DNA from: Thermococcus gammatolerans EJ3
GTDB taxonomy: Archaea > Methanobacteriota_B > Thermococci > Thermococcales > Thermococcaceae
DNA length: 64,000 nucleotides
Assembly (NCBI RefSeq): GCF_000022365.1
Contig: NC_012804.1
Location: forward strand, 124,001-188,000
Direction of reading: 5' to 3'
Numbering within the stretch: the stretch's first letter is position 1; every line of letters starts with the position of its first letter. The notes under the pieces were generated by a model that searched no databases, was not told the origin of the DNA, and worked only from the letters and a program-made list of their open reading frames with translations. Of this stretch, positions 1-64,000 are shown one piece after another. The position numbers and the translations under genes were made by a program.

Positions 1-1431
1 CGGAACGTTGCGGAGGAGATTAGCCAAGGCCTCGTACTGATCAAAGATGTCGGGAATCGCAAGTTCCTCGTACTGACCGGGGTAGATACCCACACCATCG
101 ACCACGTCGCCAGCTATGATCATGTACTTTATCCTGCTTACGAGCTCTGCATGGGTCTCGTTCTCGACGTTGCCGTTAAGCCATTCGAGAAACTTCTCAA
201 AGGCTTTCTCGCAGAACTTGTTTGAGCCGACGTGGATGTCGCTCAGTAAAACTGCATAAACCTTCTCCTTGAGGGGCGGCTTGGGAGAGCGAACCTTTGG
301 AACGTCAGGGAGGTATATGTGATCCGCGAATATCATACCCTTACCCGAGTACTTACCGGAAACAGCAATCGCTGCGTCGTGCATTATACTCATGACAAGC
401 TTGGCATCCTCTCTGTTTCTGTTGATGAAGACCTTTATCCTGCCCGTTGCATCCTCGAGCTCAAGCACGTACCCTTTGCTCGTCTCCCTCTTGTCGGTGA
501 GCAAACCCACGACCGTTACTTCTGAACCTGGCTGGACATAGCTGAGCTTTCCTATATCGATGATCCCACCTATCTCGGGGTTTTCCCGGAAAATCCGGCG
601 CATCTTCTTCAGGCGAGAGCGGAAATAAAGGCGATAAGCCTCAACGAGAAACTCCCCCTCTTTACCGGCCGCGTTGTTGGCCTTGGGAGGGGAGAGCCTC
701 ACATTCTTAACATCAAACACAACCTCCGATTCGTCGGGCATCTCCGCGGCACGGTAGTGAAAAGCGGGGTTTGGGGTTATAACAACGTCATCGTAAACAG
801 AGTAGCTCTTTTCTTCCTCGGGCACCTCCTCACCAACGTAGGCTATCGGAATGCCGTAGTCCCCGTAGATTATCTTCGGCGTGACCCCGTTCCCGTTTTC
901 CACTGAAACACCGTTCAGCTCTCCATTTGAGTCGGCATCGAGGGGTTCATCACCATAAAGGTCAGGGACATCAACGACGTTCTCCCCCGTTTCCACTGGA
1001 AAAGGCCCTGAGGAAACCTCCTCTTGTGCGGATTCCTCGGAATCAACAACGACTTCAACGGGGGATTCGTTTAGATCGGTTCCAGTGGAAACGAAACTCT
1101 CCCCTCCGGAAAAACTCTCTGTTTCAACCATATTTTCATCATTAGAGGATTCTAAAGGGCCTTTTTCAACGGGGTTTCCAGTGGAAATATAGGTCTCTAG
1201 TCCCCCCGTTTCGGAAGGAACTTCGGATGCCTCGGGAGGAGCACTGGTGATGAGGCCCTTGGACGAAAGAAACTCCTCCGCTATGGAGGATGTGATAACG
1301 AATGATCCCCGGGCCTTGGCAAATTTTATCAGCTCAGCGAGAGAGAAATCCTTTTTGTAGTACTGCTCGAGGAGGTAGTATGCGGAAGGGGTGATGAGGT
1401 ACTTGTTCCGCATTAGATCTTCAACCAGCAT
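1..1431 (-). CDS. polB: DNA polymerase D small subunit DP1 (3' end outside window)
   Basis: This is the small, exonuclease-bearing subunit of the archaeal replicative polymerase PolD. The frame is open from an ATG at 1431 to the window edge, so the first 477 residues are seen. The N terminus has the helical YLITPSAYYLL-type start of Thermococcales DP1. An acidic, low-complexity linker follows (about residues 75-180), then an OB-fold region and the start of the calcineurin-like phosphoesterase domain. Metal motifs DIHVGS (about residues 398-403) and GDVVDG are visible; the GNHD motif lies outside the window. The ATG overlaps the orc1 stop by one base (TGATG), so the two are translationally coupled. 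Odd: the linker DNA carries three ORB-like origin elements (985-1003, 1078-1098, 1175-1189). Confidence 0.95.
   Translation of the reverse strand, partial: MLVEDLMRNKYLITPSAYYLLEQYYKKDFSLAELIKFAKARGSFVITSSIAEEFLSSKGLITSAPPEASEVPSETGGLETYISTGNPVEKGPLESSNDENMVETESFSGGESFVSTGTDLNESPVEVVVDSEESAQEEVSSGPFPVETGENVVDVPDLYGDEPLDADSNGELNGVSVENGNGVTPKIIYGDYGIPIAYVGEEVPEEEKSYSVYDDVVITPNPAFHYRAAEMPDESEVVFDVKNVRLSPPKANNAAGKEGEFLVEAYRLYFRSRLKKMRRIFRENPEIGGIIDIGKLSYVQPGSEVTVVGLLTDKRETSKGYVLELEDATGRIKVFINRNREDAKLVMSIMHDAAIAVSGKYSGKGMIFADHIYLPDVPKVRSPKPPLKEKVYAVLLSDIHVGSNKFCEKAFEKFLEWLNGNVENETHAELVSRIKYMIIAGDVVDGVGIYPGQYEELAIPDIFDQYEALANLLRNVP
985..1003 (-). repeat. ORB-like element inside DP1, reverse orientation
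   Basis: A run of C precedes GTTTCCACTGGAAA, matching the ORB core with its G-tract on the other strand. In the DP1 frame it encodes FPVET, part of the acidic linker. Confidence 0.7.
1078..1098 (+). repeat. ORB element inside DP1, forward orientation
   Basis: The stretch TTCCAGTGGAAACGAAACTC here is identical over 20 bases to the ORB next to the orc1 start at 2694. In the DP1 frame this orientation encodes VSTG instead of FPVE, so DNA rather than peptide is what repeats. Confidence 0.8.
1175..1189 (+). repeat. ORB-like core inside DP1
   Basis: TTTCCAGTGGAAATA matches the ORB core and is preceded by a short G run. It is the third copy in the DP1 linker. Confidence 0.65.
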
Positions 1432-2675
1432 CAGATCAACCTCCTCTGACGGGAGAGGTTAAGGGTGAGGAGGGGCCTGAGCTGATCGTCCTGACTGAAA
1501 ACCTTCTTAACCTTGTGGGGGGTAACGTTCAGGCGGATTTCTTTGGTTCTACCGTAGCGGCCCTTGCTCACAACCTTGGCGTTTATTATACCAAGCATGT
1601 CGAGTTCGTTTATCAGATCACTTATCCTGCGCTGGGTGAGGGGGTCGAGGTCAATGTAATCGCATAGGGATTTGTAGATGGAGTAAACGTCCCCCGTGTT
1701 TGCCGGCAGTTCACCGTTCTCGTCCAGGAGAACGATCGCGTGGAGCAGAACTTTGGAGTGAAGGGGAAGCGTTTTTATGACCTCTTCCATGGTGTCCTGC
1801 TCTATCTTCTCCTGTGCGAGCCATACGTGCCGTTCGGTTACCTTGCTCGCACCTTCGCGCTCAGCGATCTCACCGGCAACACGGAGCAGATCCAATGCCC
1901 TTCTCGCATCGCCGTGCTCGCGAGCGGCAAGAGCCGCACACAGGGGAACTACCGCGTCGTCGAGGACGCCTTCATTAAAGGCATCCTTTGCGCGCTGCAT
2001 GAGTATATCCCTGAGCTGTGTGGCATCGTAAGGTGGGAAAACAACCTCCTCTTCACTCAAACTTGATAGAACGCGCGCATCTAGATACTCCTTGAACTTG
2101 AGGTCGTTTGAGATGCCGATTATACTGACCTTCGCCTTGGAAAGCTCGGTGTTGATCCTCGTGAGCGAGTAGAGTATATCGTCCCCGCTCTTCTTCACGA
2201 GCTTGTCTATCTCGTCGAGGACTATTATCACGAAGCGCTCCTTAGAATCAATTACCTCCTTAAGCCGGGCGTACACTTCATCAGTCGGCCAGCCAACGAG
2301 GGGCACCTCAACGCCGCTCTCCTCCTTGAAATAATTGACGATGTTCGCCAGAACGCGATACTGGGTGTCCACGATCTCACAGTTGATGTAAATGACCTCA
2401 ACGGGGACGTTGTACTTATCGGAGATCTTTTTGAGTTCCTCAGTGACGAACTTGATTGTGACGGTCTTTCCTGTACCGGTCTTACCGTACACGAAAACAT
2501 TCGAAGGCGTCTCACCCCTTAAAACTGGAACTAGAATATGGGCCAGCTCTTCTATCTGCTCCCTCCTGTGAGGGAGCTCTTTAGGGGTGTAGCTGTGTCG
2601 CAATACCTCTTTGTTCTTGAAGATCTTCTTGGCGTGAAGGTACTTTTCGAATATTGAGCCAAGGTAGTCATCCAT
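1431..2675 (-). CDS. orc1: Orc1/Cdc6 replication initiator
   Basis: This is the archaeal origin-binding AAA+ initiator, 414 aa. Walker A GKTGTGKT lies at about residues 64-71, Walker B LDEID at about 153-157, sensor 1 GISND at about 188, then an arginine-rich sensor-2/lid region and a C-terminal winged helix that reads ORB DNA. The frame could begin at 2738, but ATG 2675 (MDDYLGS) is preferred: it has a GGTGGT ribosome site and leaves the ORB at 2694-2712 outside the gene. The gene is transcribed away from the origin and is coupled to DP1. The ORB beside the start suggests autoregulation by Orc1 binding (inference). Confidence 0.97.
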   Translation of the reverse strand: MDDYLGSIFEKYLHAKKIFKNKEVLRHSYTPKELPHRREQIEELAHILVPVLRGETPSNVFVYGKTGTGKTVTIKFVTEELKKISDKYNVPVEVIYINCEIVDTQYRVLANIVNYFKEESGVEVPLVGWPTDEVYARLKEVIDSKERFVIIVLDEIDKLVKKSGDDILYSLTRINTELSKAKVSIIGISNDLKFKEYLDARVLSSLSEEEVVFPPYDATQLRDILMQRAKDAFNEGVLDDAVVPLCAALAAREHGDARRALDLLRVAGEIAEREGASKVTERHVWLAQEKIEQDTMEEVIKTLPLHSKVLLHAIVLLDENGELPANTGDVYSIYKSLCDYIDLDPLTQRRISDLINELDMLGIINAKVVSKGRYGRTKEIRLNVTPHKVKKVFSQDDQLRPLLTLNLSRQRRLI

Positions 2676-2693
2676 AGGCACCACCGATTTTAC

Positions 2694-2713
2694 TTCCAGT
2701 GGAAACGAAACTC
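2694..2713 (+). repeat. ORB next to orc1 start
   Basis: TTCCAGTGGAAACGAAACTC lies 19 bases upstream of the chosen orc1 ATG. It is positioned to let the initiator bind its own promoter or leader region. Confidence 0.85.
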
Positions 2714-2928
2714 CTCCTGCCACACTAGGGCACGCCAAATCTGATTTTCATACATTATTGGCACATTTTAATGAGACATCATGACATTATACCCACAAAC
2801 TTCCTAAATATTGGGCGAATGCTACAGTACTTTCCACCCGAAGCACCGGACACAGTGGAAAGCTAACCAATCTACGATGAGGGGTTTATAGCCTTTGCTT
2901 GTCAGGAACCTGTTCAAACGAGAGGGAA

Positions 2929-2940
2929 GTTTCCACTGGA
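2929..2940 (-). repeat. mini-ORB in oriC
   Basis: GTTTCCACTGGA matches the mini-ORB core on the reverse strand, without a nearby G-tract. Confidence 0.75.
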
Positions 2941-3158
2941 TAGGCAAGATGTTCCAAAGGAAACGGGAACTCCGGATGACCATAAATGGACATCAAACTA
3001 TACAAACGTAAAGTGAACGAAGCGGTGCGTTCTGAATTTCCACTGAAAGAAAAATGAACAAAAATGGCTATCAGCTTTAGTTCATCAATGTATTGTTTTG
3101 AGCAAGTGAGATAAGTGAAAACAGTTAAAATTCCAAGATAGTTAAATGAACTTGTAGT

Positions 3159-3186
3159 CCCCCAGGGTTTTGTTTCCACTGGAACC
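3159..3186 (-). repeat. Full ORB in oriC (left), reverse orientation
   Basis: A CCCCC run, a short T-rich spacer and TTTCCACTGGAACC form a complete ORB with its G-tract read on the reverse strand. It faces the full ORB at 3446 across the AT-rich segment. Confidence 0.9.
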
Positions 3187-3445
3187 GGGGAAAGGCTACG
3201 CCTATCTTTTCTTCGTAGTTTTGGTGAAAACACTCCCATTTTTTCTACGTCTTGAGCTTTTAATCTTTTGCATGAACAATGTTCAGACTATACCCGATAG
3301 TTTAAAAGAATATGAAGAATATCTGGACATGTTCAAATTAAATTCAAAAGCAAGCTGAACAGTATATCATTTACGTACTAAAAACCCCAACCAAAACGAC
3401 TTTTTCAAATGCAATGCCCCTTTAACCCGTCCATTTCCGTATCCC

Positions 3446-3476
3446 GGTTCCAGTGGAAATGAAACTCTGGGGGGTC
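3446..3476 (+). repeat. Full ORB in oriC (right), forward orientation
   Basis: GGTTCCAGTGGAAATGAAAC followed by CTCTGGGGGG is a complete ORB including the G-tract. Its right edge runs straight into the inverted repeat at 3473-3501. Confidence 0.92.
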
Positions 3477-3501
3477 TTTTCGATAACGATCGAAAAAGAC
3501 C
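3473..3501. repeat. Inverted repeat between two convergent ORBs
   Basis: The left arm GGTCTTTTCGA (3473-3483) pairs with the right arm TCGAAAAAGACC (3490-3501; one extra A), leaving a six-base loop. ORBs abut both sides in mirror orientation, so the whole block 3446-3519 is close to a dyad. Confidence 0.85.
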
Positions 3502-3504
3502 TTT

Positions 3505-3519
3505 GTTTCCACTGGAACT
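3505..3519 (-). repeat. mini-ORB in oriC (rightmost)
   Basis: GTTTCCACTGGAACT is an ORB core in reverse orientation, next to the inverted repeat and about 45 bases before the K+ channel promoter. Confidence 0.85.
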
Positions 3520-3627
3520 AAATGTTCACTAGGGCTCATCCCGGGGGTGTGGTGTATCAACGTTTTTAAGCTCTCTTCTCGATTTCACTACATGCTACCT
3601 GTAATCGTCGTGAGGCGACTGCTTCGA

Positions 3628-4611
3628 ATGAGGATCAAGGTGAGCAGAAACAGATTAATCCAGATAGCGCTTGTGGTTCTCCTTTTGGCAGTCGCCTTTG
3701 CAGTTGCCTTTGAGTACTTTGAGGGCGTTGACTTCTTCACTGCCTTCTACTGGGCGGTTATAACGATGGCGACCATTGGCTACGGTGATGTCACTCCCTC
3801 GACAGAAGGGGGAAGAATCGTTGCAATGGTAGCTTCTGTCGCGGGGATCTCGACTTTTACGGCCCTCGTTTCCCTTCTGGCCGAGAACTTCATTTCCTCG
3901 TCCCTGAGGAGGATGATGGGCATGCACCGTGTTAGTTACTCCAGCCATTATCTGATAATTGGTCAAGGAAGTAGCGTTTCAACCTGCGTTAACGAACTTA
4001 TGGGTGCAATCGAGCGCGGTGAGCTAAAACTTGCCCCGATAGTGGTCCTCTTTCCCAGCGAGGAGGAGCGCAAGAAGGTTGAGCTTCCTGAGGAAATCGA
4101 AGTCCTCATAGGGGATCCAACAAACCGGGAGACCCTTGAGAGGGCCCGAGTTGACAGGGCTTCTCACGTAATCTTGGCCCTCGAAGACGACTCCAGGGCG
4201 GTCTTCGTGACCCTCATGGTGAAGAGGATGTCCAATGCAAAGGTTCTCGTTGAGGTTCTGAGCGAGGACAGCGTTGAGCTCCTGAAGGGTGCCGGAGCCG
4301 ACAGGGTCATCGTGAGCAGAAGCTTGGCAGGAAGACTTCTCGCGAGTTCCGTCTTCGAACCGGAAGTAGTTGATGTCATAGACGACATAACGAGTTCGGT
4401 TAAGGGCTACGACATCACCGTGATTGACGGTCGGAACTTCTGGGGCAGACCGTACATAGAGGTATTTCGAGAGCTCAAGGAGACAAAGAACCTGTTTCTC
4501 CTCGGTTACTACCGTGATGGCCCGGTTCTCAATCCCCCGCTCGACGAGCCGATTCCTGAGGGTGCCAGACTGATAGTATTGAGGAGTTCTCTTTCCACTA
4601 GAAAACTGTGA
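3628..4611 (+). CDS. Two-TM potassium channel with RCK (TrkA-N/TrkA-C) domains
   Basis: This is a membrane K+ channel gated by ligand binding to its cytoplasmic RCK ring, about 327 aa. TM1 is the hydrophobic run just after the basic N terminus. A pore helix and the canonical K+ filter TIGYGD follow, then TM2. The RCK nucleotide-binding fold begins at YLIIGQGS and ends with a TrkA-C-like domain. ATG 3628 was chosen because a TATA-like TTTTTAAG at about 3562 predicts transcription from about 3590 and a gaggcg ribosome site precedes it; ATG 3592 is the alternative. The gene lies at the right edge of oriC. MthK-like channels are the closest known type. Confidence 0.9.
   Translation: MRIKVSRNRLIQIALVVLLLAVAFAVAFEYFEGVDFFTAFYWAVITMATIGYGDVTPSTEGGRIVAMVASVAGISTFTALVSLLAENFISSSLRRMMGMHRVSYSSHYLIIGQGSSVSTCVNELMGAIERGELKLAPIVVLFPSEEERKKVELPEEIEVLIGDPTNRETLERARVDRASHVILALEDDSRAVFVTLMVKRMSNAKVLVEVLSEDSVELLKGAGADRVIVSRSLAGRLLASSVFEPEVVDVIDDITSSVKGYDITVIDGRNFWGRPYIEVFRELKETKNLFLLGYYRDGPVLNPPLDEPIPEGARLIVLRSSLSTRKL
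4592..4606 (-). repeat. Degenerate ORB-like core at end of K+ channel gene
   Basis: TTTCCACTAGAAAAC differs from the mini-ORB core at the central G and one flank. It lies over the last codons of the channel gene. Confidence 0.35.
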
Positions 4612-4650
4612 TGTTTGAGCTTATCTTGCGAAGTTTTCTTTTTTCTGGGT

Positions 4651-4670
4651 TTTCCAGTAAGATCTGGGGG
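4651..4670 (+). repeat. Degenerate ORB with G-tract upstream of radA
   Basis: TTTCCAGTAAGATCTGGGGG keeps the first half of the core and the G-tract of a full ORB but lacks GGAAA. It lies between the channel gene and the radA promoter. Confidence 0.35.
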
Positions 4671-4740
4671 CTTTTAAGGTTTGTTTTTCGAAAAGGGCGA
4701 AAATCTTAAAAGATTGTCTTCTCGATTTTTCCGGGAAAAG

Positions 4741-4749
4741 CTATTTAAC
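4741..4749 (+). promoter_or_regulatory. radA TATA box
   Basis: CTATTTAAC, preceded by purine-rich sequence, lies about 52 bases before the radA ATG. An inverted repeat AATCTT-AA-AAGATT (4702-4715) sits just upstream and could be an operator (inference). Confidence 0.6.
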
Positions 4750-4792
4750 CCCCAAACTTTACCTCCATTAAGGGTATTCCCGGGTGAGTCTC

Positions 4793-5851
4793 ATGGCGAA
4801 GAAGAAAGTTGATGAGGTTAAGGAGCTTGAGGAGTTTGAGGAGCTTGAAATAGCCGAGAGCTCACAGTCATCGTCTTCAAAGAAGAAAAAAGGGAAGGAG
4901 ATCAAAACTCTGGAGGATCTGCCGGGTGTCGGTCCTGCCACAGCTGAAAAACTTCGCGAAGCCGGTTATGACAGCATCGAGGCCATAGCAGTCGCTTCGC
5001 CCCTCGAGCTCAAGGAGATAGCGGGAATAAGTGAGGGCGCCGCGCTTAAGATAATCCAGGCCGCAAGGGAAGCCGCGAACATAGGGACCTTCATGCGCGC
5101 CGACGAGTACATGGAGAAGAGGAGGACCATAGGCAAGATTTCCACTGGAAGCAAGAGCCTCGACAAGCTCCTCGGCGGAGGAATAGAGACGCAGGCGATA
5201 ACAGAAGTTTTCGGTGAGTTCGGAAGCGGCAAAACTCAGCTCGCGCACACCCTCGCCGTCATGGTCCAGAAACCGCCGGAGGAAGGGGGCCTCGGCGGTT
5301 CGGTGATATGGATTGACACCGAGAACACCTTCAGGCCCGAGAGGATAAGGCAGATAGCCGAGGCAAGGGGTCTGGACCCCGACGAGGTTCTCAAGAACAT
5401 CTACGTTGCGAGGGCTTTCAACAGCAACCACCAGATGCTCCTCGTCGAGAAGGCCGAGGAGATAATCAAGGAGAAGGCCTCAACAGACAGACCGGTTAAG
5501 CTCCTCGTCGTTGACTCGCTCATGGCCCACTTCAGGAGCGAGTACGTCGGCAGGGGTTCGCTTGCGGAGAGACAGCAGAAGCTCGCCAAGCATTTGGCTG
5601 ACCTGCACCGCCTCGCGGACCTCTACGACATAGCCGTCTTCGTGACGAACCAGGTGCAGGCCAAACCAGATGCCTTCTTCGGCGATCCGACGAGGCCCGT
5701 CGGCGGCCACATACTCGCCCATTCCGCAACGCTGAGGGTCTACCTCAGGAAGGGCAAGGCCGGAAAGCGCGTCGCCAGGCTCATAGACAGCCCGCACCTG
5801 CCCGAGGGCGAGGCCGTCTTTAGGATTACCGAGAAGGGAGTTGAGGATTAA
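4793..5851 (+). CDS. radA: DNA repair and recombination protein RadA
   Basis: This is the archaeal RecA/Rad51 recombinase for strand exchange, 352 aa. A charged N-terminal tail precedes the helix-hairpin-helix domain ([13 protein letters not shown], about residues 43-55). The polymerisation motif FMRA is at about 100-103, Walker A GEFGSGKT at about 141-148 and Walker B LLVVDS further on, followed by loops L1/L2 with the conserved TNQVQ. ATG 4793 has GGGTGA five bases upstream; the in-frame GTG at 4784 is inside that ribosome site. Some Pyrococcus radA genes carry an intein; this one does not. It is likely co-expressed with nucS 40 bases downstream. Confidence 0.98.
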
Positions 5852-5891
5852 TCTGGATTAATCTTTTTAATCCCCTCCCCAACTCTTCTCC

Positions 5892-6641
5892 ATGCCCAAG
5901 GTTGAGCTTAGGGAGAACCCATCTCCAGAGGAAATAAAACTCCTCGTCGATTTGGCCATTTCCTCCGAGGGAGTGCTCACCATCTTCGCCCGCTGTCGGG
6001 TCCACTACGACGGCAGGGCCAAAAGCGAACTTGGCCCCGGTGACAGGGTGATTATAGTTAAACCCGACGGCTCTTTCTTGATACACCAGAAGGAGAAGCG
6101 CGAGCCTGTCAACTGGCAACCTCCTGGGAGCGTCGTCAGGCTGGAGCTCCGCGAAAAGCCCGTTCTCATCTCAGTTAGAAGGAAGCCGAGGGAAACACTG
6201 GAGGTCGAGCTCGACGAGGTTTACCTAATCACCGTCTTCCACGCAGAGGACTACGAGGAGCTCGCTTTGACCGGTAGTGAGGCCGAGATGGCCGAGCTCA
6301 TCTTCGAGAACCCCGAGGTGATAGAGCTCGGCTTCAAGCCCCTCTACCGCGAGAAGCCAATAAGGCACGGCATAGTTGACGTTTTGGGGGTTGACAGGGA
6401 CGGAAACCTTGTAGTTCTCGAGTTGAAGCGCAGGAGAGCGGATTTGCACGCGGTCAGCCAGCTCAAGCGCTACGTCGAAACCCTCCGCGAGGAGCACGAA
6501 AACGTCCGGGGGATACTGGTTGCGCCTTCACTCACCTCCGGCGCCAAAAAACTGCTCGAAAAGGAGGGCCTTGAGTTCAGGAAGCTCGAACCGCCGAAGA
6601 GGGATGGAAAATCGAGGGGAAGACAGCTCAGGCTGTTTTAG
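5892..6641 (+). CDS. nucS: Mismatch/branched-DNA endonuclease NucS (EndoMS)
   Basis: This nuclease cuts mismatched or flapped DNA and works with PCNA; it is the core of the archaeal/actinobacterial non-MutS mismatch repair route. Its length of 249 aa is the family size. The N-terminal DNA-binding and dimerisation half includes the HQKEKREPVNWQPPG block. The C-terminal RecB-like nuclease has D163, E177 and K179 in VDVLGVDRDGN-LVVLELK. The last residues QLRLF fit a PCNA-interacting tail. A TATA-like TCTTTTTAA at about 5862 may give it its own promoter after radA. It converges on the DUF473 gene with a 4-base overlap. Confidence 0.95.
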   Translation: MPKVELRENPSPEEIKLLVDLAISSEGVLTIFARCRVHYDGRAKSELGPGDRVIIVKPDGSFLIHQKEKREPVNWQPPGSVVRLELREKPVLISVRRKPRETLEVELDEVYLITVFHAEDYEELALTGSEAEMAELIFENPEVIELGFKPLYREKPIRHGIVDVLGVDRDGNLVVLELKRRRADLHAVSQLKRYVETLREEHENVRGILVAPSLTSGAKKLLEKEGLEFRKLEPPKRDGKSRGRQLRLF

Positions 6642-7021
6642 CCCATGCTCATCTCCTGCGGGAATAACTCTCTAACCCTCGCCACGAGGATTCCGTCCCT
6701 TCTCTCGACCTCAACGACCCTCCCAAGTCCCACCAGCTTCACCTTTGCCCTGCAGACTGTGATTTCCCTCTCGTCGCTCTCCTCCCAGGGGACCCTCGTC
6801 TCAAGTTCTCTGGCCTCTATCAGCTCCGCGAGGAGACCTTCGGTTCCTGTGGAGACGTCCTCAAGGGGATCGTAGGTGAGGAACAGTCTGAGGGCTTCTT
6901 CCATTGCTTCCTCTATTGCTAAAACGTTCCTCGCGCTCCTGAGCTCTATCGTCCTGTAAGGGTTCCTCAGGAGCTCGTCTAAAACCCGTCTCGCGATTCC
7001 AGCGAGGATTACCGCCTCCAT
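6638..7021 (-). CDS. DUF473 family protein
   Basis: A 127-aa conserved archaeal protein of unknown function, assigned to DUF473 from its overall pattern (helical N terminus MEAVILAGIARR, C-terminal beta-rich VELVGLGRVV-like stretch). There is no signal peptide, membrane segment or catalytic motif. It lies 9 bases after the PAC2 protein gene and is almost surely co-transcribed with it. Its end overlaps the nucS end by 4 bases in convergent orientation. Confidence 0.65.
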   Translation of the reverse strand: MEAVILAGIARRVLDELLRNPYRTIELRSARNVLAIEEAMEEALRLFLTYDPLEDVSTGTEGLLAELIEARELETRVPWEESDEREITVCRAKVKLVGLGRVVEVERRDGILVARVRELFPQEMSMG

Positions 7022-7030
7022 GCTACCACC

Positions 7031-7756
7031 TCACAGGTAGATGCTCTCGTACTGCTTCATCTCCTTCTTCCTCGCCTGCTCCATCTGCTCGTGCATCTTC
7101 CTGAGCTGCTCCTCAATCATCTCGGCCTCCTTGATGAGAGGTTCGGTTGAGACGTCAATCGGCGTGAGCTTCTTGAGAACCTCGATAACGTTGGCAGCTG
7201 CCCTCGGGTCTGGCCTGTCGCCGAAGGTCTCGCCGAGGAGGACGTAGGCGTTAAGGCCCCTCCGCCCAGCTTCCCACAGAAGCTTTCCGCTCATTCCCAT
7301 AATCGAGCCGTACTGGAGTATCTTCGCTCCGGCCTCTTCGAGCTCCCTGTTGAGCTCTTCTCTCGCGCCGACGCCCCACACTTCCATCTTCTCCTTGAAG
7401 AATCCTATGCCGATTCCGCCGATGGAGATTACCTTCTCGGCCTTCATCTCGCTGAGGTAGCTTGCGAGTTCCTTCGCTATCTCGTTCACCAGCGTTGGTG
7501 GAACGTAGATGTCCGCTACCGCCACGATTACGTTGTCCTTGCCGTAGAAGCGGAGCGGAGGGTTGGGCTTCCCCTCGAGGACTATGCTCATCGGCGGGAT
7601 GAACGGGCTCTCGACGTAGCCTATCATTTCCATTCCGAGTTCTTTGGCCAAAAAGTTGCCCGCTATGTGGCCGACGAGACCTATCCCGGGGTAACCCTCG
7701 ATGAATATCGGGTTCTTTACCTCCGGCAGGACGAGCTTGACTGGTTTCTCCTCCAT
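7031..7756 (-). CDS. pbaB: Proteasome assembly chaperone family protein (PAC2/PbaB-like)
   Basis: A cytoplasmic PAC2-fold protein of 241 aa that closely matches P. furiosus PbaB (PF0015), an archaeal relative of the eukaryotic proteasome assembly chaperones. The block FIEGYPGIGLVGHIA at the N terminus and GGIGIGFF and GETFGDRPDPRAA further on are hallmarks. A charged helical C-terminal tail ends in KQYESIYL. ATG 7756 follows GGTGGTGAGAG. It heads a two-gene unit with the DUF473 gene. Known: PbaB forms tetramers and binds unfolded proteins; a role in proteasome assembly is still only partly defined. Confidence 0.9.
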   Translation of the reverse strand: MEEKPVKLVLPEVKNPIFIEGYPGIGLVGHIAGNFLAKELGMEMIGYVESPFIPPMSIVLEGKPNPPLRFYGKDNVIVAVADIYVPPTLVNEIAKELASYLSEMKAEKVISIGGIGIGFFKEKMEVWGVGAREELNRELEEAGAKILQYGSIMGMSGKLLWEAGRRGLNAYVLLGETFGDRPDPRAAANVIEVLKKLTPIDVSTEPLIKEAEMIEEQLRKMHEQMEQARKKEMKQYESIYL

Positions 7757-7851
7757 CTCTCACCACCCCCGGAATATTTATTTCCAAAAGGTTATTAAAG
7801 TTTGCGTGCCGTGCTGGAAGAAGAGAACCAAAATGGAAAAGGATGCCGAAT

Positions 7852-9132
7852 TTAGGTTCTCATTGCCGTTATCACGGTGAAGTAAGTGGCCACTTCTCCC
7901 CCGTCTTCGCCGCCGGGTAGTTTGATTGGGATTTCAGGGGTTGCCACTATGTAAGTGGCGTTGGGTGTTGCCCTTATTATCGTGATAGAATACGTCAGGA
8001 AGGACTTTGCATGTGGGGAGTAGCTTATGGTGAGGAAACGCTGAGCGCTGGCTTCTCCGGATGGGTTATCATCGCTCCCGCCAACGGGAAAGGTGTAGAA
8101 ATACCCTCTACCTCCTTGAAAGTCAAAAACGATGTTTGTGTAGTAGCCATTCTGTCCCACCCTTATCTGTCTGCTTGAGTTCATCGTCGGGAACAGGCCT
8201 TTTTTGATGGGGTGATCCGTGAGAATAGAACCCTCCATACCTGTGCTGGATGTGATCTTCTTGTTGAGCTGTCCTTCGGTGAGATTGTACTCTCCCGTCA
8301 GCTGGATTTCAACGGGATAGGTGCCCGAAATCGGAATGTGGGTGTACTCTCCGGTGTATCTATCGTAGCACGCGACCTCCATCTGGAAGGTGAGGTACCT
8401 GAGGGGTAGGTTCACGTAGCGTTCGATGCTGCCGTTCGAAGTCCGAAGCCCTATGCCCTCGGGACTGTACGCTATCCTGAGCTTCTCCCCATCGTATTCG
8501 TTGCCCGGCACTGCCGCCGGTGTACCCGCCACGTTGAGGGTGTAATCCGCGACGGCCGTACTGTCGAGGATTATCCCCCAGGAGAGGCTGACCACGTTGA
8601 TCGGCTCGCGGACGGTGTCGATCTTCATGCCCATGAACGGTACCCACTCCTGAACCAGCTTCACACGTCCCTTAACCACAGGCTCGTTTTCGTCAATGCA
8701 GTACCTATCTGAAACCTGTACGTATCCTTTGGGGCACTCAGAAACTCCCTTTCCGGCGTTTCCGCTCCCTGCGCGCTCCAGCAGTTTGGTTAGGTTGAGT
8801 TCGACGGTTTGGCCTAACTTTCCGTCCTTTAACGTTCCCACAACGATCCTGTTGTCGCTGGTGAAGTAAAGAACTATTGGTGCTGGAACGCTCTTCAGAA
8901 CGTGTGAGTCCTCCTTTAGATAGGTTACCCATTCTCCGTTGCGGACCGTTGCCCCGAGAACCTTTCCGAGGGATCCTTTCTCAAGGACTGTGAGCTTTCC
9001 GTTGGGAAGGGGCTGGAGTGCGAGGGCGAACGTGGAGGGGTTTTCCATTTCCCCAGAGTGCCGCTCGTAGGCGAGGGCGATGGATGAGATAAGGAAAACG
9101 ATAACGACCGCAGCGATCCATTTTCGCTCCAT
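7852..9132 (-). CDS. Secreted or membrane-anchored protein of unknown function
   Basis: A 426-aa protein beginning with a short basic N terminus and one hydrophobic segment (about residues 4-22), then an extracytoplasmic region of beta-rich sequence with several N-glycosylation sequons and four cysteines in two close pairs or triplets (near ECPKGYVQVSDRYC and ACYDRY). No known catalytic motif was recognised. ATG 9132 is preceded by GGTGAT; the longer frame starts with the GTG inside that site. It stands alone, divergent from MTA phosphorylase. A surface-layer-associated or binding role is only a guess. Confidence 0.75.
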   Translation of the reverse strand: MERKWIAAVVIVFLISSIALAYERHSGEMENPSTFALALQPLPNGKLTVLEKGSLGKVLGATVRNGEWVTYLKEDSHVLKSVPAPIVLYFTSDNRIVVGTLKDGKLGQTVELNLTKLLERAGSGNAGKGVSECPKGYVQVSDRYCIDENEPVVKGRVKLVQEWVPFMGMKIDTVREPINVVSLSWGIILDSTAVADYTLNVAGTPAAVPGNEYDGEKLRIAYSPEGIGLRTSNGSIERYVNLPLRYLTFQMEVACYDRYTGEYTHIPISGTYPVEIQLTGEYNLTEGQLNKKITSSTGMEGSILTDHPIKKGLFPTMNSSRQIRVGQNGYYTNIVFDFQGGRGYFYTFPVGGSDDNPSGEASAQRFLTISYSPHAKSFLTYSITIIRATPNATYIVATPEIPIKLPGGEDGGEVATYFTVITAMRT

Positions 9133-9242
9133 GCTTATCACCTGCCGCCTAGGGATTATACTCTGCGGAGATTATATTCTTTTCGCTCTCATCCCTCATT
9201 AAGAGCACCATCTTCGATAGTACTTCTCCACCGGAAAGGCAA

Positions 9243-9252
9243 CCCTTATATG
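9243..9252 (+). promoter_or_regulatory. MTA phosphorylase TATA box
   Basis: CCCTTATATG lies about 35 bases before the chosen ATG, at the usual distance for a short leader carrying GGTGATG. Confidence 0.6.
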
Positions 9253-9283
9253 AGTGGAGCAAGCATTTAACACGGTGATGACC

Positions 9284-10057
9284 ATGCCGAGGATAGGCAT
9301 TATAGGTGGTTCCGGGGTTTACGGTGTCTTCGAGCCGAAAGAAACCGTGAAGGTCCACACGCCCTACGGAAGGCCTTCCGCTCCGGTGGAAATCGGCGAA
9401 ATCGAGGGCGTTGAAGTTGCCTTCATACCGAGGCACGGCAAGCACCACGAGTTCCCGCCGCACGAGGTTCCCTACAGGGCGAACATCTGGGCGCTCAAGG
9501 AGCTGGGAGTTGAGAGGGTCATAGGCATTACGGCAGTTGGCTCGCTTCGCGAGGAGTATAAACCGGGAGACATCGTCATAACCGACCAGTTCATTGACTT
9601 CACCAAGAAGCGCGACTACACCTTCTACAACGGGCCCAGGGTTGCCCACGTCTCGATGGCCGACCCCTTCTGCCCGGAGATGAGGAGGATATTCTACGAG
9701 ACGGCCAAAGAACTTGGCTTCCCCGTCCACGAGAAGGGAACCTACGTCTGTATTGAAGGCCCGAGGTTCTCTACTAGAGCGGAGAGCTTCATGTTTAGGC
9801 AGTACGCCCACATAATAGGAATGACGCTCGTCCCAGAGGTAAACCTGGCTAGGGAGCTTGGAATGTGCTACGTCAACATCGCAACTGTTACAGACTACGA
9901 CGTCTGGGCCGAGAAGCCGGTCGATGCGCAAGAGGTCCTCAAGGTTATGGCCGAGAACAACTACAAGGTTCAGGAGCTTCTTAAGAAGGGCATCCCGAGG
10001 ATTCCTGAGGAGAGGAACTGCGGCTGCGCCGATGTGCTGAAGACGATGTTTGTTTGA
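9284..10057 (+). CDS. mtnP: S-methyl-5'-thioadenosine phosphorylase
   Basis: This enzyme cleaves 5'-methylthioadenosine with phosphate to adenine and 5-methylthioribose-1-phosphate, recycling the by-product of polyamine synthesis. The 257-aa protein has the PNP-family IGIIGGSG start, the phosphate-binding [14 protein letters not shown] segment and a substrate-binding [12 protein letters not shown]. The C-terminal NCGCADV holds the CxC disulfide seen in the P. furiosus enzyme, where it adds heat stability. ATG 9284 follows GGTGATGACC. It lies in the same stretch as an MTA/SAH deaminase (10703), so two routes of MTA disposal are encoded side by side. Confidence 0.96.
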
Positions 10058-10175
10058 GCTGGGTGGTTACTCTGTTTTCTATTTTTATGTTGAACTCTGC
10101 TTTAGCTCATCACAATTTAGCCGGGAATTTGGAAAACTTTAAAATCTTCAGTTCCCTCTTAGAGTGGTGGTCGCC

Positions 10176-10634
10176 GTGAGGAAAGCCCTTGCGATTGCTC
10201 CGGTGGTGTTCTTTCTCCTGATTTCGGGGTTTGTCTCGGCCTACGAGTTCCAGGCCTATGGCTATGTAACAAAGGTGGTTGACGGCGATACAGTGTGGTT
10301 CCACTCCTACTATGGTTATAGGGCCGGAGAAACCTTCAAGGTTCGCTTCGCCGACATAAACGCTCCCGAACTCTACACGGCGGAAGGTAAGGAGTCCAAG
10401 GCTGCCCTGGAATGGCTCTTCGATACCTACGGACGTCACGTTTACCTCGACGTTGATGACGTTTACGAAACCGACCACTATGGCAGGGTTGTGGCCGTTG
10501 TGTACCTCCCCTTCTGGTATTATGGCTATGCCCTCAACGTCAACGAATGGCTGGTGGAGAGCGGCTACGCGAGAATCTGGAACCATTATAACGAGTTTAA
10601 CCCCTATTCATGGGGTCTCTGGGTTCCGATTTGA
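10176..10634 (+). CDS. Secreted staphylococcal-nuclease-like (thermonuclease) protein
   Basis: An exported 152-aa nuclease-fold protein. A signal peptide (basic VRKAL then a hydrophobic run ending SAYE at about residue 22-24) precedes an SNase domain: VVDGDT (D36), R57 in KVRFADINAPE, E65, and YGR104. These match the catalytic Arg35, Glu43 and Arg87 and Asp21 of S. aureus nuclease, but the position of Asp40 is Asn62 here, so metal binding may be altered. The GTG start at 10176 has GTGGTGG upstream; TATA CTTTAAAAT is at about 10138. Extracellular DNA scavenging is the likely role. Confidence 0.85.
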   Translation: MRKALAIAPVVFFLLISGFVSAYEFQAYGYVTKVVDGDTVWFHSYYGYRAGETFKVRFADINAPELYTAEGKESKAALEWLFDTYGRHVYLDVDDVYETDHYGRVVAVVYLPFWYYGYALNVNEWLVESGYARIWNHYNEFNPYSWGLWVPI

Positions 10635-10702
10635 GAACTCTTCTTTTCCGACATCTTTTTAACTTCCAGCGGAAACACACCCCTTTAAAAGGAGGGATCG
10701 CC

Positions 10703-11977
10703 ATGAGCGTTCTCATCAGGAACGGTTACGTGGTTTACGGTGAAAACCTCGAGGTTATTAAAGCAGACGTCCTCATCGAGGGCAACAGAATCGTCGAGGT
10801 CAAGAGGGGAATCAACGAACCCGCTGACACGGTCATAGACGCCACCGGAAAGGTCGTTTCCCCTGGATTCGTTAACCTGCACACCCACTCTCCGATGGGG
10901 CTCTTTAGGGGCTTAGCAGACGATTTGCCGCTTATGGAGTGGCTGGAAAAGCACATCTGGCCAAGGGAGGCGAAGCTAACGCGCGAGCACATCAAGGTCG
11001 GGGCTTATCTCGGAGCGCTTGAAATGATTAAGACCGGCACGACAACCTTCCTCGACATGTACTTCCAGATGGACGCCGTTGCAGAGGCAATCTTCGAGGC
11101 GGGCCTTCGTGGATACCTGAGCTATGGCATGATAGACCTCGGCGACCCCGAGAGGACGGAGAAGGAGCTCAGCGAAGCCATCCGCGAGATGAGGGCGATA
11201 GAAAAGCTCAACTCCGACAGGGTTCACTTCGTCTTTGGGCCGCATGCGCCTTACACCTGCTCCCTTGCCCTTCTGAAGGAAGTTAGGAAGCTCGCGGACG
11301 AACACAATAAGCTGATAACGATTCACGTGGCCGAGACGATGGCCGAGCTCGGAAAGATCCAAGAAAGGTATGGAAAGAGCCCCGTCGTTCTGCTCGACGA
11401 AATCGGCTTCTTCGGGAGCGATGTTATCATAGCGCATGGCGTCTGGCTAGACAGCAGGGACATAGCGATTCTCGCGAGGAACGGCGTCACTGTTGCACAC
11501 AATCCAGCGAGCAACATGAAGCTGGCCAGCGGTGTCATGCCTCTCCAGAGGCTTCTCAACGCCGGGGTTAACGTCGGCCTTGGAACCGATGGCTCGGCGA
11601 GCAACAACAACCTCGACATGGTAGAGGAGATGAAGTTAGCTGCGTTGCTCCACAAGGTCCACAACCTTGACCCGACGGTGGCAGATGCAAGGACTGTTTT
11701 CAAGATGGCCACTCAGAATGGTGCAAAAGCGCTCCGCCTCAACGCCGGCGTTATAAAGCCCGGCTATCTGGCCGACGTGGTTATCTTCGACTTCAATCAG
11801 CCTCACCTGAGGCCGATAAACGACGTTGTTAGCCATCTTGTCTACTCCGCAAACGGCAACGACGTCGAGACGACAATAGTTGACGGCAAAATCCTGATGT
11901 TGGATCGCGAGGTTCTGACGCTCGACGAAGAAAAGATATTCCAGAGGGTGGAGGAGGCCGTTGAAAGCCTCTCCTGA
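10703..11977 (+). CDS. mtaD: 5-methylthioadenosine/S-adenosylhomocysteine deaminase (amidohydrolase)
   Basis: A metal-dependent cytoplasmic deaminase of the amidohydrolase superfamily, 424 aa. The metal ligands are HTH in GFVNLHTHSP, His in ITIHVAE, His in IIAHGVW and Asp in GLGTDGSASNN. Members convert MTA, SAH or 5'-deoxyadenosine to the inosine form; the exact substrate cannot be told from sequence. ATG 10703 has GGAGGGA upstream, and a longer frame back to 10610 is not credible because it overlaps the nuclease gene. It acts in the same metabolite pool as mtnP. Confidence 0.9.
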   Translation: MSVLIRNGYVVYGENLEVIKADVLIEGNRIVEVKRGINEPADTVIDATGKVVSPGFVNLHTHSPMGLFRGLADDLPLMEWLEKHIWPREAKLTREHIKVGAYLGALEMIKTGTTTFLDMYFQMDAVAEAIFEAGLRGYLSYGMIDLGDPERTEKELSEAIREMRAIEKLNSDRVHFVFGPHAPYTCSLALLKEVRKLADEHNKLITIHVAETMAELGKIQERYGKSPVVLLDEIGFFGSDVIIAHGVWLDSRDIAILARNGVTVAHNPASNMKLASGVMPLQRLLNAGVNVGLGTDGSASNNNLDMVEEMKLAALLHKVHNLDPTVADARTVFKMATQNGAKALRLNAGVIKPGYLADVVIFDFNQPHLRPINDVVSHLVYSANGNDVETTIVDGKILMLDREVLTLDEEKIFQRVEEAVESLS

Positions 11978-11979
11978 CT

Positions 11980-12267
11980 TTATCCTCCAAAGTACTCCTC
12001 CACGAGCTCCTTCGCGGAGGGCTTGTAAAGTTCCAGAACTTCAATGTCCTCGATGACGTTTCCCTCGCGGAGTTTGAGCTTTACCTTTCCCCCGTAAACC
12101 TGAAGATCGTCCAGCATGCCGTAAATGGCGTCCTCTGCCTCAAGAGGGGTTTTAAACTTCATTATGTACTCCTCGCCGTCCGGAAGGATGAGCTTGATCC
12201 AGTACTCGTTCTTCCTCTTGAACGGCCTCGTCACCTTGGGCTTGAAGTTCTCAACGATTATTTCCAC
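11980..12267 (-). CDS. Small conserved protein of unknown function
   Basis: A 95-aa basic/acidic mixed soluble protein, beta-rich in the first half (EYWIKLILPDGEEYIMKF) and ending in an acidic helix. No family was recognised. The start is GTG 12267, with a strong GGAGGTGATC ribosome site. It is convergent with the deaminase gene, with 2 bases between the stops. TATA-like sequence is not obvious, but AAATTTTTAAGGG in the upstream gap (12318-12330) may read either way. Confidence 0.65.
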   Translation of the reverse strand: MEIIVENFKPKVTRPFKRKNEYWIKLILPDGEEYIMKFKTPLEAEDAIYGMLDDLQVYGGKVKLKLREGNVIEDIEVLELYKPSAKELVEEYFGG

Positions 12268-12325
12268 GCGATCACCTCCGCGCTCGATGACCTTGAGGTT
12301 CTCTAACCTTTAGCCCTTTGAATTT

Positions 12326-13213
12326 TTAAGGGTTCCCATCGAACGGAAGGTTCAGATTGAGCTCCCTGCTCTTCTCCACTATCCTTTCGAGCGGCACAAC
12401 CGCACTCCTGGCCCCGACCTTTTGGACGGTCAGATAGGCCAGCAACATGCCCAGCTTTGCGGAATCCTCCAGAGACCAGCCCTTCAGCACTCCGAAGATG
12501 ATTCCCGCAGCGAAGGAATCGCCGGCACCCGTTGAGTCCACGACCTTCGCGCTGAGCCCCCGGATCTCCTTTATCCTGCCCTGTTGGTCCCTGACAATTG
12601 CCCCGCCGCCGTTCAGCGTTATTATGAGGTTCTTGGCCTTTGATAGGCTTGGATCTAGTGAACCAAACTTCCGCCTGTACTCGTCCTCGTTCATCAAGAG
12701 GTAGTCTATCCTCTCCTCCACGTCCTCGGGGAGGGGGGCTTCTCCAATGTCTAGGGAGACCGTTATCCCGTTCTCACTTGCGAATTCAATGGCCTCTCTG
12801 ATTATTCTGGGTGGATTGGACGAAAGGTGGATGTGTCTTGCCCTCTTCATGTAGTCGAAGTCCAGCTCCCGTTTCTCGTTAGCACCGAGGTATTTAACGA
12901 TCCTTTTATCCTCCCCGTGAATTATCGCGACGGCTATGCCCGATGGGACATCTACCACCTTTATTCCACCGGTGTCAACTCCAATTCTTTTGAAGTACTC
13001 AATGTGAGCCCGTCCGACCTCGTCGTTTCCAACGGCACCTATGAAGCCAGTTTTCAGCCCCATATGGGCAAGCCACGTAATCGTGTTCCCCGCTGCACCT
13101 CCCAGCCCGAAGACGGCTTTTTTGGCCGAAATCTTTTCATGGAATTCTGGAAAGCGATCCACTAGCATTATTATGTCGTAGTTGAGGTTTCCTATTCCAA
13201 TCACGTCGAACAT
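12326..13213 (-). CDS. PfkB-family carbohydrate/nucleoside kinase
   Basis: A 295-aa ribokinase-family kinase. The N-terminal [15 protein letters not shown] motif (PfkB signature 1) and the C-terminal [12 protein letters not shown] signature with the catalytic Asp and anion hole are intact. The family in Thermococcales includes nucleoside, ribose-1-phosphate and inositol kinases, so the substrate is open. ATG 13213 follows GGGATGA. It is divergent from the ATPase operon and shares its AT-rich promoter region. Confidence 0.85.
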
Positions 13214-13284
13214 TCGGTCATCCCCCCATCGGTCTTTGTCATTTGTCCTTTTCTGGTTTTGGGTTTCGAGGTTTCCCCCACCAC

Positions 13285-13296
13285 AAATTATTTAAG
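13285..13296 (+). promoter_or_regulatory. A1AO-ATPase operon promoter (TATA)
   Basis: AAATTATTTAAG lies about 65-75 bases before the atpH ATG, in the only AT-rich stretch of the divergent gap to the PfkB kinase. Confidence 0.6.
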
Positions 13297-13358
13297 GTGA
13301 ATTAGGTTAGCCAAAGCGGAAGCTGGAACCTGTTTTCAATATTCATGGGGGGCCAATC

Positions 13359-13670
13359 ATGGAGGACGTCATCAAGCGCATTGTTGATGCCGAAAAAGAA
13401 GCAGAGGCGAGAATTGAAGGAGCGAAGGCGGAAGCAAAGAAAATCATTGAAAAAGCAAAATCAGAGGCAAAGCTCATCGAGGAGGAGATCATCGAAAAGG
13501 CGAGGGCTGAGGGAGAGGAACTCGTCGAGAAGGCCAGAAAGGAAGGCGAAGAGGAGGCTAGGAAGATCACCGAAGCTGGAGAAAAGGAGATCGAGGAGAT
13601 GAAAGTTAAAGCCACCCAGAACTTTGAGAAGGCCGTTTCTGCCGCAGTACAACTCGTGAGAGGGAGTTGA
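13359..13670 (+). CDS. atpH: A-type ATP synthase subunit H
   Basis: This is the peripheral-stalk coiled-coil subunit of the archaeal rotary ATPase, 103 aa. The sequence is almost wholly charged heptad helix (E/K/A-rich) with no hydrophobic segment, as in known subunit H/G. With subunit E it forms the stator stalk. It is the first gene of the nine-gene operon H-I-K-E-C-F-A-B-D; its stop is two bases before atpI. Confidence 0.93.
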   Translation: MEDVIKRIVDAEKEAEARIEGAKAEAKKIIEKAKSEAKLIEEEIIEKARAEGEELVEKARKEGEEEARKITEAGEKEIEEMKVKATQNFEKAVSAAVQLVRGS

Positions 13671-13672
13671 GC

Positions 13673-15679
13673 ATGTTCCGGCCGGCTGAGATGCTCAAGG
13701 TTGAGCTGATAACCCTTGAGAGATACAGGGACAAACTGCTCACTTACCTCCACGAGGCCGGAGTCGTGGAGATCAGGGAAGTTGACGTCGAAATCGCCCA
13801 GAGGGACGCTCCCAACGAGTTCTACCGCAAGGCCGCTTCCTATGCGATCACGATCTCCAGGATGGCCGACTTTCTGAAGGCCCATCTGCCGGCCAGGGGA
13901 GGGGGGATTAAGGAGTTCATCTTTCCCAAGGAGCCGGAGAGAAAGGAGTATCACTACCGGGGCATAGAGGAGCTCATAAAGGACACGGAAAAGTTTCTCG
14001 CGGAGGTAGAGCCCCTTATCAAGGCCGTTGAAGGCAGGATAAGCTCCATAAACACTGAGATAGAAAGGATCAAGGCCGATATGGAGATCCTTGAAATCCT
14101 GTCATCCTTCAACATCGACGTCTCTTACCTCAGACACAGCGGAACCGTCACGGTTCTCGTTGGGACGGTTGACAGGGCTAAGTTCCCCTCCCTCAGGGAG
14201 GAGCTCTCCTCGGCTCTCGAGGGAAAGGTTGCCATTGTCCACAGGGATCTCAAGGACACCGTTGTCATGGTCCTCGCTTTCCTGACGAAGGATTACGACA
14301 GGGCCAACCCTGTTCTCGCGAAGCACTCCTTTGAGAGGCTTGAGATTCCAAGGGGTGAAGGGACGCCCTCTGAGCTCCTCAAGGAGTACCGCAGGATGCT
14401 CTCCAAGAAACTCGATGAACTGGAGAGGGTTCACAGGGAAGCCAGCGAGATAGCGGAGAAGTACTACCGTGATGTTCTCTTCTACCTTGAGCTCGTTGAG
14501 AACGAGCGCAACAAGGCCAACGCCCTCAACCTGCTCGCCAGAACCAACATGACCTTCGCTTTGAGCGGTTGGGTTCCCGAGGAGGACGCTAAGAAGGTTG
14601 AGGAGGGCGTCAAAGAGATAACGAACGGAGTGGTTTACATTTCCTTCAAGAAGCCCAAGAAGGAGGAAATCGAGGAGATTCCAATTAAGCTCAAGAACCC
14701 CGGCTGGGCGAGACCCTTCGAGATGCTCACCGAGATGTACGGCGTTCCGAGATACGACGAGATAGACCCGACTCCGATTATAGCCTTCACGTACTCGTTC
14801 TTCTTCGGCTTCATGCTCACCGACTTCCTCTACGGTCTCATCGTCGGCATAATCGCGGCCCTGCTCGTCAAAGGCCACAAGAAGTTCAACGACGGAACCT
14901 ACAAGTTCGCCTACACCCTTCTCTGGAGCTCGGTCTTCACTATGCTCATGGGAATCCTCTTCGGCAGTTACTTCGGCAACGCGGGAGACATCGTCCTTCA
15001 GTACGTCACGGGCAACCCGAACGCCCAGTTCTGGCGCATTGCTGACGCTTTGAAAGATCCGATGTTCGTCCTGATCCTTGCCCTTGCCATAGGCCTGGCG
15101 CACCTGTTCACGGGCTACACCCTAGGCTTCATAGTCAAGTGGAAGAACGGCGACGTCAAAGGGGCCATCCTTGAACAGCTCCCCTGGATGCTGGTTATAA
15201 TCGCCGTAGTCCTCTTCGCGACCAAGAACGCCTCTCTTGCAACGCCTGCCAAGGTACTCTTTGGAATCGGCATAGTCCTCTTCGCAATCGGTGAAATAGT
15301 CGCCAACGGTGGCCTAGCAGCGCTGCTGATAATCTCGGACTTCTTCGGCTTCGTGGGGACGTGGCTTAGCTACGCAAGGCTTATGGCCCTGGCACTGGCA
15401 ACCAGCGGAATAGCGATGGTCATCAACGTCTTAGCTGGAATGGTCTGGGGAATTAAGATAAGCGTCGTTCCGCTCGGAATCGTCATAGGGCTGATTATCT
15501 TCATCGGGGGCCAGTTGTTCTCGACCGCCATAAACGCCCTCGGTGCCTTCGTTCACTCTCTCCGTCTTCAGTACGTTGAATTTTTCGGAACATTTTATTC
15601 CGGTGATGGAAAGCCCTTCGAGCCCTTCAGGGCGAGGAGGGTGTTTTCAAAGCTTAAGCTCGAAAGTGGAAGCGAATGA
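13673..15679 (+). CDS. atpI: A-type ATP synthase subunit I (a)
   Basis: This is the membrane stator subunit that forms the ion half-channels against the c ring, 668 aa. A soluble N-terminal half with coiled-coil arms (about residues 1-340) is followed by about seven or eight hydrophobic segments from PIIAFTYSFFFGFMLTD on. The conserved arginine-bearing helix is in the GTWLSYARLMALALATSG segment. ATG 13673 is used; an in-frame TTG 13667 lies within the atpH stop. Confidence 0.95.
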   Translation: MFRPAEMLKVELITLERYRDKLLTYLHEAGVVEIREVDVEIAQRDAPNEFYRKAASYAITISRMADFLKAHLPARGGGIKEFIFPKEPERKEYHYRGIEELIKDTEKFLAEVEPLIKAVEGRISSINTEIERIKADMEILEILSSFNIDVSYLRHSGTVTVLVGTVDRAKFPSLREELSSALEGKVAIVHRDLKDTVVMVLAFLTKDYDRANPVLAKHSFERLEIPRGEGTPSELLKEYRRMLSKKLDELERVHREASEIAEKYYRDVLFYLELVENERNKANALNLLARTNMTFALSGWVPEEDAKKVEEGVKEITNGVVYISFKKPKKEEIEEIPIKLKNPGWARPFEMLTEMYGVPRYDEIDPTPIIAFTYSFFFGFMLTDFLYGLIVGIIAALLVKGHKKFNDGTYKFAYTLLWSSVFTMLMGILFGSYFGNAGDIVLQYVTGNPNAQFWRIADALKDPMFVLILALAIGLAHLFTGYTLGFIVKWKNGDVKGAILEQLPWMLVIIAVVLFATKNASLATPAKVLFGIGIVLFAIGEIVANGGLAALLIISDFFGFVGTWLSYARLMALALATSGIAMVINVLAGMVWGIKISVVPLGIVIGLIIFIGGQLFSTAINALGAFVHSLRLQYVEFFGTFYSGDGKPFEPFRARRVFSKLKLESGSE

Positions 15680-16180
<501 letters not shown>

Positions 16181-16217
16181 GCCCCTTTCCTTTCATTACT
16201 CGTACGGAGGAAGGAAA

Positions 16218-16811
16218 ATGGAGGGTGCAGAACTCATCATTCAGGAGATACACAGGGAGGCGGAGCAGAAGATTCAGTACATACTCAGTGAGGCACAGCG
16301 CGAAGCGGAGAAGCTCAAGGAGGAGGCGAGAAAGAGGGCTCAGTCCCAGGCCGAGTGGATACTCAGGAAGGCTAAGACCCAGGCCGAGATAGAGAAGCAG
16401 AGGATAATAGCGAACGCCAAGCTTGAGGTCAGAAGGAAAAAGCTCGCCGTTCAGGAGGAGCTCATAGGAGAGGTTCTTTCGGCAATGAGGGAGAAGCTGG
16501 CCGCCCTTCCGGACGACGAGTACTTCGAGGCCCTCGTCAGTCTCACCAAAGAGGCAATTGAAGAGCTCGGGACCAAGAAGATCGTCCTCCGCTCGAACGA
16601 GAGGACGCTCAAGCTCATTGATTCCAGAATGGAAGAGTTCTCGGAGAAGGTGGGCGTTGAGGTTTCCTTAGGTGAGCCCATCGAGTGCATCGGCGGCGTC
16701 CTCGTGGAGAGCCCGGACGGCACGGTTAGGGTGGACAACACCTTTGACGCGAGGATAGAGAGGCTTGAGAGCGAGCTTAGGGCTACCGTTGCCAAGGCCC
16801 TCTTCGGGTGA
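16218..16811 (+). CDS. atpE: A-type ATP synthase subunit E
   Basis: This is the peripheral-stalk subunit that pairs with H, 197 aa. A long N-terminal charged coiled coil (about residues 1-95) is followed by a globular C-terminal head with the conserved GGVLVESPDGTVRVDNTFDARIER-type block that docks on subunits A/B. ATG 16218 with GGAGGAAGG is chosen; a longer frame begins inside atpK. It is followed after 5 bases by atpC. Confidence 0.95.
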   Translation: MEGAELIIQEIHREAEQKIQYILSEAQREAEKLKEEARKRAQSQAEWILRKAKTQAEIEKQRIIANAKLEVRRKKLAVQEELIGEVLSAMREKLAALPDDEYFEALVSLTKEAIEELGTKKIVLRSNERTLKLIDSRMEEFSEKVGVEVSLGEPIECIGGVLVESPDGTVRVDNTFDARIERLESELRATVAKALFG

Positions 16812-16816
16812 GGACC

Positions 16817-17917
16817 ATGGGAGCCGAGACAGTAACGGCCATCCTTGACACTACTCTGGGCGTGGTCTTCACTTGGCTTGGCTGGAAGACTGCCAAGATA
16901 ATCAGGAAGTACACCCCCTACTCCTACCCCAACGCGAGGATCAATGCGATGGAGGCCAAGCTGTTAACTGGGCAGAGGTTCAACGAGCTGGCCGAGAGCA
17001 GGACGCTTCAGAACTTCATCGTGAACTTGGAGGACACTGACTACAAGGTTCACCTCTCGGGCGTGACTGAGGATCCCCTTGAAATCGAGAGGGCCTTTGA
17101 GAGGGCACTCGCTTCGACGTACCTCCTGATGGAGGAGATCCTTCCGAAGAGGGTCAGCGGCTTCTTCAGGCTCCTCCTCGAGGAGTGGGACGTCAGGAAC
17201 ATAGCGAGCGTTGTCAAGGCAAAGGTCAGGGGAGAGCCAGCGATCGACTACGTGGTCGAGATCGGGACTATGGTACCAAAGGTCAAGGCTATTGCAGAGG
17301 CGAAGACCATGGAGGAAATCCTGGTGATCCTTGAGGGAACACCCTACGAGGAGCACTACCAGAGGCTTCTCCTCGGTGAAATAGACGTCGATCAGTTTGA
17401 AACCGAGCTCTACAAGGTTTACTACTCCCGCCTTCTCGAGTACGCCACATCCAGAAAGGAAGAGGAGAGGCTGATCCTTGAGGAGTTCGTCAGGACTAAA
17501 ATAGACATAAGGAACATCGTGACGCTACTCAGGGCAAAGCGCGCCGGTCTTCCGGGAGAGGTCATCAAGAGGCACCTTATCCCCGGGGGCAGCGTGAAGC
17601 TCGACACAGCTTTGAACGTCGATGACCTGGGCATGGCCCTGGCGGAGCTCGATTCAACCAAGTACGGCAAGGTTCTCAGGGACGAAAGGGAAAAGATAGA
17701 GAAAGATCTCACCCTCGTCGAACCCGTGCTCCAGAACCACTTGCTTAGGAGAATGGAGGAACTCACGAGGTTCTACCCCCTCAGCGTTGCAACACCCCTG
17801 AGCTACATCCTGAAAAAGGAGCGGGAGATAAAGAAGCTGAGGGCGATGGCCAAGCTGATAGCCGATGGCTTTGAACCTGAGAAGATCAAGGAAATAATCG
17901 GGGAGGAGTTGGCATGA
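16817..17917 (+). CDS. atpC: A-type ATP synthase subunit C
   Basis: This is the central-stalk socket between rotor shaft and c ring, 366 aa. It has the all-helical three-lobed pattern of subunit C/d ([14 protein letters not shown] near the N terminus; repeated ...[17 protein letters not shown] type helices). ATG 16817 is preceded by GTGAGGACC that also ends atpE. Its last codons overlap the atpF start (ATGA). Confidence 0.95.
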
Positions 17918-18222
17918 AGATAGCGGTCATGGGGGACCCGGATACTGCCCTGGGTTTTAAGCTTGCAGGGGCCCATGAGGTTTATTCATTCGGTTCAAGC
18001 CCCCTGGAGATAGAGAGGGCCAACAACAAGCTGAAGGAGCTCGTTGAGCGGGACGATATAGGTATAATACTCATCACCGAGACCCTGGCCCAGAGGGTTG
18101 AGGTTCCAGAGGTGGAGTTTCCAATCATCCTTCAGATTCCGGACAAGTCCGGTTCGAGGTTTGGAGAGGCCCAGCTTAGGGAGATAGTTAGGAGGGCCAT
18201 CGGTGTTGAGCTCAAGAGGTGA
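17914..18222 (+). CDS. atpF: A-type ATP synthase subunit F
   Basis: This is a small central-stalk regulator of 102 aa with a CheY-like Rossmann fold: [19 protein letters not shown] at the N terminus and [14 protein letters not shown] near the end. It is translationally coupled to atpC by ATGA overlap and followed after 6 bases by atpA. Confidence 0.95.
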
Positions 18223-18228
18223 AGGAAA

Positions 18229-19986
18229 ATGGGAAGGATAGTTAGGGTTACGGGACCACTCGTCGTTGCGGACGGAATGAAAGGGGCCAAGATGTACGAG
18301 GTCGTTCGCGTTGGTGAGATGGGTCTCATCGGAGAAATAATCCGTCTCGAAGGGGACAGGGCGGTCATCCAGGTTTACGAGGAGACAGCAGGCATAAAGC
18401 CCGGTGAGCCGGTTATCGGAACGGGTTCGTCGCTCAGCGTCGAGCTCGGCCCTGGCTTGCTCACCTCGATGTACGACGGAATCCAGAGACCTCTCGAAAA
18501 GCTCCGCGAGCTCAGTGGTGACTTCATAGCGAGGGGTCTTACCGCCCCGGCCCTGCCGAGGGACAAGAAGTGGCACTTCACGCCAACCGTTAAGGTTGGG
18601 GACAGGGTCACTGGTGGAGACATCCTTGGTGTCGTCCCCGAAACCAGCATCATCGAGCATAAAATCCTTGTTCCACCTTGGGTCGAGGGTGAGATAGTCG
18701 AGATAGCCGAGGAGGGCGACTACACCGTTGAGGAAGTCATAGCAAAGGTCAAGAAGCCGGACGGAACCATCGAGGAGCTCAAGATGTACCACAGGTGGCC
18801 CGTCCGTGTCAAGAGGCCCTACAAGAACAAGCTCCCACCCGAGGTTCCGCTCATCACGGGGCAGAGGACGATAGACACCTTCTTCTCGATAGCCAAGGGT
18901 GGAACCGCCGCCATTCCGGGTCCATTCGGTTCAGGAAAGACCGTCACCCAGCACCAGCTGGCGAAGTGGAGTGACGCACAGGTGGTAGTTTACATCGGTT
19001 GCGGTGAGCGCGGAAACGAGATGACCGATGTGCTTGAGGAGTTCCCCAAGCTTAAGGACCCGAAGACCGGAAAACCGCTCATGGAGAGAACGGTTTTGAT
19101 AGCTAACACCTCAAACATGCCGGTCGCTGCCCGTGAGGCTTCGATCTACACCGGCATCACCATCGCCGAGTACTTCCGCGACCAGGGCTACGACGTCGCT
19201 CTGATGGCCGACTCAACGAGCAGGTGGGCCGAGGCCCTGCGTGAGATTTCCGGAAGGCTTGAGGAAATGCCCGGTGAGGAGGGTTATCCGGCCTACCTCG
19301 CGAGCAAGATAGCGGAGTTCTACGAGCGTGCCGGTCGCGTCGTTACCCTCGGAAGCGAGCCCAGGGTTGGTAGCGTCTCCGTCATCGGTGCCGTTTCACC
19401 GCCGGGTGGAGACTTCAGCGAACCCGTCGTTCAGAACACCCTGCGTGTCGTCAAGGTCTTCTGGGCCCTAGATGCAGACCTCGCGAGGAGGAGGCACTTC
19501 CCTGCAATCAACTGGCTGAGGAGTTACTCCCTCTACCTCGATGCCGTCCAGGACTGGTGGCATAAGAACGTTGACCCAGAATGGAGGAAGATGCGCGACA
19601 CCGCTATGGCCCTCCTCCAGAAGGAGGCCGAGCTCCAGGAGATCGTTAGAATCGTCGGTCCAGATGCACTGCCCGACAGGGAGAAGGCCATACTCATAGT
19701 CACCAGGATGCTCCGTGAGGACTACCTCCAGCAGGACGCTTTCGACGAGGTCGACACCTACTGCCCACCGAAGAAGCAGGTAACCATGATGCGTGTAATT
19801 CTCAACTTCTACAACAGGACGATGGAGGCCGTTGACAGGGGCGTTCCCGTTGACGAGATAGCCAGGCTCCCGGTCAGGGAGAAGATCGGACGTATGAAGT
19901 TCGAGCCCGACGTTGAGAAGATTAGGGCGCTCATAGACGAAACCAACGCCCAGTTTGAGGAGCTCTTCAAGAAGTACGGGGTGTGA
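18229..19986 (+). CDS. atpA: A-type ATP synthase catalytic subunit A
   Basis: This is the nucleotide-hydrolysing and synthesising subunit of the A3B3 headpiece, 585 aa. It has an N-terminal beta barrel, the bulge ('non-homologous') region, P-loop GPFGSGKT at about residues 233-240, and the [20 protein letters not shown] catalytic segment. This P-loop hosts an intein in several Thermococcales; here it is uninterrupted. An AGGTGAAGG site precedes the ATG. Confidence 0.97.
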
Positions 19987-19991
19987 TGCTC

Positions 19992-21383
19992 ATGCCGGGA
20001 ATGGAGTACTCCACCGTTAGCAAGATTTACGGCCCGCTGATGATCGTCGAGGGCGTTAAAGGCGTAGCTTACGGTGAGGTCGTGGAAATAGAGACAGAGA
20101 GCGGGGAAAAGAGGAAGGGGCAGGTGCTTGAGGCCAGGGAGAACCTCGCGATAGTCCAGGTCTTTGAGGGAACCCGCGATTTGGACATCAAAACAACGCG
20201 CGTCCGCTTCACCGGCGAGACCCTCAAGGTTCCGGTTTCAATGGACATGCTGGGTAGGATATTCAACGGTATCGGCAAGCCCATCGACGGTGGACCGGAA
20301 ATCATCCCCGAGGACAGGAGGGACGTTCACGGTGCACCGCTCAATCCGGTCGCGAGAGCCTACCCGAGGGACTTCATCCAGACCGGTATCTCAGCCATAG
20401 ACGGTATGAACACCCTCGTTCGCGGTCAGAAGCTGCCCATTTTCAGCGGTTCTGGTCTGCCGCACAACATGCTGGCAGCGCAGATAGCGAGGCAGGCAAA
20501 GGTCCTCGGTGAGGAGGAGCAGTTCGCCGTCGTCTTCGCGGCGATGGGTATCACCTACGAGGAGGCCAACTTCTTCAAGAAGAGCTTCGAGGAGACCGGA
20601 GCAATTGAGAGGGCCGTCCTCTTCCTCAACCTTGCCGACGACCCGGCCATCGAGCGTATCATCACCCCGCGTATGGCCCTGACCGTTGCAGAGTACCTCG
20701 CTTTCGACTACGACATGCAGGTTCTGGTTATCCTCACGGACATGACCAACTACGCGGAAGCTCTGCGTGAGATTTCCGCTGCTAGAGAAGAGGTTCCAGG
20801 AAGGCGCGGATATCCGGGTTACATGTACACCGATTTGGCGACAATCTACGAGCGTGCCGGCCGTGTCAGGGGCAAGAAGGGAAGCATAACCCAGATGCCG
20901 ATCCTCACGATGCCCGACGACGACATCACCCACCCGATTCCCGATTTGACCGGTTACATCACCGAGGGTCAGATAGTCCTCAGCAGGGAGCTCCACAGGA
21001 AGGGTATCTATCCACCAATTGACGTCCTTCCGTCGCTCAGCCGTCTGATGAAGGACGGTATCGGTAAGGGAAGGACGAGGGAAGACCACCCGCAGCTCAG
21101 TCAGCAGCTCTACGCCGCCTACGCCGAGGGACGCTCCCTTAGGGACCTCGTCGCCGTCGTCGGTGAAGAAGCTTTAAGCGAGACTGACAGGAAGTACCTC
21201 AAGTTCGCGGACAGGTTTGAGAGGGAGTTCGTCGCCCAGCGCTACGACGAGGACAGGAGCATCTTCGAGACCCTCGACCTCGGCTGGGAGCTCCTGGCGG
21301 AGCTTCCGGAGAGCGAGCTCAAGCGTGTCAGGAAGGAGTACATCCTCAAGTACCACCCCAAGTACAGGAAGAGGGGCTCTTAA
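19992..21383 (+). CDS. atpB: A-type ATP synthase regulatory subunit B
   Basis: This is the non-catalytic headpiece subunit, 463 aa. It has the family N terminus [17 protein letters not shown] and, at the P-loop position, the diverged [10 protein letters not shown] instead of a Walker A, as expected for B. ATG 19992 is preferred (GGGGTGTGAT upstream); ATG 19986, overlapping the atpA stop, is possible. Confidence 0.96.
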
Positions 21384-21407
21384 CTTTCAACTTTTTAGGT
21401 GGTCGAG

Positions 21408-22052
21408 ATGGCAGAACTGCTCAACGTCAAGCCTACCAGAATGGAGCTCCTCAACCTGAAGAGGCGCATCCAGTTGGCAAAGAAGGGCCACAAGCTCCTC
21501 AAGGACAAGCAAGATGCGTTGATAATGGAGTTCTTCACCATCTACGATGAGGCCCTCCAGCTCAGACGGGAGCTCAACGAAAAGATGGGAGTGGCCTTTG
21601 AAACCCTCACGCGAGCCCAGATCGAGGCTGGAACACTTCCGCTCAGGGAAGCCGCACTGGCGGTCAAGCCCAACAAAGAGGTTGAGATAAAGCGGAGGAA
21701 CGTCATGGGAGTCTCGGTTCCGCTGATCGAAGCCGAGGGCTTTAAGAGAAAGGCCAGCGAACGCGGCTACGCCTTTGTCTCGACGAGTCCATTCGTCGAT
21801 ATCGCAGCGGAAAAGTTCGAGGAGGTTCTTGATTTGGCCGTTCGCCTCGCCGAGGTCGAGGAGACTCTTAAGAGGCTCGCGAGGGAGATAGAGACCACAA
21901 AGAGGCGCGTTAACGCGCTTGAGTACATCATAATCCCGCGCATGGAGGCAACGGTTAAGTTCATCAAGCAGCGTCTCGATGAGATGGAGCGCGAGAACTT
22001 CTTCAGGCTCAAGAGGGTCAAGGCCCTCATAGAGGCCCGCTCGGGAAGTTAA
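21408..22052 (+). CDS. atpD: A-type ATP synthase subunit D
   Basis: This is the rotor shaft of the A1 part, 214 aa. It is two long antiparallel helices (N- and C-terminal, rich in K/R/E/L) joined by a short beta segment, as in subunit D/gamma. It is the last gene of the operon. The start at 21408 follows AGGTGGTCGAG. It is the operon end by content; alaX follows after 38 bases with its own GGTGGTGAC site and may still be read through. Confidence 0.95.
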
Positions 22053-22090
22053 CCTTTTATTCTACCTTTCCATCCTCCTCTGGTGGTGAC

Positions 22091-23308
22091 ATGACGGAAA
22101 AGCTCTTTTACAGGGATCCCTACCTGAGGGAAACGAGGGCCAAAGTTCTTCACGTTGAGAAGCTCGGAGATAGGGTTAGGCTTCTCCTCGACAGGACTAT
22201 TTTCTATCCCGAGGGAGGCGGCCAGCCGTCTGACAGGGGTTTCATAGAGGGAAACGGCTTCAGAGTTCTCGTTGATAGGGTTTACGGAAAGGACAAGATC
22301 TGGCACGAGGGAAAGCTCGAGGGCAGGTTTCCGGAGAAGGGCGATGAAGTGAGGCTAACCCTCGACTGGGAATGGCGCTACGAGAACATGCGCGCCCACA
22401 CCGGCCAGCACATTCTCTCGGCAGTCATAAAGGGTCTCCTGGGGGCAGACACGACGGGCTTCCAGATATTCCCCGAGCACGGCAAGATCGAGATCGACTA
22501 CCCCGGGGAGCTGAGCTGGGAGCTGGTAAACGAGATCGAGAGGAAAACCAATGAAATAATCTGGGGCGACGTGGAGGTGGAAGTTGAGGTCTACGAAGAG
22601 CTTCCCGGAGAGCTGTCTGAGAGACTCAGGAAGCCCCTCTCCGAGAAAGTGAAGCCCCCGATAAGGATAGTCAAGATTGGAACGGTTGATGTGACTCCCT
22701 GCGGCGGAACCCACGTGAGGAGCACGCGCGAGGTTGGCGTCCTCAAGGTTCTCAACTTCTACCGCAAGAGCAGAAAGCTGTGGAGGATAGAGTTCGCTAC
22801 CGGGAACAGGGCTTTGAGGGCTTTGAACGAGATTCTCAAAGACTACTGGGGGTCTTTGGAGGAGATGCCCAACAAGAACCGGCCCCTCAGGGAGAGAGTC
22901 ATTGAGCTCAGGAGTGAACTCGAAAAACTTGAGGAGGAGAAATCAAAACTGAGGCGTGAACTCTGGCGCTGGAAGGCTGAGGCCCTCATCAAAAACGCCC
23001 GGAAAATCGATGGGGTCAGGGTTATTACCCTCGTCGAGGAGTGGCCGATGAAGGACGCGCAGGCCTTCGCAATTTACCTCGTCGAACACAACCCCGGTAC
23101 GGTGGTACTCATCGCGGGCGAAAACTACGTTGTCTTCGCCAAGAGCGAGAAACTCGACGTTTCAATGAGATCGCTTTTGAGGGCCGTTTTGGCGGAAGTC
23201 GGCGGCGGAGGCGGTGGAAGCGACAACCTCGCCAAGGGGGGTGGCTTCAGGGTTTCCCCAAGGGAAGTCCTCGATATTGCGGTCAAAAAGCTCGGGGAAT
23301 TGCTCTAG
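22091..23308 (+). CDS. alaX: Alanyl-tRNA editing protein AlaX (with DHHA1 domain)
   Basis: A free-standing trans-editing hydrolase that removes Ser (or Gly) from mischarged tRNA-Ala, 405 aa. The N-terminal beta barrel (YPEGGGQPSDRG) leads to the editing domain with zinc ligands HTGQH and CGGTH. A coiled-coil stretch follows, then a C-terminal DHHA1-like domain with VGGGGGGSDNLAKGGG, as in AlaRS and the long AlaX type. It ends convergent with, and overlapping by 4 bases, the PP-loop gene. Confidence 0.93.
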   Translation: MTEKLFYRDPYLRETRAKVLHVEKLGDRVRLLLDRTIFYPEGGGQPSDRGFIEGNGFRVLVDRVYGKDKIWHEGKLEGRFPEKGDEVRLTLDWEWRYENMRAHTGQHILSAVIKGLLGADTTGFQIFPEHGKIEIDYPGELSWELVNEIERKTNEIIWGDVEVEVEVYEELPGELSERLRKPLSEKVKPPIRIVKIGTVDVTPCGGTHVRSTREVGVLKVLNFYRKSRKLWRIEFATGNRALRALNEILKDYWGSLEEMPNKNRPLRERVIELRSELEKLEEEKSKLRRELWRWKAEALIKNARKIDGVRVITLVEEWPMKDAQAFAIYLVEHNPGTVVLIAGENYVVFAKSEKLDVSMRSLLRAVLAEVGGGGGGSDNLAKGGGFRVSPREVLDIAVKKLGELL

Positions 23309-24135
23309 GGAACTCGGGGGAAATCTATTCCAAGCTTTTTCTTCACGATTTCCCACTGCCACTCGGGGACTTTTGGCTTTTGAAGCTCCTTCTCCGCCCT
23401 CTCCCTGCTCATGAGGCCGTACCTGACGAGGGCTGCTATCCGCCTGTGTTCAAAGCTGTGGCCGTGCTTTTCCCAGTAGAGCTCCAGAGCGGGCCCGAGA
23501 ACGAGGCAATTGGTGGTGTAGCCCGGCAATTCCAGAAACTCGAAGGGGAGCTTTTTCAGGATTTCAAAGCGCTCTTTCTCGGTCATCATTGATAGGAGTC
23601 TTATTTGAATGACTCCGCCACTCATGAGCCTATACGGATGGTGGCCGAAGGGTAGCTCATGGCCGGTTATTATGTACCTGTATCCCTTTCTGATGGCGTA
23701 CTTTCTCAGTTTTTCCATTGTTCTCCTCGAACAGGCCCTGCACGGGCTCTGGCCCTTCAAAAGCGCGTTCCTGAAAATGTCCGAGTAGTCGTACCGCAGA
23801 ACCCTGAAAGGAACCCCAAGGTGCTCGGCTATTCGTCTCGCGTTCTCTATGGCTTCCTCCGCCATGAGCCCGTGATCTATCATGACCGCTTCAAGTTCTG
23901 GGACCTTGTAGACCTCCTTTGCAAGGTAGAGTGCGACGACACTGTCCTTTCCACCGGAGTAGGCGACTATCGCTTTGTCAACGTTCTTCATGAGCTCGTC
24001 GAGTTCCTTCCTGATTCTCTCTCCCTCAACCGGGTGCTTTAGGTAAACCTGACATTCACGGCATATCGGCTTCCCGTCAATAATGTCTATTTTGGCCGTC
24101 CTCTCATCGTTAACGCAGAGCGAGCACTTCAGCAT
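23305..24135 (-). CDS. PP-loop ATPase with N-terminal zinc ribbon (tRNA-thiolation-like)
   Basis: A 276-aa member of the adenine nucleotide alpha-hydrolase superfamily. An N-terminal CxxC...CxxC zinc ribbon (CSLC, CREC) precedes the PP-loop YSGGKDSVVALYLA. PCRACSRRTMEKL in the middle supplies two more cysteines, and ITGHE is a conserved block. This layout resembles TtuA/TtcA-type tRNA sulfurases, but the C-terminal zinc ribbon of TtuA is missing, so the substrate is uncertain. Confidence 0.75.
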   Translation of the reverse strand: MLKCSLCVNDERTAKIDIIDGKPICRECQVYLKHPVEGERIRKELDELMKNVDKAIVAYSGGKDSVVALYLAKEVYKVPELEAVMIDHGLMAEEAIENARRIAEHLGVPFRVLRYDYSDIFRNALLKGQSPCRACSRRTMEKLRKYAIRKGYRYIITGHELPFGHHPYRLMSGGVIQIRLLSMMTEKERFEILKKLPFEFLELPGYTTNCLVLGPALELYWEKHGHSFEHRRIAALVRYGLMSRERAEKELQKPKVPEWQWEIVKKKLGIDFPRVP

Positions 24136-24171
24136 GGGAGGGAGAAGGAGAGAGCAGTTAAAAACCTTAGG

Positions 24172-24825
24172 TCATCGTCTGAACCTTTCAAGGGGTTTCC
24201 TGACGACTTCTTCGGTTTTCTTCTTTCCTGTTCTGGCCATGAAGAAGACCAGGATGGGAAAGGCGTTGCTCATGAGGATCCCGCGGTTGTTTCTTCCCAC
24301 GAACCACCCGAAGAGCAGCCCGAACAGAAAGCCTGCTCCCCAGAGGTAGAGGAGAAAGTTTCCGGCGCTCATGCCGGATTTGAGAGTTATGGACAGGGTT
24401 TTATACGCTATGCCAAGGGTTACCACGAAGAGGGCCTCGATGAGAAGCGAGAGTGTGGAGGCCCTGCCTATTATCGAGAGCAATCTCCCCTCATTTGAGT
24501 ATTCCCTGACGATCCTCTGGTCGTGAACGGTGTAAATTAGAGTTTTGGAGAGGTTTGAGCCGCTCCTGAACGTGAAAATGCCCAGAACCGCTCCGAGCAG
24601 CGTTTTGTCCTTGAGCTTCCAGAAGGCCCATAGGCCTATTGCAATCCAGATCACGGTGTAGAGTATCTCATAACCCTTCTTCTCGTTCTCAGGTATCTCC
24701 ACCCTGAGGACCCTTCTCCAGACCGAGCTCCCCATTCCCACAGTGAACCTTGCAACCCCTACCATCACGTTCAGGCCAAGGAATACGGAGAGAAGCGCCA
24801 GAGAGAGGGCCTTTTCCACTATCAT
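24172..24825 (-). CDS. Multi-spanning membrane protein of unknown function
   Basis: A 217-aa hydrophobic protein with about five or six TM segments, a basic loop near VHDQRIVREYSNEG and a basic C-terminal tail (KKKTEEVVRKPLERFRR). No family was recognised. Start 24825 is chosen because GATGATGACC just upstream can serve as ribosome site; 24834 or 24831 are alternatives. It lies 30 bases downstream of the permease pair and may belong to the same transcript. Confidence 0.6.
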   Translation of the reverse strand: MIVEKALSLALLSVFLGLNVMVGVARFTVGMGSSVWRRVLRVEIPENEKKGYEILYTVIWIAIGLWAFWKLKDKTLLGAVLGIFTFRSGSNLSKTLIYTVHDQRIVREYSNEGRLLSIIGRASTLSLLIEALFVVTLGIAYKTLSITLKSGMSAGNFLLYLWGAGFLFGLLFGWFVGRNNRGILMSNAFPILVFFMARTGKKKTEEVVRKPLERFRR

Positions 24826-24854
24826 GGTCATCATCTCGCACTTTATCTCATGAA

Positions 24855-26225
24855 CTACATCTTAATAAACTCTTCCTCGATCCAGTTGGCTATCACAACG
24901 AAGGAAATCGCAAGGAGGGCCATCGAGAACCCTATGGGGAGGACGAGCCACCACAGGAACTGATACTGGGCGTTGTAGACTATGGTCTGACTCATGAGGG
25001 AGCTCCAGTTGAAGCCAGGTGAGATGTTGAAGAAGCCGAGGAGGGTGAGGAGGGCTATGACCCCCGGGATTGTTATGGCGAGCTGTTCGAGACCGTAGGG
25101 CACGAGAATCCGGGAAACGTGCTTTTTCAGTATCCAGGGGAGGTTTCCGCCGAGGGCTTTCGACGATTCGATGTAGCCCTTCCGGAGTTCTTCCTTAACT
25201 ATTGAGCGGACGTTCCTTGAGATGTTCCCGATCAGGAGGATCCCGAGTACGAGCGCCACCGAGAGGGAGTGGACTTTGATCACGTAGACCCTGTTCTCCA
25301 GCTCGATGGTTCCCAGGGCTATTATCGTGACCATGGCGAAGGGGAGAGTTGGAAGAACCGTGAGGAAGCGCGAGGCGAGATTCGAACCGGTGCCAACTTT
25401 CCCCCCTATTGCCCCGAGGGTTCCCAGGAGGAGGCCGAGACTCACGGAGATCAAAGCCCCGGCGAAGGCTATGAGCAGGGTTTCCCCCATCCCCCCGAGG
25501 AAGCCGACCCAGACATCCCTTCCGAAGATGTCCGTGCCGAGGAAACCGTGACTCTGGCCCGCAATGAAAACCCTGATCGTCTCGTTGGGTTCCAGTTTGG
25601 GGATCTTTCCCCCGTACATTGCCCTGATTATCGGGGAGTCCTGAGCCTTTATCGTTATAACGTACTTCCCGTGAAGGGGCTTCGGGTTGGTAAGGCAGTC
25701 CTCCTTTGGTTCCGAGAAAACTGTGTTGAAGACGTTCTTGCCGAAGAAGGACTCCCCTGTTAGCTTTGTGCCGCACCTTTTCTCGGCAAGTTCCTCAAAG
25801 AGGGGATAGTTCTTTTTCAGGTGCAGCGTGTAGTTCATCAAACTTGGGGAGCCGGCAAATAGCTTTATTGTCTCGTTGTCCGGTGTTGTCATGGTTATCT
25901 CGATGGATTTGGTGGTGTTCATGATGACAACTATGTCCTCCGGGGCCAGGCTGTAGTGAAAATCGTACGTGAACCTGAAAACTCCGTCTCGGTATTCTCC
26001 CCTCACCCACTCCGAGGGGGGTAGCCCTTTAAAGGCCCCGTACCACTCAGGGGGTTTCGCTTTGGGGTTTCTGTCCCAGTAATCGAGGTTGTTCCAGTTT
26101 TTCAGGTCCTCTGCCCGGATTGTGAGGGGTCCGACGAGAGACGCAATTATGTAAGCGGCCACTATGAGGAGCGCAATTGAGACCCTTCTCGGAATTCCGG
26201 ATCTCCTCTCTCCCTTTTCAGTCAT
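24855..26225 (-). CDS. ABC transporter permease, DppC/OppC type, with large extracytoplasmic domain
   Basis: This is the inner-membrane channel half of a peptide/nickel-type importer, 456 aa. TM1 is at about residues 14-34, then about 200 extracytoplasmic residues, then GTDIFGRDVWVGFLGG, which is the DppC signature, and five TM helices. The EAA loop YIESSKALGGNLPWILKKHV docks an ATPase. It overlaps the DppB-type partner by 8 bases. No ATPase or solute-binding protein gene is adjacent, so partners must be elsewhere or lost. The inserted domain is unusual for DppC. Confidence 0.85.
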   Translation of the reverse strand: MTEKGERRSGIPRRVSIALLIVAAYIIASLVGPLTIRAEDLKNWNNLDYWDRNPKAKPPEWYGAFKGLPPSEWVRGEYRDGVFRFTYDFHYSLAPEDIVVIMNTTKSIEITMTTPDNETIKLFAGSPSLMNYTLHLKKNYPLFEELAEKRCGTKLTGESFFGKNVFNTVFSEPKEDCLTNPKPLHGKYVITIKAQDSPIIRAMYGGKIPKLEPNETIRVFIAGQSHGFLGTDIFGRDVWVGFLGGMGETLLIAFAGALISVSLGLLLGTLGAIGGKVGTGSNLASRFLTVLPTLPFAMVTIIALGTIELENRVYVIKVHSLSVALVLGILLIGNISRNVRSIVKEELRKGYIESSKALGGNLPWILKKHVSRILVPYGLEQLAITIPGVIALLTLLGFFNISPGFNWSSLMSQTIVYNAQYQFLWWLVLPIGFSMALLAISFVVIANWIEEEFIKM

Positions 26226-27243
26226 TGATCTCCCTCCTTGGATCCAGGTAGAGGTAAAGGGCCTCCAGAACTGTTGAGTTCAGGAAGTAGAAGGCCGCCA
26301 TGACAAAGGCCACGAAGAAGATACTGAAGCCGTCGAAATGGAGGTGTGGTATCTTCGGCTCCCCGAACTCGTTTGGGAGGTATATAACCTCGACCGAATC
26401 CGCCAGAACCTTTCCAATCCCGGGAACCTCGAAGAGCTTCTCAACGGCCATAGCACTCATCATAAGGTTGAGGAAGTTGTAGCTCGTGAAGGTCAGGAAG
26501 GAGGGTAAAACGGTCCTCAGAAGCTTTCTCATGATCCTCCTGTCCGGCAGTCCCTTGAGTCCGTCGATGAAGAAGTACTCCTCGAAGGCCTCCCTCTTGA
26601 CCAGGTTCCTGACGTTGAAGGCGTAAACGACGACGTTTGAGAGCGTCAGCGCTATAACCGGCAGGAGGAGGGCGTTCAGGTATGCCATGATCCCAGCTCC
26701 CCCGTAAGCCTTTGCCCTCATCAGGGAGTTTGTGTAGCTGATGTCACCTATGTCCCACTTCCACCACAGCGTCCACACGAAGAGCAGGGCCCAGAACCAG
26801 GCTGGAATTCCGGAGAAGAGGGGTGCCAGTGCCGACAGAACCCTATCCCAGAACCCTCCTTTGTAACCAGCTTTCAGACCCCAGTAGAGGCCGAAGGCAA
26901 ATATCAGGAGCGTGGTCATAGTCAGAACCGCGAAGCTGAGTCCGATTGTCTTCAGGGTTTTCCAGAGTTTCTTTCCCCTGAACTCTTTGATTAAGTATCT
27001 GAAGTAGGCCCTAACCCTCGTCTTTATTGATTCGATGTCCATCCTCTGTTTAAGCTCTGTTATCTCGTTAACGTACTTCTCGTACTGGGCCATTTCTTCG
27101 GGCGACAGTGTTTTCAGATCAACGGGTGTGTTTAATGTCACTCTGTCTGCCTTTTCCTCTGCGATGGCAACCACAGTCGCCGTGAGCAGGAGTGCCAGTG
27201 ATATCAGAACGAGGTTGAACAGGAGGTCCCTAACGATCCTCAT
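26218..27243 (-). CDS. ABC transporter permease, DppB/OppB type
   Basis: This is the partner permease of 341 aa. TM1 is near the N terminus, followed by a charged extracytoplasmic stretch with two helices (residues about 35-95), then five TM segments, with the FNVRNLVKREAFEEYFFIDGLKGLP region acting as EAA loop. It is the first gene of the unit; TATA AATTTATAAA is at about 27272-27283 (reverse strand). Confidence 0.82.
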   Translation of the reverse strand: MRIVRDLLFNLVLISLALLLTATVVAIAEEKADRVTLNTPVDLKTLSPEEMAQYEKYVNEITELKQRMDIESIKTRVRAYFRYLIKEFRGKKLWKTLKTIGLSFAVLTMTTLLIFAFGLYWGLKAGYKGGFWDRVLSALAPLFSGIPAWFWALLFVWTLWWKWDIGDISYTNSLMRAKAYGGAGIMAYLNALLLPVIALTLSNVVVYAFNVRNLVKREAFEEYFFIDGLKGLPDRRIMRKLLRTVLPSFLTFTSYNFLNLMMSAMAVEKLFEVPGIGKVLADSVEVIYLPNEFGEPKIPHLHFDGFSIFFVAFVMAAFYFLNSTVLEALYLYLDPRREIND

Positions 27244-27331
27244 AATTCAACCCTTGAAGAAATGCGGTTGAAAATTTATAAATTTTTGTAGAAAATGGGA
27301 ACATCTTGATAAAATGAAGTTATGTGTAACA

Positions 27332-28243
27332 TCACGTTACATTTCGTTCCCTTTTTACCAGCGGAACAACGTCCCTCGCGACACGCCGCGCGCTGAAGAG
27401 GGTGAGGTGATCCATCTTCTGGTACAAAACTAGCTGGCAGCCGCTTATGCGAACGTCGATGTACTTCTTGGCCTCCATCGCGGCCTTCAAGAACTCCCTC
27501 ACGCTCTCAGCCCTATCGAAGTCGAGGCCCGCCTTCCTCAGCCTTTCCACGTTGAGTTCATGGATCGTGAGGGGCTGGAGCATCATCTCGTCGACGCCAA
27601 GGGAAGATGCAAGTTCGGCTATTTTAGGTATGTCCTCGTCGTTTATCCCGGGCATGAAGATCGTTCTAACGACCGAGCGAACGCTCTCGTCCGAGCCAAC
27701 TATTCTCAGTGCATTCACAACGGCGTCGAAGGTATCTGCGTTCGTTATTTTGAGGTGCTTTTCTCTGGTTGAAGCGTCGAGGCTTATCATGACGAGGTCG
27801 AAGTCGAGCTTTTCCCACAGCTCCTCGGTCAAAAGCGAGCCGTTGGTCTGGAGGTCAAGTCTCGCCTCTGGAAAGCGCTCGCGGAGCATTTTGTTTACCT
27901 CAACGATGCGCGGGCTGAGAAGGGGTTCCCCGTACTGCGAGACTGTTATTGCCTTCGGGTTCTCCCAGCCGTAGTAGCCGGGCTTTGGAGCCTTTCCAAG
28001 CTTCACAGCGACGTTCGAGTAGCAGAATATGCAGTCGTGGTTGCACGCTGGGGTCAGCTCGTAGCTCGGATGATGAACCGGGTTTGGATTGCTCAGATCG
28101 AGGCCCTGACAGCCCTGACAGTGGGTTGGAATTTTTAGATCCATAACAAACTTCTTGAGAAGCCTTGCCTCCTTGTTCTCGAGGATCTGAGGCTCTACAC
28201 CCATGCTTCTCGCAAAGTCTTCCCAGCTCATCTTTATGCCCAT
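27332..28243 (-). CDS. Radical SAM protein
   Basis: A 303-aa radical S-adenosylmethionine enzyme. The cluster motif CNHDCIFC (CX3CX2C) is preceded by an extra cysteine pair CQGCQG (about residues 43-46) that could be a second metal site. YGEPLL stands in place of the GGEPL motif, and the TIM-barrel strands follow. NifB/MoaA-like B12-independent class; the substrate is unknown. ATG 28243 has GGTGGTGAC. It is divergent from taw3, with about 70 bases between them. Confidence 0.85.
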   Translation of the reverse strand: MGIKMSWEDFARSMGVEPQILENKEARLLKKFVMDLKIPTHCQGCQGLDLSNPNPVHHPSYELTPACNHDCIFCYSNVAVKLGKAPKPGYYGWENPKAITVSQYGEPLLSPRIVEVNKMLRERFPEARLDLQTNGSLLTEELWEKLDFDLVMISLDASTREKHLKITNADTFDAVVNALRIVGSDESVRSVVRTIFMPGINDEDIPKIAELASSLGVDEMMLQPLTIHELNVERLRKAGLDFDRAESVREFLKAAMEAKKYIDVRISGCQLVLYQKMDHLTLFSARRVARDVVPLVKRERNVT

Positions 28244-28311
28244 GTCACCACCTACACCCGAATCGAAAAGCTCTTTAAAAGGTTGGCTGGACTGATGTGG
28301 GAAGTGAGAAC

Positions 28312-28896
28312 ATGGGCTTCCTCTACATCAAGAACTTCGACGAGCAGAAGGCCAGAGCAATGGAGGGCCTCCGGCGGGCCCTAGAAGAGGGGAAGGTTGA
28401 TGAGGACATAATAACCCTGCTCGAGAAAATCAACGCGCTTGAGAACTACTTCACAACCTCCTCATGCTCGGGCAGAATCTCGGTCATGGAGATGCCCCAC
28501 TTCGGCGACAAGGTTAATTCAGTCTGGCTCGGCAAGTGGCACAGAGAAGTCACCGTCGAGGAGGTTCTTGAGGCGGTTGTGAGGCACTCCAAGGGTCAGC
28601 TCTGGTTCTTGGTCAGGAGCCCAATCCTTCACGTCGGCGCAAGAACTCTGGAGGACGCGGTTAAACTGCTCAACCTCGCGATAGGGCTGGGCTTCAAGTA
28701 CTCGAACATTAAAAGCGTGAGCCATAAGAAGCTCCTCGTTGAGATACGCTCGACGGAGAGAATGGACGTTCCGCTCGGCTCTGATGGGGAGCTCTGGGTC
28801 GATGAGGCCTACATCGAGAAAATCGTTACCATAGCGAACGACCAGCTGAGAAGGTTTAAGAGAAAGCTGAAGAGGCTGGAGGAAGAAATTGAATAG
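28312..28896 (+). CDS. taw3: tRNA wybutosine methyltransferase Taw3 (TYW3-like)
   Basis: It N4-methylates the acp-modified demethylwyosine at position 37 of tRNA-Phe, in the archaeal wyosine pathway. The 194-aa protein has the TYW3 hallmark TTSSCSGRISVM and the LWFLVRSPILHVGARTLEDA block. ATG 28312 after GTGAGAAC is preferred over GTG 28297. It is the last gene of core-like composition before the AT-rich island. Confidence 0.92.
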   Translation: MGFLYIKNFDEQKARAMEGLRRALEEGKVDEDIITLLEKINALENYFTTSSCSGRISVMEMPHFGDKVNSVWLGKWHREVTVEEVLEAVVRHSKGQLWFLVRSPILHVGARTLEDAVKLLNLAIGLGFKYSNIKSVSHKKLLVEIRSTERMDVPLGSDGELWVDEAYIEKIVTIANDQLRRFKRKLKRLEEEIE

Positions 28897-28906
28897 AGAA
28901 GTAGAA

Positions 28907-29110
28907 TTAGTGCTTGGTGCTTGATTTTTTGGATTTTTGTACATTGCTTAGCAATCCTCTTTCAGTTAAATCTTTTCTTATCAATGAACGAATGTAGTCA
29001 CTTATACTTACGTATTCATTTCCAATGAGCTCATTTTCTATTATATCAACCCATTTTGAGGGAACTTGAGTTCCGAGAACTACATTGTTTTTCTTAGAGG
29101 TTCGCGTCAT
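28907..29110 (-). CDS. Ribbon-helix-helix DNA-binding protein
   Basis: A 67-aa probable regulator. The beta strand VVLGTQVP is followed by helices WVDIIENEL and SISDYIRSLIRKDL, the pattern of RHH (CopG/MetJ-type) proteins, and the tail is basic. ATG 29110 has GGTGA eight bases upstream; TTG 29131 and ATG 29125 are alternatives. It is divergent from the methyltransferase gene, and a perfect palindrome lies in between (29133-29144). It could control the restriction-modification genes, or be the antitoxin-like remnant of another module. Codons are AT-rich, as in the rest of the island. Confidence 0.75.
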   Translation of the reverse strand: MTRTSKKNNVVLGTQVPSKWVDIIENELIGNEYVSISDYIRSLIRKDLTERGLLSNVQKSKKSSTKH

Positions 29111-29132
29111 GTTGTCATTCACCATAATCAAG

Positions 29133-29144
29133 TCAATTAATTGA
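29133..29144. promoter_or_regulatory. Palindrome, candidate RHH operator
   Basis: TCAATTAATTGA is a perfect 12-bp palindrome between the TATA-like CCTTTAAAT (reverse, about 29146-29155) and the RHH gene start. This suggests autorepression (inference). Confidence 0.5.
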
Positions 29145-29251
29145 TGATTTAAAGGTAACCATAAATTTTAAATATATTTAACCATACTTAACAACAAGGC
29201 TGCACATCCAAAAAATATAAAAGATTGCATCTAAGAGGAAGGTGGGAAACA

Positions 29252-30622
29252 ATGACACTAGATAAATGGATTCACTTTAAGTCATCCTCCGTTAGTGAAA
29301 AAAAAGACATTGATAGTATTCTGACGGAATTATCTAGGAAAGTTTCTCAAAAAGTTACTTTTGTTAACAATGCTAATGAACCCATTCATAGATGGTTTAA
29401 ATTTCCTGCAGGATTTTCTGCGTCGTTAGTGAGAAATTCTATTAATATTTTTAGAATCACATCTAAAGATACTATTCTTGATCCTTTTACAGGTTCTGGA
29501 ACTGTAAATGTAGAAGCGAAGAGACTCGGAATAACTTCTGTTGGTGTTGAGGCACATCCTCTCGTAGCTAAAATTGCCCAGATAAAGACTTATTGGGAAT
29601 TTGAGCCAAAAGAATTATACACTCATGTTACTTCAATTATAAATGACATTGAACGAAAATTAAACTCTAAACGCATACTTCATGATTATGAAGATCAGAT
29701 AATGAAATCCCCAAAATTATTGCTAAAAGTATATCCTCCTGAAACTTTAGCAAGATTATATTTTATTAGAGACTACATAACACATACTAATATTGACGAT
29801 CACATTAGAGACTTTTTACTGTTGGCACTATTAGGTATTTTGAGAGAAGTTACAGATGTCGATGTTGGATGGCCATATATCTTGCCCAAGAAGAAAAAAA
29901 GAATAGCAAAACCTGTAATGGAAGCATTTAGGGAAAGAGTTCTTCTTATGTACCATGATCTAAAGGAAGTCAAAGAACAAGTACAGAACCCGGCAATGGC
30001 AGAAATATATAACTTTGATTCTCGATTTCTGGCCAAAATAATAAACGAAAATAGCATTGATTTTATTTTTACTTCTCCTCCTTATTTAAACAATTATGAC
30101 TATGCTGATAGAACACGACTTGAGCTGTATTTTTTGGGATGGTGTACTAGTTGGAGAGATATAACTGAGAAAATTAGGAGAAGATTAATGATAGCGGCCA
30201 CCACACAAGTTCAGCGATCAAAAATGAGAAATATAAAACTAAGTGGTCTGATACCTCCAGAAGTTACAGATGAACTAAATGAAAAAATAAGTCAGCTGGC
30301 TCAAGAACGAGAAAAAAGAAGTGGTAAAAAAGACTATGATCTCATGGTACTTGGATATTTTAATGATATATCTAGAATTCTATCTCAGATGTATGCAGTA
30401 TTAAAACCCAAAAAATACGCAGTAATCATTGTTGGAGATTCTGCCCCGTATGGGGTATATATTCCTACACATGAATATATAGCAAAAATATCCAAGTTTG
30501 TAGGTTTCTCTGACTATAGGATATTACTACTACGAGAAAGGGGCAAAAGATGGAAAGCAATTAAGGGTATACGGAGGCACAACATAGATTTAGGAGAATA
30601 CATGGTAGTGCTAAAAAAATAG
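29252..30622 (+). CDS. Site-specific DNA methyltransferase (SPPY type, likely N4-cytosine)
   Basis: This is the modification enzyme of a restriction-modification pair, 456 aa. The SAM-binding motif I DPFTGSGT lies at residues 77-84 and the catalytic motif IV TSPPY at 274-278. SPPY points to m4C rather than m6A. The order is I before IV with almost 190 residues between, not the usual beta-class order, so it is alpha- or permuted-type. HRWFKFPAGFS near residue 47 is a motif shared with a group of such enzymes. ATG 29252 has GGAAGGTGGG. It is AT-rich and convergent with the nuclease gene (10 bases apart). Confidence 0.9.
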   Translation: MTLDKWIHFKSSSVSEKKDIDSILTELSRKVSQKVTFVNNANEPIHRWFKFPAGFSASLVRNSINIFRITSKDTILDPFTGSGTVNVEAKRLGITSVGVEAHPLVAKIAQIKTYWEFEPKELYTHVTSIINDIERKLNSKRILHDYEDQIMKSPKLLLKVYPPETLARLYFIRDYITHTNIDDHIRDFLLLALLGILREVTDVDVGWPYILPKKKKRIAKPVMEAFRERVLLMYHDLKEVKEQVQNPAMAEIYNFDSRFLAKIINENSIDFIFTSPPYLNNYDYADRTRLELYFLGWCTSWRDITEKIRRRLMIAATTQVQRSKMRNIKLSGLIPPEVTDELNEKISQLAQEREKRSGKKDYDLMVLGYFNDISRILSQMYAVLKPKKYAVIIVGDSAPYGVYIPTHEYIAKISKFVGFSDYRILLLRERGKRWKAIKGIRRHNIDLGEYMVVLKK

Positions 30623-30632
30623 AATAGCTTTT

Positions 30633-31751
30633 TTATTTTAGATATTTGTCAATTTTTTCTTGTTGAGTTTTTAATTTTTGCTTGGTTATTTTATCAATAA
30701 GAGAGGAAATGTTTTTAGTGTCTGCAATACAATCAAGAAACATCCTAGCTTCGTTGATATTTTGGGTATCCAACGAGATTATCCTACCAATGTTAGTATA
30801 TATATCAATATTTATTTTTTCAATTTTTTCGTTATCTGGGTTGATTGCTTCGTCTAATAATTTAAAAAGTGGCTTACTGATCTGTTTTTTAATATCTTCT
30901 TTGATATTTGTTAAGGGATCAGAGGTATAGGAGATGTTATCCAGTAGTACTACATCAGAAAATTCTTCTTTGTTTAAAATCATCTTAAGCTTTAAGAGAG
31001 ATAAAAAAGGGGTAACTCTGTCTTTTTCATCCCAGTTAATTTCTATTTTGAATTTTTTGAAGATTTCAGAAAATTTCTCAAGAGGAAGTGTTATTGTTTT
31101 TATTTTTTTATGATCCATAGCTTTAAGTGATCCTTTTGTCCAATTTCCAACTAATATTGCAATAGCCATAGCAATAGAAGGATACCGTTTGCGAATTTCA
31201 GTCAAAGAGTCTATTACTCTACTACCTTTATCTCGCATATGCTTTTTATATCTAAGGAATTTAGATTCTAAAACAACAACAGGCTTATTGTTCACATATA
31301 TTATAAAATCCAACTTATGCTCATCGCCATCCCGGTCTTTCCATTTTTCTTCTCTTGACACTTTAACATTTTTATGTTTCTTGGAAAACTCCAATAATAT
31401 TTCATGAATAGAATCTTCAAGTATTCTACCTAAATCTTCTCCCAGTGTAGAAGCATAGTTGCTATTAGTTGCAACTTTAAGTAAAATTTTAAGCCTGTTA
31501 CTAAGTACTTCTTTATTAACTTCAGATTTTGTATCATATACAAGTATACAATCTGGAGTTTTTTCTTTATTGAGGCATAGAAATACTTTGAGTATCTCTT
31601 TATTACAATTAACATAAAGATATGCTTTTGGTTGACTTCGTAAAGAGACAATGATCCAAGGGGGATCTTTATTAATACGGATATTTTTATTATTTAGTTT
31701 GCTAATAGCTTCTTCAAGAGTCTCTCTAACCTCTTCATAACACCCCCTCAT
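30633..31751 (-). CDS. PD-(D/E)xK restriction endonuclease-like protein
   Basis: This is the likely cleaving partner of the methyltransferase, 372 aa. The nuclease core is visible as D148 in HKLDFIIYV, then E162 and K164 in VVLESKF, with a preceding acidic helix (LEDSIHEIL, E112/E117). N- and C-terminal parts are Lys/Ile/Asn-rich and unlike anything recognised; they may recognise DNA. ATG 31751 has no clear ribosome site; TATA TTTTTAAGTATATT about 25-40 bases upstream suggests a leaderless transcript. The strong AT bias marks recent transfer. Confidence 0.8.
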   Translation of the reverse strand: MRGCYEEVRETLEEAISKLNNKNIRINKDPPWIIVSLRSQPKAYLYVNCNKEILKVFLCLNKEKTPDCILVYDTKSEVNKEVLSNRLKILLKVATNSNYASTLGEDLGRILEDSIHEILLEFSKKHKNVKVSREEKWKDRDGDEHKLDFIIYVNNKPVVVLESKFLRYKKHMRDKGSRVIDSLTEIRKRYPSIAMAIAILVGNWTKGSLKAMDHKKIKTITLPLEKFSEIFKKFKIEINWDEKDRVTPFLSLLKLKMILNKEEFSDVVLLDNISYTSDPLTNIKEDIKKQISKPLFKLLDEAINPDNEKIEKINIDIYTNIGRIISLDTQNINEARMFLDCIADTKNISSLIDKITKQKLKTQQEKIDKYLK

Positions 31752-31842
31752 TGTAAGACATCCCTATGGACTAATTGGCAAATATACTTAAAAAGCTCAC
31801 CCCTCAAGCTCCATAAACCGAAGGGATACCAAACCAGCCAAT

Positions 31843-32910
31843 TTAAACATCGAGCGGGAGCTTTACGTAGTCGAGGACGCTCCCGCGGCTCTTCTTTATC
31901 TCCACGTGCTCCACGAGCTCCCTGAACTGGCCCCCCACGAGGCCGTCGCCGATTATAGCGCTCCCCTGGGCGGCTTCTTTGGCCTTACCCTCAAGGCCCC
32001 TCTGCCTGACGACGGGAAGGTCAAAGAGCTCCTCGAATGTGTCTTCCACGTCCTTCCGGAGCTCGTCTATGCGCATCAGCCTGCCCGAGAGGATTATCTC
32101 CTTAGCGTCCCCAACGACGGCAAGTTCTGAGGCAACGGCCTTGATAAAACCGTCCTTCATGGCTTCCCAGGCCTTTGAGAAGGGCTCCTCGTCGAGACGC
32201 TTGGCAAACTCCTCCGGTGGAAGTATCTCGTTGGCCGCTATCACCGTTGCCCCGCCCCAGAAGAGGTGCCACTTCTTTATCCTCCCCATCAGATAAGCTA
32301 CTTCCCCGTCGAGGGCACCGCTGTTTACATAAGCTGGGCCAGGGAATATCGTCCCGCCGATGCCGTCAACGATTTTTCCTCCCTTCACGGCTCCCGCGTA
32401 GTTGTAGCCGAAGCCCACCTCGAGGAGGACGAAGGAAACCTCGCTGTACTCAAGTCCAAGCCTCTTTGCCTGGTCGTAGATGCCGAGCACGGTTATCGCC
32501 ATTTTATCGGCCGTCCCCATGTCCACCCTGTTGTACTTCCTCCACTCGGGGACGGTCGGAAGGTGAATGACCCCTGGAATGAACCAGACGTTCATGCCCT
32601 TCTGTGCCATCTGGTCGACCATCTCCTGCAGTCCGAGGAGAACGGGGATTTCCTTCATTTCCTCCTCTCTAACGAGGGTCATCTCGAAGCGGTCTCTCTC
32701 GGTCAGCTCGCTTATGTGCTTCAGAGGAACCCCGTAGCCCGAGGGGCCGATTATGAGCTCGGCGTTGAAGTCCTCGATGGCCTTAACGATCTTCCCTGGG
32801 TCTTCGGCAACGACCTCGCTCGGAAACGTTAAATCGAGCTTTATCTTTCCATCTTCAAGGCCTATAACATCGAAGCTCTTGGTTCCAGGGTCAACACCTA
32901 TGACCCTCAC
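31843..32910 (-). CDS. DUF1464 protein (ASKHA fold, butyrate-kinase-like)
   Basis: A 355-aa cytoplasmic protein of the acetate/sugar kinase-Hsp70-actin fold: phosphate-1-like MRVIGVDPGTKSFDVIGL at the N terminus, GFGYNYAGAVKGGKIVDG and IILSGRLMR further on. It was assigned to DUF1464, long listed as predicted butyrate kinase; no experimental activity is known to me. It borders the right side of the AT-rich island and returns to GC-rich codons. Confidence 0.75.
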   Translation of the reverse strand: MRVIGVDPGTKSFDVIGLEDGKIKLDLTFPSEVVAEDPGKIVKAIEDFNAELIIGPSGYGVPLKHISELTERDRFEMTLVREEEMKEIPVLLGLQEMVDQMAQKGMNVWFIPGVIHLPTVPEWRKYNRVDMGTADKMAITVLGIYDQAKRLGLEYSEVSFVLLEVGFGYNYAGAVKGGKIVDGIGGTIFPGPAYVNSGALDGEVAYLMGRIKKWHLFWGGATVIAANEILPPEEFAKRLDEEPFSKAWEAMKDGFIKAVASELAVVGDAKEIILSGRLMRIDELRKDVEDTFEELFDLPVVRQRGLEGKAKEAAQGSAIIGDGLVGGQFRELVEHVEIKKSRGSVLDYVKLPLDV

Positions 32911-33053
32911 TAGAAACCCTCCGTCCCGTATTTTTTGATCATATTCAGACGACGAAAACAGTTTAAAAAATTGCTCCCAGAACGCAGAACACTCACAATC
33001 AGTCAGAAAATCAACAGAATTAGAAAAGTGAGAAGGGTCAAAACTCAGCGCCT

Positions 33054-34694
33054 TCAGTCGAGGTCGCTGCTAAAGTCCTCGCTTCCGCCTTTGCCTCCTT
33101 CCTTGTCCTTCTCGAGCTTGCTGGCGGCGATGACGTCGTCGATTCTGAGTATCATTATTGCGGCCTCGCTGGCGCTCTTGATGGCCTGCTTGGTGACCCT
33201 GAGCGGAGCGATGACACCCTTCTCCATCATGTCGGCCGGCTCGCCCTCGAAGACGTCGACACCGATGGTCGGACCCTTCTCCTTGTGGGCGGCGATGACC
33301 TTAACGAGGGTCTCGACCGGGTCAAGACCGGCGTTCTCTGCCAGGGTCCTCGGGATGACCTTGAGGGCCTCTGCGAAGGCCTCGATGGCGAGCTGCTCCT
33401 TGCCGCCGACCTCCTTGGCGTACTCGTCGAGCTTGATGGCGAGCTCAATCTCGGGAGCTCCGCCGGCCGGAAGTATCTTGCCGTCCTCGACGATGTCCTT
33501 GACGACCTTGACGGCGTCCTCAAGGGCCCTCTCGACCTCATCGACAACGTGCTCGGTTCCGCCCCTGATGAGTATGGTTACCGCCTTCGGGTTCTTGCAG
33601 CCCTCGACGAATATCATGTTCTCGCCGGCGACCTTCCTCTGCTCGACGAGCTCCGCCTCACCAAGGTCCTCAGGAGTCAGGTCGCGGACGTTGGTGACGA
33701 TCTTGGCTCCAGTTGCCTTGGCGAGCTTCTCCATGTCGCTCTTCTTGACTCTGCGAACGGCCATTATGCCGTACTTGGCGAGGTAGTGCTGGGCGAGGTC
33801 ATCGATGCCCTTCTGGACGAAGACGACGTTCGCTCCAACCTCCTTGATCTTGTCGACCATCTCCTTGAGCATGCGCTCCTCCTGCTCAAGGAAGGCCTGG
33901 AGCTGCTCCGGGCTGGTAATCCTGATCTCGGCATCGGTCTCGGTCTCCTTGACCTCGAGGGCCTCGTTGATGAGAGCAATCTTGGCGTTCTCAACCCTCC
34001 TCGGCATACCGGGGTGAACGACCTCCTTGTCGATGACAACACCCCTGATGAGCTTGGTGTCCTTGACGCTTCCGCCCTCCTTCTTCTCGAACTTGATGTT
34101 GTCGAGGTCGACCTTGTACTTGTCGCCGACCTTCTCGGCGACCTGCCTCACGGCCTCGACGGCAATCTCGGCGAGGTACTCGCGCTCCTCCTCGGCAGCC
34201 TTTCCGGTGATGGCCGTGACGGCGGCCTTCTTGAGGGTCTCGACGTCTTCTGGGCTAACGTCCTTGGCCATGCCCTCAAGAATCTCCTGGGCCTTCTCGG
34301 CAGCTAAAGCGTAACCCTTGATGATTATGCTCGGGTGGATGTTCTGGTCGAGCAGTTCCTCAGCCTTCTTGAGAAGCTCGCCAGCAATGACAACGGCGGT
34401 GGTGGTACCATCACCGGCCTCCTTGTCCTGAGTCTTCGCAACCTCAACCATCATCTTGGCAGCAGGGTGCTGGATGTCCATCTCGTCGAGGATAGTGGCA
34501 CCGTCGTTGGTGATGACGATGTCGCCGAGGCTGTCGACGAGCATCTTGTCCATACCCTTCGGGCCGAGGGTGGTCCTTATGGTCTCGGCAACGATTCTGG
34601 CGGCGAGGATGTTGAGCCTCTGAGCGTCCCTTCCGACGTACCTCTGGGTTCCCTCCGGCAGAATAACGACCGGCTGTCCAGCGAGCTGGGCCAT
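33054..34694 (-). CDS. thsB: Thermosome subunit (group II chaperonin)
   Basis: An ATP-driven protein-folding chaperonin, 546 aa, forming a double-ring complex with built-in lid. [27 protein letters not shown] and [15 protein letters not shown] are the ATP-site blocks, and GGAPEIELA lies in the equatorial C-terminal half. The tail is charged and ends [11 protein letters not shown], not a Gly-Met repeat, which resembles the heat-inducible beta-type (CpkB) subunit of T. kodakarensis. ATG 34694 follows GGGGGTGAGGGGAG. It has a strong promoter. Confidence 0.95.
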
Positions 34695-34778
34695 CTCCCC
34701 TCACCCCCTCCCTTTTTCTTTTTCACGGGATGAGGTCTTTTAGTAACCTTAAGTGCTTCCGCGTTATCATTCCTTTGG

Positions 34779-34797
34779 CCTATTTATAAAGTTTTCG
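34779..34797 (-). promoter_or_regulatory. Thermosome promoter (BRE/TATA)
   Basis: Read on the reverse strand, CGAAAACTTTATAAATAGG is a near-ideal BRE plus TATA box, about 90 bases before the ATG. This fits a highly expressed, heat-responsive gene. Confidence 0.8.
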
Positions 34798-34798
34798 G

Positions 34799-35539
34799 TC
34801 ATATCCCCTTGAGCTTGGTATCATTAGGTGTTCCAAACTGGTTCACGTAAACCTCAATGCCGAGTCCCTCAAGCTTCTCCCGCAGTTCCTCGACTTCTTT
34901 TGCTGGCCAGCAGTGTTCCGAGCACCATGCCTCGTTTCTTGGATTCGTCAGTGGTCTCCCAACGAGCGGGTTCAAGACCACGTAGAAGTCCGTTTTAATC
35001 CTTCTTAGACCCTCCTCGATGTACGGCCACTGCTCAAGATTCCTTGCCACTGGAATTCTAAGCTCAAGCGGAACTCCATAGTCAGAAACAACTTCGAGAC
35101 CCCTCAGGAAGAGCTTCCAGAGCGTTAGCGAAGCTTTTTCAGGGAGCCCGTATAGTGCAGTAGGAGCCTTAAGGTCGGTTGCTATATGGTTCACCAGGTC
35201 AGCCTTCAGGAGCTTTTCAAGGGGTCCAACGAGGGTTAGGTTCGTGTTGAGGCTTATGGGAACGTCGAGGAGCTTAACCCCAGCGAAGAGTGATCCCAGC
35301 TCTCTCCACTGCACCAGCGGTTCCCCACCCGTGACGTGGAAGTAGTCTATGAGAAACGCGCTCGCCTCAAGCTCGTCGAGGAGGGCTTTTTCATCTAGGG
35401 GGAAGCAGTCAAGACCTTCAGCTATGCGCCAGTTGTGGCAGAAGGGGCACCTCAGGTTGCACCCGCAGAGCCAGAGCGTGAAGGTAACCTTTCCGTGAAC
35501 GTCGACCATGCTGACGCTCTTCCACCCGCTCGTGAGCAT
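34799..35539 (-). CDS. nrdG: Anaerobic ribonucleotide reductase activating enzyme (radical SAM)
   Basis: It makes the glycyl radical on NrdD using SAM, 246 aa. The cluster motif is CGCNLRCPFC (CX3CX2C in CNLRCPFC), with FHVTGGEPLVQW as SAM-contact motif; extra cysteines CSEHC occur near the C terminus. An ideal GGAGGTGG site precedes the start, 21 bases after nrdD, so the two form an operon. Confidence 0.93.
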   Translation of the reverse strand: MLTSGWKSVSMVDVHGKVTFTLWLCGCNLRCPFCHNWRIAEGLDCFPLDEKALLDELEASAFLIDYFHVTGGEPLVQWRELGSLFAGVKLLDVPISLNTNLTLVGPLEKLLKADLVNHIATDLKAPTALYGLPEKASLTLWKLFLRGLEVVSDYGVPLELRIPVARNLEQWPYIEEGLRRIKTDFYVVLNPLVGRPLTNPRNEAWCSEHCWPAKEVEELREKLEGLGIEVYVNQFGTPNDTKLKGI

Positions 35540-35560
35540 TCAACCACCTCCAAAAAGAAA

Positions 35561-37405
35561 TCAAGAGGAGTAGTGCCTCCTCGTCCAGAACTCCTTCTTC
35601 CTGAAGGGGTTCCAGTTCTTGAGCGGTCTGTAGTAGCCGATTATTCTGCTCCACACTTCGACGTTCTCACTTCCACATCTTGGACAGTGCGTATACAGAC
35701 CAGTCGTTGAGTAGCCGCAGGCGTTGCAGACGGTTATCGCTGGGGTGTAGCTCCAGTAAACCAGCTCTGTCCTCATGAGCCTCTTCGTGAGCTTTGCCAG
35801 CGCCTCGGGGTCAGGTTCTTCGCCGAGGAAGATATGCATCATCACTCCGCCGGTAAAGCTCTTCTGGACCTTCTCCTCGACCCTTATCCTGTCAGCCAGC
35901 TCAAGTGCTCCATAGTATGGCGCCACGCTGGTCGAATAAATCGGGTTCTCAGGGTCGCTGAGGTACTCCTTAAGCTCAGGGAACTCGCGCATGTCCTTTA
36001 TGGCGAGCTTCGCCGCGGCGCTCTCCCCAGGAACCTCCTCAACGTTCCAGGGCGTTCCGGTTTCCCTCATCCACTCCCTAGCTTTGGCCGTCGCGAACTC
36101 TACCATCTCTTTCATCAGCTCGGCCGCTCTCAGCCAGTCCTTTCTCGTTCCCTCCTCCCAGAGCTTCGGCTCGTTGAGGTAAATCGAGGCCGCCTCCGGA
36201 AGGCCGAGGATTCCTACGGTGTTGAAATGACTCCCCGGAAACTCCTCGAGGTAGAGGTGAATCATGCTGTACATGTGCTTGTAGGACGTGATAAGCCTCA
36301 CATAGCGCTCCCTGAACCAGTCGGTTGTTTTCCTCACGACCCCGAGAACCTTCTCGTACTCCTCCCAGAACTTATCGTCGTTTCCCCTGGCCTTAAGGGC
36401 GAGCCTCGGGAGGTTCACGGTCGTGACGTTCACCGAGCCGGTGACGTCGGGCATCGCCCAGAGCCCGCCGAAACGTCCCCTTTCAAGCCTTTCCAGCGCT
36501 TCCTCCTCGGCGCTCTTCCCGGAGACGCCGAAGGCGAACGCCATCTCAGTCTTGTCAATGGCAATCCTGCAGCACATCGCGTAGCTCGCGTCGGGGTCCA
36601 CAACGTTCGTGTTCAGCCAGTAGAAGCTCCCGCGCTTCGACGCCGTCGCAAAGACCGCCTCAAATATTTCAGGGTCGTCCCAGAGCATCTTGGCGGTCAC
36701 CATCAGCGTCGGAATCGGGAAGGTGAATGGCTGGCCGAGGGCGTCCCCCTCACGGAGAACCTCGGTCAGGGCGATGAAGAAGTCCTTAGCTTCCCTCTCG
36801 TACTCACCGAGGGGTTCAACCCTCTCGCCAGCGTAAACCGCGTGGTCGCCCTCGAGCATCTTTTTGGGAGCGTCGAGCGTCACGGTGAAGTTGGTGAATG
36901 GAGTCTGCATTCCCACCCTGCTCGGGTAGTTGAGGTTGTAAACCAGCCTCTGAATCTGCTGTCTGATTTTACGCCTGTCCAAGCCCTCTTTCCTTATGAA
37001 AGGCCCCGCGTACCACTCGACCGAGCTCAAAGCCTGGGCACCGCTGAAGTAGTGCTGCATCGTAATGAGGTAGTTCGCTATGTGGTCGACGTAGGTATCG
37101 AAGTGCCTGGCCGGTCGGGAGACAATCGTTGGAGTCTTGAGACCCTTTTCGAGGAGCCTTGCCGTGCTGTGGCCTGTGCAGTATGGGATGTAGAGGCTGT
37201 AAGGGAGCTTGTGGATGTAAATGTCTCCAGAGAAGTGCGCTTCCCTGCCCTCCTTTGGGACGAGCGAGAGGCTCTCTTTCAATGCCTCCTCCATCACATA
37301 GGCGAAGAAACCGGTCGGACCGGGATAGCGGTTCGCGTTCTCAAGAACGTCCAGACTGCTCCAGCCAGCGTACTCCTGAATGATGTCACGCTTCATAGTC
37401 TCCAT
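35561..37405 (-). CDS. nrdD: Anaerobic ribonucleoside-triphosphate reductase (class III)
   Basis: It reduces ribonucleoside triphosphates to deoxy forms without oxygen, 614 aa. The C-terminal zinc site is CNAC...CPRC and the glycyl-radical motif is RIIGYYRPLKNWN. GGYSM-like catalytic regions lie in the barrel (ASYAMCC; GSVNVTTVNLPR). It is shorter than the E. coli enzyme and lacks a recognisable N-terminal ATP cone, which is common in hyperthermophiles. Start ATG 37405 is behind AGGTGGTTGAA. No intein. A palindrome lies in the 5' leader. Confidence 0.95.
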   Translation of the reverse strand: METMKRDIIQEYAGWSSLDVLENANRYPGPTGFFAYVMEEALKESLSLVPKEGREAHFSGDIYIHKLPYSLYIPYCTGHSTARLLEKGLKTPTIVSRPARHFDTYVDHIANYLITMQHYFSGAQALSSVEWYAGPFIRKEGLDRRKIRQQIQRLVYNLNYPSRVGMQTPFTNFTVTLDAPKKMLEGDHAVYAGERVEPLGEYEREAKDFFIALTEVLREGDALGQPFTFPIPTLMVTAKMLWDDPEIFEAVFATASKRGSFYWLNTNVVDPDASYAMCCRIAIDKTEMAFAFGVSGKSAEEEALERLERGRFGGLWAMPDVTGSVNVTTVNLPRLALKARGNDDKFWEEYEKVLGVVRKTTDWFRERYVRLITSYKHMYSMIHLYLEEFPGSHFNTVGILGLPEAASIYLNEPKLWEEGTRKDWLRAAELMKEMVEFATAKAREWMRETGTPWNVEEVPGESAAAKLAIKDMREFPELKEYLSDPENPIYSTSVAPYYGALELADRIRVEEKVQKSFTGGVMMHIFLGEEPDPEALAKLTKRLMRTELVYWSYTPAITVCNACGYSTTGLYTHCPRCGSENVEVWSRIIGYYRPLKNWNPFRKKEFWTRRHYSS

Positions 37406-37415
37406 TTCAACCACC

Positions 37416-37430
37416 TGGATAAATTATCCA
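37416..37430. promoter_or_regulatory. Palindrome at nrdD transcription start
   Basis: TGGATAAATTATCCA is a perfect inverted repeat around a central A. It lies between the reverse-strand TATA (GTTATAT, about 37455-37461) and the nrdD ATG, where a repressor would block transcription. Confidence 0.5.
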
Positions 37431-37607
37431 ACAGTGAAAAGGATAGCGGAAGATATAACACTTCCCTTTGAACCATCTGTCGTTTGTGCAACATTTAAGG
37501 AGGATAATTTGGCAGCTAAACGAGATAAACAAACTATTATGAACATATGACCACCATACTGACAATTGAGACAGCGTGGGAGAGAAATAGTGACAAATAT
37601 TAGTCAT

Positions 37608-37669
37608 TTAGACGAGATTAGACCATAAAATTGAACGTTTAGACACTTAAGTGTTGACCATATCTTTTT
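37608..37669 (+). promoter_or_regulatory. Promoter region of TPR gene with repeated TTAGAC and a palindrome
   Basis: The rest of the 299-base gap between nrdD and the TPR gene holds three TTAGAC copies (37608, 37618, 37639; spaced 10 and 21 bases), the perfect palindrome ACACTTAAGTGT (37643-37654), and TATA ATCTTTTTAA (37662-37671). The phased layout suggests a regulator acting on the TPR gene, on nrdD, or on both. Confidence 0.45.
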
Positions 37670-37704
37670 AACCCGTTCGGCCAACCGAAGGGCGGTGATG
37701 TGAA

Positions 37705-38727
37705 ATGAACGTCAAGGAAGAGTGGGAACGGGCTTTGAGCGAGAAGGACTGCGAGAAATTGCTCGAGCTCTTTGACGATTACATTGACGCGATAGAGACC
37801 GAGGAAGAGCTCAGGGAAGAGCTCAAGAGGCTTGGAGAAGTGGCGGTTCAGTGCGACGACCCCTACGACCTGCTCCACGAGATTGGACACGTTTACGCTC
37901 ACCTCGACGACGTCGAGAGCGCGATTGAACTCTACAGGCGGGTTGTCGAGAGGAAGAAGGACGACCCCGAGGAGTACGCGACGGCGCTCTACTACCTTGC
38001 CGATGCCTACGAGCACTTCGGAATGCCCGAGAAGGCGATAGAGACGTACCAGAAACTCCTTGAGCACGAAGAGAACGTCCTGAAGAACGACAAGGAGATA
38101 GCGCTGACGTTGGCGAACCTCGCGGTGAACTACGACGAGCTCGGCGAAACGGAGAAGGCCATAGAGCTGATGGAGCATGCGAAAGAGATATTCGAGCGCA
38201 TCGGCGATGAGAAGAACAGACTCATAAGCCTCCTCGACTTAGCTCATTTCCACTACGAGCTCGGGAACTACGACACCGCTGAGGCGCTGATTAATGAGGT
38301 TCTCAGAAACCCGCGCGACGACGAGATTGAGATAAACGCCAAGCTGGTCGAGGCCGAGATTCACGCGGGTAGAGAAGACTACGACAAAGCTTTCAGGGCC
38401 CTCCGCGAGGCCTTGCTCAAGGCAATCAACGTGAGCGACGACATTTTCGGGGTCGTCTTCGACACGCTGGTTGACTTCATCGAGGGACTGTTCAATGAGG
38501 GGGAATACGACACGATAGCGAGGAACATGGAGGCCTTTGCCGAGCTCTTCGAGGACGATACGGCGTACTTCTTCAGGGCGATAGCCGAGCTGGCGCGCTG
38601 GCGTGCCGGAGACGACGAAGCAAAGAAGCGTTTCGACGAGCTTTACACGAAGGTGGAAAACGAGGAGCTCCGCTCGATACTCGACGAGTGGAAGAGGCCG
38701 AAGCTGAGTTTGAGTTTGGGGCTTTAG
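37705..38727 (+). CDS. Tetratricopeptide repeat protein
   Basis: A 340-aa acidic soluble protein built of helical TPR-like repeats, for example YALADAYEHFGMPEKAIETYQKLL-type units at about residues 94-190 (only the pattern is cited). There is no catalytic motif; a protein-protein scaffold is likely. The ATG follows GGTGATGTGAA. It is convergent with, and overlaps by 4 bases, the DUF2283 gene. Confidence 0.85.
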   Translation: MNVKEEWERALSEKDCEKLLELFDDYIDAIETEEELREELKRLGEVAVQCDDPYDLLHEIGHVYAHLDDVESAIELYRRVVERKKDDPEEYATALYYLADAYEHFGMPEKAIETYQKLLEHEENVLKNDKEIALTLANLAVNYDELGETEKAIELMEHAKEIFERIGDEKNRLISLLDLAHFHYELGNYDTAEALINEVLRNPRDDEIEINAKLVEAEIHAGREDYDKAFRALREALLKAINVSDDIFGVVFDTLVDFIEGLFNEGEYDTIARNMEAFAELFEDDTAYFFRAIAELARWRAGDDEAKKRFDELYTKVENEELRSILDEWKRPKLSLSLGL

Positions 38728-38948
38728 GTTTTTGCCTCTTCTTTTAATCCCTTTGCATAACGCTCTATCTCAAGGAGACTCCTCCGAATTACGTTCTCGC
38801 CGGCGTTCCAAATCTCTATTCCGATTACGTTTCCCTGCTCATCGTACTCGAACCAGATGTCCTCATCTACTTCATCGGTATCCGCTACCGGGCCCTCCTT
38901 GAGGAGAATGTAGAGAATGTCCGCCTTGGGGTCATATCTAATCTTCAT
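38724..38948 (-). CDS. DUF2283 family small protein
   Basis: A 74-aa protein with the compact KIRYDPKADILYI...WFEYDEQGNVIGIEIWNA pattern of DUF2283. ATG 38948 is chosen because GGAGGTGG lies 8 bases upstream; the longer GTG start sits inside that site. It overlaps the upstream DUF4258 gene by 11 bases, so the two are one unit. DUF2283 next to DUF4258 is a frequent pair suspected to be toxin-antitoxin-like. Confidence 0.8.
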   Translation of the reverse strand: MKIRYDPKADILYILLKEGPVADTDEVDEDIWFEYDEQGNVIGIEIWNAGENVIRRSLLEIERYAKGLKEEAKT

Positions 38949-39234
38949 ATTCGAATCCACCTCCTAGACGACGTCCTTTTCTCAACAATCCCCTTTCTAG
39001 ACTTTTGCTCGTATCGATTATTGTAATGACCTCAATTACATCTCCGTAGTCATCGTACGCAAGGATTAGCCAGTGATTAGGGACACTCCTCCGACCAATT
39101 GCGATAAAATGACCGGATTTCAAATCATAGAACTTCATCTCTGGGAACTCCATGACGTTATGTACTTCGTCGATTTCAATTTTGCGCTCCCTTAATCGCA
39201 ATTTCGCGTGTTCACTTAGTATAATCTTTGACAT
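38938..39234 (-). CDS. DUF4258 family small protein (RelE-like toxin fold suspected)
   Basis: A 98-aa basic protein: LSEHAKLRLRERKIEIDEV at the N terminus and a beta-rich core ending in VITIIDTSKS, typical of DUF4258. The family is remotely linked to small RNA-targeting toxins. ATG 39234; AAATATTTTTAG about 25-35 bases upstream and no clear ribosome site suggest a leaderless mRNA. First of the two-gene unit with DUF2283. Confidence 0.75.
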   Translation of the reverse strand: MSKIILSEHAKLRLRERKIEIDEVHNVMEFPEMKFYDLKSGHFIAIGRRSVPNHWLILAYDDYGDVIEVITIIDTSKSLERGLLRKGRRLGGGFEYED

Positions 39235-39314
39235 CAACAAAGTTTAACCCCACTTCTAAAAATATTTTCGCTAAGTTCTGTGAGAATGTGATAACAAAGA
39301 AGAACAAAGAGGTT

Positions 39315-39590
39315 TTAAATCCTCGAAACGGTCTCGACCTCAGCTGACTCGACGTTCTCAACCTGCCTGAAGGCCTCGAGAACCTGGTCGAGGTCGTAGC
39401 CCTCCTCGTCCTTGGCCAGGACGTAGAACTTGAGGGCGACGAGACCGAAGGCTATGGGCTCGCGCTCGACCTTGGCGAGACCGAACTTCTCGGGAAGAAC
39501 CTCCTTGAGCTTTGCCTCGAGCTCGTCGAGGTTGACCTCGGGGTCGGTCGGCATGACCTTAACAACCGCAACCATATTGTAGTCGCTCAT
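39315..39590 (-). CDS. ef1b: Translation elongation factor 1-beta
   Basis: This is the archaeal nucleotide-exchange factor for EF-1 alpha, 91 aa. VVKVMPTDPEVNLDELEAKLKE and the AFGLVALKFYVLAKDEEG core are the family pattern, in a single alpha-beta sandwich. ATG 39590 lies within GGAGGTGAAGAAG-ATG spacing. It follows the zinc-ribbon gene, a common archaeal pairing. Confidence 0.95.
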   Translation of the reverse strand: MSDYNMVAVVKVMPTDPEVNLDELEAKLKEVLPEKFGLAKVEREPIAFGLVALKFYVLAKDEEGYDLDQVLEAFRQVENVESAEVETVSRI

Positions 39591-39607
39591 CTTCTTCACC
39601 TCCTAAT

Positions 39608-39781
39608 TCACGGCCCCTCCCATCCGCACTTGGGGCACTTGTAGGGAACGCTGAGGACCCTGCAGGATTCGCAGCGCCAGATTATCGCCTCACCGCAGTT
39701 CGGACAGACGAAGTGGGTGGCGTGCTCCCTTGGGGTTATTTCCTTTCCGCATGAGGTGCATACGGGTATCTCGAACTTCAT
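39608..39781 (-). CDS. Small zinc-ribbon protein (DUF1610-like)
   Basis: A 57-aa RNA-binding-type protein with four CxxC knuckles (CTSC, CPNC, CESC, CPKC), i.e. two zinc sites. It is co-transcribed with EF-1 beta 17 bases downstream, which suggests a translation role. ATG 39781 is used; GTG 39787 has the better spacing to GGAGGTG and may be the true start. Confidence 0.85.
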
Positions 39782-39840
39782 CTCCACTGCGAACACCTCC
39801 AAGAAAGGTGGTTTTTACCCACTGGTCACCGTTTCAAGGT

Positions 39841-39862
39841 ATCTTTTATAAATCTTTCGAAA
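39841..39862 (-). promoter_or_regulatory. Promoter of zinc-ribbon/EF-1 beta operon
   Basis: On the reverse strand a CGAAAGA BRE runs into TTTATAAAAG, a strong archaeal promoter, about 60 bases before the first start. Confidence 0.75.
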
Positions 39863-39926
39863 GGGCTCAGGAAACCTCGCGTCATCATAAAATCAGAAAG
39901 GAGAACGCCAATCATCGCCCTCTCCT

Positions 39927-40379
39927 TCAGATCTCCTCCTTAACCGAAACGAACGAAACCATCGTAACCGTTTGCCCGATCCCCTTTATCTCCCTTAGTT
40001 TATCGATGACGATCTTTCCGATCTCCTCCGAGTTCTTTGCCCTGACCTTTATCAGGAGGTCCCATTCTCCCGTGATTATGTGCACCTCATAGACTCCATC
40101 GAGCGTTGCAACGCGTTTGGCAACTTCTCTCTGGTTTATTCCTGATTCTGGGTCGTACCTTGCCAGTATGAAGGCAGTGGTTCCAAGGTCGAGCTTCTTG
40201 TAGTTGGGCTTTATCGTGAACTTCTCTATAACTCCCTCCTCAACGAGCTTCTTTATCCTGTAGTGCACCGTCGTCCTCGGTATGCCGATTTTTTTGCTCA
40301 GGGTCGCTATGTTCTCCCTGGCGTTCTTCCTTAACTCTTCGAGCAACTTCATGTCTATGTCGTCGAGCAGTCCGGGCAT
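39927..40379 (-). CDS. Lrp/AsnC family transcriptional regulator
   Basis: A 150-aa DNA-binding regulator: winged HTH (DIDMKLLEELRKNARENIATLSKKIG then IPRTTVHYRIKKL recognition helix) and a C-terminal RAM ligand/oligomer domain. ATG 40379 is behind GGAGGG; the longer frame reads into upstream non-coding sequence. Effector and targets cannot be told. It lies 58 bases downstream of the XTP pyrophosphatase gene. Confidence 0.9.
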   Translation of the reverse strand: MPGLLDDIDMKLLEELRKNARENIATLSKKIGIPRTTVHYRIKKLVEEGVIEKFTIKPNYKKLDLGTTAFILARYDPESGINQREVAKRVATLDGVYEVHIITGEWDLLIKVRAKNSEEIGKIVIDKLREIKGIGQTVTMVSFVSVKEEI

Positions 40380-40437
40380 TCCCTTACCCTCCCCGTCATT
40401 TGTACAACTTGAACCTTTGTATCTTGGTCGCTCTTTG

Positions 40438-40992
40438 TTATTTAAGGTTTTCTTTGAGCCAAGTGGCAAAGGCCTTCAGCGCTCTTCCCCTGTGGGAGAT
40501 CGCGTTCTTCTCCTCGGTTGTCATTTCGGCAAAGGTTCTGTCGAAGCCTTCGGGTATGAAAACGGGATCGAACCCAAAACCGCCGCTTCCCCGGGGCTCT
40601 TCCGTTATCTTCCCGTCCACTTTACCCCTAAATATGTGAAGCTCTCCGTCCCAGTAGGCGATAACGCTCTTGAAATAGGCTTTTCTGTTGGATTCACCTT
40701 CGAGGAGCTTGAGGATGCCCCAATAGCCAAGCGTCTTGTAAACGTAGGCCGAGTAAACGCCGGGGAAGCCCTTGAGGGCCTCAACGAAGAGGCCTGAGTC
40801 GTCGAGAAAAAAGGGCCCATCTATTCTCCCGGCCAGCCACCTTGCCCCGTATTCCGCGACCTCCTCGAGCGTATCCGCCTGTATTTCGGGATAGCTCATG
40901 TGGAGCTGGTAAACTTCAACGCCTAGTGGCTCGAAGTATCTTTTTGCTTCCTCAACCTTGCCGGGGTTGGAGGTAATAAAGGCGAGCCTCAT
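40438..40992 (-). CDS. XTP/dITP diphosphatase (Ham1/RdgB)
   Basis: It removes deaminated purine nucleotides (ITP, XTP) from the pool, 184 aa. The N-terminal [16 protein letters not shown] and the [24 protein letters not shown] and [17 protein letters not shown] motifs are all present. ATG 40992 follows AGGTGGTTTA. It likely forms a unit with the upstream DUF355 gene (41034). Confidence 0.95.
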
Positions 40993-41033
40993 TAAACCAC
41001 CTGAGAATAGAGAAAAATTGGGCATTAAAAGGT

Positions 41034-41522
41034 TTAGTCAATCGTGTACCCTATCTTCTCAACGAGCTCCCTGCGCTCCCTCTTCTGTTCTTCGGACTCT
41101 ATTTTGTTCGCTGCTTTACCGTCCACTATTCCAAGAACGCTCCTCCCGAGCTCGGTTTCGGCAACGATTACCTGGAATGGGTTTTCGCTGGCCCCGTAAA
41201 CCATGGCAACGGCTGGATGATTCTTAATGGTGTTGAGCACGTTTATTGGGAAGGCGTTCTTCATGAGTATCACGAAGACGTGCCCTGCCCCTATCCTGAC
41301 CGCGTTCCTGGCTGCTAGCTCTTCGAGCTCCTTGTCGTTACCTGTGTAACGCGTGAGCTGTGGCTTTGCCTCGTTCATTGCTATCCCAAACTTTATCCCG
41401 GGAACGGCTGTGAGAAGAGCCCTGGCAAGGTCATCGACCGTGAATATCGAGAAGTTGCCCTGTCCGATGATGACCTCGACTCCCTCTGGCTTTTCTATGT
41501 CGACGACTTCTATCTTCACCAT
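41034..41522 (-). CDS. Adenosine-specific kinase family protein (DUF355)
   Basis: A 162-aa single-domain protein with the pattern [36 protein letters not shown] and a C-terminal GIVDG. The family was named from ligand-bound structures; a clear physiological reaction is not settled. ATG 41522 follows GGTGATGAGGC. The following XTP pyrophosphatase suggests a nucleotide-hygiene context. Confidence 0.85.
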
Positions 41523-41579
41523 GCCTCATCACCGATAAAGATTTAACGCCCCATTGATTTAACTTTTTTGTGGTTGGGT

Positions 41580-42494
41580 ATGCAGGATGTCAATCCTGAT
41601 GAAATAGAACTGCTCGTTGAGCTGTTGAACAAGTATCCCGTAGAGAGTCTGAAGAAGATAGCCGAACTTGAGGGACTGGACTATCACAAACTCACTCGGA
41701 TCTATGACAAGTATTATGGTAAGTACGTTTTCGTTAACGCGATGTACGATATCAAAAAGATTGGCCTGAAGAGTTATATCGCTTACCTGTCCGTTCCCAG
41801 GGAGAGGCTTCGTGAGGTCGCCCTGAGGATGAAACAAAACCCCTTCTTTGTTGACATTACCGCAATGTTCGGTTTTAAAAATGGCATTACGGCAATCGTT
41901 TACGTCCCCAAGGAACAGGTTGATCTCCTCGATCAGGTGATGGAGAAGTATTCCGACGATTACGAGTACTACGAGGTCCGAGCTTACCCCCCTTCTGGCG
42001 ATGACAATTTTGGAGAGTGGAACCTTCCGTACCAGTACGCTATTTTAATGGACATACTCAAGTGGGACGCCAGAACGCCGCTCTCAGAGATCGCAAGGGA
42101 GCTCGGGAAGAGCAGGCCAACGGTGCGCTTCATGATCAGGACACTCCAGCACAGGGGCATTCTGCTCGGCTATATTGCCACCATCGAGAACACTGAACAC
42201 GATCGGGGGGTGACTGGAATAACGAGCGAATTAAACGAGGAGGTTCTCGAGAAATTCAAAGATTACGAGATAAACGTCGGCGTACTCGTTGGCAGAGGGT
42301 ATCTCCTTGAGTGGTACTTCTCATCAAAGGAGGATCTTGCCCAGAAGCTCTTTGAGTTCAGCGGTTACGTGGAGCAGCTTGGCATTGAGTACTTTGACCT
42401 CCTAGCGGACATAAAGGAGATGTACCCCAAGGAGAGGCTTAGAAGGATGGTAAGAAAGGACGGCGAGGGATACAGATCCATACTTGAATTTTAG
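41580..42494 (+). CDS. Two-domain winged-helix transcriptional regulator (Lrp-like)
   Basis: A 304-aa protein with an N-terminal HTH-like part (PVESLKKIAELEGLDYHKLTRIYDKY), an alpha-beta middle, and a second HTH (TPLSEIARELGKSRPTVRFMIRTLQHRG) followed by another alpha-beta domain. This looks like a tandem Lrp/AsnC-type arrangement of the kind frequent in Thermococcales. ATG 41580 is used; the longer TTG start has no ribosome site. Targets are unknown; the convergent SPASM gene overlaps by 4 bases. Confidence 0.8.
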   Translation: MQDVNPDEIELLVELLNKYPVESLKKIAELEGLDYHKLTRIYDKYYGKYVFVNAMYDIKKIGLKSYIAYLSVPRERLREVALRMKQNPFFVDITAMFGFKNGITAIVYVPKEQVDLLDQVMEKYSDDYEYYEVRAYPPSGDDNFGEWNLPYQYAILMDILKWDARTPLSEIARELGKSRPTVRFMIRTLQHRGILLGYIATIENTEHDRGVTGITSELNEEVLEKFKDYEINVGVLVGRGYLLEWYFSSKEDLAQKLFEFSGYVEQLGIEYFDLLADIKEMYPKERLRRMVRKDGEGYRSILEF

Positions 42495-43438
42495 AGCAGC
42501 GGGCAGTACTCGATTCCCCTTAGATCGCCGCTGGCCTGGTATTCGAGGGCCCTGCAGTCGTGGCAGATATACCTCAGCGGGCAGGTTGAACAGCCATCAA
42601 CTTTGTCCTTAGTCATGGTCCAGAACTCCCTAAGCTTTTTGCTCCTCCCAACGATCCACTTGAAGCTCTTTTCCCTGACGTCGCCGACGACCAGGTTCCT
42701 GAGGAGAGGACAGGGAAGTACGAAGCCGTCCCCGCTGACCGCGACGGTGCCTGCCAGGCAGTCGTGGTACTTGCTGGTGGTCGGATTGTTTATCTTTCTG
42801 AGCTCTATGGTGTTGAAGTCAAGGTGCCGGAGGGATCTTGGATAGAGAACGTCCACGTAGGCCTTAAAGTCACCATCCCCCTTGACCTTCTGGATGAACT
42901 CCTTTGCCTCGTTCACCTTATCCGGGGTCACCATAACAAGGATCCCCCGAATCCAGAGCCTCATGGCGGCAGAGATGATGGCTTCGGGGTCGTATTCGAG
43001 CTCAGCTATGTACTCCACACCGTCAAGGGGGCGGATTTTCTCAGCGTCTTCGAAGAGAAAGACGGCCCTTATCTCCTCGATGCCAACCTTGAAGGCCATC
43101 TCAACGGCCTCGTTAAGCTCCTCTGGGGAGTCGTAGTTGGTGATCCATACCTCGGTCCCACCCATGGATTTGAAGTCCCGGAGAATTTTCTCTATCTCCT
43201 CCCTCCCCAGCTTCTTCCTTCTCAGGACGAACCTGTTGTTCCCGATGCAGCCTATTGAGCGCGGAATCCCATAGAGCTCATTGAACCTGCCTCTGCCAGC
43301 ACCGAGCTGAAGAATAAGCCTCTCGACGCTTCCGGCGTGGGGTGTCTCGCTCCACGGGGGCTTTCCAACGACTATGTCCTCTACCCTCGGTTTGATCTCC
43401 TGTGTGGAGATGGTGCTAACCTTCACGATCTCCTCCAT
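42491..43438 (-). CDS. SPASM-domain protein with degenerate radical SAM core
   Basis: A 315-aa protein with a complete seven-cysteine SPASM domain: C227, C243 (CX10GX4C), C283, C286, C292, C295 (CX2CX5CX2C) and C312. The barrel before it looks like a radical SAM fold, but the CX3CX2C motif is absent: after the first strand LILQLG only one Cys (C64) occurs, and the GGEP site reads WITNYDS. It can bind auxiliary Fe-S clusters but should not cleave SAM. ATG 43438 follows GGTGGTGTTG; TATA AGTATATAAC is at 43471-43480 (reverse). Confidence 0.8.
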   Translation of the reverse strand: MEEIVKVSTISTQEIKPRVEDIVVGKPPWSETPHAGSVERLILQLGAGRGRFNELYGIPRSIGCIGNNRFVLRRKKLGREEIEKILRDFKSMGGTEVWITNYDSPEELNEAVEMAFKVGIEEIRAVFLFEDAEKIRPLDGVEYIAELEYDPEAIISAAMRLWIRGILVMVTPDKVNEAKEFIQKVKGDGDFKAYVDVLYPRSLRHLDFNTIELRKINNPTTSKYHDCLAGTVAVSGDGFVLPCPLLRNLVVGDVREKSFKWIVGRSKKLREFWTMTKDKVDGCSTCPLRYICHDCRALEYQASGDLRGIEYCPLL

Positions 43439-43533
43439 CAACACCACCGTAGAAGAGTACGCGTCCAAGAGTTATATACTTTTTCTATGCAGATTTCGCA
43501 CACTACTAGAAGTAGTTAGCAAAAATTGGAAAA

Positions 43534-43977
43534 CTAAGCTTTGTGGTAATCCTCGGGAATCGTTTGCTCGCCCTCGATCCAGAAGGTGCCCTCCTCGGTA
43601 ACCTCCTTCTTCCACACCGGGACCCTCTTTTTCACCTCGTCTATTGCCCATCGGCACGCGTCAAAGGCCTCACTTCTGTGTTTGGCGCTGGCCACAATCA
43701 GGATGGTGTCCTCTCCAACCTTCAGCTCACCGACGCGATGCCATATCAGCATGTCCAGGATGGGGAACTTCTCGAGGGCCTCTTTTCGGATTTTTTCCAT
43801 CTCCTTCAGGGCCATCTCCTCGTACGCTTCGTAGATAAGTTTTAGCACTCTCCTTCCCCTGTTCTCGTTTCTGACTTTTCCAAGGAAAACAACGTATCCA
43901 CCGGCCTCGTCCCTCTCCACGAGCTTTATGGCCTCATCAACGCTGAAGGGCTCTCCCGTGATCTTGACCTTGCTCAT
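43534..43977 (-). CDS. moaE: Molybdopterin synthase catalytic subunit MoaE
   Basis: It inserts sulfur from MoaD thiocarboxylate into cyclic pyranopterin to make molybdopterin, used for the tungsten cofactor in this group; 147 aa. GGYVVFLGKVRNENRGRRVLKLIYEAYEEMA, IWHRVGELKVGED and the C-terminal WKKEVTEEGTFWIEG block with the active-site Lys are clear. The start is ATG 43977 (GGTGGTTGAG); the frame extends to 44274, but that part is a shadow of the lipoprotein gene. No moaD is adjacent. Confidence 0.93.
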   Translation of the reverse strand: MSKVKITGEPFSVDEAIKLVERDEAGGYVVFLGKVRNENRGRRVLKLIYEAYEEMALKEMEKIRKEALEKFPILDMLIWHRVGELKVGEDTILIVASAKHRSEAFDACRWAIDEVKKRVPVWKKEVTEEGTFWIEGEQTIPEDYHKA

Positions 43978-44053
43978 CTCAACCACCGTTTTACCTTTGT
44001 CTTTCCCTTTAAGTATTTGCCCACAACATTTTTGAGGTCGGGGGAGAGGTTTA

Positions 44054-44932
44054 ATGGGTGATAAAGTGAGGGACAAGCTCATAGCCCTGGCCTTGGTTAT
44101 CATCGTTTTCACTTCGGGCTGTTTGATGGGTTCCAAGGACTCTTCCAGCTCCTCTTCGGGATCTTTCACATCGTCAACATCCCAAACCTCCTCAACGGTT
44201 TCTCCCTCAACCACTTCGTCTTCGTCCCATTTTACGACATCTTGGCCGGCTGAAACTCCAACGACAACGACCACAACGCTGGATTATCTGGCTGGTCTCC
44301 TCGATTCCCTGTCCAGAGTTTCTTCGTATCTGGCCCTCGTAAACACGACGATCAACTCAACCGTGCGGATTGAGGGGCAAGCCGTTGTCCGGGTCGAGAA
44401 CGTCTCGGTCTTCTCGAACTCGACTGCCTTCTACGATCTCTCAAACCGCCGGATGGAGGTAAACATGACCGTTCTTACGAAGCCAGCAGGTGCAAGGGTT
44501 CTCACGAGGATAATCCTCTTGGGGGACGTTGCAAGGGTCTATTCCCTCGGCGAGTGGAGGGAGTTCAGAAGGGGAGAAGATGGCTTCACAGTCATTGAAA
44601 AGACCTTTGAGTCGAATCCTCTGGCCCTAGCTTTGGAGGCCTCCAAGGATGGAAGCTGTCAGGTAACGAGGGGTAGGTACTACGTTCTCCACTGCACGAG
44701 CAAGAACGCCTTTGAGGAGCTGATAAAGTCCTCGGTTGGTGCTCCTGAGGGATCCGAAGTTTCAGTAACTCTGGGCAGGGTAGAAGTGTTTTTCCGCGAT
44801 TCTCAGCCTGTGGGGGGAAGGATAGAGGTTGGCTTCTCTGTTTCCACGACCTACACCGATGCCTCGGGAGAGACGTTTAGGCTAGTTCAGAGGGGAAAGA
44901 TAGTGGAAACCTTCACGGTTGTTCATACCTAA
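44054..44932 (+). CDS. Secreted lipoprotein-like protein with Ser/Thr-rich linker
   Basis: A 292-aa exported protein. A signal peptide with lipobox FTSGC (Cys about residue 23) is followed by a roughly 50-residue Ser/Thr stretch, likely O-glycosylated spacer, then a beta-rich globular domain with several N-glycosylation sequons and two cysteines in the C-terminal half (SCQV, HCTS) that could form a disulfide. No enzymatic motif was recognised. It resembles LolA/LppX-like or surface-exposed binding proteins only in general shape. It is divergent from moaE and overlaps the end of the ThiF gene by 4 bases. Confidence 0.8.
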   Translation: MGDKVRDKLIALALVIIVFTSGCLMGSKDSSSSSSGSFTSSTSQTSSTVSPSTTSSSSHFTTSWPAETPTTTTTTLDYLAGLLDSLSRVSSYLALVNTTINSTVRIEGQAVVRVENVSVFSNSTAFYDLSNRRMEVNMTVLTKPAGARVLTRIILLGDVARVYSLGEWREFRRGEDGFTVIEKTFESNPLALALEASKDGSCQVTRGRYYVLHCTSKNAFEELIKSSVGAPEGSEVSVTLGRVEVFFRDSQPVGGRIEVGFSVSTTYTDASGETFRLVQRGKIVETFTVVHT

Positions 44933-45624
44933 AGCTCAACGAGCTCGTAGACGTTGTGGGCGAGGTCGATTATCAGGAGTCTGTTGAAGAGCGGCTCCCC
45001 AAGGCCCGTTAGCAGCTTTATAACCTCCATAGCCTGAATCGATCCAACGACTCCGGCCGTTGGTCCGATTATCGGGAGCTTTCCCTTCTTTTCCTTCACT
45101 CTCGGGAAGATCTCTCTCAGTGTTTTCGTTTTTCCCGGTAATATTGTCGTCACCTGTCCGTAGGTTCCCTCCACTGCCCCATGCACGAGTGGCTTCCCAG
45201 TTCTCTTCGCGTAATCGTCCAAAAGGAAGCGTGCTTCAAAACTGTCGAGGCAATCAACTATGACGTCAGCGTCCTTCAGAACCTCGTCGATGTTCTCCTC
45301 GCTGAGTCTCACTGGTCTGGCCACTACCTCCACGTCCGAATTGAACCGTTCAAGCTTCCACTTTCCCGAAAGAGGCTTGGGTCTCGCTCCGAGATCCTCC
45401 TCCCAGTGGAGTATCTGCCTGTTCAGGTTGCTCAGCTCCGGCTTCTCGGAATCGATCAGCACTATTCTCCCCACACCCGCCGCCGTGAGATAGAGCGCGA
45501 CCGGAGAGCCGAGGCCGCCGACGCCGACGACTGCAACGGTGCTCCCCTTTAATCTCTCCTGTCCTTCAGTTCCGATTATCATTATCTGCCTGTTATACCT
45601 TTGAAGTTCTCTATCGGTGAGCAT
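44929..45624 (-). CDS. moeB: ThiF/MoeB family adenylyltransferase (E1-like)
   Basis: It adenylates the C-terminal Gly-Gly of a ubiquitin-like sulfur carrier (MoaD/ThiS/SAMP type), 231 aa. The nucleotide-binding VAVVGVGGLGSPVALYLTAAGVGRIVLID and LSNLNRQ motifs and VDCLDSFEAR are intact; the paired CxxC zinc motif of bacterial MoeB is absent. ATG 45624 is behind ATAGGTGGTCCC; the longer frame is not supported. With moaE it serves sulfur transfer to the pterin cofactor and possibly tRNA thiolation or SAMP conjugation. Confidence 0.88.
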   Translation of the reverse strand: MLTDRELQRYNRQIMIIGTEGQERLKGSTVAVVGVGGLGSPVALYLTAAGVGRIVLIDSEKPELSNLNRQILHWEEDLGARPKPLSGKWKLERFNSDVEVVARPVRLSEENIDEVLKDADVIVDCLDSFEARFLLDDYAKRTGKPLVHGAVEGTYGQVTTILPGKTKTLREIFPRVKEKKGKLPIIGPTAGVVGSIQAMEVIKLLTGLGEPLFNRLLIIDLAHNVYELVEL

Positions 45625-45661
45625 GGGACCACCTATCCCCTTAACACGTCCGACCTTATGA

Positions 45662-46030
45662 ATGTTGGGCAAACTTTTTGGGGGCCATTTCCAAGCTCAG
45701 ATGGTGAAGGGAGTGAAGTGGGATGAATTCGAGGGGCAGCTTCTCTCGGAGGGTTTCGTTGAGCTCGGGGATTTTAGGATAGAGCTCACACTGGACAACA
45801 CTTTCATGGATGTAGCGTACATCCCGAGGATAGCTGTGTACTCCAGGGGAAGGGACAAGTGGTACGTCCTGAGGAACCCGATAAAACCTGGAAATAAACT
45901 TGACGAGGGCTGGGAAAACGCCGTTAAGGTTCTCAGGGAAATACTAACAGGGTCTGCAGAGCCGGATTTTAACGATCCTGATCTTGAGAGGGAGTTCCTC
46001 GAAACGCTTAGGAGGCACGTTGAACCGTAG
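45662..46030 (+). CDS. Conserved hypothetical protein
   Basis: A 122-aa soluble protein with no recognised family. The middle is beta-rich ([25 protein letters not shown]) and the C terminus acidic-helical. ATG 45662 has no ribosome site; the promoter may overlap the divergent E1-like gene 37 bases away, so a leaderless transcript is plausible. An internal ATG at 45701 is an alternative start. Confidence 0.6.
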
Positions 46031-46037
46031 CAAAACC

Positions 46038-46047
46038 GCTATATACC
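46038..46047 (+). promoter_or_regulatory. deoC promoter TATA
   Basis: CGCTATATAC, preceded by an A-rich BRE (CAAAACC), lies about 35 bases before the deoC ATG. Confidence 0.7.
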
Positions 46048-46077
46048 CCAAGTCCTCACATCTATTGGGTGGTGGGG

Positions 46078-46746
46078 ATGGACATAGCGAAGTATATCGA
46101 CCATACAAACCTAAAGCCCTACGCTACCAAGGAGGACATAATTAAGCTCTGCGATGAGGCGATTCAGTACGGTTTCTACGCCGTCTGCGTCAACCCCTAC
46201 CGCGTCAAGCTCGCCAAGGAATACCTGAGCGAGAAGAAGGCCGACGTTAAGGTAGCGAGCGTTATAGGCTTCCCGCTCGGGGCAACTCCCACCGAGGTCA
46301 AGGTCTTTGAAGCGAGGAAAGCTCTGGAAGATGGAGCTGATGAGCTTGACATGGTCATAAACATAGGCGCGCTCAAGGATGGGGACTACGACTACGTGAA
46401 GAGGGACATAGAGGAGGTCGTCAAGGTAGCACACGAAAAGGGGGCCAAGGTCAAGGTCATAATCGAGACCTGCTACCTCACCGAGGAGGAGAAAATCAAG
46501 GCCTGTGAGCTAGCGAAAGAAGCTGGAGCGGACTTCGTGAAAACCTCGACCGGCTTTGGAACCGGTGGTGCGACGGTCGAGGATGTAAGGCTCATGAGGA
46601 AGGTTGTGGGGCCTGAGATGGGCGTCAAAGCCGCCGGGGGAATCAGGACTTACGAACAGGCCCTCGCCATGATAGAGGCCGGTGCGAACAGGATAGGCAC
46701 TTCGAGCGGTGTGAGGATCGTGGAGGGGGCAAGGAATGCCGAGTAA
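46078..46746 (+). CDS. deoC: Deoxyribose-phosphate aldolase
   Basis: A class I aldolase that splits 2-deoxyribose-5-phosphate into glyceraldehyde-3-phosphate and acetaldehyde, 222 aa. The TIM-barrel catalytic residues are D91 (ELDMVINIG), K155 (Schiff base, VKTSTGFG) and K184 (VKAAGGIR). ATG 46078 follows GGTGGTGGGG. Its last 11 bases overlap the start of a DUF1884 gene, a pairing that suggests it is cargo of an encapsulin-like shell protein. Confidence 0.96.
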
Positions 46747-47023
46747 GGAGGAGATGCTCGAGCTCATCGAGAGGGCCTCCCAGGAACTGAGGGAAGAGGG
46801 TGTCAACCCCGACATTCTCCTGGCGGGTCCGGGTTTCGTTGAGGTTATGGGTGAGCTCTTGGACGTGCTCGACCTTCCCGTTTACGTCATAAAGGAGCTT
46901 GAGTACGATGCGGTCATAGCGGACTCTCGCTACCTCGGACAGGTAAGGAAGGCCTCAAAGAGGATCTCCATCGAGCCTCTCCTCGTTGAGGAGAACGTCT
47001 GGGAAGAAATAAGGAAGCTCTGA
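46736..47023 (+). CDS. DUF1884 protein, HK97 A-domain encapsulin-like (family 4)
   Basis: A 95-aa protein. A helical N terminus is followed by [17 protein letters not shown] and then [22 protein letters not shown]-type strands and KRISIEP, the same layout I recall for P. furiosus PF0899 (DUF1884; NPDI..G, DAVV-DS-LG, KRI-I). This fold matches only the A-domain of HK97-type capsid proteins, and such proteins were grouped as family 4 encapsulins found in two-gene operons with enzymes including DeoC. The overlap with deoC supports coupled synthesis. Assembly into a shell is unproven. Confidence 0.75.
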
Positions 47024-47602
47024 TCACTTCTTTCTCTCTATTGGTTCCGGCCAGTTTTCCAGTTTTTTCACATAGAACGCCGCTCCCGTCCCAAGGATCA
47101 CTCCCGTAACGATTGAGACAGTTTTGGGGGCAAGAACCGCCTGGACATCGGTTACACCATTGATCAGAAGATACGCGTACTCGCCGCTCAGAATTGTTAT
47201 GCCCGCAAGAACGGAACCCACGAGGAGCGTCGAGAAGTCAGAACCTTTCTTTGCCAGTATCCCTGCGACCGCACTGGCGGCTGAGCAGAGCATGAGACAT
47301 AGAGCGATCTCTTCCGTTCCCGCCCCCGTCGAATAGACCGCCACTGCTATGCCAAAGGCTCCGGAGATTCCGCCTATCCAGCCGAACGTTAGACTTGAGA
47401 AGATCAGCCCCACATAGCTCAGGTCCATCCCGTTCTCTCTCACGAACGAGAGGCCCAGGGAGAGTGCAAACGAGAACGAAACGGCGGAGAGGACCAGGTT
47501 GTTGCCAACGTTAAAGTTCTCTCTGTTCCGGATCAGGAAGCTCAGATACACCGTAAGAAAGAGGAACACAAGCGCCTTCAGCCAGAGCGGGTTTACATCC
47601 AT
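47024..47602 (-). CDS. Multi-spanning membrane protein of unknown function
   Basis: A 192-aa protein with about six hydrophobic segments and short Gly/Ser-rich loops (FGWIGGISGAFGIAVAV), ending in a basic tail. No family was recognised. The start at ATG 47602 is preferred (GGGATGGA); the longer frame adds a charged, unlikely N terminus. The stop is immediately next to the convergent DUF1884 stop, with no gap. Confidence 0.65.
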   Translation of the reverse strand: MDVNPLWLKALVFLFLTVYLSFLIRNRENFNVGNNLVLSAVSFSFALSLGLSFVRENGMDLSYVGLIFSSLTFGWIGGISGAFGIAVAVYSTGAGTEEIALCLMLCSAASAVAGILAKKGSDFSTLLVGSVLAGITILSGEYAYLLINGVTDVQAVLAPKTVSIVTGVILGTGAAFYVKKLENWPEPIERKK

Positions 47603-47676
47603 ATTCCATCCCAGCTGGAGTAAAGCTTCCTCCTTAAATCCTTTTCCCAGAAACGAAAGGGAAGAAGGGCGGGAAC

Positions 47677-49014
47677 TCACTTGAGGGCGGCCTTGAGGGC
47701 GTCCTCGAAAATCTCCATCGCGATGTCGATTTCCTCCTTGGTGACGATGAGCGGTGGGATGAAGCGGATGCTGTTGTCGCCGCAGCCGAGCAAGACGAGT
47801 CCGCGCTTCGCGGCCTCTCCGACAATCCTGTCCCTGAGCTCGGGGTACTTCTCCTTGGTGTCCTTGCTCTTGACAATCTCGACGGCCTGCGCGAGACCGA
47901 GACCGCGGGCGTCTCCTATGACCTCGTAGTTCTCCTTGAGCTCCTCAAGTATCTTGTGGAGGTAGTCGCCGACCTCCTGGACGTGCGGAAGGAGCTCCTT
48001 GACAATCTCGACGACCTCTATTCCAGCGGCAATGGCAACGGGGTTGCCACCGAAGGTTGTCGCGTGCCTTCCGGGCTTGTCGAAGCTTATCTCCTTCCTG
48101 TGGACGACACCCGCTAACGGAAGTCCTCCGCCGATGGCCTTACCGAACTGGATGAGGTCAGGCTCGACTCCGAAGTGCTCGATGGCCCAGAACTTGCCTG
48201 TCCTGCCTATGCCCATCTGAACCTCGTCGTCAGCCAATAGGATTCCGTACTCGTCGGCGAACTTCTTGAGCTCCTTGAAGAAGTTCTTCGGCGGGACGAC
48301 GTAGCCACCCTCACCCTGTATCGGCTCGAAGAATATCGCACCGACCTCATGGGGCGGGACGTGCCTGAAGACGTACTCCTCGATGAAGTCGAGGACGCGG
48401 TTTATGAGCTCGTCGGGCTCGTCGTAGCCGTCGATTCCCCAGGTGTTCCTGTATGGGTTCGGGTAGGGTATGTGGGTGACTCCCGGCATGGTCGGGAAGA
48501 AGCCGTCCTGCTGGACCCACTTGCTGGCGGTAAGGCTCAGAACGGCCTGGGTCCTTCCGTGGAAGGCGTGGTAAAACGCCAGGAACTGCTTCCTCCCAGT
48601 CCCGTACTTGACGAGCTTCATGGCGGCCTCGTTGGCCTCGGCACCGCTGTTGCTGTAAACGACTTTCTTCTCGAAGTCTCCAGGAGCGAGCTCGATGAGC
48701 TTCTCTGCCAGAACGACGGCGTTCTCGTAGAAGAAGTCGGTGAGCGAGTAGTGGGTGAACTTCTCGGCCTGCTTCTTTATCGCCTCGACGACGCGCGGGT
48801 GGGCGTGGCCGACGTTTATGACTCCAACACCGCTCGCGAAGTCGTAGAAGACGTTTCCGTCAACGTCGTAGACCCTTATCCCTTCACCGCGCTCGATGAC
48901 TATCGGGAGGTTCTCGGGATCTTGGGTTGTCATGGCGAGGTACTTGAAGTTCCTCTCTATTACTTCCCTTGCCTTTGGTCCGGGGAGCTCTTTAACGTTC
49001 GGTCTAACCACCAT
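47677..49014 (-). CDS. Class III PLP aminotransferase, ornithine-aminotransferase-like
   Basis: A 445-aa pyridoxal-phosphate enzyme. [49 protein letters not shown] and the Schiff-base Lys in [15 protein letters not shown] are all intact. In Thermococcales this group contains omega-aminotransferases for ornithine/lysine and broad-range amino-acid racemases, so the exact reaction is open. ATG 49014 follows GGTGATGGAC; TATA is at about 49043-49054 (reverse GTTATATAG). Confidence 0.88.
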
Positions 49015-49148
49015 GTCCATCACCGGGCGAAGCTCAACGTTCGACTATATAACTCTATGCTCAATGATGAACATCTTTGACCGAAAGTTTTTCGAAAAGA
49101 GGATGGGGAGAGCGGTTATAGTCCAGAAAAGGGAAGGAAGGCGTAAAG

Positions 49149-50141
49149 TCACTCCCCGTTCTTCTCGGCCCACTTCTCAAGGAACTCCTTGGCGGAATTT
49201 GCCGCTATCGCTCCCTGGCCGACCGCGACCGCTATCTGTTTGAAGACGTTGGTTATATCTCCCGCCGCGAATATCCCCGGAACCTTGGTGCGCATGTGCA
49301 TATCAACTGGAATGTACCCGTAGTCGTCGGTTATGCCGAGGTGCTTGACGAAATCCGTTTTGGGCTCGTAGCCGATGAAGATGAACACTCCATCAACTTT
49401 CATCTCCTTCTCCTCACCCGTCTTGACGTTCTTCAGCCTTACAGCTTCGACCTTATCCTTTCCGATTATCTCTGTGACAACGGTGTCAAGTATCGCCGGA
49501 ATCCCGCTCTCCCTAAAGCGGTCCTGCAGTATCTTGTCGGCCCTGAACTTCTGCCTCCTGTGGACGAGCGTTACGTCAACGCCGATGCTCTTGAGATAGA
49601 GCGCCTCCTGAAGGGCCGTGTTCCCGCCGCCGACGACGATGACCTTCTTGCCCTTGAAGAGTGGGCCGTCGCAGGTGGCGCAGTAGGAAACTCCCTTCCC
49701 CGTGAGTTCCTCCTCGCCCGGAACCTTGAGTTTCCTGGGTGCTGCACCAACCGCTATTATTATCGTTTTCGCGCGGTATTCTTTGCCGTTTTTGGTCTTC
49801 ACCGTGAACTTGCACGGCCCCTCGTAGTAGGCGCATTCAGCGGGGTCAATCCTCTCGACCTCGTCGAAGACGATATCAACGCCGAGCCTCTTGACGTGCT
49901 CGTGCATTCTCGCAGTCAGCTCGGAACCGCTTATTCCCTCGGGGAAACCTGGATAGTTCTCTATCAGATCCGTCAGCGCCATGTTTCCGCCCAAATCTTT
50001 GCTGAGGATGAGGGTTTCTAAACCAAAGCGAGCCGCGTATATCGCCGCCGTAAAGCCCGCTGGACCCGCTCCTATGATAAGAACGTCCCAGAGCTTCTTT
50101 TCGTACTCCCCTCCTCGTGAAAATCCTCCCAGGCTGAACAT
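49149..50141 (-). CDS. trxB: Thioredoxin-disulfide reductase
   Basis: An NAD(P)H-dependent flavoprotein of 330 aa that reduces thioredoxin/glutaredoxin-like proteins. FAD-binding IIGAGPAGFTAAIYAARFG, redox-active CATC (SYCATCDGPLF), NAD(P)-binding VVGGGNTALQEA and the C-terminal GIFAAGDI are intact. ATG 50141 follows GGAGGTGGGAGAA. The promoter TATA TTTTAAATAA (reverse) is at about 50171-50182. It likely supports the protein-disulfide redox cycle of the cell. Confidence 0.95.
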   Translation of the reverse strand: MFSLGGFSRGGEYEKKLWDVLIIGAGPAGFTAAIYAARFGLETLILSKDLGGNMALTDLIENYPGFPEGISGSELTARMHEHVKRLGVDIVFDEVERIDPAECAYYEGPCKFTVKTKNGKEYRAKTIIIAVGAAPRKLKVPGEEELTGKGVSYCATCDGPLFKGKKVIVVGGGNTALQEALYLKSIGVDVTLVHRRQKFRADKILQDRFRESGIPAILDTVVTEIIGKDKVEAVRLKNVKTGEEKEMKVDGVFIFIGYEPKTDFVKHLGITDDYGYIPVDMHMRTKVPGIFAAGDITNVFKQIAVAVGQGAIAANSAKEFLEKWAEKNGE

Positions 50142-50208
50142 TTCTCCCACCTCCGCGCTTTCCTAACGTGGGTTATTTAAAAGGATTGTTGCCCAAAAAT
50201 GGGTAAAA

Positions 50209-50742
50209 TTAAACGAGCTTTATCGATCCATCGAGGGTCAGATGAAGCGTGTAGCCGAGGAAAGCCGCAAGACCGACGTAAACTCCTTCCCCGAGGCTTA
50301 ATTTCAGCCCATATCCAGCTAAGGCAAAGGCGAGGAATCCATAAACCGCCGCGAAGAGGAGCGAATGAACTATCCCCCTGTGCCTCGGCATCAAGGCCGT
50401 GAAGAGATACCACGCGATGATGCCTCCCAGGGCGCCGAGTACCCACGCAACCACTGGATTAAGCCATTCTGGGCTGAGGTTTACCTTATCGCCGGCCCAG
50501 AGGAAGACCGCGCTCCCAACGGCAACGCTGATTATTGGTTTTGAACCCCTGTGGATGAGTGCATCGGGGTGGTCCATGTCCGGCAGATCACTTCCCAGGA
50601 CGTAAAGGGCGTAGCCAAGAATTAACGCCGTTGGCGTGAGTTCAATCGGTAGCTTGGCGTAAACCTTCAGGAGCTCCCCTATGAGCACCGCCACTGGATA
50701 TGTGGCTATCCCACTGAGGACGTGGACGTCGTAGTTTGGCAA
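50209..50742 (-). CDS. Membrane-bound metal-dependent hydrolase-like protein (DUF457/YdjM type)
   Basis: A 177-aa protein with about four TM segments and the metal-ligand pattern GSDLPDMDHP ... HRG ... HRGIVHS, ending in a Leu-His-Leu-Thr-Leu-Asp segment typical of the YdjM/DUF457 family. The start is an unusual TTG at 50742 with GGAGGAGTGAAG upstream; the first internal ATG is far inside. It lies 3 bases after the AAA+ ATPase gene, so the two are one operon. Confidence 0.8.
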   Translation of the reverse strand: MPNYDVHVLSGIATYPVAVLIGELLKVYAKLPIELTPTALILGYALYVLGSDLPDMDHPDALIHRGSKPIISVAVGSAVFLWAGDKVNLSPEWLNPVVAWVLGALGGIIAWYLFTALMPRHRGIVHSLLFAAVYGFLAFALAGYGLKLSLGEGVYVGLAAFLGYTLHLTLDGSIKLV

Positions 50743-50745
50743 ACT

Positions 50746-51936
50746 TCACTCCTCCTTCTCCTCGAGGAACTTCCTGACGTAGTGGGGGACCTTGTAGTTT
50801 CCTCCGGGATCGCCAACGAGGAACCCTATCGCGACGAGCTTGTTCAGGGCCTCGTAGACCTGATTCGCTGGTCTCTTAAGTTCTTTGGCAACGCTTATGT
50901 AGCTTACCGGTCCGCCGTTGAACTTCTCGACTATGACCTTTACGAGGTCGCGGTAGTCCTTCGGAACCCTTCTGAGGTACTCCTCAAGGCTCTTGGGTTC
51001 CTCGAGTATTGTGCTCACCACGAGCTCGTCTATCGGGTCGAAGGCGCGCTTCGCGGCCTCGCTGAGAACGTAATGGAGGAGTCTTAGAATCTGTCTCGGA
51101 TTGCCCTTCGCGAGATCGTGGATGAGCTTTATCGCCTCGTCTGTGAATGGGTAGATGGGATCGTCGGTGTCCCTTATGCGGACGCGGTTGAGCCTCTTCT
51201 TCACGAGCTCGAAGGTTTCTTCAACGCTCATTGGCCTGAGCTTGAACTCGTAGTGAAGGCGCATGAAGAAAGCCGGGAAGATCTTGGAGTACTCCTCGTA
51301 GGCCTCGGGAATGCAGGCGAAGGCAACAATGCAGCCCGGCGGCATCGTGCTTATTACGTGCCTGAGCATCTCGAAAAACTGTATCTTCTCCTGCTCCCTC
51401 GCGCCCTGCATGTTTTCGAGCTCGTCAAGAAGCAAAGCTGAGTATGGATATTTCCTGAGCTGCTGGACGAGGAGTTCAGCTATGTCCCTGCTCTTGTATT
51501 CCTTTGTGTCGCTGAGCATTTTTTCAAGTCTGTCTATGAACCCGAGCTTTCTCGAGAGATTTTCAAGGAAAATGTTCGTCCTGCTCCTCGGAGGTTTCAG
51601 TGCATAGAAGATGTCACGGGTGAGCTTGAGTATGTCGTTTGTATCGACCTTAACGTAGATCGCCTTGCCCCCCTCCCTCTCGATGGCCTTGGCGATGCTT
51701 TTGAGCCTCTGGGTCTTTCCCATTCCCAGCGGTCCGACTATGCTCATTGCTATCGAGCTCTTGTTGCCGATTACCTCGGAGATAATCATGGAAAGCTTCA
51801 TATCGACCTCTTGATAAACGTGAATGGCCTCAACGTCCTCTATGCCTTCACTCGCCAGCTGTTCAAATGGATTCCTTGAGAGGCCGTAGATCTCGTAGCT
51901 CTGAACGGGATAAACTTTAAGTTCCTCGCTCTCCAT
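50746..51936 (-). CDS. Orc1/Cdc6-like AAA+ ATPase
   Basis: A 396-aa AAA+ ATPase with Walker A GPLGMGKT, Walker B LLLDELEN and a C-terminal winged helix (SYISVAKELKRPANQVYEALNKL). The layout is like Cdc6/Orc1 and STAND-type ATPases, but the sequence is far from the initiator at 1431-2675, and the sensor and ISM regions are not the Orc1 type. It could be a DNA-bound regulator or membrane-linked switch, given the operon with a DUF457 protein. ATG 51936 follows AGGTGGTTTAA. Confidence 0.8.
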   Translation of the reverse strand: MESEELKVYPVQSYEIYGLSRNPFEQLASEGIEDVEAIHVYQEVDMKLSMIISEVIGNKSSIAMSIVGPLGMGKTQRLKSIAKAIEREGGKAIYVKVDTNDILKLTRDIFYALKPPRSRTNIFLENLSRKLGFIDRLEKMLSDTKEYKSRDIAELLVQQLRKYPYSALLLDELENMQGAREQEKIQFFEMLRHVISTMPPGCIVAFACIPEAYEEYSKIFPAFFMRLHYEFKLRPMSVEETFELVKKRLNRVRIRDTDDPIYPFTDEAIKLIHDLAKGNPRQILRLLHYVLSEAAKRAFDPIDELVVSTILEEPKSLEEYLRRVPKDYRDLVKVIVEKFNGGPVSYISVAKELKRPANQVYEALNKLVAIGFLVGDPGGNYKVPHYVRKFLEEKEE

Positions 51937-51997
51937 TTAAACCACCTGGATTAATTTGTCGATTGAGATATAAAAGTTTGTCCACCGGTGAGCTGAG

Positions 51998-52483
51998 ATG
52001 GTTGTCCTTATCGTCACCTGTCCCCCCGGGAGGGAGGGGGACGCAATCCTCGAGCTGGAATGGGCCCTCGGCCGTGTTCGGGTAAGGGGAACTGACTGGA
52101 GGGGACTACTCGTAGCCGAAAGCCCCCTTTCAAAAGATGAGGCGATCGAGAGGCTCAAAAGATTCGAAACCCAGGCGATCCAGAGGGTTGTCCCCCTTGA
52201 CCTCCTTGTTCCCGCTTCCCTTGATGTGATAGAACAGAGGGCGATTGAGCTCATGGGAGGTAAAACCGGAACCTTTGCGGTCAGGGCAAGGGTGAGGGGG
52301 AACAAAAAGCTGAGGGAGATGGAACTTGAAAGGAAGATAGGAGAGGCCATCGTGAGGGCTTACGGCCTTAGGGTGAACCTCACCGACCCAGATTGGACCC
52401 TCGCCATCGAGGTCCTCGGGAAGAAAGCGGGCGTTGGTGTTCTAGGCAGGGGGGAGATCCTCAGGTTTAAGGTCGTTGAGTAG
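51998..52483 (+). CDS. THUMP domain protein (Tan1-like)
   Basis: A 161-aa RNA-binding protein with a THUMP fold: N-terminal ferredoxin-like part, then FAVRARVRGNKKLREMELERKIGEAIV and VNLTDPDWTLAIEVLG, the typical THUMP end. Without a catalytic domain it resembles Tan1, which helps tRNA C12 acetylation in eukaryotes. ATG 51998 follows GGTGAGCTGAG. It is divergent from the AAA+ gene and 11 bases ahead of an ASCH gene. Confidence 0.85.
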   Translation: MVVLIVTCPPGREGDAILELEWALGRVRVRGTDWRGLLVAESPLSKDEAIERLKRFETQAIQRVVPLDLLVPASLDVIEQRAIELMGGKTGTFAVRARVRGNKKLREMELERKIGEAIVRAYGLRVNLTDPDWTLAIEVLGKKAGVGVLGRGEILRFKVVE

Positions 52484-52494
52484 GGGGTGATCCT

Positions 52495-52845
52495 TTGAGA
52501 CGCTGGAAGATGGGCCTCCAGGAGGAGTACCTGAAGGCCATAGCTGAAGGCAAGAAAAAGATTGAAGGCAGATTGTACGACGAGAAGAGGCAGGCGATAA
52601 AGCCGGGCGACGAGATAGTCTTCGAGAACAAGCTCGTCTGCGTCGTGAAGGACCTGAGGGTCTACTCGTCCTTCAGGGAGATGCTCGAAAAAGAGGGTCT
52701 TGAGAACGTCCTGCCCGGAGTGAAGAGCATCGAGGAGGGCGTTAAGGTCTACAGAAAGTTTTATTCCGAGGAGAAGGAGAAGAAGTACGGCGTAGTTGCG
52801 ATAGAGGTCGAACCGGTGGCGTGGATTGGGGAGCCGTTAGAATGA
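52495..52845 (+). CDS. ASCH (PUA-like) domain protein
   Basis: A 116-aa protein of the ASCH family: GLQEEYLKAIAEGKKKIEGRLYDEKR with the conserved G-x-K-x-x-E-x-R signature, then IKPGDEIVFEN. ASCH proteins bind RNA or nucleosides; some hydrolyse N4-acetylcytidine. The pairing with a Tan1-like gene fits an ac4C-related role (inference). The start is TTG 52495 behind a strong GGGGGTGAT; ATG 52510 is too far from it. Confidence 0.85.
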   Translation: MRRWKMGLQEEYLKAIAEGKKKIEGRLYDEKRQAIKPGDEIVFENKLVCVVKDLRVYSSFREMLEKEGLENVLPGVKSIEEGVKVYRKFYSEEKEKKYGVVAIEVEPVAWIGEPLE

Positions 52846-52860
52846 GCCTATTTCTTGCCC

Positions 52861-52980
52861 TCATTTCTCGAACTCTTTCTTAATGGCCCTAAGGTTTTCA
52901 ATTGTCATCCAACATTCCTCCTCGCCCAGAATCCCCGTGATTTTCTCAAGCACCCAAGCGTTTCCTTCCGTTTCTTCCAT
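52861..52980 (-). CDS. Predicted 39-aa microprotein
   Basis: A short acidic frame beginning MEETEGNAW and ending KKEFEK, with two cysteine-free helices apart from one Cys. The ATG at 52980 has an excellent GGAGGTG site and a TATA TTTATTTATG about 25-35 bases further up, so it is likely translated. No family was recognised. The longer frame to 53100 runs through the promoter and is not supported. It is divergent from the DUF433 pseudogene. Confidence 0.5.
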   Translation of the reverse strand: MEETEGNAWVLEKITGILGEEECWMTIENLRAIKKEFEK

Positions 52981-53043
52981 AACAGCACCTCCGCAAAGGC
53001 TACATAAATAAACTGCAAAAAGCGTTTTAAGGTTACAGCTTAA

Positions 53044-53224
53044 ATGATTGGCGACAGAATCGGGATAAACCCCAAGAAAACGTGGTAGGCCCGTCATCAA
53101 GGGGACGAGGATTCCCGTTTACTTCATACTCGAACTCCTCACAAACGGCTGGAGCTTTGAAAACCTACTTGAGAGCTATCCACAACTGACGAAAGAAGAC
53201 TTAAACGCTCTTCTCAAAGGTTAA
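53044..53224 (+). pseudogene. DUF433 antitoxin-like gene, frameshifted
   Basis: The ATG at 53044 opens a frame reading MIGDRIGINPKKTW then a stop at 53086. From 53081 the next frame reads RGRPVIKGTRIPV...LELLTNGWSFENLLESYPQLTKEDLNALL to a stop at 53222, which is the DUF433 pattern. One extra A in the AAAA run at 53077-53080 explains the break. The C terminus is also shorter than usual. TATA GTTTTAAGG lies about 25 bases upstream, which would fit a leaderless mRNA. DUF433 is often an antitoxin-like partner; no toxin gene is adjacent. Confidence 0.75.
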
Positions 53225-53234
53225 AAGAAAGAAA

Positions 53235-54734
53235 TCACAGATACCTCTCCTTCACCCAGCGGATGAAGTAGTCCGGGTTCAGTTCCTCGCCGATGGCCTT
53301 CTTTAGGAGCTCCTTCGGCGGATAGATGCTTCCCCAGCGGTGTATCTTCTCCCTCAGCCAGGCCTTGATGGGCTCGAACTTCGCTTTGGCCACCTTGTCC
53401 TCGAAGTCGGGTATGTCCTTCTTCATGTGGTAGTAGAGCTGGCTCGCGAGGAGCGTTCCAATGCTGTAGGTCGGGAAGTAGCCTATTGTTCCGTGCGCCC
53501 AGTGGATGTCCTGAAGGATGCCCTCTGCATAGCTCTTAGGCCTTATGCCGAGGAGCCTCTCCATCTCCTCGTTCCAGAGCTCTGGTAAGTCTTTGGCCTT
53601 GACGCCCTCGTTGAGCATCATCCTCTCGAGCTTGAAGCGGAGCAGTATGTGGAAGTTGTAGGTGACGACGTCGGCCTCAGTTCTGATGAAGTCTGGCCTG
53701 ACCATGTTGAAGTATAGGTAGACGTCCTCCGGCGTGTAGTTGGTCATGAAGGGCAGGTTCTCCTTCAGGACGGGGTAGATTAGCCCCGCGAACTCCCTTG
53801 AGCGCCCGATGATGTTTTCCCAGAACCTGCTCTGGCTCTCGTGGATTCCAAGGGAGACACCACCTGCAATCGGGCTGAACATGAAGCGCTCGTCCTGCTG
53901 GAGCTCGTAGAGTGCATGCCCGAACTCGTGGACGGTGCTCAGTATCGTCCTCCTGAAGTCGTAGCCCTCGTAGCGCGTGGTTATCCTCACGTCCCTTATT
54001 CCGAACTCGGTCGTGAACGGGTGAGCAGAAACGTCGAGCCTTGAGCGAACTCCAAGCGGGAAGCCGAACTTCTCGAGAATCCAGAGGTTCACCTTCTCCA
54101 TCTGCTCCCTCTCATACTTCTCCTTCTCGAGGGGGTGGCTCTGCGGAACCTTGCCCTCTTCCATTATCCTCTCAAGGAGGGGCTTTAGTTCCTTCTCGAG
54201 CTTGTCGAACATCCTCTCGACTTCTTTAGTCCTGAGTCCCTCCTCGAACATGTCCAAGAGGGCGTCGTAGGGCTCCTCTTCGTAGCCGAGGTACTCAGCA
54301 GCCCTCTTGGCGAGATCAATTATTTTGTCGAGCCAGGGCTCGAACTTGGAGTAGTCGTCGGTCCTCTTGGCCTCTTCCCAGGCCTTGGTCGCCTGACTCG
54401 TAACCTCACTCATCTCCCTCAGGAACTCGGGCGGGAACGAGCGGCTGATTCTTATCGAGCGGTCGAGGACGCGAACGACGCCGCGCTCATACTCGTTGAG
54501 GTCCTCTATGCTCTTCGCCTTCTCAACGAGCTCGACGAAGTCCGGCTTGAGCAGAAACTCCTGGCTGAGGACTGAAAGCTCCCCCTGAGCAACGCTCCTC
54601 TCAAGGATTCCCTCCTTCGGCATGTTGACCTCCATGTCCCAGCCGAGAACGCTCTGGGCGTGGCCGATGGCCCATATCCTGCGGTACTTGGTCAGAATCT
54701 CTCTGATCGTCTCGTTCTGGAAGACGCTGTTCAT
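53235..54734 (-). CDS. Thermostable carboxypeptidase (M32 family)
   Basis: A metallocarboxypeptidase that trims peptides from the C terminus, 499 aa, near identical in pattern to the P. furiosus enzyme. The metal site is HEFGH (HExxH) with the downstream ESQSRFWEN glutamate and the DxRxT motif DVRITTRY. ATG 54734 follows GGTGGTGTTT. A single gene, convergent with the DUF433 remnant and divergent from a PfkB kinase. Confidence 0.96.
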   Translation of the reverse strand: MNSVFQNETIREILTKYRRIWAIGHAQSVLGWDMEVNMPKEGILERSVAQGELSVLSQEFLLKPDFVELVEKAKSIEDLNEYERGVVRVLDRSIRISRSFPPEFLREMSEVTSQATKAWEEAKRTDDYSKFEPWLDKIIDLAKRAAEYLGYEEEPYDALLDMFEEGLRTKEVERMFDKLEKELKPLLERIMEEGKVPQSHPLEKEKYEREQMEKVNLWILEKFGFPLGVRSRLDVSAHPFTTEFGIRDVRITTRYEGYDFRRTILSTVHEFGHALYELQQDERFMFSPIAGGVSLGIHESQSRFWENIIGRSREFAGLIYPVLKENLPFMTNYTPEDVYLYFNMVRPDFIRTEADVVTYNFHILLRFKLERMMLNEGVKAKDLPELWNEEMERLLGIRPKSYAEGILQDIHWAHGTIGYFPTYSIGTLLASQLYYHMKKDIPDFEDKVAKAKFEPIKAWLREKIHRWGSIYPPKELLKKAIGEELNPDYFIRWVKERYL

Positions 54735-54867
54735 AAACACCACCGGGAAACTTTGGAGGCCGAGCTTTTAAATCTTTTCGACGTCCATCTAAACGGAAAG
54801 TTGGAAGTGAATTACAACCATAAAAATCGCTTTAAGGGGGTAACGCTTACAGCGGTCGGGTGAAAAC

Positions 54868-55695
54868 ATGGAAGTAGAACTCGTCGTCCTCGGTCACGTT
54901 TCGATAGACACGATAGTCTTCCCGGACGGGGGTAGAATCGAGATGCCCGGAGGGGCGGCGGCAGCAGTGGCCACTTCTGCCGCTCTGGCGGGAGCAAAGG
55001 TCGGCCTCGTCACTAAAGTTGGCGAGGATTTTCCGAGGGAATGGCTCCAAAAGCTCGCGAAATACGTCGATATCAGGGGAGTTCAAGTCCTGCCCGGAAA
55101 GACGATTCACATCTGGGTTATCTACAAACCCGATGGAAGCGTCGAGTCGCCCGTTGAGGTGGGTGTGGCCGAGAGAATGGGCGAGACGCCGATCCCGGAG
55201 GAGTACCTGAAGGCCAAGCTCTTCCACATAGCTCCGATTCCACCGGAAGAGCAGTTGAAGGTCATCGAGAGACTTGGGAAAATGAGGATCAGCGTTGACT
55301 TCAACCCGACCTACTACGAGGACTACCGGAGAAAACCCGAGCTTGTGAGGGAGCTCGTCTCAAGGAGCTACATCGTTTTCCCAAACGAGAGGGAGGCAAA
55401 GCTCATCACCGGCCTCGACGACGTGAGGAAGGCCGCCGAGGAGTTGCACTCGTGGGGGGCGGAGCTGGTCGTGGTAACGCGGGGCGAAAAGGGAGTTCTG
55501 ATTTATGACGGCGACTTCCACGAGTTCCCCGCCCTGCCAGTCGAAGGGGAGATAGACCCGACGGGTGCAGGAGATGCCTTCGCGGGTGGCTTTCTTGCCG
55601 GACTCGTGAAGGGGAAGGCTCTGGAGGAATGCGCGAGGCTCGGCCTTGAAAGGGCCAGGGAGGTCTTGAAAAAGAGTGGAAGCTGGAGCGTTTAG
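54868..55695 (+). CDS. PfkB-family sugar kinase
   Basis: A 275-aa ribokinase-family kinase: GHVSIDTIVFPDGGRIEMPGGAAAAVATSAALAGAKVGLVTKVG at the N terminus (pattern cited by its motif GGAAAAVA) and the catalytic DPTGAGDAFAGGF at the C terminus. It has no lid insertion of note and is shorter than ribokinase. A similar T. kodakarensis protein was described as a myo-inositol 3-kinase, which is one possibility. ATG 54868 is behind GGTGAAAAC. It overlaps the end of the membrane protein gene by 4 bases. Confidence 0.85.
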   Translation: MEVELVVLGHVSIDTIVFPDGGRIEMPGGAAAAVATSAALAGAKVGLVTKVGEDFPREWLQKLAKYVDIRGVQVLPGKTIHIWVIYKPDGSVESPVEVGVAERMGETPIPEEYLKAKLFHIAPIPPEEQLKVIERLGKMRISVDFNPTYYEDYRRKPELVRELVSRSYIVFPNEREAKLITGLDDVRKAAEELHSWGAELVVVTRGEKGVLIYDGDFHEFPALPVEGEIDPTGAGDAFAGGFLAGLVKGKALEECARLGLERAREVLKKSGSWSV

Positions 55696-56120
55696 TCCTC
55701 TCCAGCGGTTCTCGTGAAGAGGTAGAGGGCCAGTACAACGCCAGCGGCCACCGCCGTGACCTCCACCCGGGGAAGGAATGGGGAGATCGTACGGATCAGC
55801 AGGTACGTTGGAATGCTCATGGATGCCGCCAGTATTAGAACTGCGTAGTGCTCGTAGGGGGCTTTTTCTTTGTCCATCTGGCCCATCTCGATCGTCAGGA
55901 GTGCCAAGGCAACGATGGTTATCCCGAGCACCCCGCCGACGTTTCTGTAAACGAGGAGTACCCCCGCTCCAGTTAGGAAAAGCATGCCGAAGAAGTGCCA
56001 CTGTACCCCAAGCAGTGCCAGGGGAAGGAGGAGAAGGCTCCACCTGTCCACGGTGTAGAGCAGGTAGATTGAGAGCACCAGCGGGATCAGGGAGTGGAAC
56101 CTTCTCTTGGGTTTTCTCAT
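55692..56120 (-). CDS. Small membrane protein, end of MoxR-DUF58 operon
   Basis: A 142-aa protein with a basic N terminus and about four or five TM helices, no recognised family. ATG 56120 overlaps the DUF58 stop. It is the last of five coupled genes and probably acts with them in the membrane. Confidence 0.7.
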   Translation of the reverse strand: MRKPKRRFHSLIPLVLSIYLLYTVDRWSLLLLPLALLGVQWHFFGMLFLTGAGVLLVYRNVGGVLGITIVALALLTIEMGQMDKEKAPYEHYAVLILAASMSIPTYLLIRTISPFLPRVEVTAVAAGVVLALYLFTRTAGED

Positions 56121-57367
56121 GGATGGATCACCTCTGCGATGGCCGCTTTGAGAGGTTTTTTGACGTCCCAGTCGATTATGATCCCGTAGGTTGCCATCCT
56201 CCTGAGCTGTGCCTTCCTCTTTAGTCTAAGGATCCTTACTGCGAGCTCTTCCTCCTTCGTCTTCGGCTCGACGAGGCTGTACGGGTCAGGGGAAATAACG
56301 ACGACCCTGTAACCGTAAGCCGACATCGTTCTCAGTGCCTCCCTACTCTCCTCCGTGAGGAGCGTGGAGAAGTAGAGGAGCTGGGCCCTTGCAGGGAAGC
56401 GGGATCTAATAAGGTGCTCGACCTGATAGGCTATCATGTTGTTCCTATCGGGCTTCGCCGTACTGAGGAAGTCTATGCACTTGAAGAAGTGTCTCTTCCC
56501 GTAATCGACGCGCACCCACAGGGGGACGGCCTCCGCCAGGAGCAAACCGAAGCTGGTTCCGTTGTTGAGGGCGTTGAGCATGAGGGAGGCGGCAGCCCTA
56601 ACGAGATGGTCGAAGACCCTCCGCCCCCTGTAGGATGCGTCCACTATGAATATAACATCCACTTTCCTCTCGCTTTCGTACTCGTTTGCCATTATCTTGC
56701 CTGTCTTTGCCGTTGCCTTCCAGTTGATTATCTTCAGTGGATCGCCGGGCTGGTACTCCCTGATGGCGTGAAACTCGACTCCCTCACCGATTCTCGGAGA
56801 TGGCAGCGGGCCGGCGGTGATCTTGGTTCCCCGCGTTGAGTATGGCGTTGGGACGTCCTCGATGAGGGGCATGCCTATGAGTTCGGTGTAGTGCTCTATG
56901 AAGTGGTCGAGCTTGAAGAAGCCCATCGGATCCCGGTAACTTACCCTTACGCCGTTGAACTCGTGTATTCCCCGCCTGACCCTTACCCTATACTTTATCA
57001 CACGTTCCTCATCCTTTCCGAGGGAGAGCACGTGCTCCCGGCTCCCCTCCACGAGTTCGAGCCCATCGGGGATGTCTTCTTCGATCTTGAGGCTTGGTAT
57101 CCTTGCGTTCGATTTTACCCTCAGCCTTATCTCGGCTACCTCACCTTCGAGCATTCTATCGTGGGGTATCTCCCTCCTCACCTCGAGCTTTATCTCGGGT
57201 CTGAAAAAGAAGATCGACACGAAGAAGACCCAGAGTATGGGGAGTATCAGATAGGCCAGCTCCCATCTCAGGAAGAAGAAGGCCGAGATGAGTATCAGCC
57301 ACATCGCAAGCAGGGTTTCCGCAGCCCTCTCCGTCAGTTCGGGCTTTATTTCCCCGGGCATGGCCAT
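56117..57367 (-). CDS. DUF58 domain membrane protein
   Basis: A 416-aa protein: two TM helices near the N terminus, a beta-rich part, then the DUF58 hallmark GEGVEFHAIREYQPGDPLKIINWKATAK and a von Willebrand A-like domain with VDVIFIVDAS (MIDAS-type Asp). The MoxR-DUF58 pair is a widespread chaperone-like module thought to mature protein complexes. The start ATG 57367 overlaps the moxR stop (TGATG). Confidence 0.88.
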   Translation of the reverse strand: MAMPGEIKPELTERAAETLLAMWLILISAFFFLRWELAYLILPILWVFFVSIFFFRPEIKLEVRREIPHDRMLEGEVAEIRLRVKSNARIPSLKIEEDIPDGLELVEGSREHVLSLGKDEERVIKYRVRVRRGIHEFNGVRVSYRDPMGFFKLDHFIEHYTELIGMPLIEDVPTPYSTRGTKITAGPLPSPRIGEGVEFHAIREYQPGDPLKIINWKATAKTGKIMANEYESERKVDVIFIVDASYRGRRVFDHLVRAAASLMLNALNNGTSFGLLLAEAVPLWVRVDYGKRHFFKCIDFLSTAKPDRNNMIAYQVEHLIRSRFPARAQLLYFSTLLTEESREALRTMSAYGYRVVVISPDPYSLVEPKTKEEELAVRILRLKRKAQLRRMATYGIIIDWDVKKPLKAAIAEVIHP

Positions 57368-58320
57368 CACTCGAACTTTGGAACTGGAACGCGGTCAAGG
57401 AGCTTCTTCGTTATACTCTCCTGGCTAACCCTCGTGTACCAAAGCTCGCGCTTGAGGATGAGCCTGTGGCTCAAAGCGGGAACGGCCACCGCCTTGACGT
57501 CGTCGGGGATGACGTAGTCCCTCCCGTTGAGGGCTGCGTACGCTCTGGAGAGCTTGAGTAACGCCAGGCTTCCCCTCGGCGAGGCCCCGACCTCGATCTC
57601 CTTCTTGTTCTCCCTCGTTGCCGTGACTATATCGGTTATGTACTCCAGTATCGCGTCGCTGACGTAGACATCCTCTATCGCGCGCTGCATTTCCACGACT
57701 TCCTCAGGCGTCGTGACCGGATGTATGTCGACTTCCTCCTTCTTCCTCTCCATCCTTCTTCTGAGTATCTCAATTTCCTCCTCCTTGCTGGGATAGCCAA
57801 CGCGGAGTCTGACGAGGAAACGGTCCAGCTGGGCCTCGGGAAGGGGGTAGGTTCCCTCCTGCTCTATTGGGTTCTGGGTCGCTATGACTATGAAGGGCTT
57901 TGGAAGCTCGTATGTGTTGCCCTCTATGGTAACTTGCCTCTCCTGCATTGCCTCGAGCAGAGCGCTCTGTGTCTTCGGAGGGGCCCGGTTTATTTCATCG
58001 GCCAGCAGAACGTTGGTGAAAACGGGTCCCCTCTTGAACTCGAACTCGAGTGTCTTCTGGTTGAAGATGGAAACGCCAAGGATATCACTTGGAAGGAGGT
58101 CTGGCGTGAACTGAACGCGCCTGAACTCCACCCCCAATGCCCTGGCAAAGCTCTTGGCCATTAGGGTCTTTGCTAAACCGGGCAAATCCTCGAGTAGGAT
58201 ATGGCCGTCTGCCAATATCGTCGTCAGTATGAGCCTTAGCACCTCGTCCTTTCCTACTATCGCCTTCTTAACCTCCCCGAGTACCTCTTTACCCTTCAGC
58301 TCAACCTCTTCCACCTTCAT
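57367..58320 (-). CDS. MoxR-type AAA+ ATPase
   Basis: A 317-aa AAA+ ATPase: Walker A region [18 protein letters not shown] (GxxxxAKT variant of MoxR), Walker [25 protein letters not shown], sensor [23 protein letters not shown]. This group acts as chaperone for metal or complex assembly with VWA/DUF58 partners. ATG 58320 is preceded by GAGGTGGATATTG, inside the overlapping upstream gene. Confidence 0.93.
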
Positions 58321-58741
58321 CAATATCCACCTCAACAACGTTCAAAGCCTTCTCAAGGTTCTCCAAAAAATTCCCCTCCTTCCTTATCAGGAGAATGGCC
58401 TCGTTGGGCTCCTCGTGAAGCTTCCTGTACGTTTCAGCCTGATTATCGGAGAGCGTCATGTAGATCTCGATTATCTGCTCCTCAAGGATCGACCTCGAAA
58501 CGGGGCTTTCCTTGGCCTTTTCAATTATCTTGGTGACTCTCTCAACCTCATCTTTTCTCTCCCCAACTTCCTTCCTGTGCATTGAGGGATACGCTATCCT
58601 CAGCTCCTCCCCGAAGAGATAGGCGAGCGTGATGACCGAGAGCAGGAGGACTGAGAGCCATCGGAGGACGTAAGCCCCGAAGACTATCCCGCCGATCAGG
58701 GGCAGGGCTATGAGGATCAGGAAGGATCTACGTATTCTCAT
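58301..58741 (-). CDS. Small membrane protein in MoxR operon
   Basis: A 146-aa protein: two adjacent TM segments at the N terminus (about residues 6-45) and a charged cytoplasmic helical domain. No family was recognised. It overlaps moxR by 20 bases and the DUF4129 gene by 14, so it is translationally coupled and part of the same complex or pathway. Confidence 0.7.
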
Positions 58742-59582
58742 CCATCTCCCTCCTCATTTCCCTGTAGGCTTTCAGGGCCCTCTCTGCGTCCTCCCACGTC
58801 ACCTTCTCGGGGGCGTACTTGGCCTTCTCAAAAAGTCTTGTCAGCTCAATGAAGATCTCTTTCCTGAACCCCACTCTCTGAGCGTGTTCCCAGTGCGTCC
58901 AGCTCTCCCTGTACGGAACGCCGAGGTACTCGAGCCAGAGGACGGCGTTCTTGTATATGCCCACGATCGCGTCCCTTGGGTTGTCAAAGGCTTCTAATCC
59001 CTCCTCGTGGAGCTTTCTGTCGAAGGCTTCGGCTTTGAGCTTGATAGCCTTTCTTTTCCTCCTCCGGATAATCTCCCGGTAGTAGTTTGTCCCCCAGATC
59101 ACCAGGAAAATCACGAAGGCAACCCCGATCGTGTAGCCTATCCACACAGGGAAGCTAAACGTTCCCCCCTCTTTAGCCTGGTGAGGACTGACGTTGTAGG
59201 ACTGTGGTGTCCCGATCACACCGGGGGTGTTGGTCGTATTGTTCGCTGTGGCATTAAGGGGGAGCGGATGACCGCCTCCGGCGAGTATCTGAAGAACCGC
59301 ACCGAAGAAGAGAGCGGTCACGAAAAACGCTATTGCCCGGGTGAATGCCCTTCCATCCTTGTAGAGATCCTTTCTCTTGCCCGGAACATCGCGCCAGCTC
59401 AGGAAGAGCAGGAGGACTATCATCATGGAAGCTATTGCTGCCACTGAGATTATTATGGACCAGATGGCTGGACTTGAGCTGCTTCTCTCGATCTCCCCCT
59501 GTCTCACCGTGGAATGGAATAGGAGTGCCATGAGGAGCAGGATTCCGAGCATCACCGTGAGGGCTTTCGTTCTGATTGACAT
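58728..59582 (-). CDS. DUF4129 domain membrane protein
   Basis: A 284-aa protein with several TM segments (about three), a Thr/Asn-rich extracytoplasmic loop with glycosylation sequons, and a C-terminal cytoplasmic domain whose DAIVGIYKNAVLWLEYLGVP...TWEDAERALKAYREMR pattern is DUF4129. First gene of the operon DUF4129-TM protein-MoxR-DUF58-TM protein. Start 59582 is used (TGAGG upstream); 59597 is possible. TATA CAATTTAAAG at about 59614-59623 (reverse). Confidence 0.75.
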   Translation of the reverse strand: MSIRTKALTVMLGILLLMALLFHSTVRQGEIERSSSSPAIWSIIISVAAIASMMIVLLLFLSWRDVPGKRKDLYKDGRAFTRAIAFFVTALFFGAVLQILAGGGHPLPLNATANNTTNTPGVIGTPQSYNVSPHQAKEGGTFSFPVWIGYTIGVAFVIFLVIWGTNYYREIIRRRKRKAIKLKAEAFDRKLHEEGLEAFDNPRDAIVGIYKNAVLWLEYLGVPYRESWTHWEHAQRVGFRKEIFIELTRLFEKAKYAPEKVTWEDAERALKAYREMRREMDENT

Positions 59583-59677
59583 TTGCCTCAGTTCCATCCT
59601 TTGGGGTTGCCCTTTAAATTGTTTTCATTCCGGTAACGTTAAAACGTCCTCCCGTGATGAGTTCTCCGGGTGGGACC

Positions 59678-60172
59678 ATGGAGAGGCTTCCGAGGCTCTA
59701 CGTTGAGACGTCCTTCGAGGAATGTTTTGCTGGCGAAAAGGCCGTTGAGGACTGCGTTGTGATCATGGACAACGTTGAAGTCTGGCTCGGAAAGGGCGAA
59801 GCCCTGCCCGGTTTCATCGACGTGGAAAGGTCAAAGTTCCTCAGAAGGGAAGTGTACGATCGCTTTTACCTCTACGTGGACAGGGTTGAGAGCAGAATGC
59901 TCGCGGACGCAATTCTGGTCCTTCCGGACGGCAGGACGAGGATATACCTCAGAAAGGGTGACGAGCTTCTCTTACTGCCCGTAGAGGGCTTCACAAAAAC
60001 CCTCATCGCGAACGTTGGAAACCGGGTCAGGACGGGGGACGCTTTTGCGGCAGTCACGACAAGAAAGGGTGAAGTTCACTACCTCAAACCTCCAAAAAGC
60101 GGCACAGTGGTGTTCATAGACGAGATAACGAACAGGCCACACTACGTCTACTATATCCTTCCCGAGGAGTGA
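59678..60172 (+). CDS. DUF2118 protein (biotinyl/lipoyl-like fold)
   Basis: A 164-aa soluble protein assigned to DUF2118. The C-terminal half VGNRVRTGDAFAAVTTRKGEVHYLKPPKSGTVVFID has the hammerhead pattern of biotinyl/lipoyl domains but no Met-Lys-Met biotin site, so no carrier role is visible. ATG 59678 follows GGGTGGGACC. Unknown function. Divergent from the MoxR operon. Confidence 0.75.
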   Translation: MERLPRLYVETSFEECFAGEKAVEDCVVIMDNVEVWLGKGEALPGFIDVERSKFLRREVYDRFYLYVDRVESRMLADAILVLPDGRTRIYLRKGDELLLLPVEGFTKTLIANVGNRVRTGDAFAAVTTRKGEVHYLKPPKSGTVVFIDEITNRPHYVYYILPEE

Positions 60173-60198
60173 CCACTCTTTCCCATTTTTGTTCCAAA

Positions 60199-60208
60199 GG
60201 TTTATAAA
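60199..60208 (+). promoter_or_regulatory. FKBP gene promoter (TATA)
   Basis: GGTTTATAAA with the purine-rich CAAAG in front lies about 50 bases before the FKBP ATG, in a consensus layout. Confidence 0.75.
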
Positions 60209-60253
60209 CCCGGCCGGCGAGTTCCGATGAAAGCAATTTTGGAGTTGAAGGAA

Positions 60254-60724
60254 ATGAAGGTTGAACGTGGTGATTTTGTTCTGTTTAACTACGTTGGAAG
60301 GTACGAGAACGGTGAGGTTTTTGACACCTCCTACGAGAGCGTTGCCCGGGAGCAGGGGATATTCGTGGAGGAAAGGGAGTACTCACCCATAGGCGTTACG
60401 GTTGGTGCCGGCGAGATAATCCCGGGTATAGAGGAGGCCCTCTTGGGCATGGAGCTCGGGGAGAAGAAGGAGGTCGTAGTACCCCCTGAGAAGGGCTACG
60501 GTATGCCCCGGGAGGATCTAATAGTACCGGTTCCTATCGAGCAGTTTACCTCGGCCGGCCTCGAGCCAGTGGAGGGAATGTACGTCATGACGGATGCTGG
60601 CATAGCAAAGATCCTGAAGGTTGAAGAGAAGACCGTTAGGCTTGACTTCAACCACCCCCTCGCGGGGAAAACTGCGATCTTTGAGATCGAGGTCGTTGAA
60701 ATAAAGAAGGCCGGAGAGGCCTGA
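60254..60724 (+). CDS. FKBP-type peptidyl-prolyl cis-trans isomerase
   Basis: A short-type archaeal FKBP of 156 aa with isomerase and chaperone activity. The FKBP half has VLFNYVGRYENGEVFDTSYE and VGAGEIIPGIEEALLGMELGEKKEVVVPPEKGYG; the IF (insert-in-flap) domain follows with DLIVPVPIEQF, and the C-terminal ends IFEIEVVEIK. It matches the 17-18 kDa FKBPs of Thermococcus. ATG 60254 is behind GGAGTTGAAGG. Confidence 0.94.
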   Translation: MKVERGDFVLFNYVGRYENGEVFDTSYESVAREQGIFVEEREYSPIGVTVGAGEIIPGIEEALLGMELGEKKEVVVPPEKGYGMPREDLIVPVPIEQFTSAGLEPVEGMYVMTDAGIAKILKVEEKTVRLDFNHPLAGKTAIFEIEVVEIKKAGEA

Positions 60725-60733
60725 TTTCTTTTT

Positions 60734-61645
60734 TCAAAAGCTCAGGTTCACGTACTTCATTCCTTGGAAGACGAGGGCCCCCATTATGGCCAGCATTATG
60801 CCGTACTTTATCCCCGCCGAGAACTTGCCCTCCCTGATAACTCCTATTCCAAGCCCTGACACTATTGCCTGGATTACGACGAAACCAAGCAGTATGTTCA
60901 GAACCGTTGGGATCTGCGCCTTTGCTGGCCCTTGAACCATTATCCCCATCAGCTTCCCAACCGTTCCGATGATGGCGGGCCCAACGAAGCCGCTGGTTAT
61001 GATGAAGAACATCATCTGCATTCCGGTTGATGCCTTTCTCTCCTGCTTTATCCTGAGTATCTCACGGACGTCGTTGGCAACGTAGACTAGGACGTCACTC
61101 ATCGGGGCGCCCCTCTCAAGGGCCTCGATGATGATCATGAGTGATCTGTATACCACCGGGGACTTCCTGTTCCTCACAGCCATAACCTTAAGTGCCTCGA
61201 CCGTTGAACGGCCCTTTCTGATCTCGCCCACGACCCTCTTGAACTCATCCGTTAGGGCCCCAAACTTTGCGGTTGTGAGGTCTTCGAGTGCCTCAGAGAA
61301 AGATATGCCCGCCCTAAGGGAGCTGGCCAGATAAAAGAACGCGTCCGGGAGGTGTTTCTCCATCTCCTCTATCCTCTTGGATACCCTCCAGTAAGGATAG
61401 GCAAACGCCATGCCCACGAAAACGGCCACAAGCGTTACAAGGGCGTAGAAGGTATTTGACAGTATCAGGACGACGGCTGCAAAGATAATCGACAGGAGGA
61501 TCGAGATTATGAGGTACTCTATTGCCAGAAACTCTATTCCTGCGGAGTATATGAAGAGCTCGTAGCGTTTTATCCACTTCGCCGGCAGGATTCGCTCAAG
61601 GATCCTCGTGAGCAGGACTGCTATTCCTCCAGATTCCCTCGGCAT
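60734..61645 (-). CDS. Type II/IV pilus assembly membrane protein (T2SSF/TadC-like), second copy
   Basis: A 303-aa polytopic membrane scaffold of archaeal pilus/secretion systems. TM helices near residues 45-85, the T2SSF cytoplasmic helical bundle (DAFFYLASSLRAGISFSEALEDL ... KAERG-like ALERGAPMSDVL) and three TM helices at the C terminus. The start follows GAGGTGAAGTGA and lies 5 bases after the first T2SSF gene. With the upstream ATPase it forms the motor of a pilus-like machine. Confidence 0.88.
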   Translation of the reverse strand: MPRESGGIAVLLTRILERILPAKWIKRYELFIYSAGIEFLAIEYLIISILLSIIFAAVVLILSNTFYALVTLVAVFVGMAFAYPYWRVSKRIEEMEKHLPDAFFYLASSLRAGISFSEALEDLTTAKFGALTDEFKRVVGEIRKGRSTVEALKVMAVRNRKSPVVYRSLMIIIEALERGAPMSDVLVYVANDVREILRIKQERKASTGMQMMFFIITSGFVGPAIIGTVGKLMGIMVQGPAKAQIPTVLNILLGFVVIQAIVSGLGIGVIREGKFSAGIKYGIMLAIMGALVFQGMKYVNLSF

Positions 61646-61650
61646 TCACT

Positions 61651-62727
61651 TCACCTCGGCTCACCGCGCTTTATCATGGTAACTATTATCAGGGACAGCA
61701 TCGGAAACGCGAAGAGCAGTATGACCGCCAGTGCTGAGGGTGAGAGTGCCAGGGTCCCCCCTCCCCCTTGGGCGCTGAAGGCCGAGCCGGCGAGTATGGC
61801 CACGATGAACATCGTTGGCATGACTATTGTCATGAACATGTATATGAACGCTATACCGTTTACCTTCTGCACGTATTCAACCAGCTTCATCCTGTACTCG
61901 AAGGCAAAGTCTTCCGCCATCTTGTAGAGTATCTCCGCGAGGTTTCCACCGAACTTTATTGCCCTGAGGATCTGCTTCACAACCCTGCTCACGTTCTCGG
62001 AGCCCATCTTTTCCTCGAACCTCTCGAGTGCCTCCTCGAAGGATGCTCCCGCTCGCATATCCCTTACTATGAGTTCGAACTCCTCCGAGGCAACGCCATA
62101 ATCCGCTTTGGCAACAGAAACCAGGGCCTCCGCTATACCAACTCCCGCGCTCAGGAGGGAAGCTATGTGCCTGAGAACGTAGGGGAGGGCCTTTTCGACC
62201 TCCGCAACCCTGCGCCTCCACACCATCCTCGGGTAGTGTCTCATGTAGAGGAAGCCGCCTATGAAACCCAGGAGTCCGAGCATCATTGATGTGAAAACGT
62301 CCATCTCGAGCAACAGTCCGAAGGCTAGCGAGAACGCTCCCAGGAAGATGGACGTTATGATCATCAGGGCCACGTACTTCTCCTTCGACATCCTGATGTT
62401 TGCGCGGTAGAGATCGTAGTCGAGGCCCTTTATTGACTTCGTCAGGGACTCGACTGGCCCCTTGAACCTCCTGAGGAAGGCTTCGGCCAACCTCTCCCCA
62501 AATGAGGTCGTTATCTCTTTTCTCCTCCATTCAAGGATCTCCTCGAGTTCCCTCTCCCTCTCGCTTTCCTTGCTTTCCTCGGTTTCCTTTTGGATTTCTT
62601 TGAGAGCTCTGAGCCTCTCCTGGATGCTTTTCCGGCGGGGGAGTCTTCTAACCGGCTTTTCCGTGACTTCAAGCGTCGTGCCTCCAAGCCTTTCAAGGAA
62701 GTTGAGGAATGATTCTATGACCCCCAT
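61651..62727 (-). CDS. Type II/IV pilus assembly membrane protein (T2SSF/TadC-like), first copy
   Basis: A 358-aa T2SSF-family membrane protein. A long charged N-terminal extension (residues about 25-75, E/K/R-rich, probably coiled) precedes the TM pairs and the T2SSF bundle (LPYVLRHIASLLSAGVGIAEALVSVA; SFEEALERF). Three TM helices near the C terminus. GAGGTGTTCGT precedes the ATG, 9 bases after klbA. The two T2SSF proteins may form a heterodimeric platform. Confidence 0.88.
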   Translation of the reverse strand: MGVIESFLNFLERLGGTTLEVTEKPVRRLPRRKSIQERLRALKEIQKETEESKESERERELEEILEWRRKEITTSFGERLAEAFLRRFKGPVESLTKSIKGLDYDLYRANIRMSKEKYVALMIITSIFLGAFSLAFGLLLEMDVFTSMMLGLLGFIGGFLYMRHYPRMVWRRRVAEVEKALPYVLRHIASLLSAGVGIAEALVSVAKADYGVASEEFELIVRDMRAGASFEEALERFEEKMGSENVSRVVKQILRAIKFGGNLAEILYKMAEDFAFEYRMKLVEYVQKVNGIAFIYMFMTIVMPTMFIVAILAGSAFSAQGGGGTLALSPSALAVILLFAFPMLSLIIVTMIKRGEPR

Positions 62728-62736
62728 ACGAACACC

Positions 62737-64000
62737 TCACGATATGTTCCTGATCTGCTCCTGTATCTGGGCCGAGCTGTCACGTTCTATTTTTTCAAGG
62801 AGTGCTTCCTCATCGATGTAGAACATCTTGATGTAGTGGCCAACGTCCTCTATGCTCCGGATTCCCTTCTCCATCATCCACTCCAGGATTATCTTCCTCT
62901 TCTCCCGCTCTATCTCCAGCTCACTTATGCTCATTCCCGTGTGCCTCGCGAGTTCGTTTATGATCCTGCTCGGCACTTCTGTTGGCTGGAGTTCGTCCTT
63001 GGCCGGATCGTACTTGTAGAGCTTGTTGAGCTGTATGCTCTCACCTTCAATTCCTGAGATCTCGGCTATCTCCGTAATCCTCCTGACCGTTCCCTTCTTC
63101 CTGCTGTTAAAGCGAACCTGCATGATGATTATGTCGAGGGCAGGTATCATTATTCTGGGAACGTTCATCGGCGGGCTCTCCAGCCTTACTATCGTCTCAC
63201 GGGCGCTGTTGGAGTGGATGGTGCCCATACAGTTCGACACAAGGATTCCATTGGCGACGTAGTTGTGGTCCTCCTCAACGGTCAGGTCGTAGAGGTACTC
63301 TATGCCCAGTTCCTCAGGCTCGACTTCCTCAACGCTTACAACCTCGTCCCAGTAGACGTCGCCGTCGGCGATGAGCTCAAGCCTCTTCGCCTGAACCCAG
63401 GTCTCTTCATCCCCAAGGTCGCTTGCAACCTGCTGGAGGGCGAGCGCTATGCCCCTGAGCGCGGAGCGCCTGATTTCCTTCATCCTTCCCTTCTCAACGT
63501 GCCTTATGAGGCTCTCCGAGACCTTCTCGCGGGCGTAGCTTGAGGCGAGCTTCGAAAGCTCCGAAACCGTAAGGTTGAGCCTTCTCCTGAGGGGTTCGAG
63601 CATTGCCGGTGAAATCGGTACGCGGTCGGTTCTCTTTCCGCGGTGGGAGCGGTACTTTCTGATGAGCTCCTCAAGTTTCTCCCTCTTCCTCGAGTGCCTG
63701 AGTGGTATTGAGCGGTGGAATCTAATCAGGTCTTCAACTCCCCTGACCGTGACCCTGAATATTACGCCCTCCTTGTAACCTCTGTTCTTCACGCGGGAAA
63801 CCGTGCTTATTATTCCAAGCCTCTGAAGGGCGTACCAGACCTTCCTCGCGAGGTTCTCGCTCCTCGTTGTCAAGACGACAGCAGGGCCGTTCTCGTCTAT
63901 GTATGCATCGGCATCGAAGAGACCCGCTATGAAATGCCTCAGCAGGTCGTCGTTCGAGAGAACCAGGTCGGGAACGTCGAGGCTCTCCTTGCGTCCCTTG
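62737..64000 (-). CDS. klbA: KlbA-like pilus/secretion ATPase with intein (5' end outside window)
   Basis: This is a T2SSE/TadA-type hexameric ATPase that powers the T2SSF pair downstream. The reading frame is open to the window edge, so only the C-terminal extein and the end of an intein are seen. The extein restarts at C (63229-63231) as CMGTIHSNSARETIVRLESPP, the His-box of the ATPase after Walker B, and ends in a charged tail. The residue before is the intein-terminal Asn. KlbA inteins at this site are known in Pyrococcus and Methanocaldococcus. An internal TTG at 63873 is not the start; it lies within the intein. Confidence 0.9.
   Translation of the reverse strand, partial: KGRKESLDVPDLVLSNDDLLRHFIAGLFDADAYIDENGPAVVLTTRSENLARKVWYALQRLGIISTVSRVKNRGYKEGVIFRVTVRGVEDLIRFHRSIPLRHSRKREKLEELIRKYRSHRGKRTDRVPISPAMLEPLRRRLNLTVSELSKLASSYAREKVSESLIRHVEKGRMKEIRRSALRGIALALQQVASDLGDEETWVQAKRLELIADGDVYWDEVVSVEEVEPEELGIEYLYDLTVEEDHNYVANGILVSNCMGTIHSNSARETIVRLESPPMNVPRIMIPALDIIIMQVRFNSRKKGTVRRITEIAEISGIEGESIQLNKLYKYDPAKDELQPTEVPSRIINELARHTGMSISELEIEREKRKIILEWMMEKGIRSIEDVGHYIKMFYIDEEALLEKIERDSSAQIQEQIRNIS
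63232..64000 (-). other. Intein with LAGLIDADG homing endonuclease (partial)
   Basis: The C-terminal splicing block YDLTVEEDHNYVANGILVSN|C is intact (block F with D...H, block G with the terminal Asn and +1 Cys). Upstream, FIAGLFDADAYI (about 63900-63935) is the second LAGLIDADG helix (block E), followed by the block H-like ALQRLGI. The acidic Asp of the motif is kept, so endonuclease activity is possible. The first motif and the N-terminal splice site lie outside the window. Known KlbA inteins begin with Ala and splice by an alternative route using +1 Cys. Confidence 0.9.

Follow-up and report, generated by a model that had tools for sequence, protein, structure and literature searches.

A Thermococcaceae-wide SPASM protein without a radical-SAM cluster site, and its distant active relatives

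What can a SPASM domain do in a protein whose radical-SAM cluster site is gone? The question is raised by a gene in a 64,000-nucleotide stretch of the Thermococcus gammatolerans EJ3 genome (the window, to which all coordinates refer unless a locus is named), the product of which, here SPASM protein T, was described in an earlier note as a full-length protein with its own promoter that had lost the CX3CX2C and GGEP motifs by something other than simple decay. The gene and its promoter are placed as follows.

42491..43438, minus strand: gene of SPASM protein T, 315 aa, including the stop codon (ORF, Pfam SPASM match and homologues)
43472..43478, minus strand: TATA box, own promoter of this gene (sequence; position conserved)

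The reading frame begins with an ATG at 43438 and ends with a stop at 42491; the TTG at 43468 that appears in the ORF list was rejected as a start, as it falls within the promoter region. The TATA box, GTATATAAC, occupies the stretch 34-40 nt 5' of the ATG, and of 92 homologous loci, 74 have a TATA-like site upstream of the gene, in most cases at the same distance, compared with 43% in shuffled sequence. Full length and a promoter of its own are thus both borne out.

The CX3CX2C motif is absent from SPASM protein T and from all 93 distinct family members, so that its loss, as the earlier note had suggested checking, is conserved among the homologues. The Radical_SAM Pfam model (PF04055) matched neither SPASM protein T nor any of the 30 homologue N-terminal domains scanned, while it does match (4.1e-9) an active relative from a methanogen-like genome that is introduced below. 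Homologues are present in 92 of 94 Thermococcaceae genomes from six genera, among them each of the 74 whose completeness reaches 90% or more (the two genomes without the gene are 75% and 80% complete), and the gene is chromosomal and in most genomes single-copy. About 36 positions are invariant across the 93 distinct sequences, among them, beyond the cysteines, S61, G63, G66, N67, Y102 and D103, and dN/dS between SPASM protein T and its nearest homologue (92% identity) is 0.055. Judged from these sequences, the SAM site has truly been lost, and its loss is ancient and fixed, as it holds for 93/93 sequences and 6/6 genera. A missing superfamily-defining catalytic motif might be taken for the mark of a decaying pseudogene, or of a chance SPASM-like ORF, and real decay of single copies does occur in two genomes of genus g13 (G101 and G102, see below); this reading is nevertheless refuted by the conservation of the gene in 74/74 near-complete genomes, by its invariant positions and by its low dN/dS. 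Since the loss is old and fixed, and since strong purifying selection acts on the gene, which is full length and has a promoter to itself, we agree that simple decay does not describe it.

The domain that gives the protein its name lies at the C-terminus.

42503..42760, minus strand: SPASM domain, C227 to C312, with seven cysteines (Pfam, NCBIfam; ligands predicted by analogy with PapB)

It scores above the curated cut-offs of both Pfam SPASM (PF13186, 29.3 bits, cut-off 21.5, E 1e-6) and NCBIfam TIGR04085 (31.2 bits, cut-off 27). The cysteines are arranged as C227-X15-C243 (with G238-X4-C) and C283-X2-C286-X5-C292-X2-C295-X16-C312, and together with an eighth cysteine in the barrel, C64, they are invariant in the 93 distinct sequences, with the sole exception of C295, which is replaced by proline in one of them. 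All seven SPASM cysteines reported earlier are therefore present, but their spacing is not canonical throughout, as the last inner spacing is X2 instead of X3: the CX5CX2C of SPASM protein T is one residue short of the published consensus ending CX5CX3C (PMC6231123). Archaeal SPASM enzymes of related kinds normally show the shorter form, and so does the intact radical-SAM/SPASM paralogue encoded in the same genome. The best such paralogue in this genome is a 558-aa protein with both CX3CX2C and GGEP (L055:6787-8463, contig position ~796786). In PapB, the auxiliary cluster AC1 is held by three cysteines and AC2 by four (PMC10470005), and by analogy the predicted ligands in SPASM protein T would be C227/C243/C295 for AuxI and C283/C286/C292/C312 for AuxII. 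MoaA and CteB provide precedents for an open AuxI site that binds substrate (PMC6231123).

The N-terminal part of the protein was less readily placed. A sequence search of the PDB with SPASM protein T returned only SPASM-level or chance matches, and when the N-terminal domain was compared, profile to profile, with nine intact archaeal radical-SAM/SPASM proteins, the only match was short and weak (E 0.0018, prob 15%), albeit in the expected register, with LSxE...TNYD set against LSxE...GGEP. Structure prediction was more informative.

42845..43321, minus strand: residues 40-198, a degenerate barrel of radical-SAM type in which six parallel strands alternate with helices (AlphaFold, fold search)

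The AlphaFold model built from 93 family sequences has a mean pLDDT of 90.1 (mostly above 90 in the barrel) and a pTM of 0.88. A strand (residues 40-44) is followed by a long loop (45-78), a helix (79-91) and a second strand (96-100) that ends in TNYD, after which four further strand-helix units extend to residue 198, followed by the SPASM part. The best PDB fold match of an earlier, 30-sequence model was anSME (4k38, E 2.5e-4), and the best natural matches of the 93-sequence model were EpeE (8ai3, prob 0.99) and AbmM (8wm2), although a designed TIM barrel ranks above them. The E-values are modest (2.5e-4 and 5e-3), and both this and the designed top hit count against the explanation that we prefer below. 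Given the strand-helix order of the model and the radical-SAM enzymes among the best fold matches, the predicted fold, a partial (beta/alpha)6 barrel followed by SPASM, is nonetheless well supported as radical-SAM-like rather than unrelated. The barrel is indeed recognisable, as had been claimed from the sequence, yet it was recovered by structure prediction, fold search and a bridging homologue and not by sequence alone. Both anSME and EpeE resemble SPASM protein T in the predicted barrel and in a C-terminal auxiliary-cluster domain, whereas they possess the catalytic SAM cluster and share only about 12-13% identity with it. AbmM is a radical-SAM enzyme whose cluster donates sulfur (PMC12691670); we do not take the match to it as functional evidence for SPASM protein T.

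Three short stretches of the barrel mark the altered site.

43280..43303, minus strand: residues 46-53 (GAGRGRFN), aligned with the CX3CX2C loop of the active relative (BLASTP, multiple alignment, column counts)
43235..43270, minus strand: family signature G57-IPRS-IGC64-IGN67-N68, the equivalent of GIKRSLGCMGCN in the active relative (column counts)
43130..43141, minus strand: T100-N-Y-D103, replacing GGEP after strand 2 (column counts, profile comparison, model, BLASTP)

The lost cluster cysteines map to about residues 46-53; the exact placement of the gap is uncertain, but the absence of all three is certain. This loop is three residues shorter than that of the active relative, with G46 and G50 invariant and F52 near-invariant, the latter retaining the aromatic position that precedes the third cluster cysteine. 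Where GGEP would be expected, SPASM protein T has TNYD, of which Y102 and D103 are invariant in the 93 sequences, so that the reported loss of GGEP is confirmed as well. The signature IxRSxGCxGN is common to all 93 distinct sequences, with S61, G63, C64, G66 and N67 invariant; C64, which the earlier note had overlooked, is the only conserved cysteine left in the whole barrel. As C64 and a glycine-rich loop lie between strand 1 and helix 1, the canonical SAM-cluster region, one might suppose that the protein is still a SAM-dependent radical enzyme with a non-canonical cluster site. We consider this highly improbable: all three cluster cysteines and GGEP are gone, a single conserved barrel cysteine remains, and C64 belongs to a separate motif, because the active relative carries CX3CX2C and the C64 equivalent together. 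For the same reason we rejected C64 as the third cysteine of the lost CX3CX2C (G57-X3-S61-X2-C64). In the active relative it forms part of a second motif, CxGC, whose second cysteine corresponds to N67 here.

This relative also bears on the origin of the family. Searching with a profile of the N-terminal domain yielded exactly one full match in another archaeal phylum (locus L144, E 1.1e-9), in genome G238, which reads as methanogen-like from the presence of a ComA-type gene. The protein (L144:10176-11330, 384 aa) was the sole full homologue to emerge among archaea other than Thermococcaceae; elsewhere in the class, in 16 genomes from a second archaeal phylum and in 397 from another, the profile search had no full match, negative results that are weak evidence in each case. 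It aligns with SPASM protein T over 292 aa (BLASTP 3e-23) and shares with it the GI-RS-GC-GCN signature, in the form GIKRSLGCMGCN, and the SPASM pattern CxxC...CxDCRALE, but differs in its intact CX3CX2C (residues 104-111), some 90 extra N-terminal residues, the second cysteine in GCMGC, and a RiPP-type operon. That operon (L144:8381-13003) is of sactipeptide type: a Cys-rich 55-aa ORF (..FCRACRCSCSCGWW..), the precursor candidate, lies upstream, and the relative stands between a CcpM-like radical-SAM/SPASM maturase before it and an ABC exporter after it, being the second radical-SAM/SPASM protein of the operon, with the extra CxGC motif. A comparable order is found on plasmid pRUMAL03 of Ruminococcus albus 7, where two huazacin-family peptides are followed by a radical-SAM protein, WP_013483961.1 and an ABC transporter. 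WP_013483961.1 matches the G238 relative at 3e-39 (BLASTP), and through this methanogen protein its lineage is tied to that of SPASM protein T, with which it shares the CxGC motif and SPASM; it differs in having CX3CX2C intact and in belonging to a cluster of sactipeptide type that also encodes an exporter and an active radical-SAM maturase. Although annotated as hypothetical, WP_013483961.1 (L145:4989-6230) has CX3CX2C at residue 119 and a SPASM-type cysteine pattern, by which it is probably an unannotated radical-SAM enzyme. The thuricin Z/huazacin cluster comprises two precursor copies and the radical-SAM enzymes ThzC and ThzD, each of which can form thioether links (PMC8172795). Homologues with an intact CX3CX2C, which could have pointed to recent decay, hence do exist, but only at great distance (24% identity; another archaeal phylum and Bacillota), which argues for an ancient loss instead.

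SPASM proteins without a radical-SAM site already have names in NCBIfam (GwsS, TIGR04347, TIGR04150). The best NCBIfam match of SPASM protein T is GwsS (TIGR04193), which matches all 30 members scanned (best 7e-18); at 50.3 bits SPASM protein T lies far under the equivalog cut-off of 175 bits. The two Elizabethkingia GwsS proteins that we read likewise lack CX3CX2C, but GwsS retains the N-terminal part and is encoded alongside a peptide-modifying ATP-grasp enzyme, whereas no ATP-grasp peptide ligase adjoins the gene studied here, whose neighbours are moaE, moeB, a regulator, an adenosine-specific kinase and a Ham1 pyrophosphatase. The families TIGR04347 (haloarchaeal pseudo-SAM/SPASM), TIGR04150 (pseudo-rSAM) and TIGR04304 (GeoRSP SPASM) are, by name, without a working radical-SAM site; TIGR04150 and TIGR04304 weakly match SPASM protein T over SPASM and TIGR04347 weakly matches the active relative, but the similarity is confined to SPASM, and lineages and contexts are others. 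New is a family-wide, chromosomal, RiPP-independent pseudo-radical-SAM example with a traceable active relative. A same-class SPASM protein in genome G048 (L129:1065-2063) has an altered cluster motif, KCAACALEC in place of CX3CX2C, with GGEP intact.

The genome neighbourhood bears on the possible pathway.

43534..43983, minus strand: moaE, molybdopterin synthase large subunit, co-directional upstream neighbour (Pfam 1.3e-40)
44929..45672, minus strand: moeB/thiF-type E1 enzyme (Pfam 1.2e-64)
41568..42494, plus strand: Reg3, convergent winged-helix regulator (Pfam HTH), whose stop overlaps that of the SPASM gene by 4 bp

About 90 bp separate the SPASM gene from moaE, which precedes it, and on its other side it converges with the gene of the 308-aa Reg3, usually with overlapping stops; the kinase and pyrophosphatase genes and an Lrp-type regulator come after these two, and in many relatives moaD and moeB also lie upstream. 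Four genus groups retain the adjacency to moaE, and one of them is g12, in which the flanks are otherwise rearranged, moaE alone stays adjacent and Reg3 is present but far away; in g11 and g15 the adjacency to moaE is lost and Reg3 alone stays adjacent. No exporter recurs beside the gene across genera. In Reg3, the winged-helix match covers the second half only, the N-terminal half having no Pfam match, and in genome G009 the gene is split into two frames. TK2118 and TK2117 are the moaD-type and moeB-type genes of T. kodakarensis, in which Ubl deletions lower molybdopterin derivatives and AOR/FOR activity (PMC11323500). None of the papers searched mentions TK2113-TK2116, the tags expected for this region.

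The earlier note had proposed to look for co-occurring radical-SAM paralogues, and no active one is encoded beside the gene: in Thermococcaceae loci the SPASM gene adjoins neither a radical-SAM gene nor a precursor peptide, the latter because the short gap to moaE and the overlap with Reg3 leave no room. This weighs on the reading that the protein donates electrons to, or binds peptide for, an active radical-SAM enzyme from another locus, as its non-catalytic partner, as does the absence from SPASM protein T of the N-terminal part common to its RiPP relatives. On the other hand, the closest active relatives (methanogen-like genome, R. albus) are each encoded next to a second radical-SAM/SPASM maturase, which is CcpM-like, the genome of SPASM protein T contains at least one intact radical-SAM/SPASM paralogue, and PapB is documented to transfer electrons between proteins via its second auxiliary cluster (PMC10470005). 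We regard such a partnership as doubtful, though worth keeping in mind.

Genus g13 has two diverged versions of the SPASM gene, deeply separate in the tree, one at the moaE site and the other beside Reg3, and both are found in three genomes. G104 has only the Reg3-linked version, and between its moaE and kinase genes there is just an empty site of 300 bp (L139:4741-5043); in G101 the moaE-linked copy is broken into three frames (L052:7810-8660); in G102 the Reg3-linked copy is broken, and Reg3 too (L117:3127-4242); and seven genomes have the moaE-linked version only. Every near-complete g13 genome nevertheless retains at least one intact copy, and this alternating loss is our strongest argument that the function is indispensable and supplied by both versions. 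The same genus bears on whether the protein, rather than an enzyme or a carrier, might be a redox or Fe-S sensor acting with Reg3. In most loci in which the two genes are adjacent, their stop codons overlap or come close to touching, and in g13 Reg3 occurs only where the regulator-linked version exists, both being intact in G098, G100, G101, G104 and G105, broken in G102, and absent from G097, G099, G103 and G106-G109. Joint loss is, however, to be expected of adjacent genes anyway, and since the SPASM gene is kept in seven g13 genomes without any Reg3, and in g12 with Reg3 far away, the protein can work without this regulator. We hold a role as sensor to be improbable.

While the fold and history of SPASM protein T are well supported, its function is a matter of inference. 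The reading that we favour, with a probability of roughly 0.4, is that of a Thermococcaceae-wide Fe-S protein that derives from a RiPP-type radical-SAM/SPASM enzyme and acts in a SAM-independent manner. Its ancestor would have been a peptide-modifying enzyme. The comparison with the active relatives shows that the SAM-cluster site (the cysteines and three residues of the loop), the strand motif GGEP and ~90 residues at the N-terminus have been lost, that the barrel, all seven SPASM cysteines and, from the second CxGC motif, C64 have survived, and the protein is retained under strong selection by every near-complete genome. The SPASM domain would hold two [4Fe-4S] clusters, a fully ligated AuxII and an AuxI with three cysteines and an open site that may be filled by C64 or by substrate, while the former SAM pocket, lined by the invariant G46, G50, R60, S61, N67, Y102 and D103, may bind something else. 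The protein might then serve as an electron-transfer or a substrate-holding/scaffold component, and from the genome context, with moaE and in many genomes moaD and moeB adjoining, tungstopterin/sulfur-carrier metabolism is the best first guess for its pathway. Against this explanation, the loss of moaE adjacency in g11 and g15 means that the arrangement could be inherited synteny instead of function, and the SPASM gene has a promoter of its own. A bolder version, which we put forward as speculative and rather unlikely as a whole, is that a sactipeptide-type maturase was domesticated in the Thermococcaceae ancestor into an indispensable SAM-independent Fe-S protein of tungstopterin/sulfur-carrier metabolism, AuxI being completed by C64 or substrate and the SAM pocket having taken on a new ligand.

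It is chiefly as oddities within peptide-modification cassettes that pseudo-radical-SAM proteins are known. In the present case a whole archaeal family has such a protein encoded on the chromosome, in a gene that seems never to disappear unless a substitute exists, and a distant living relative still has the catalytic site; SPASM protein T is therefore a clear test of what SPASM is capable of without SAM chemistry, in a family that includes organisms with good genetics, T. kodakarensis and P. furiosus.
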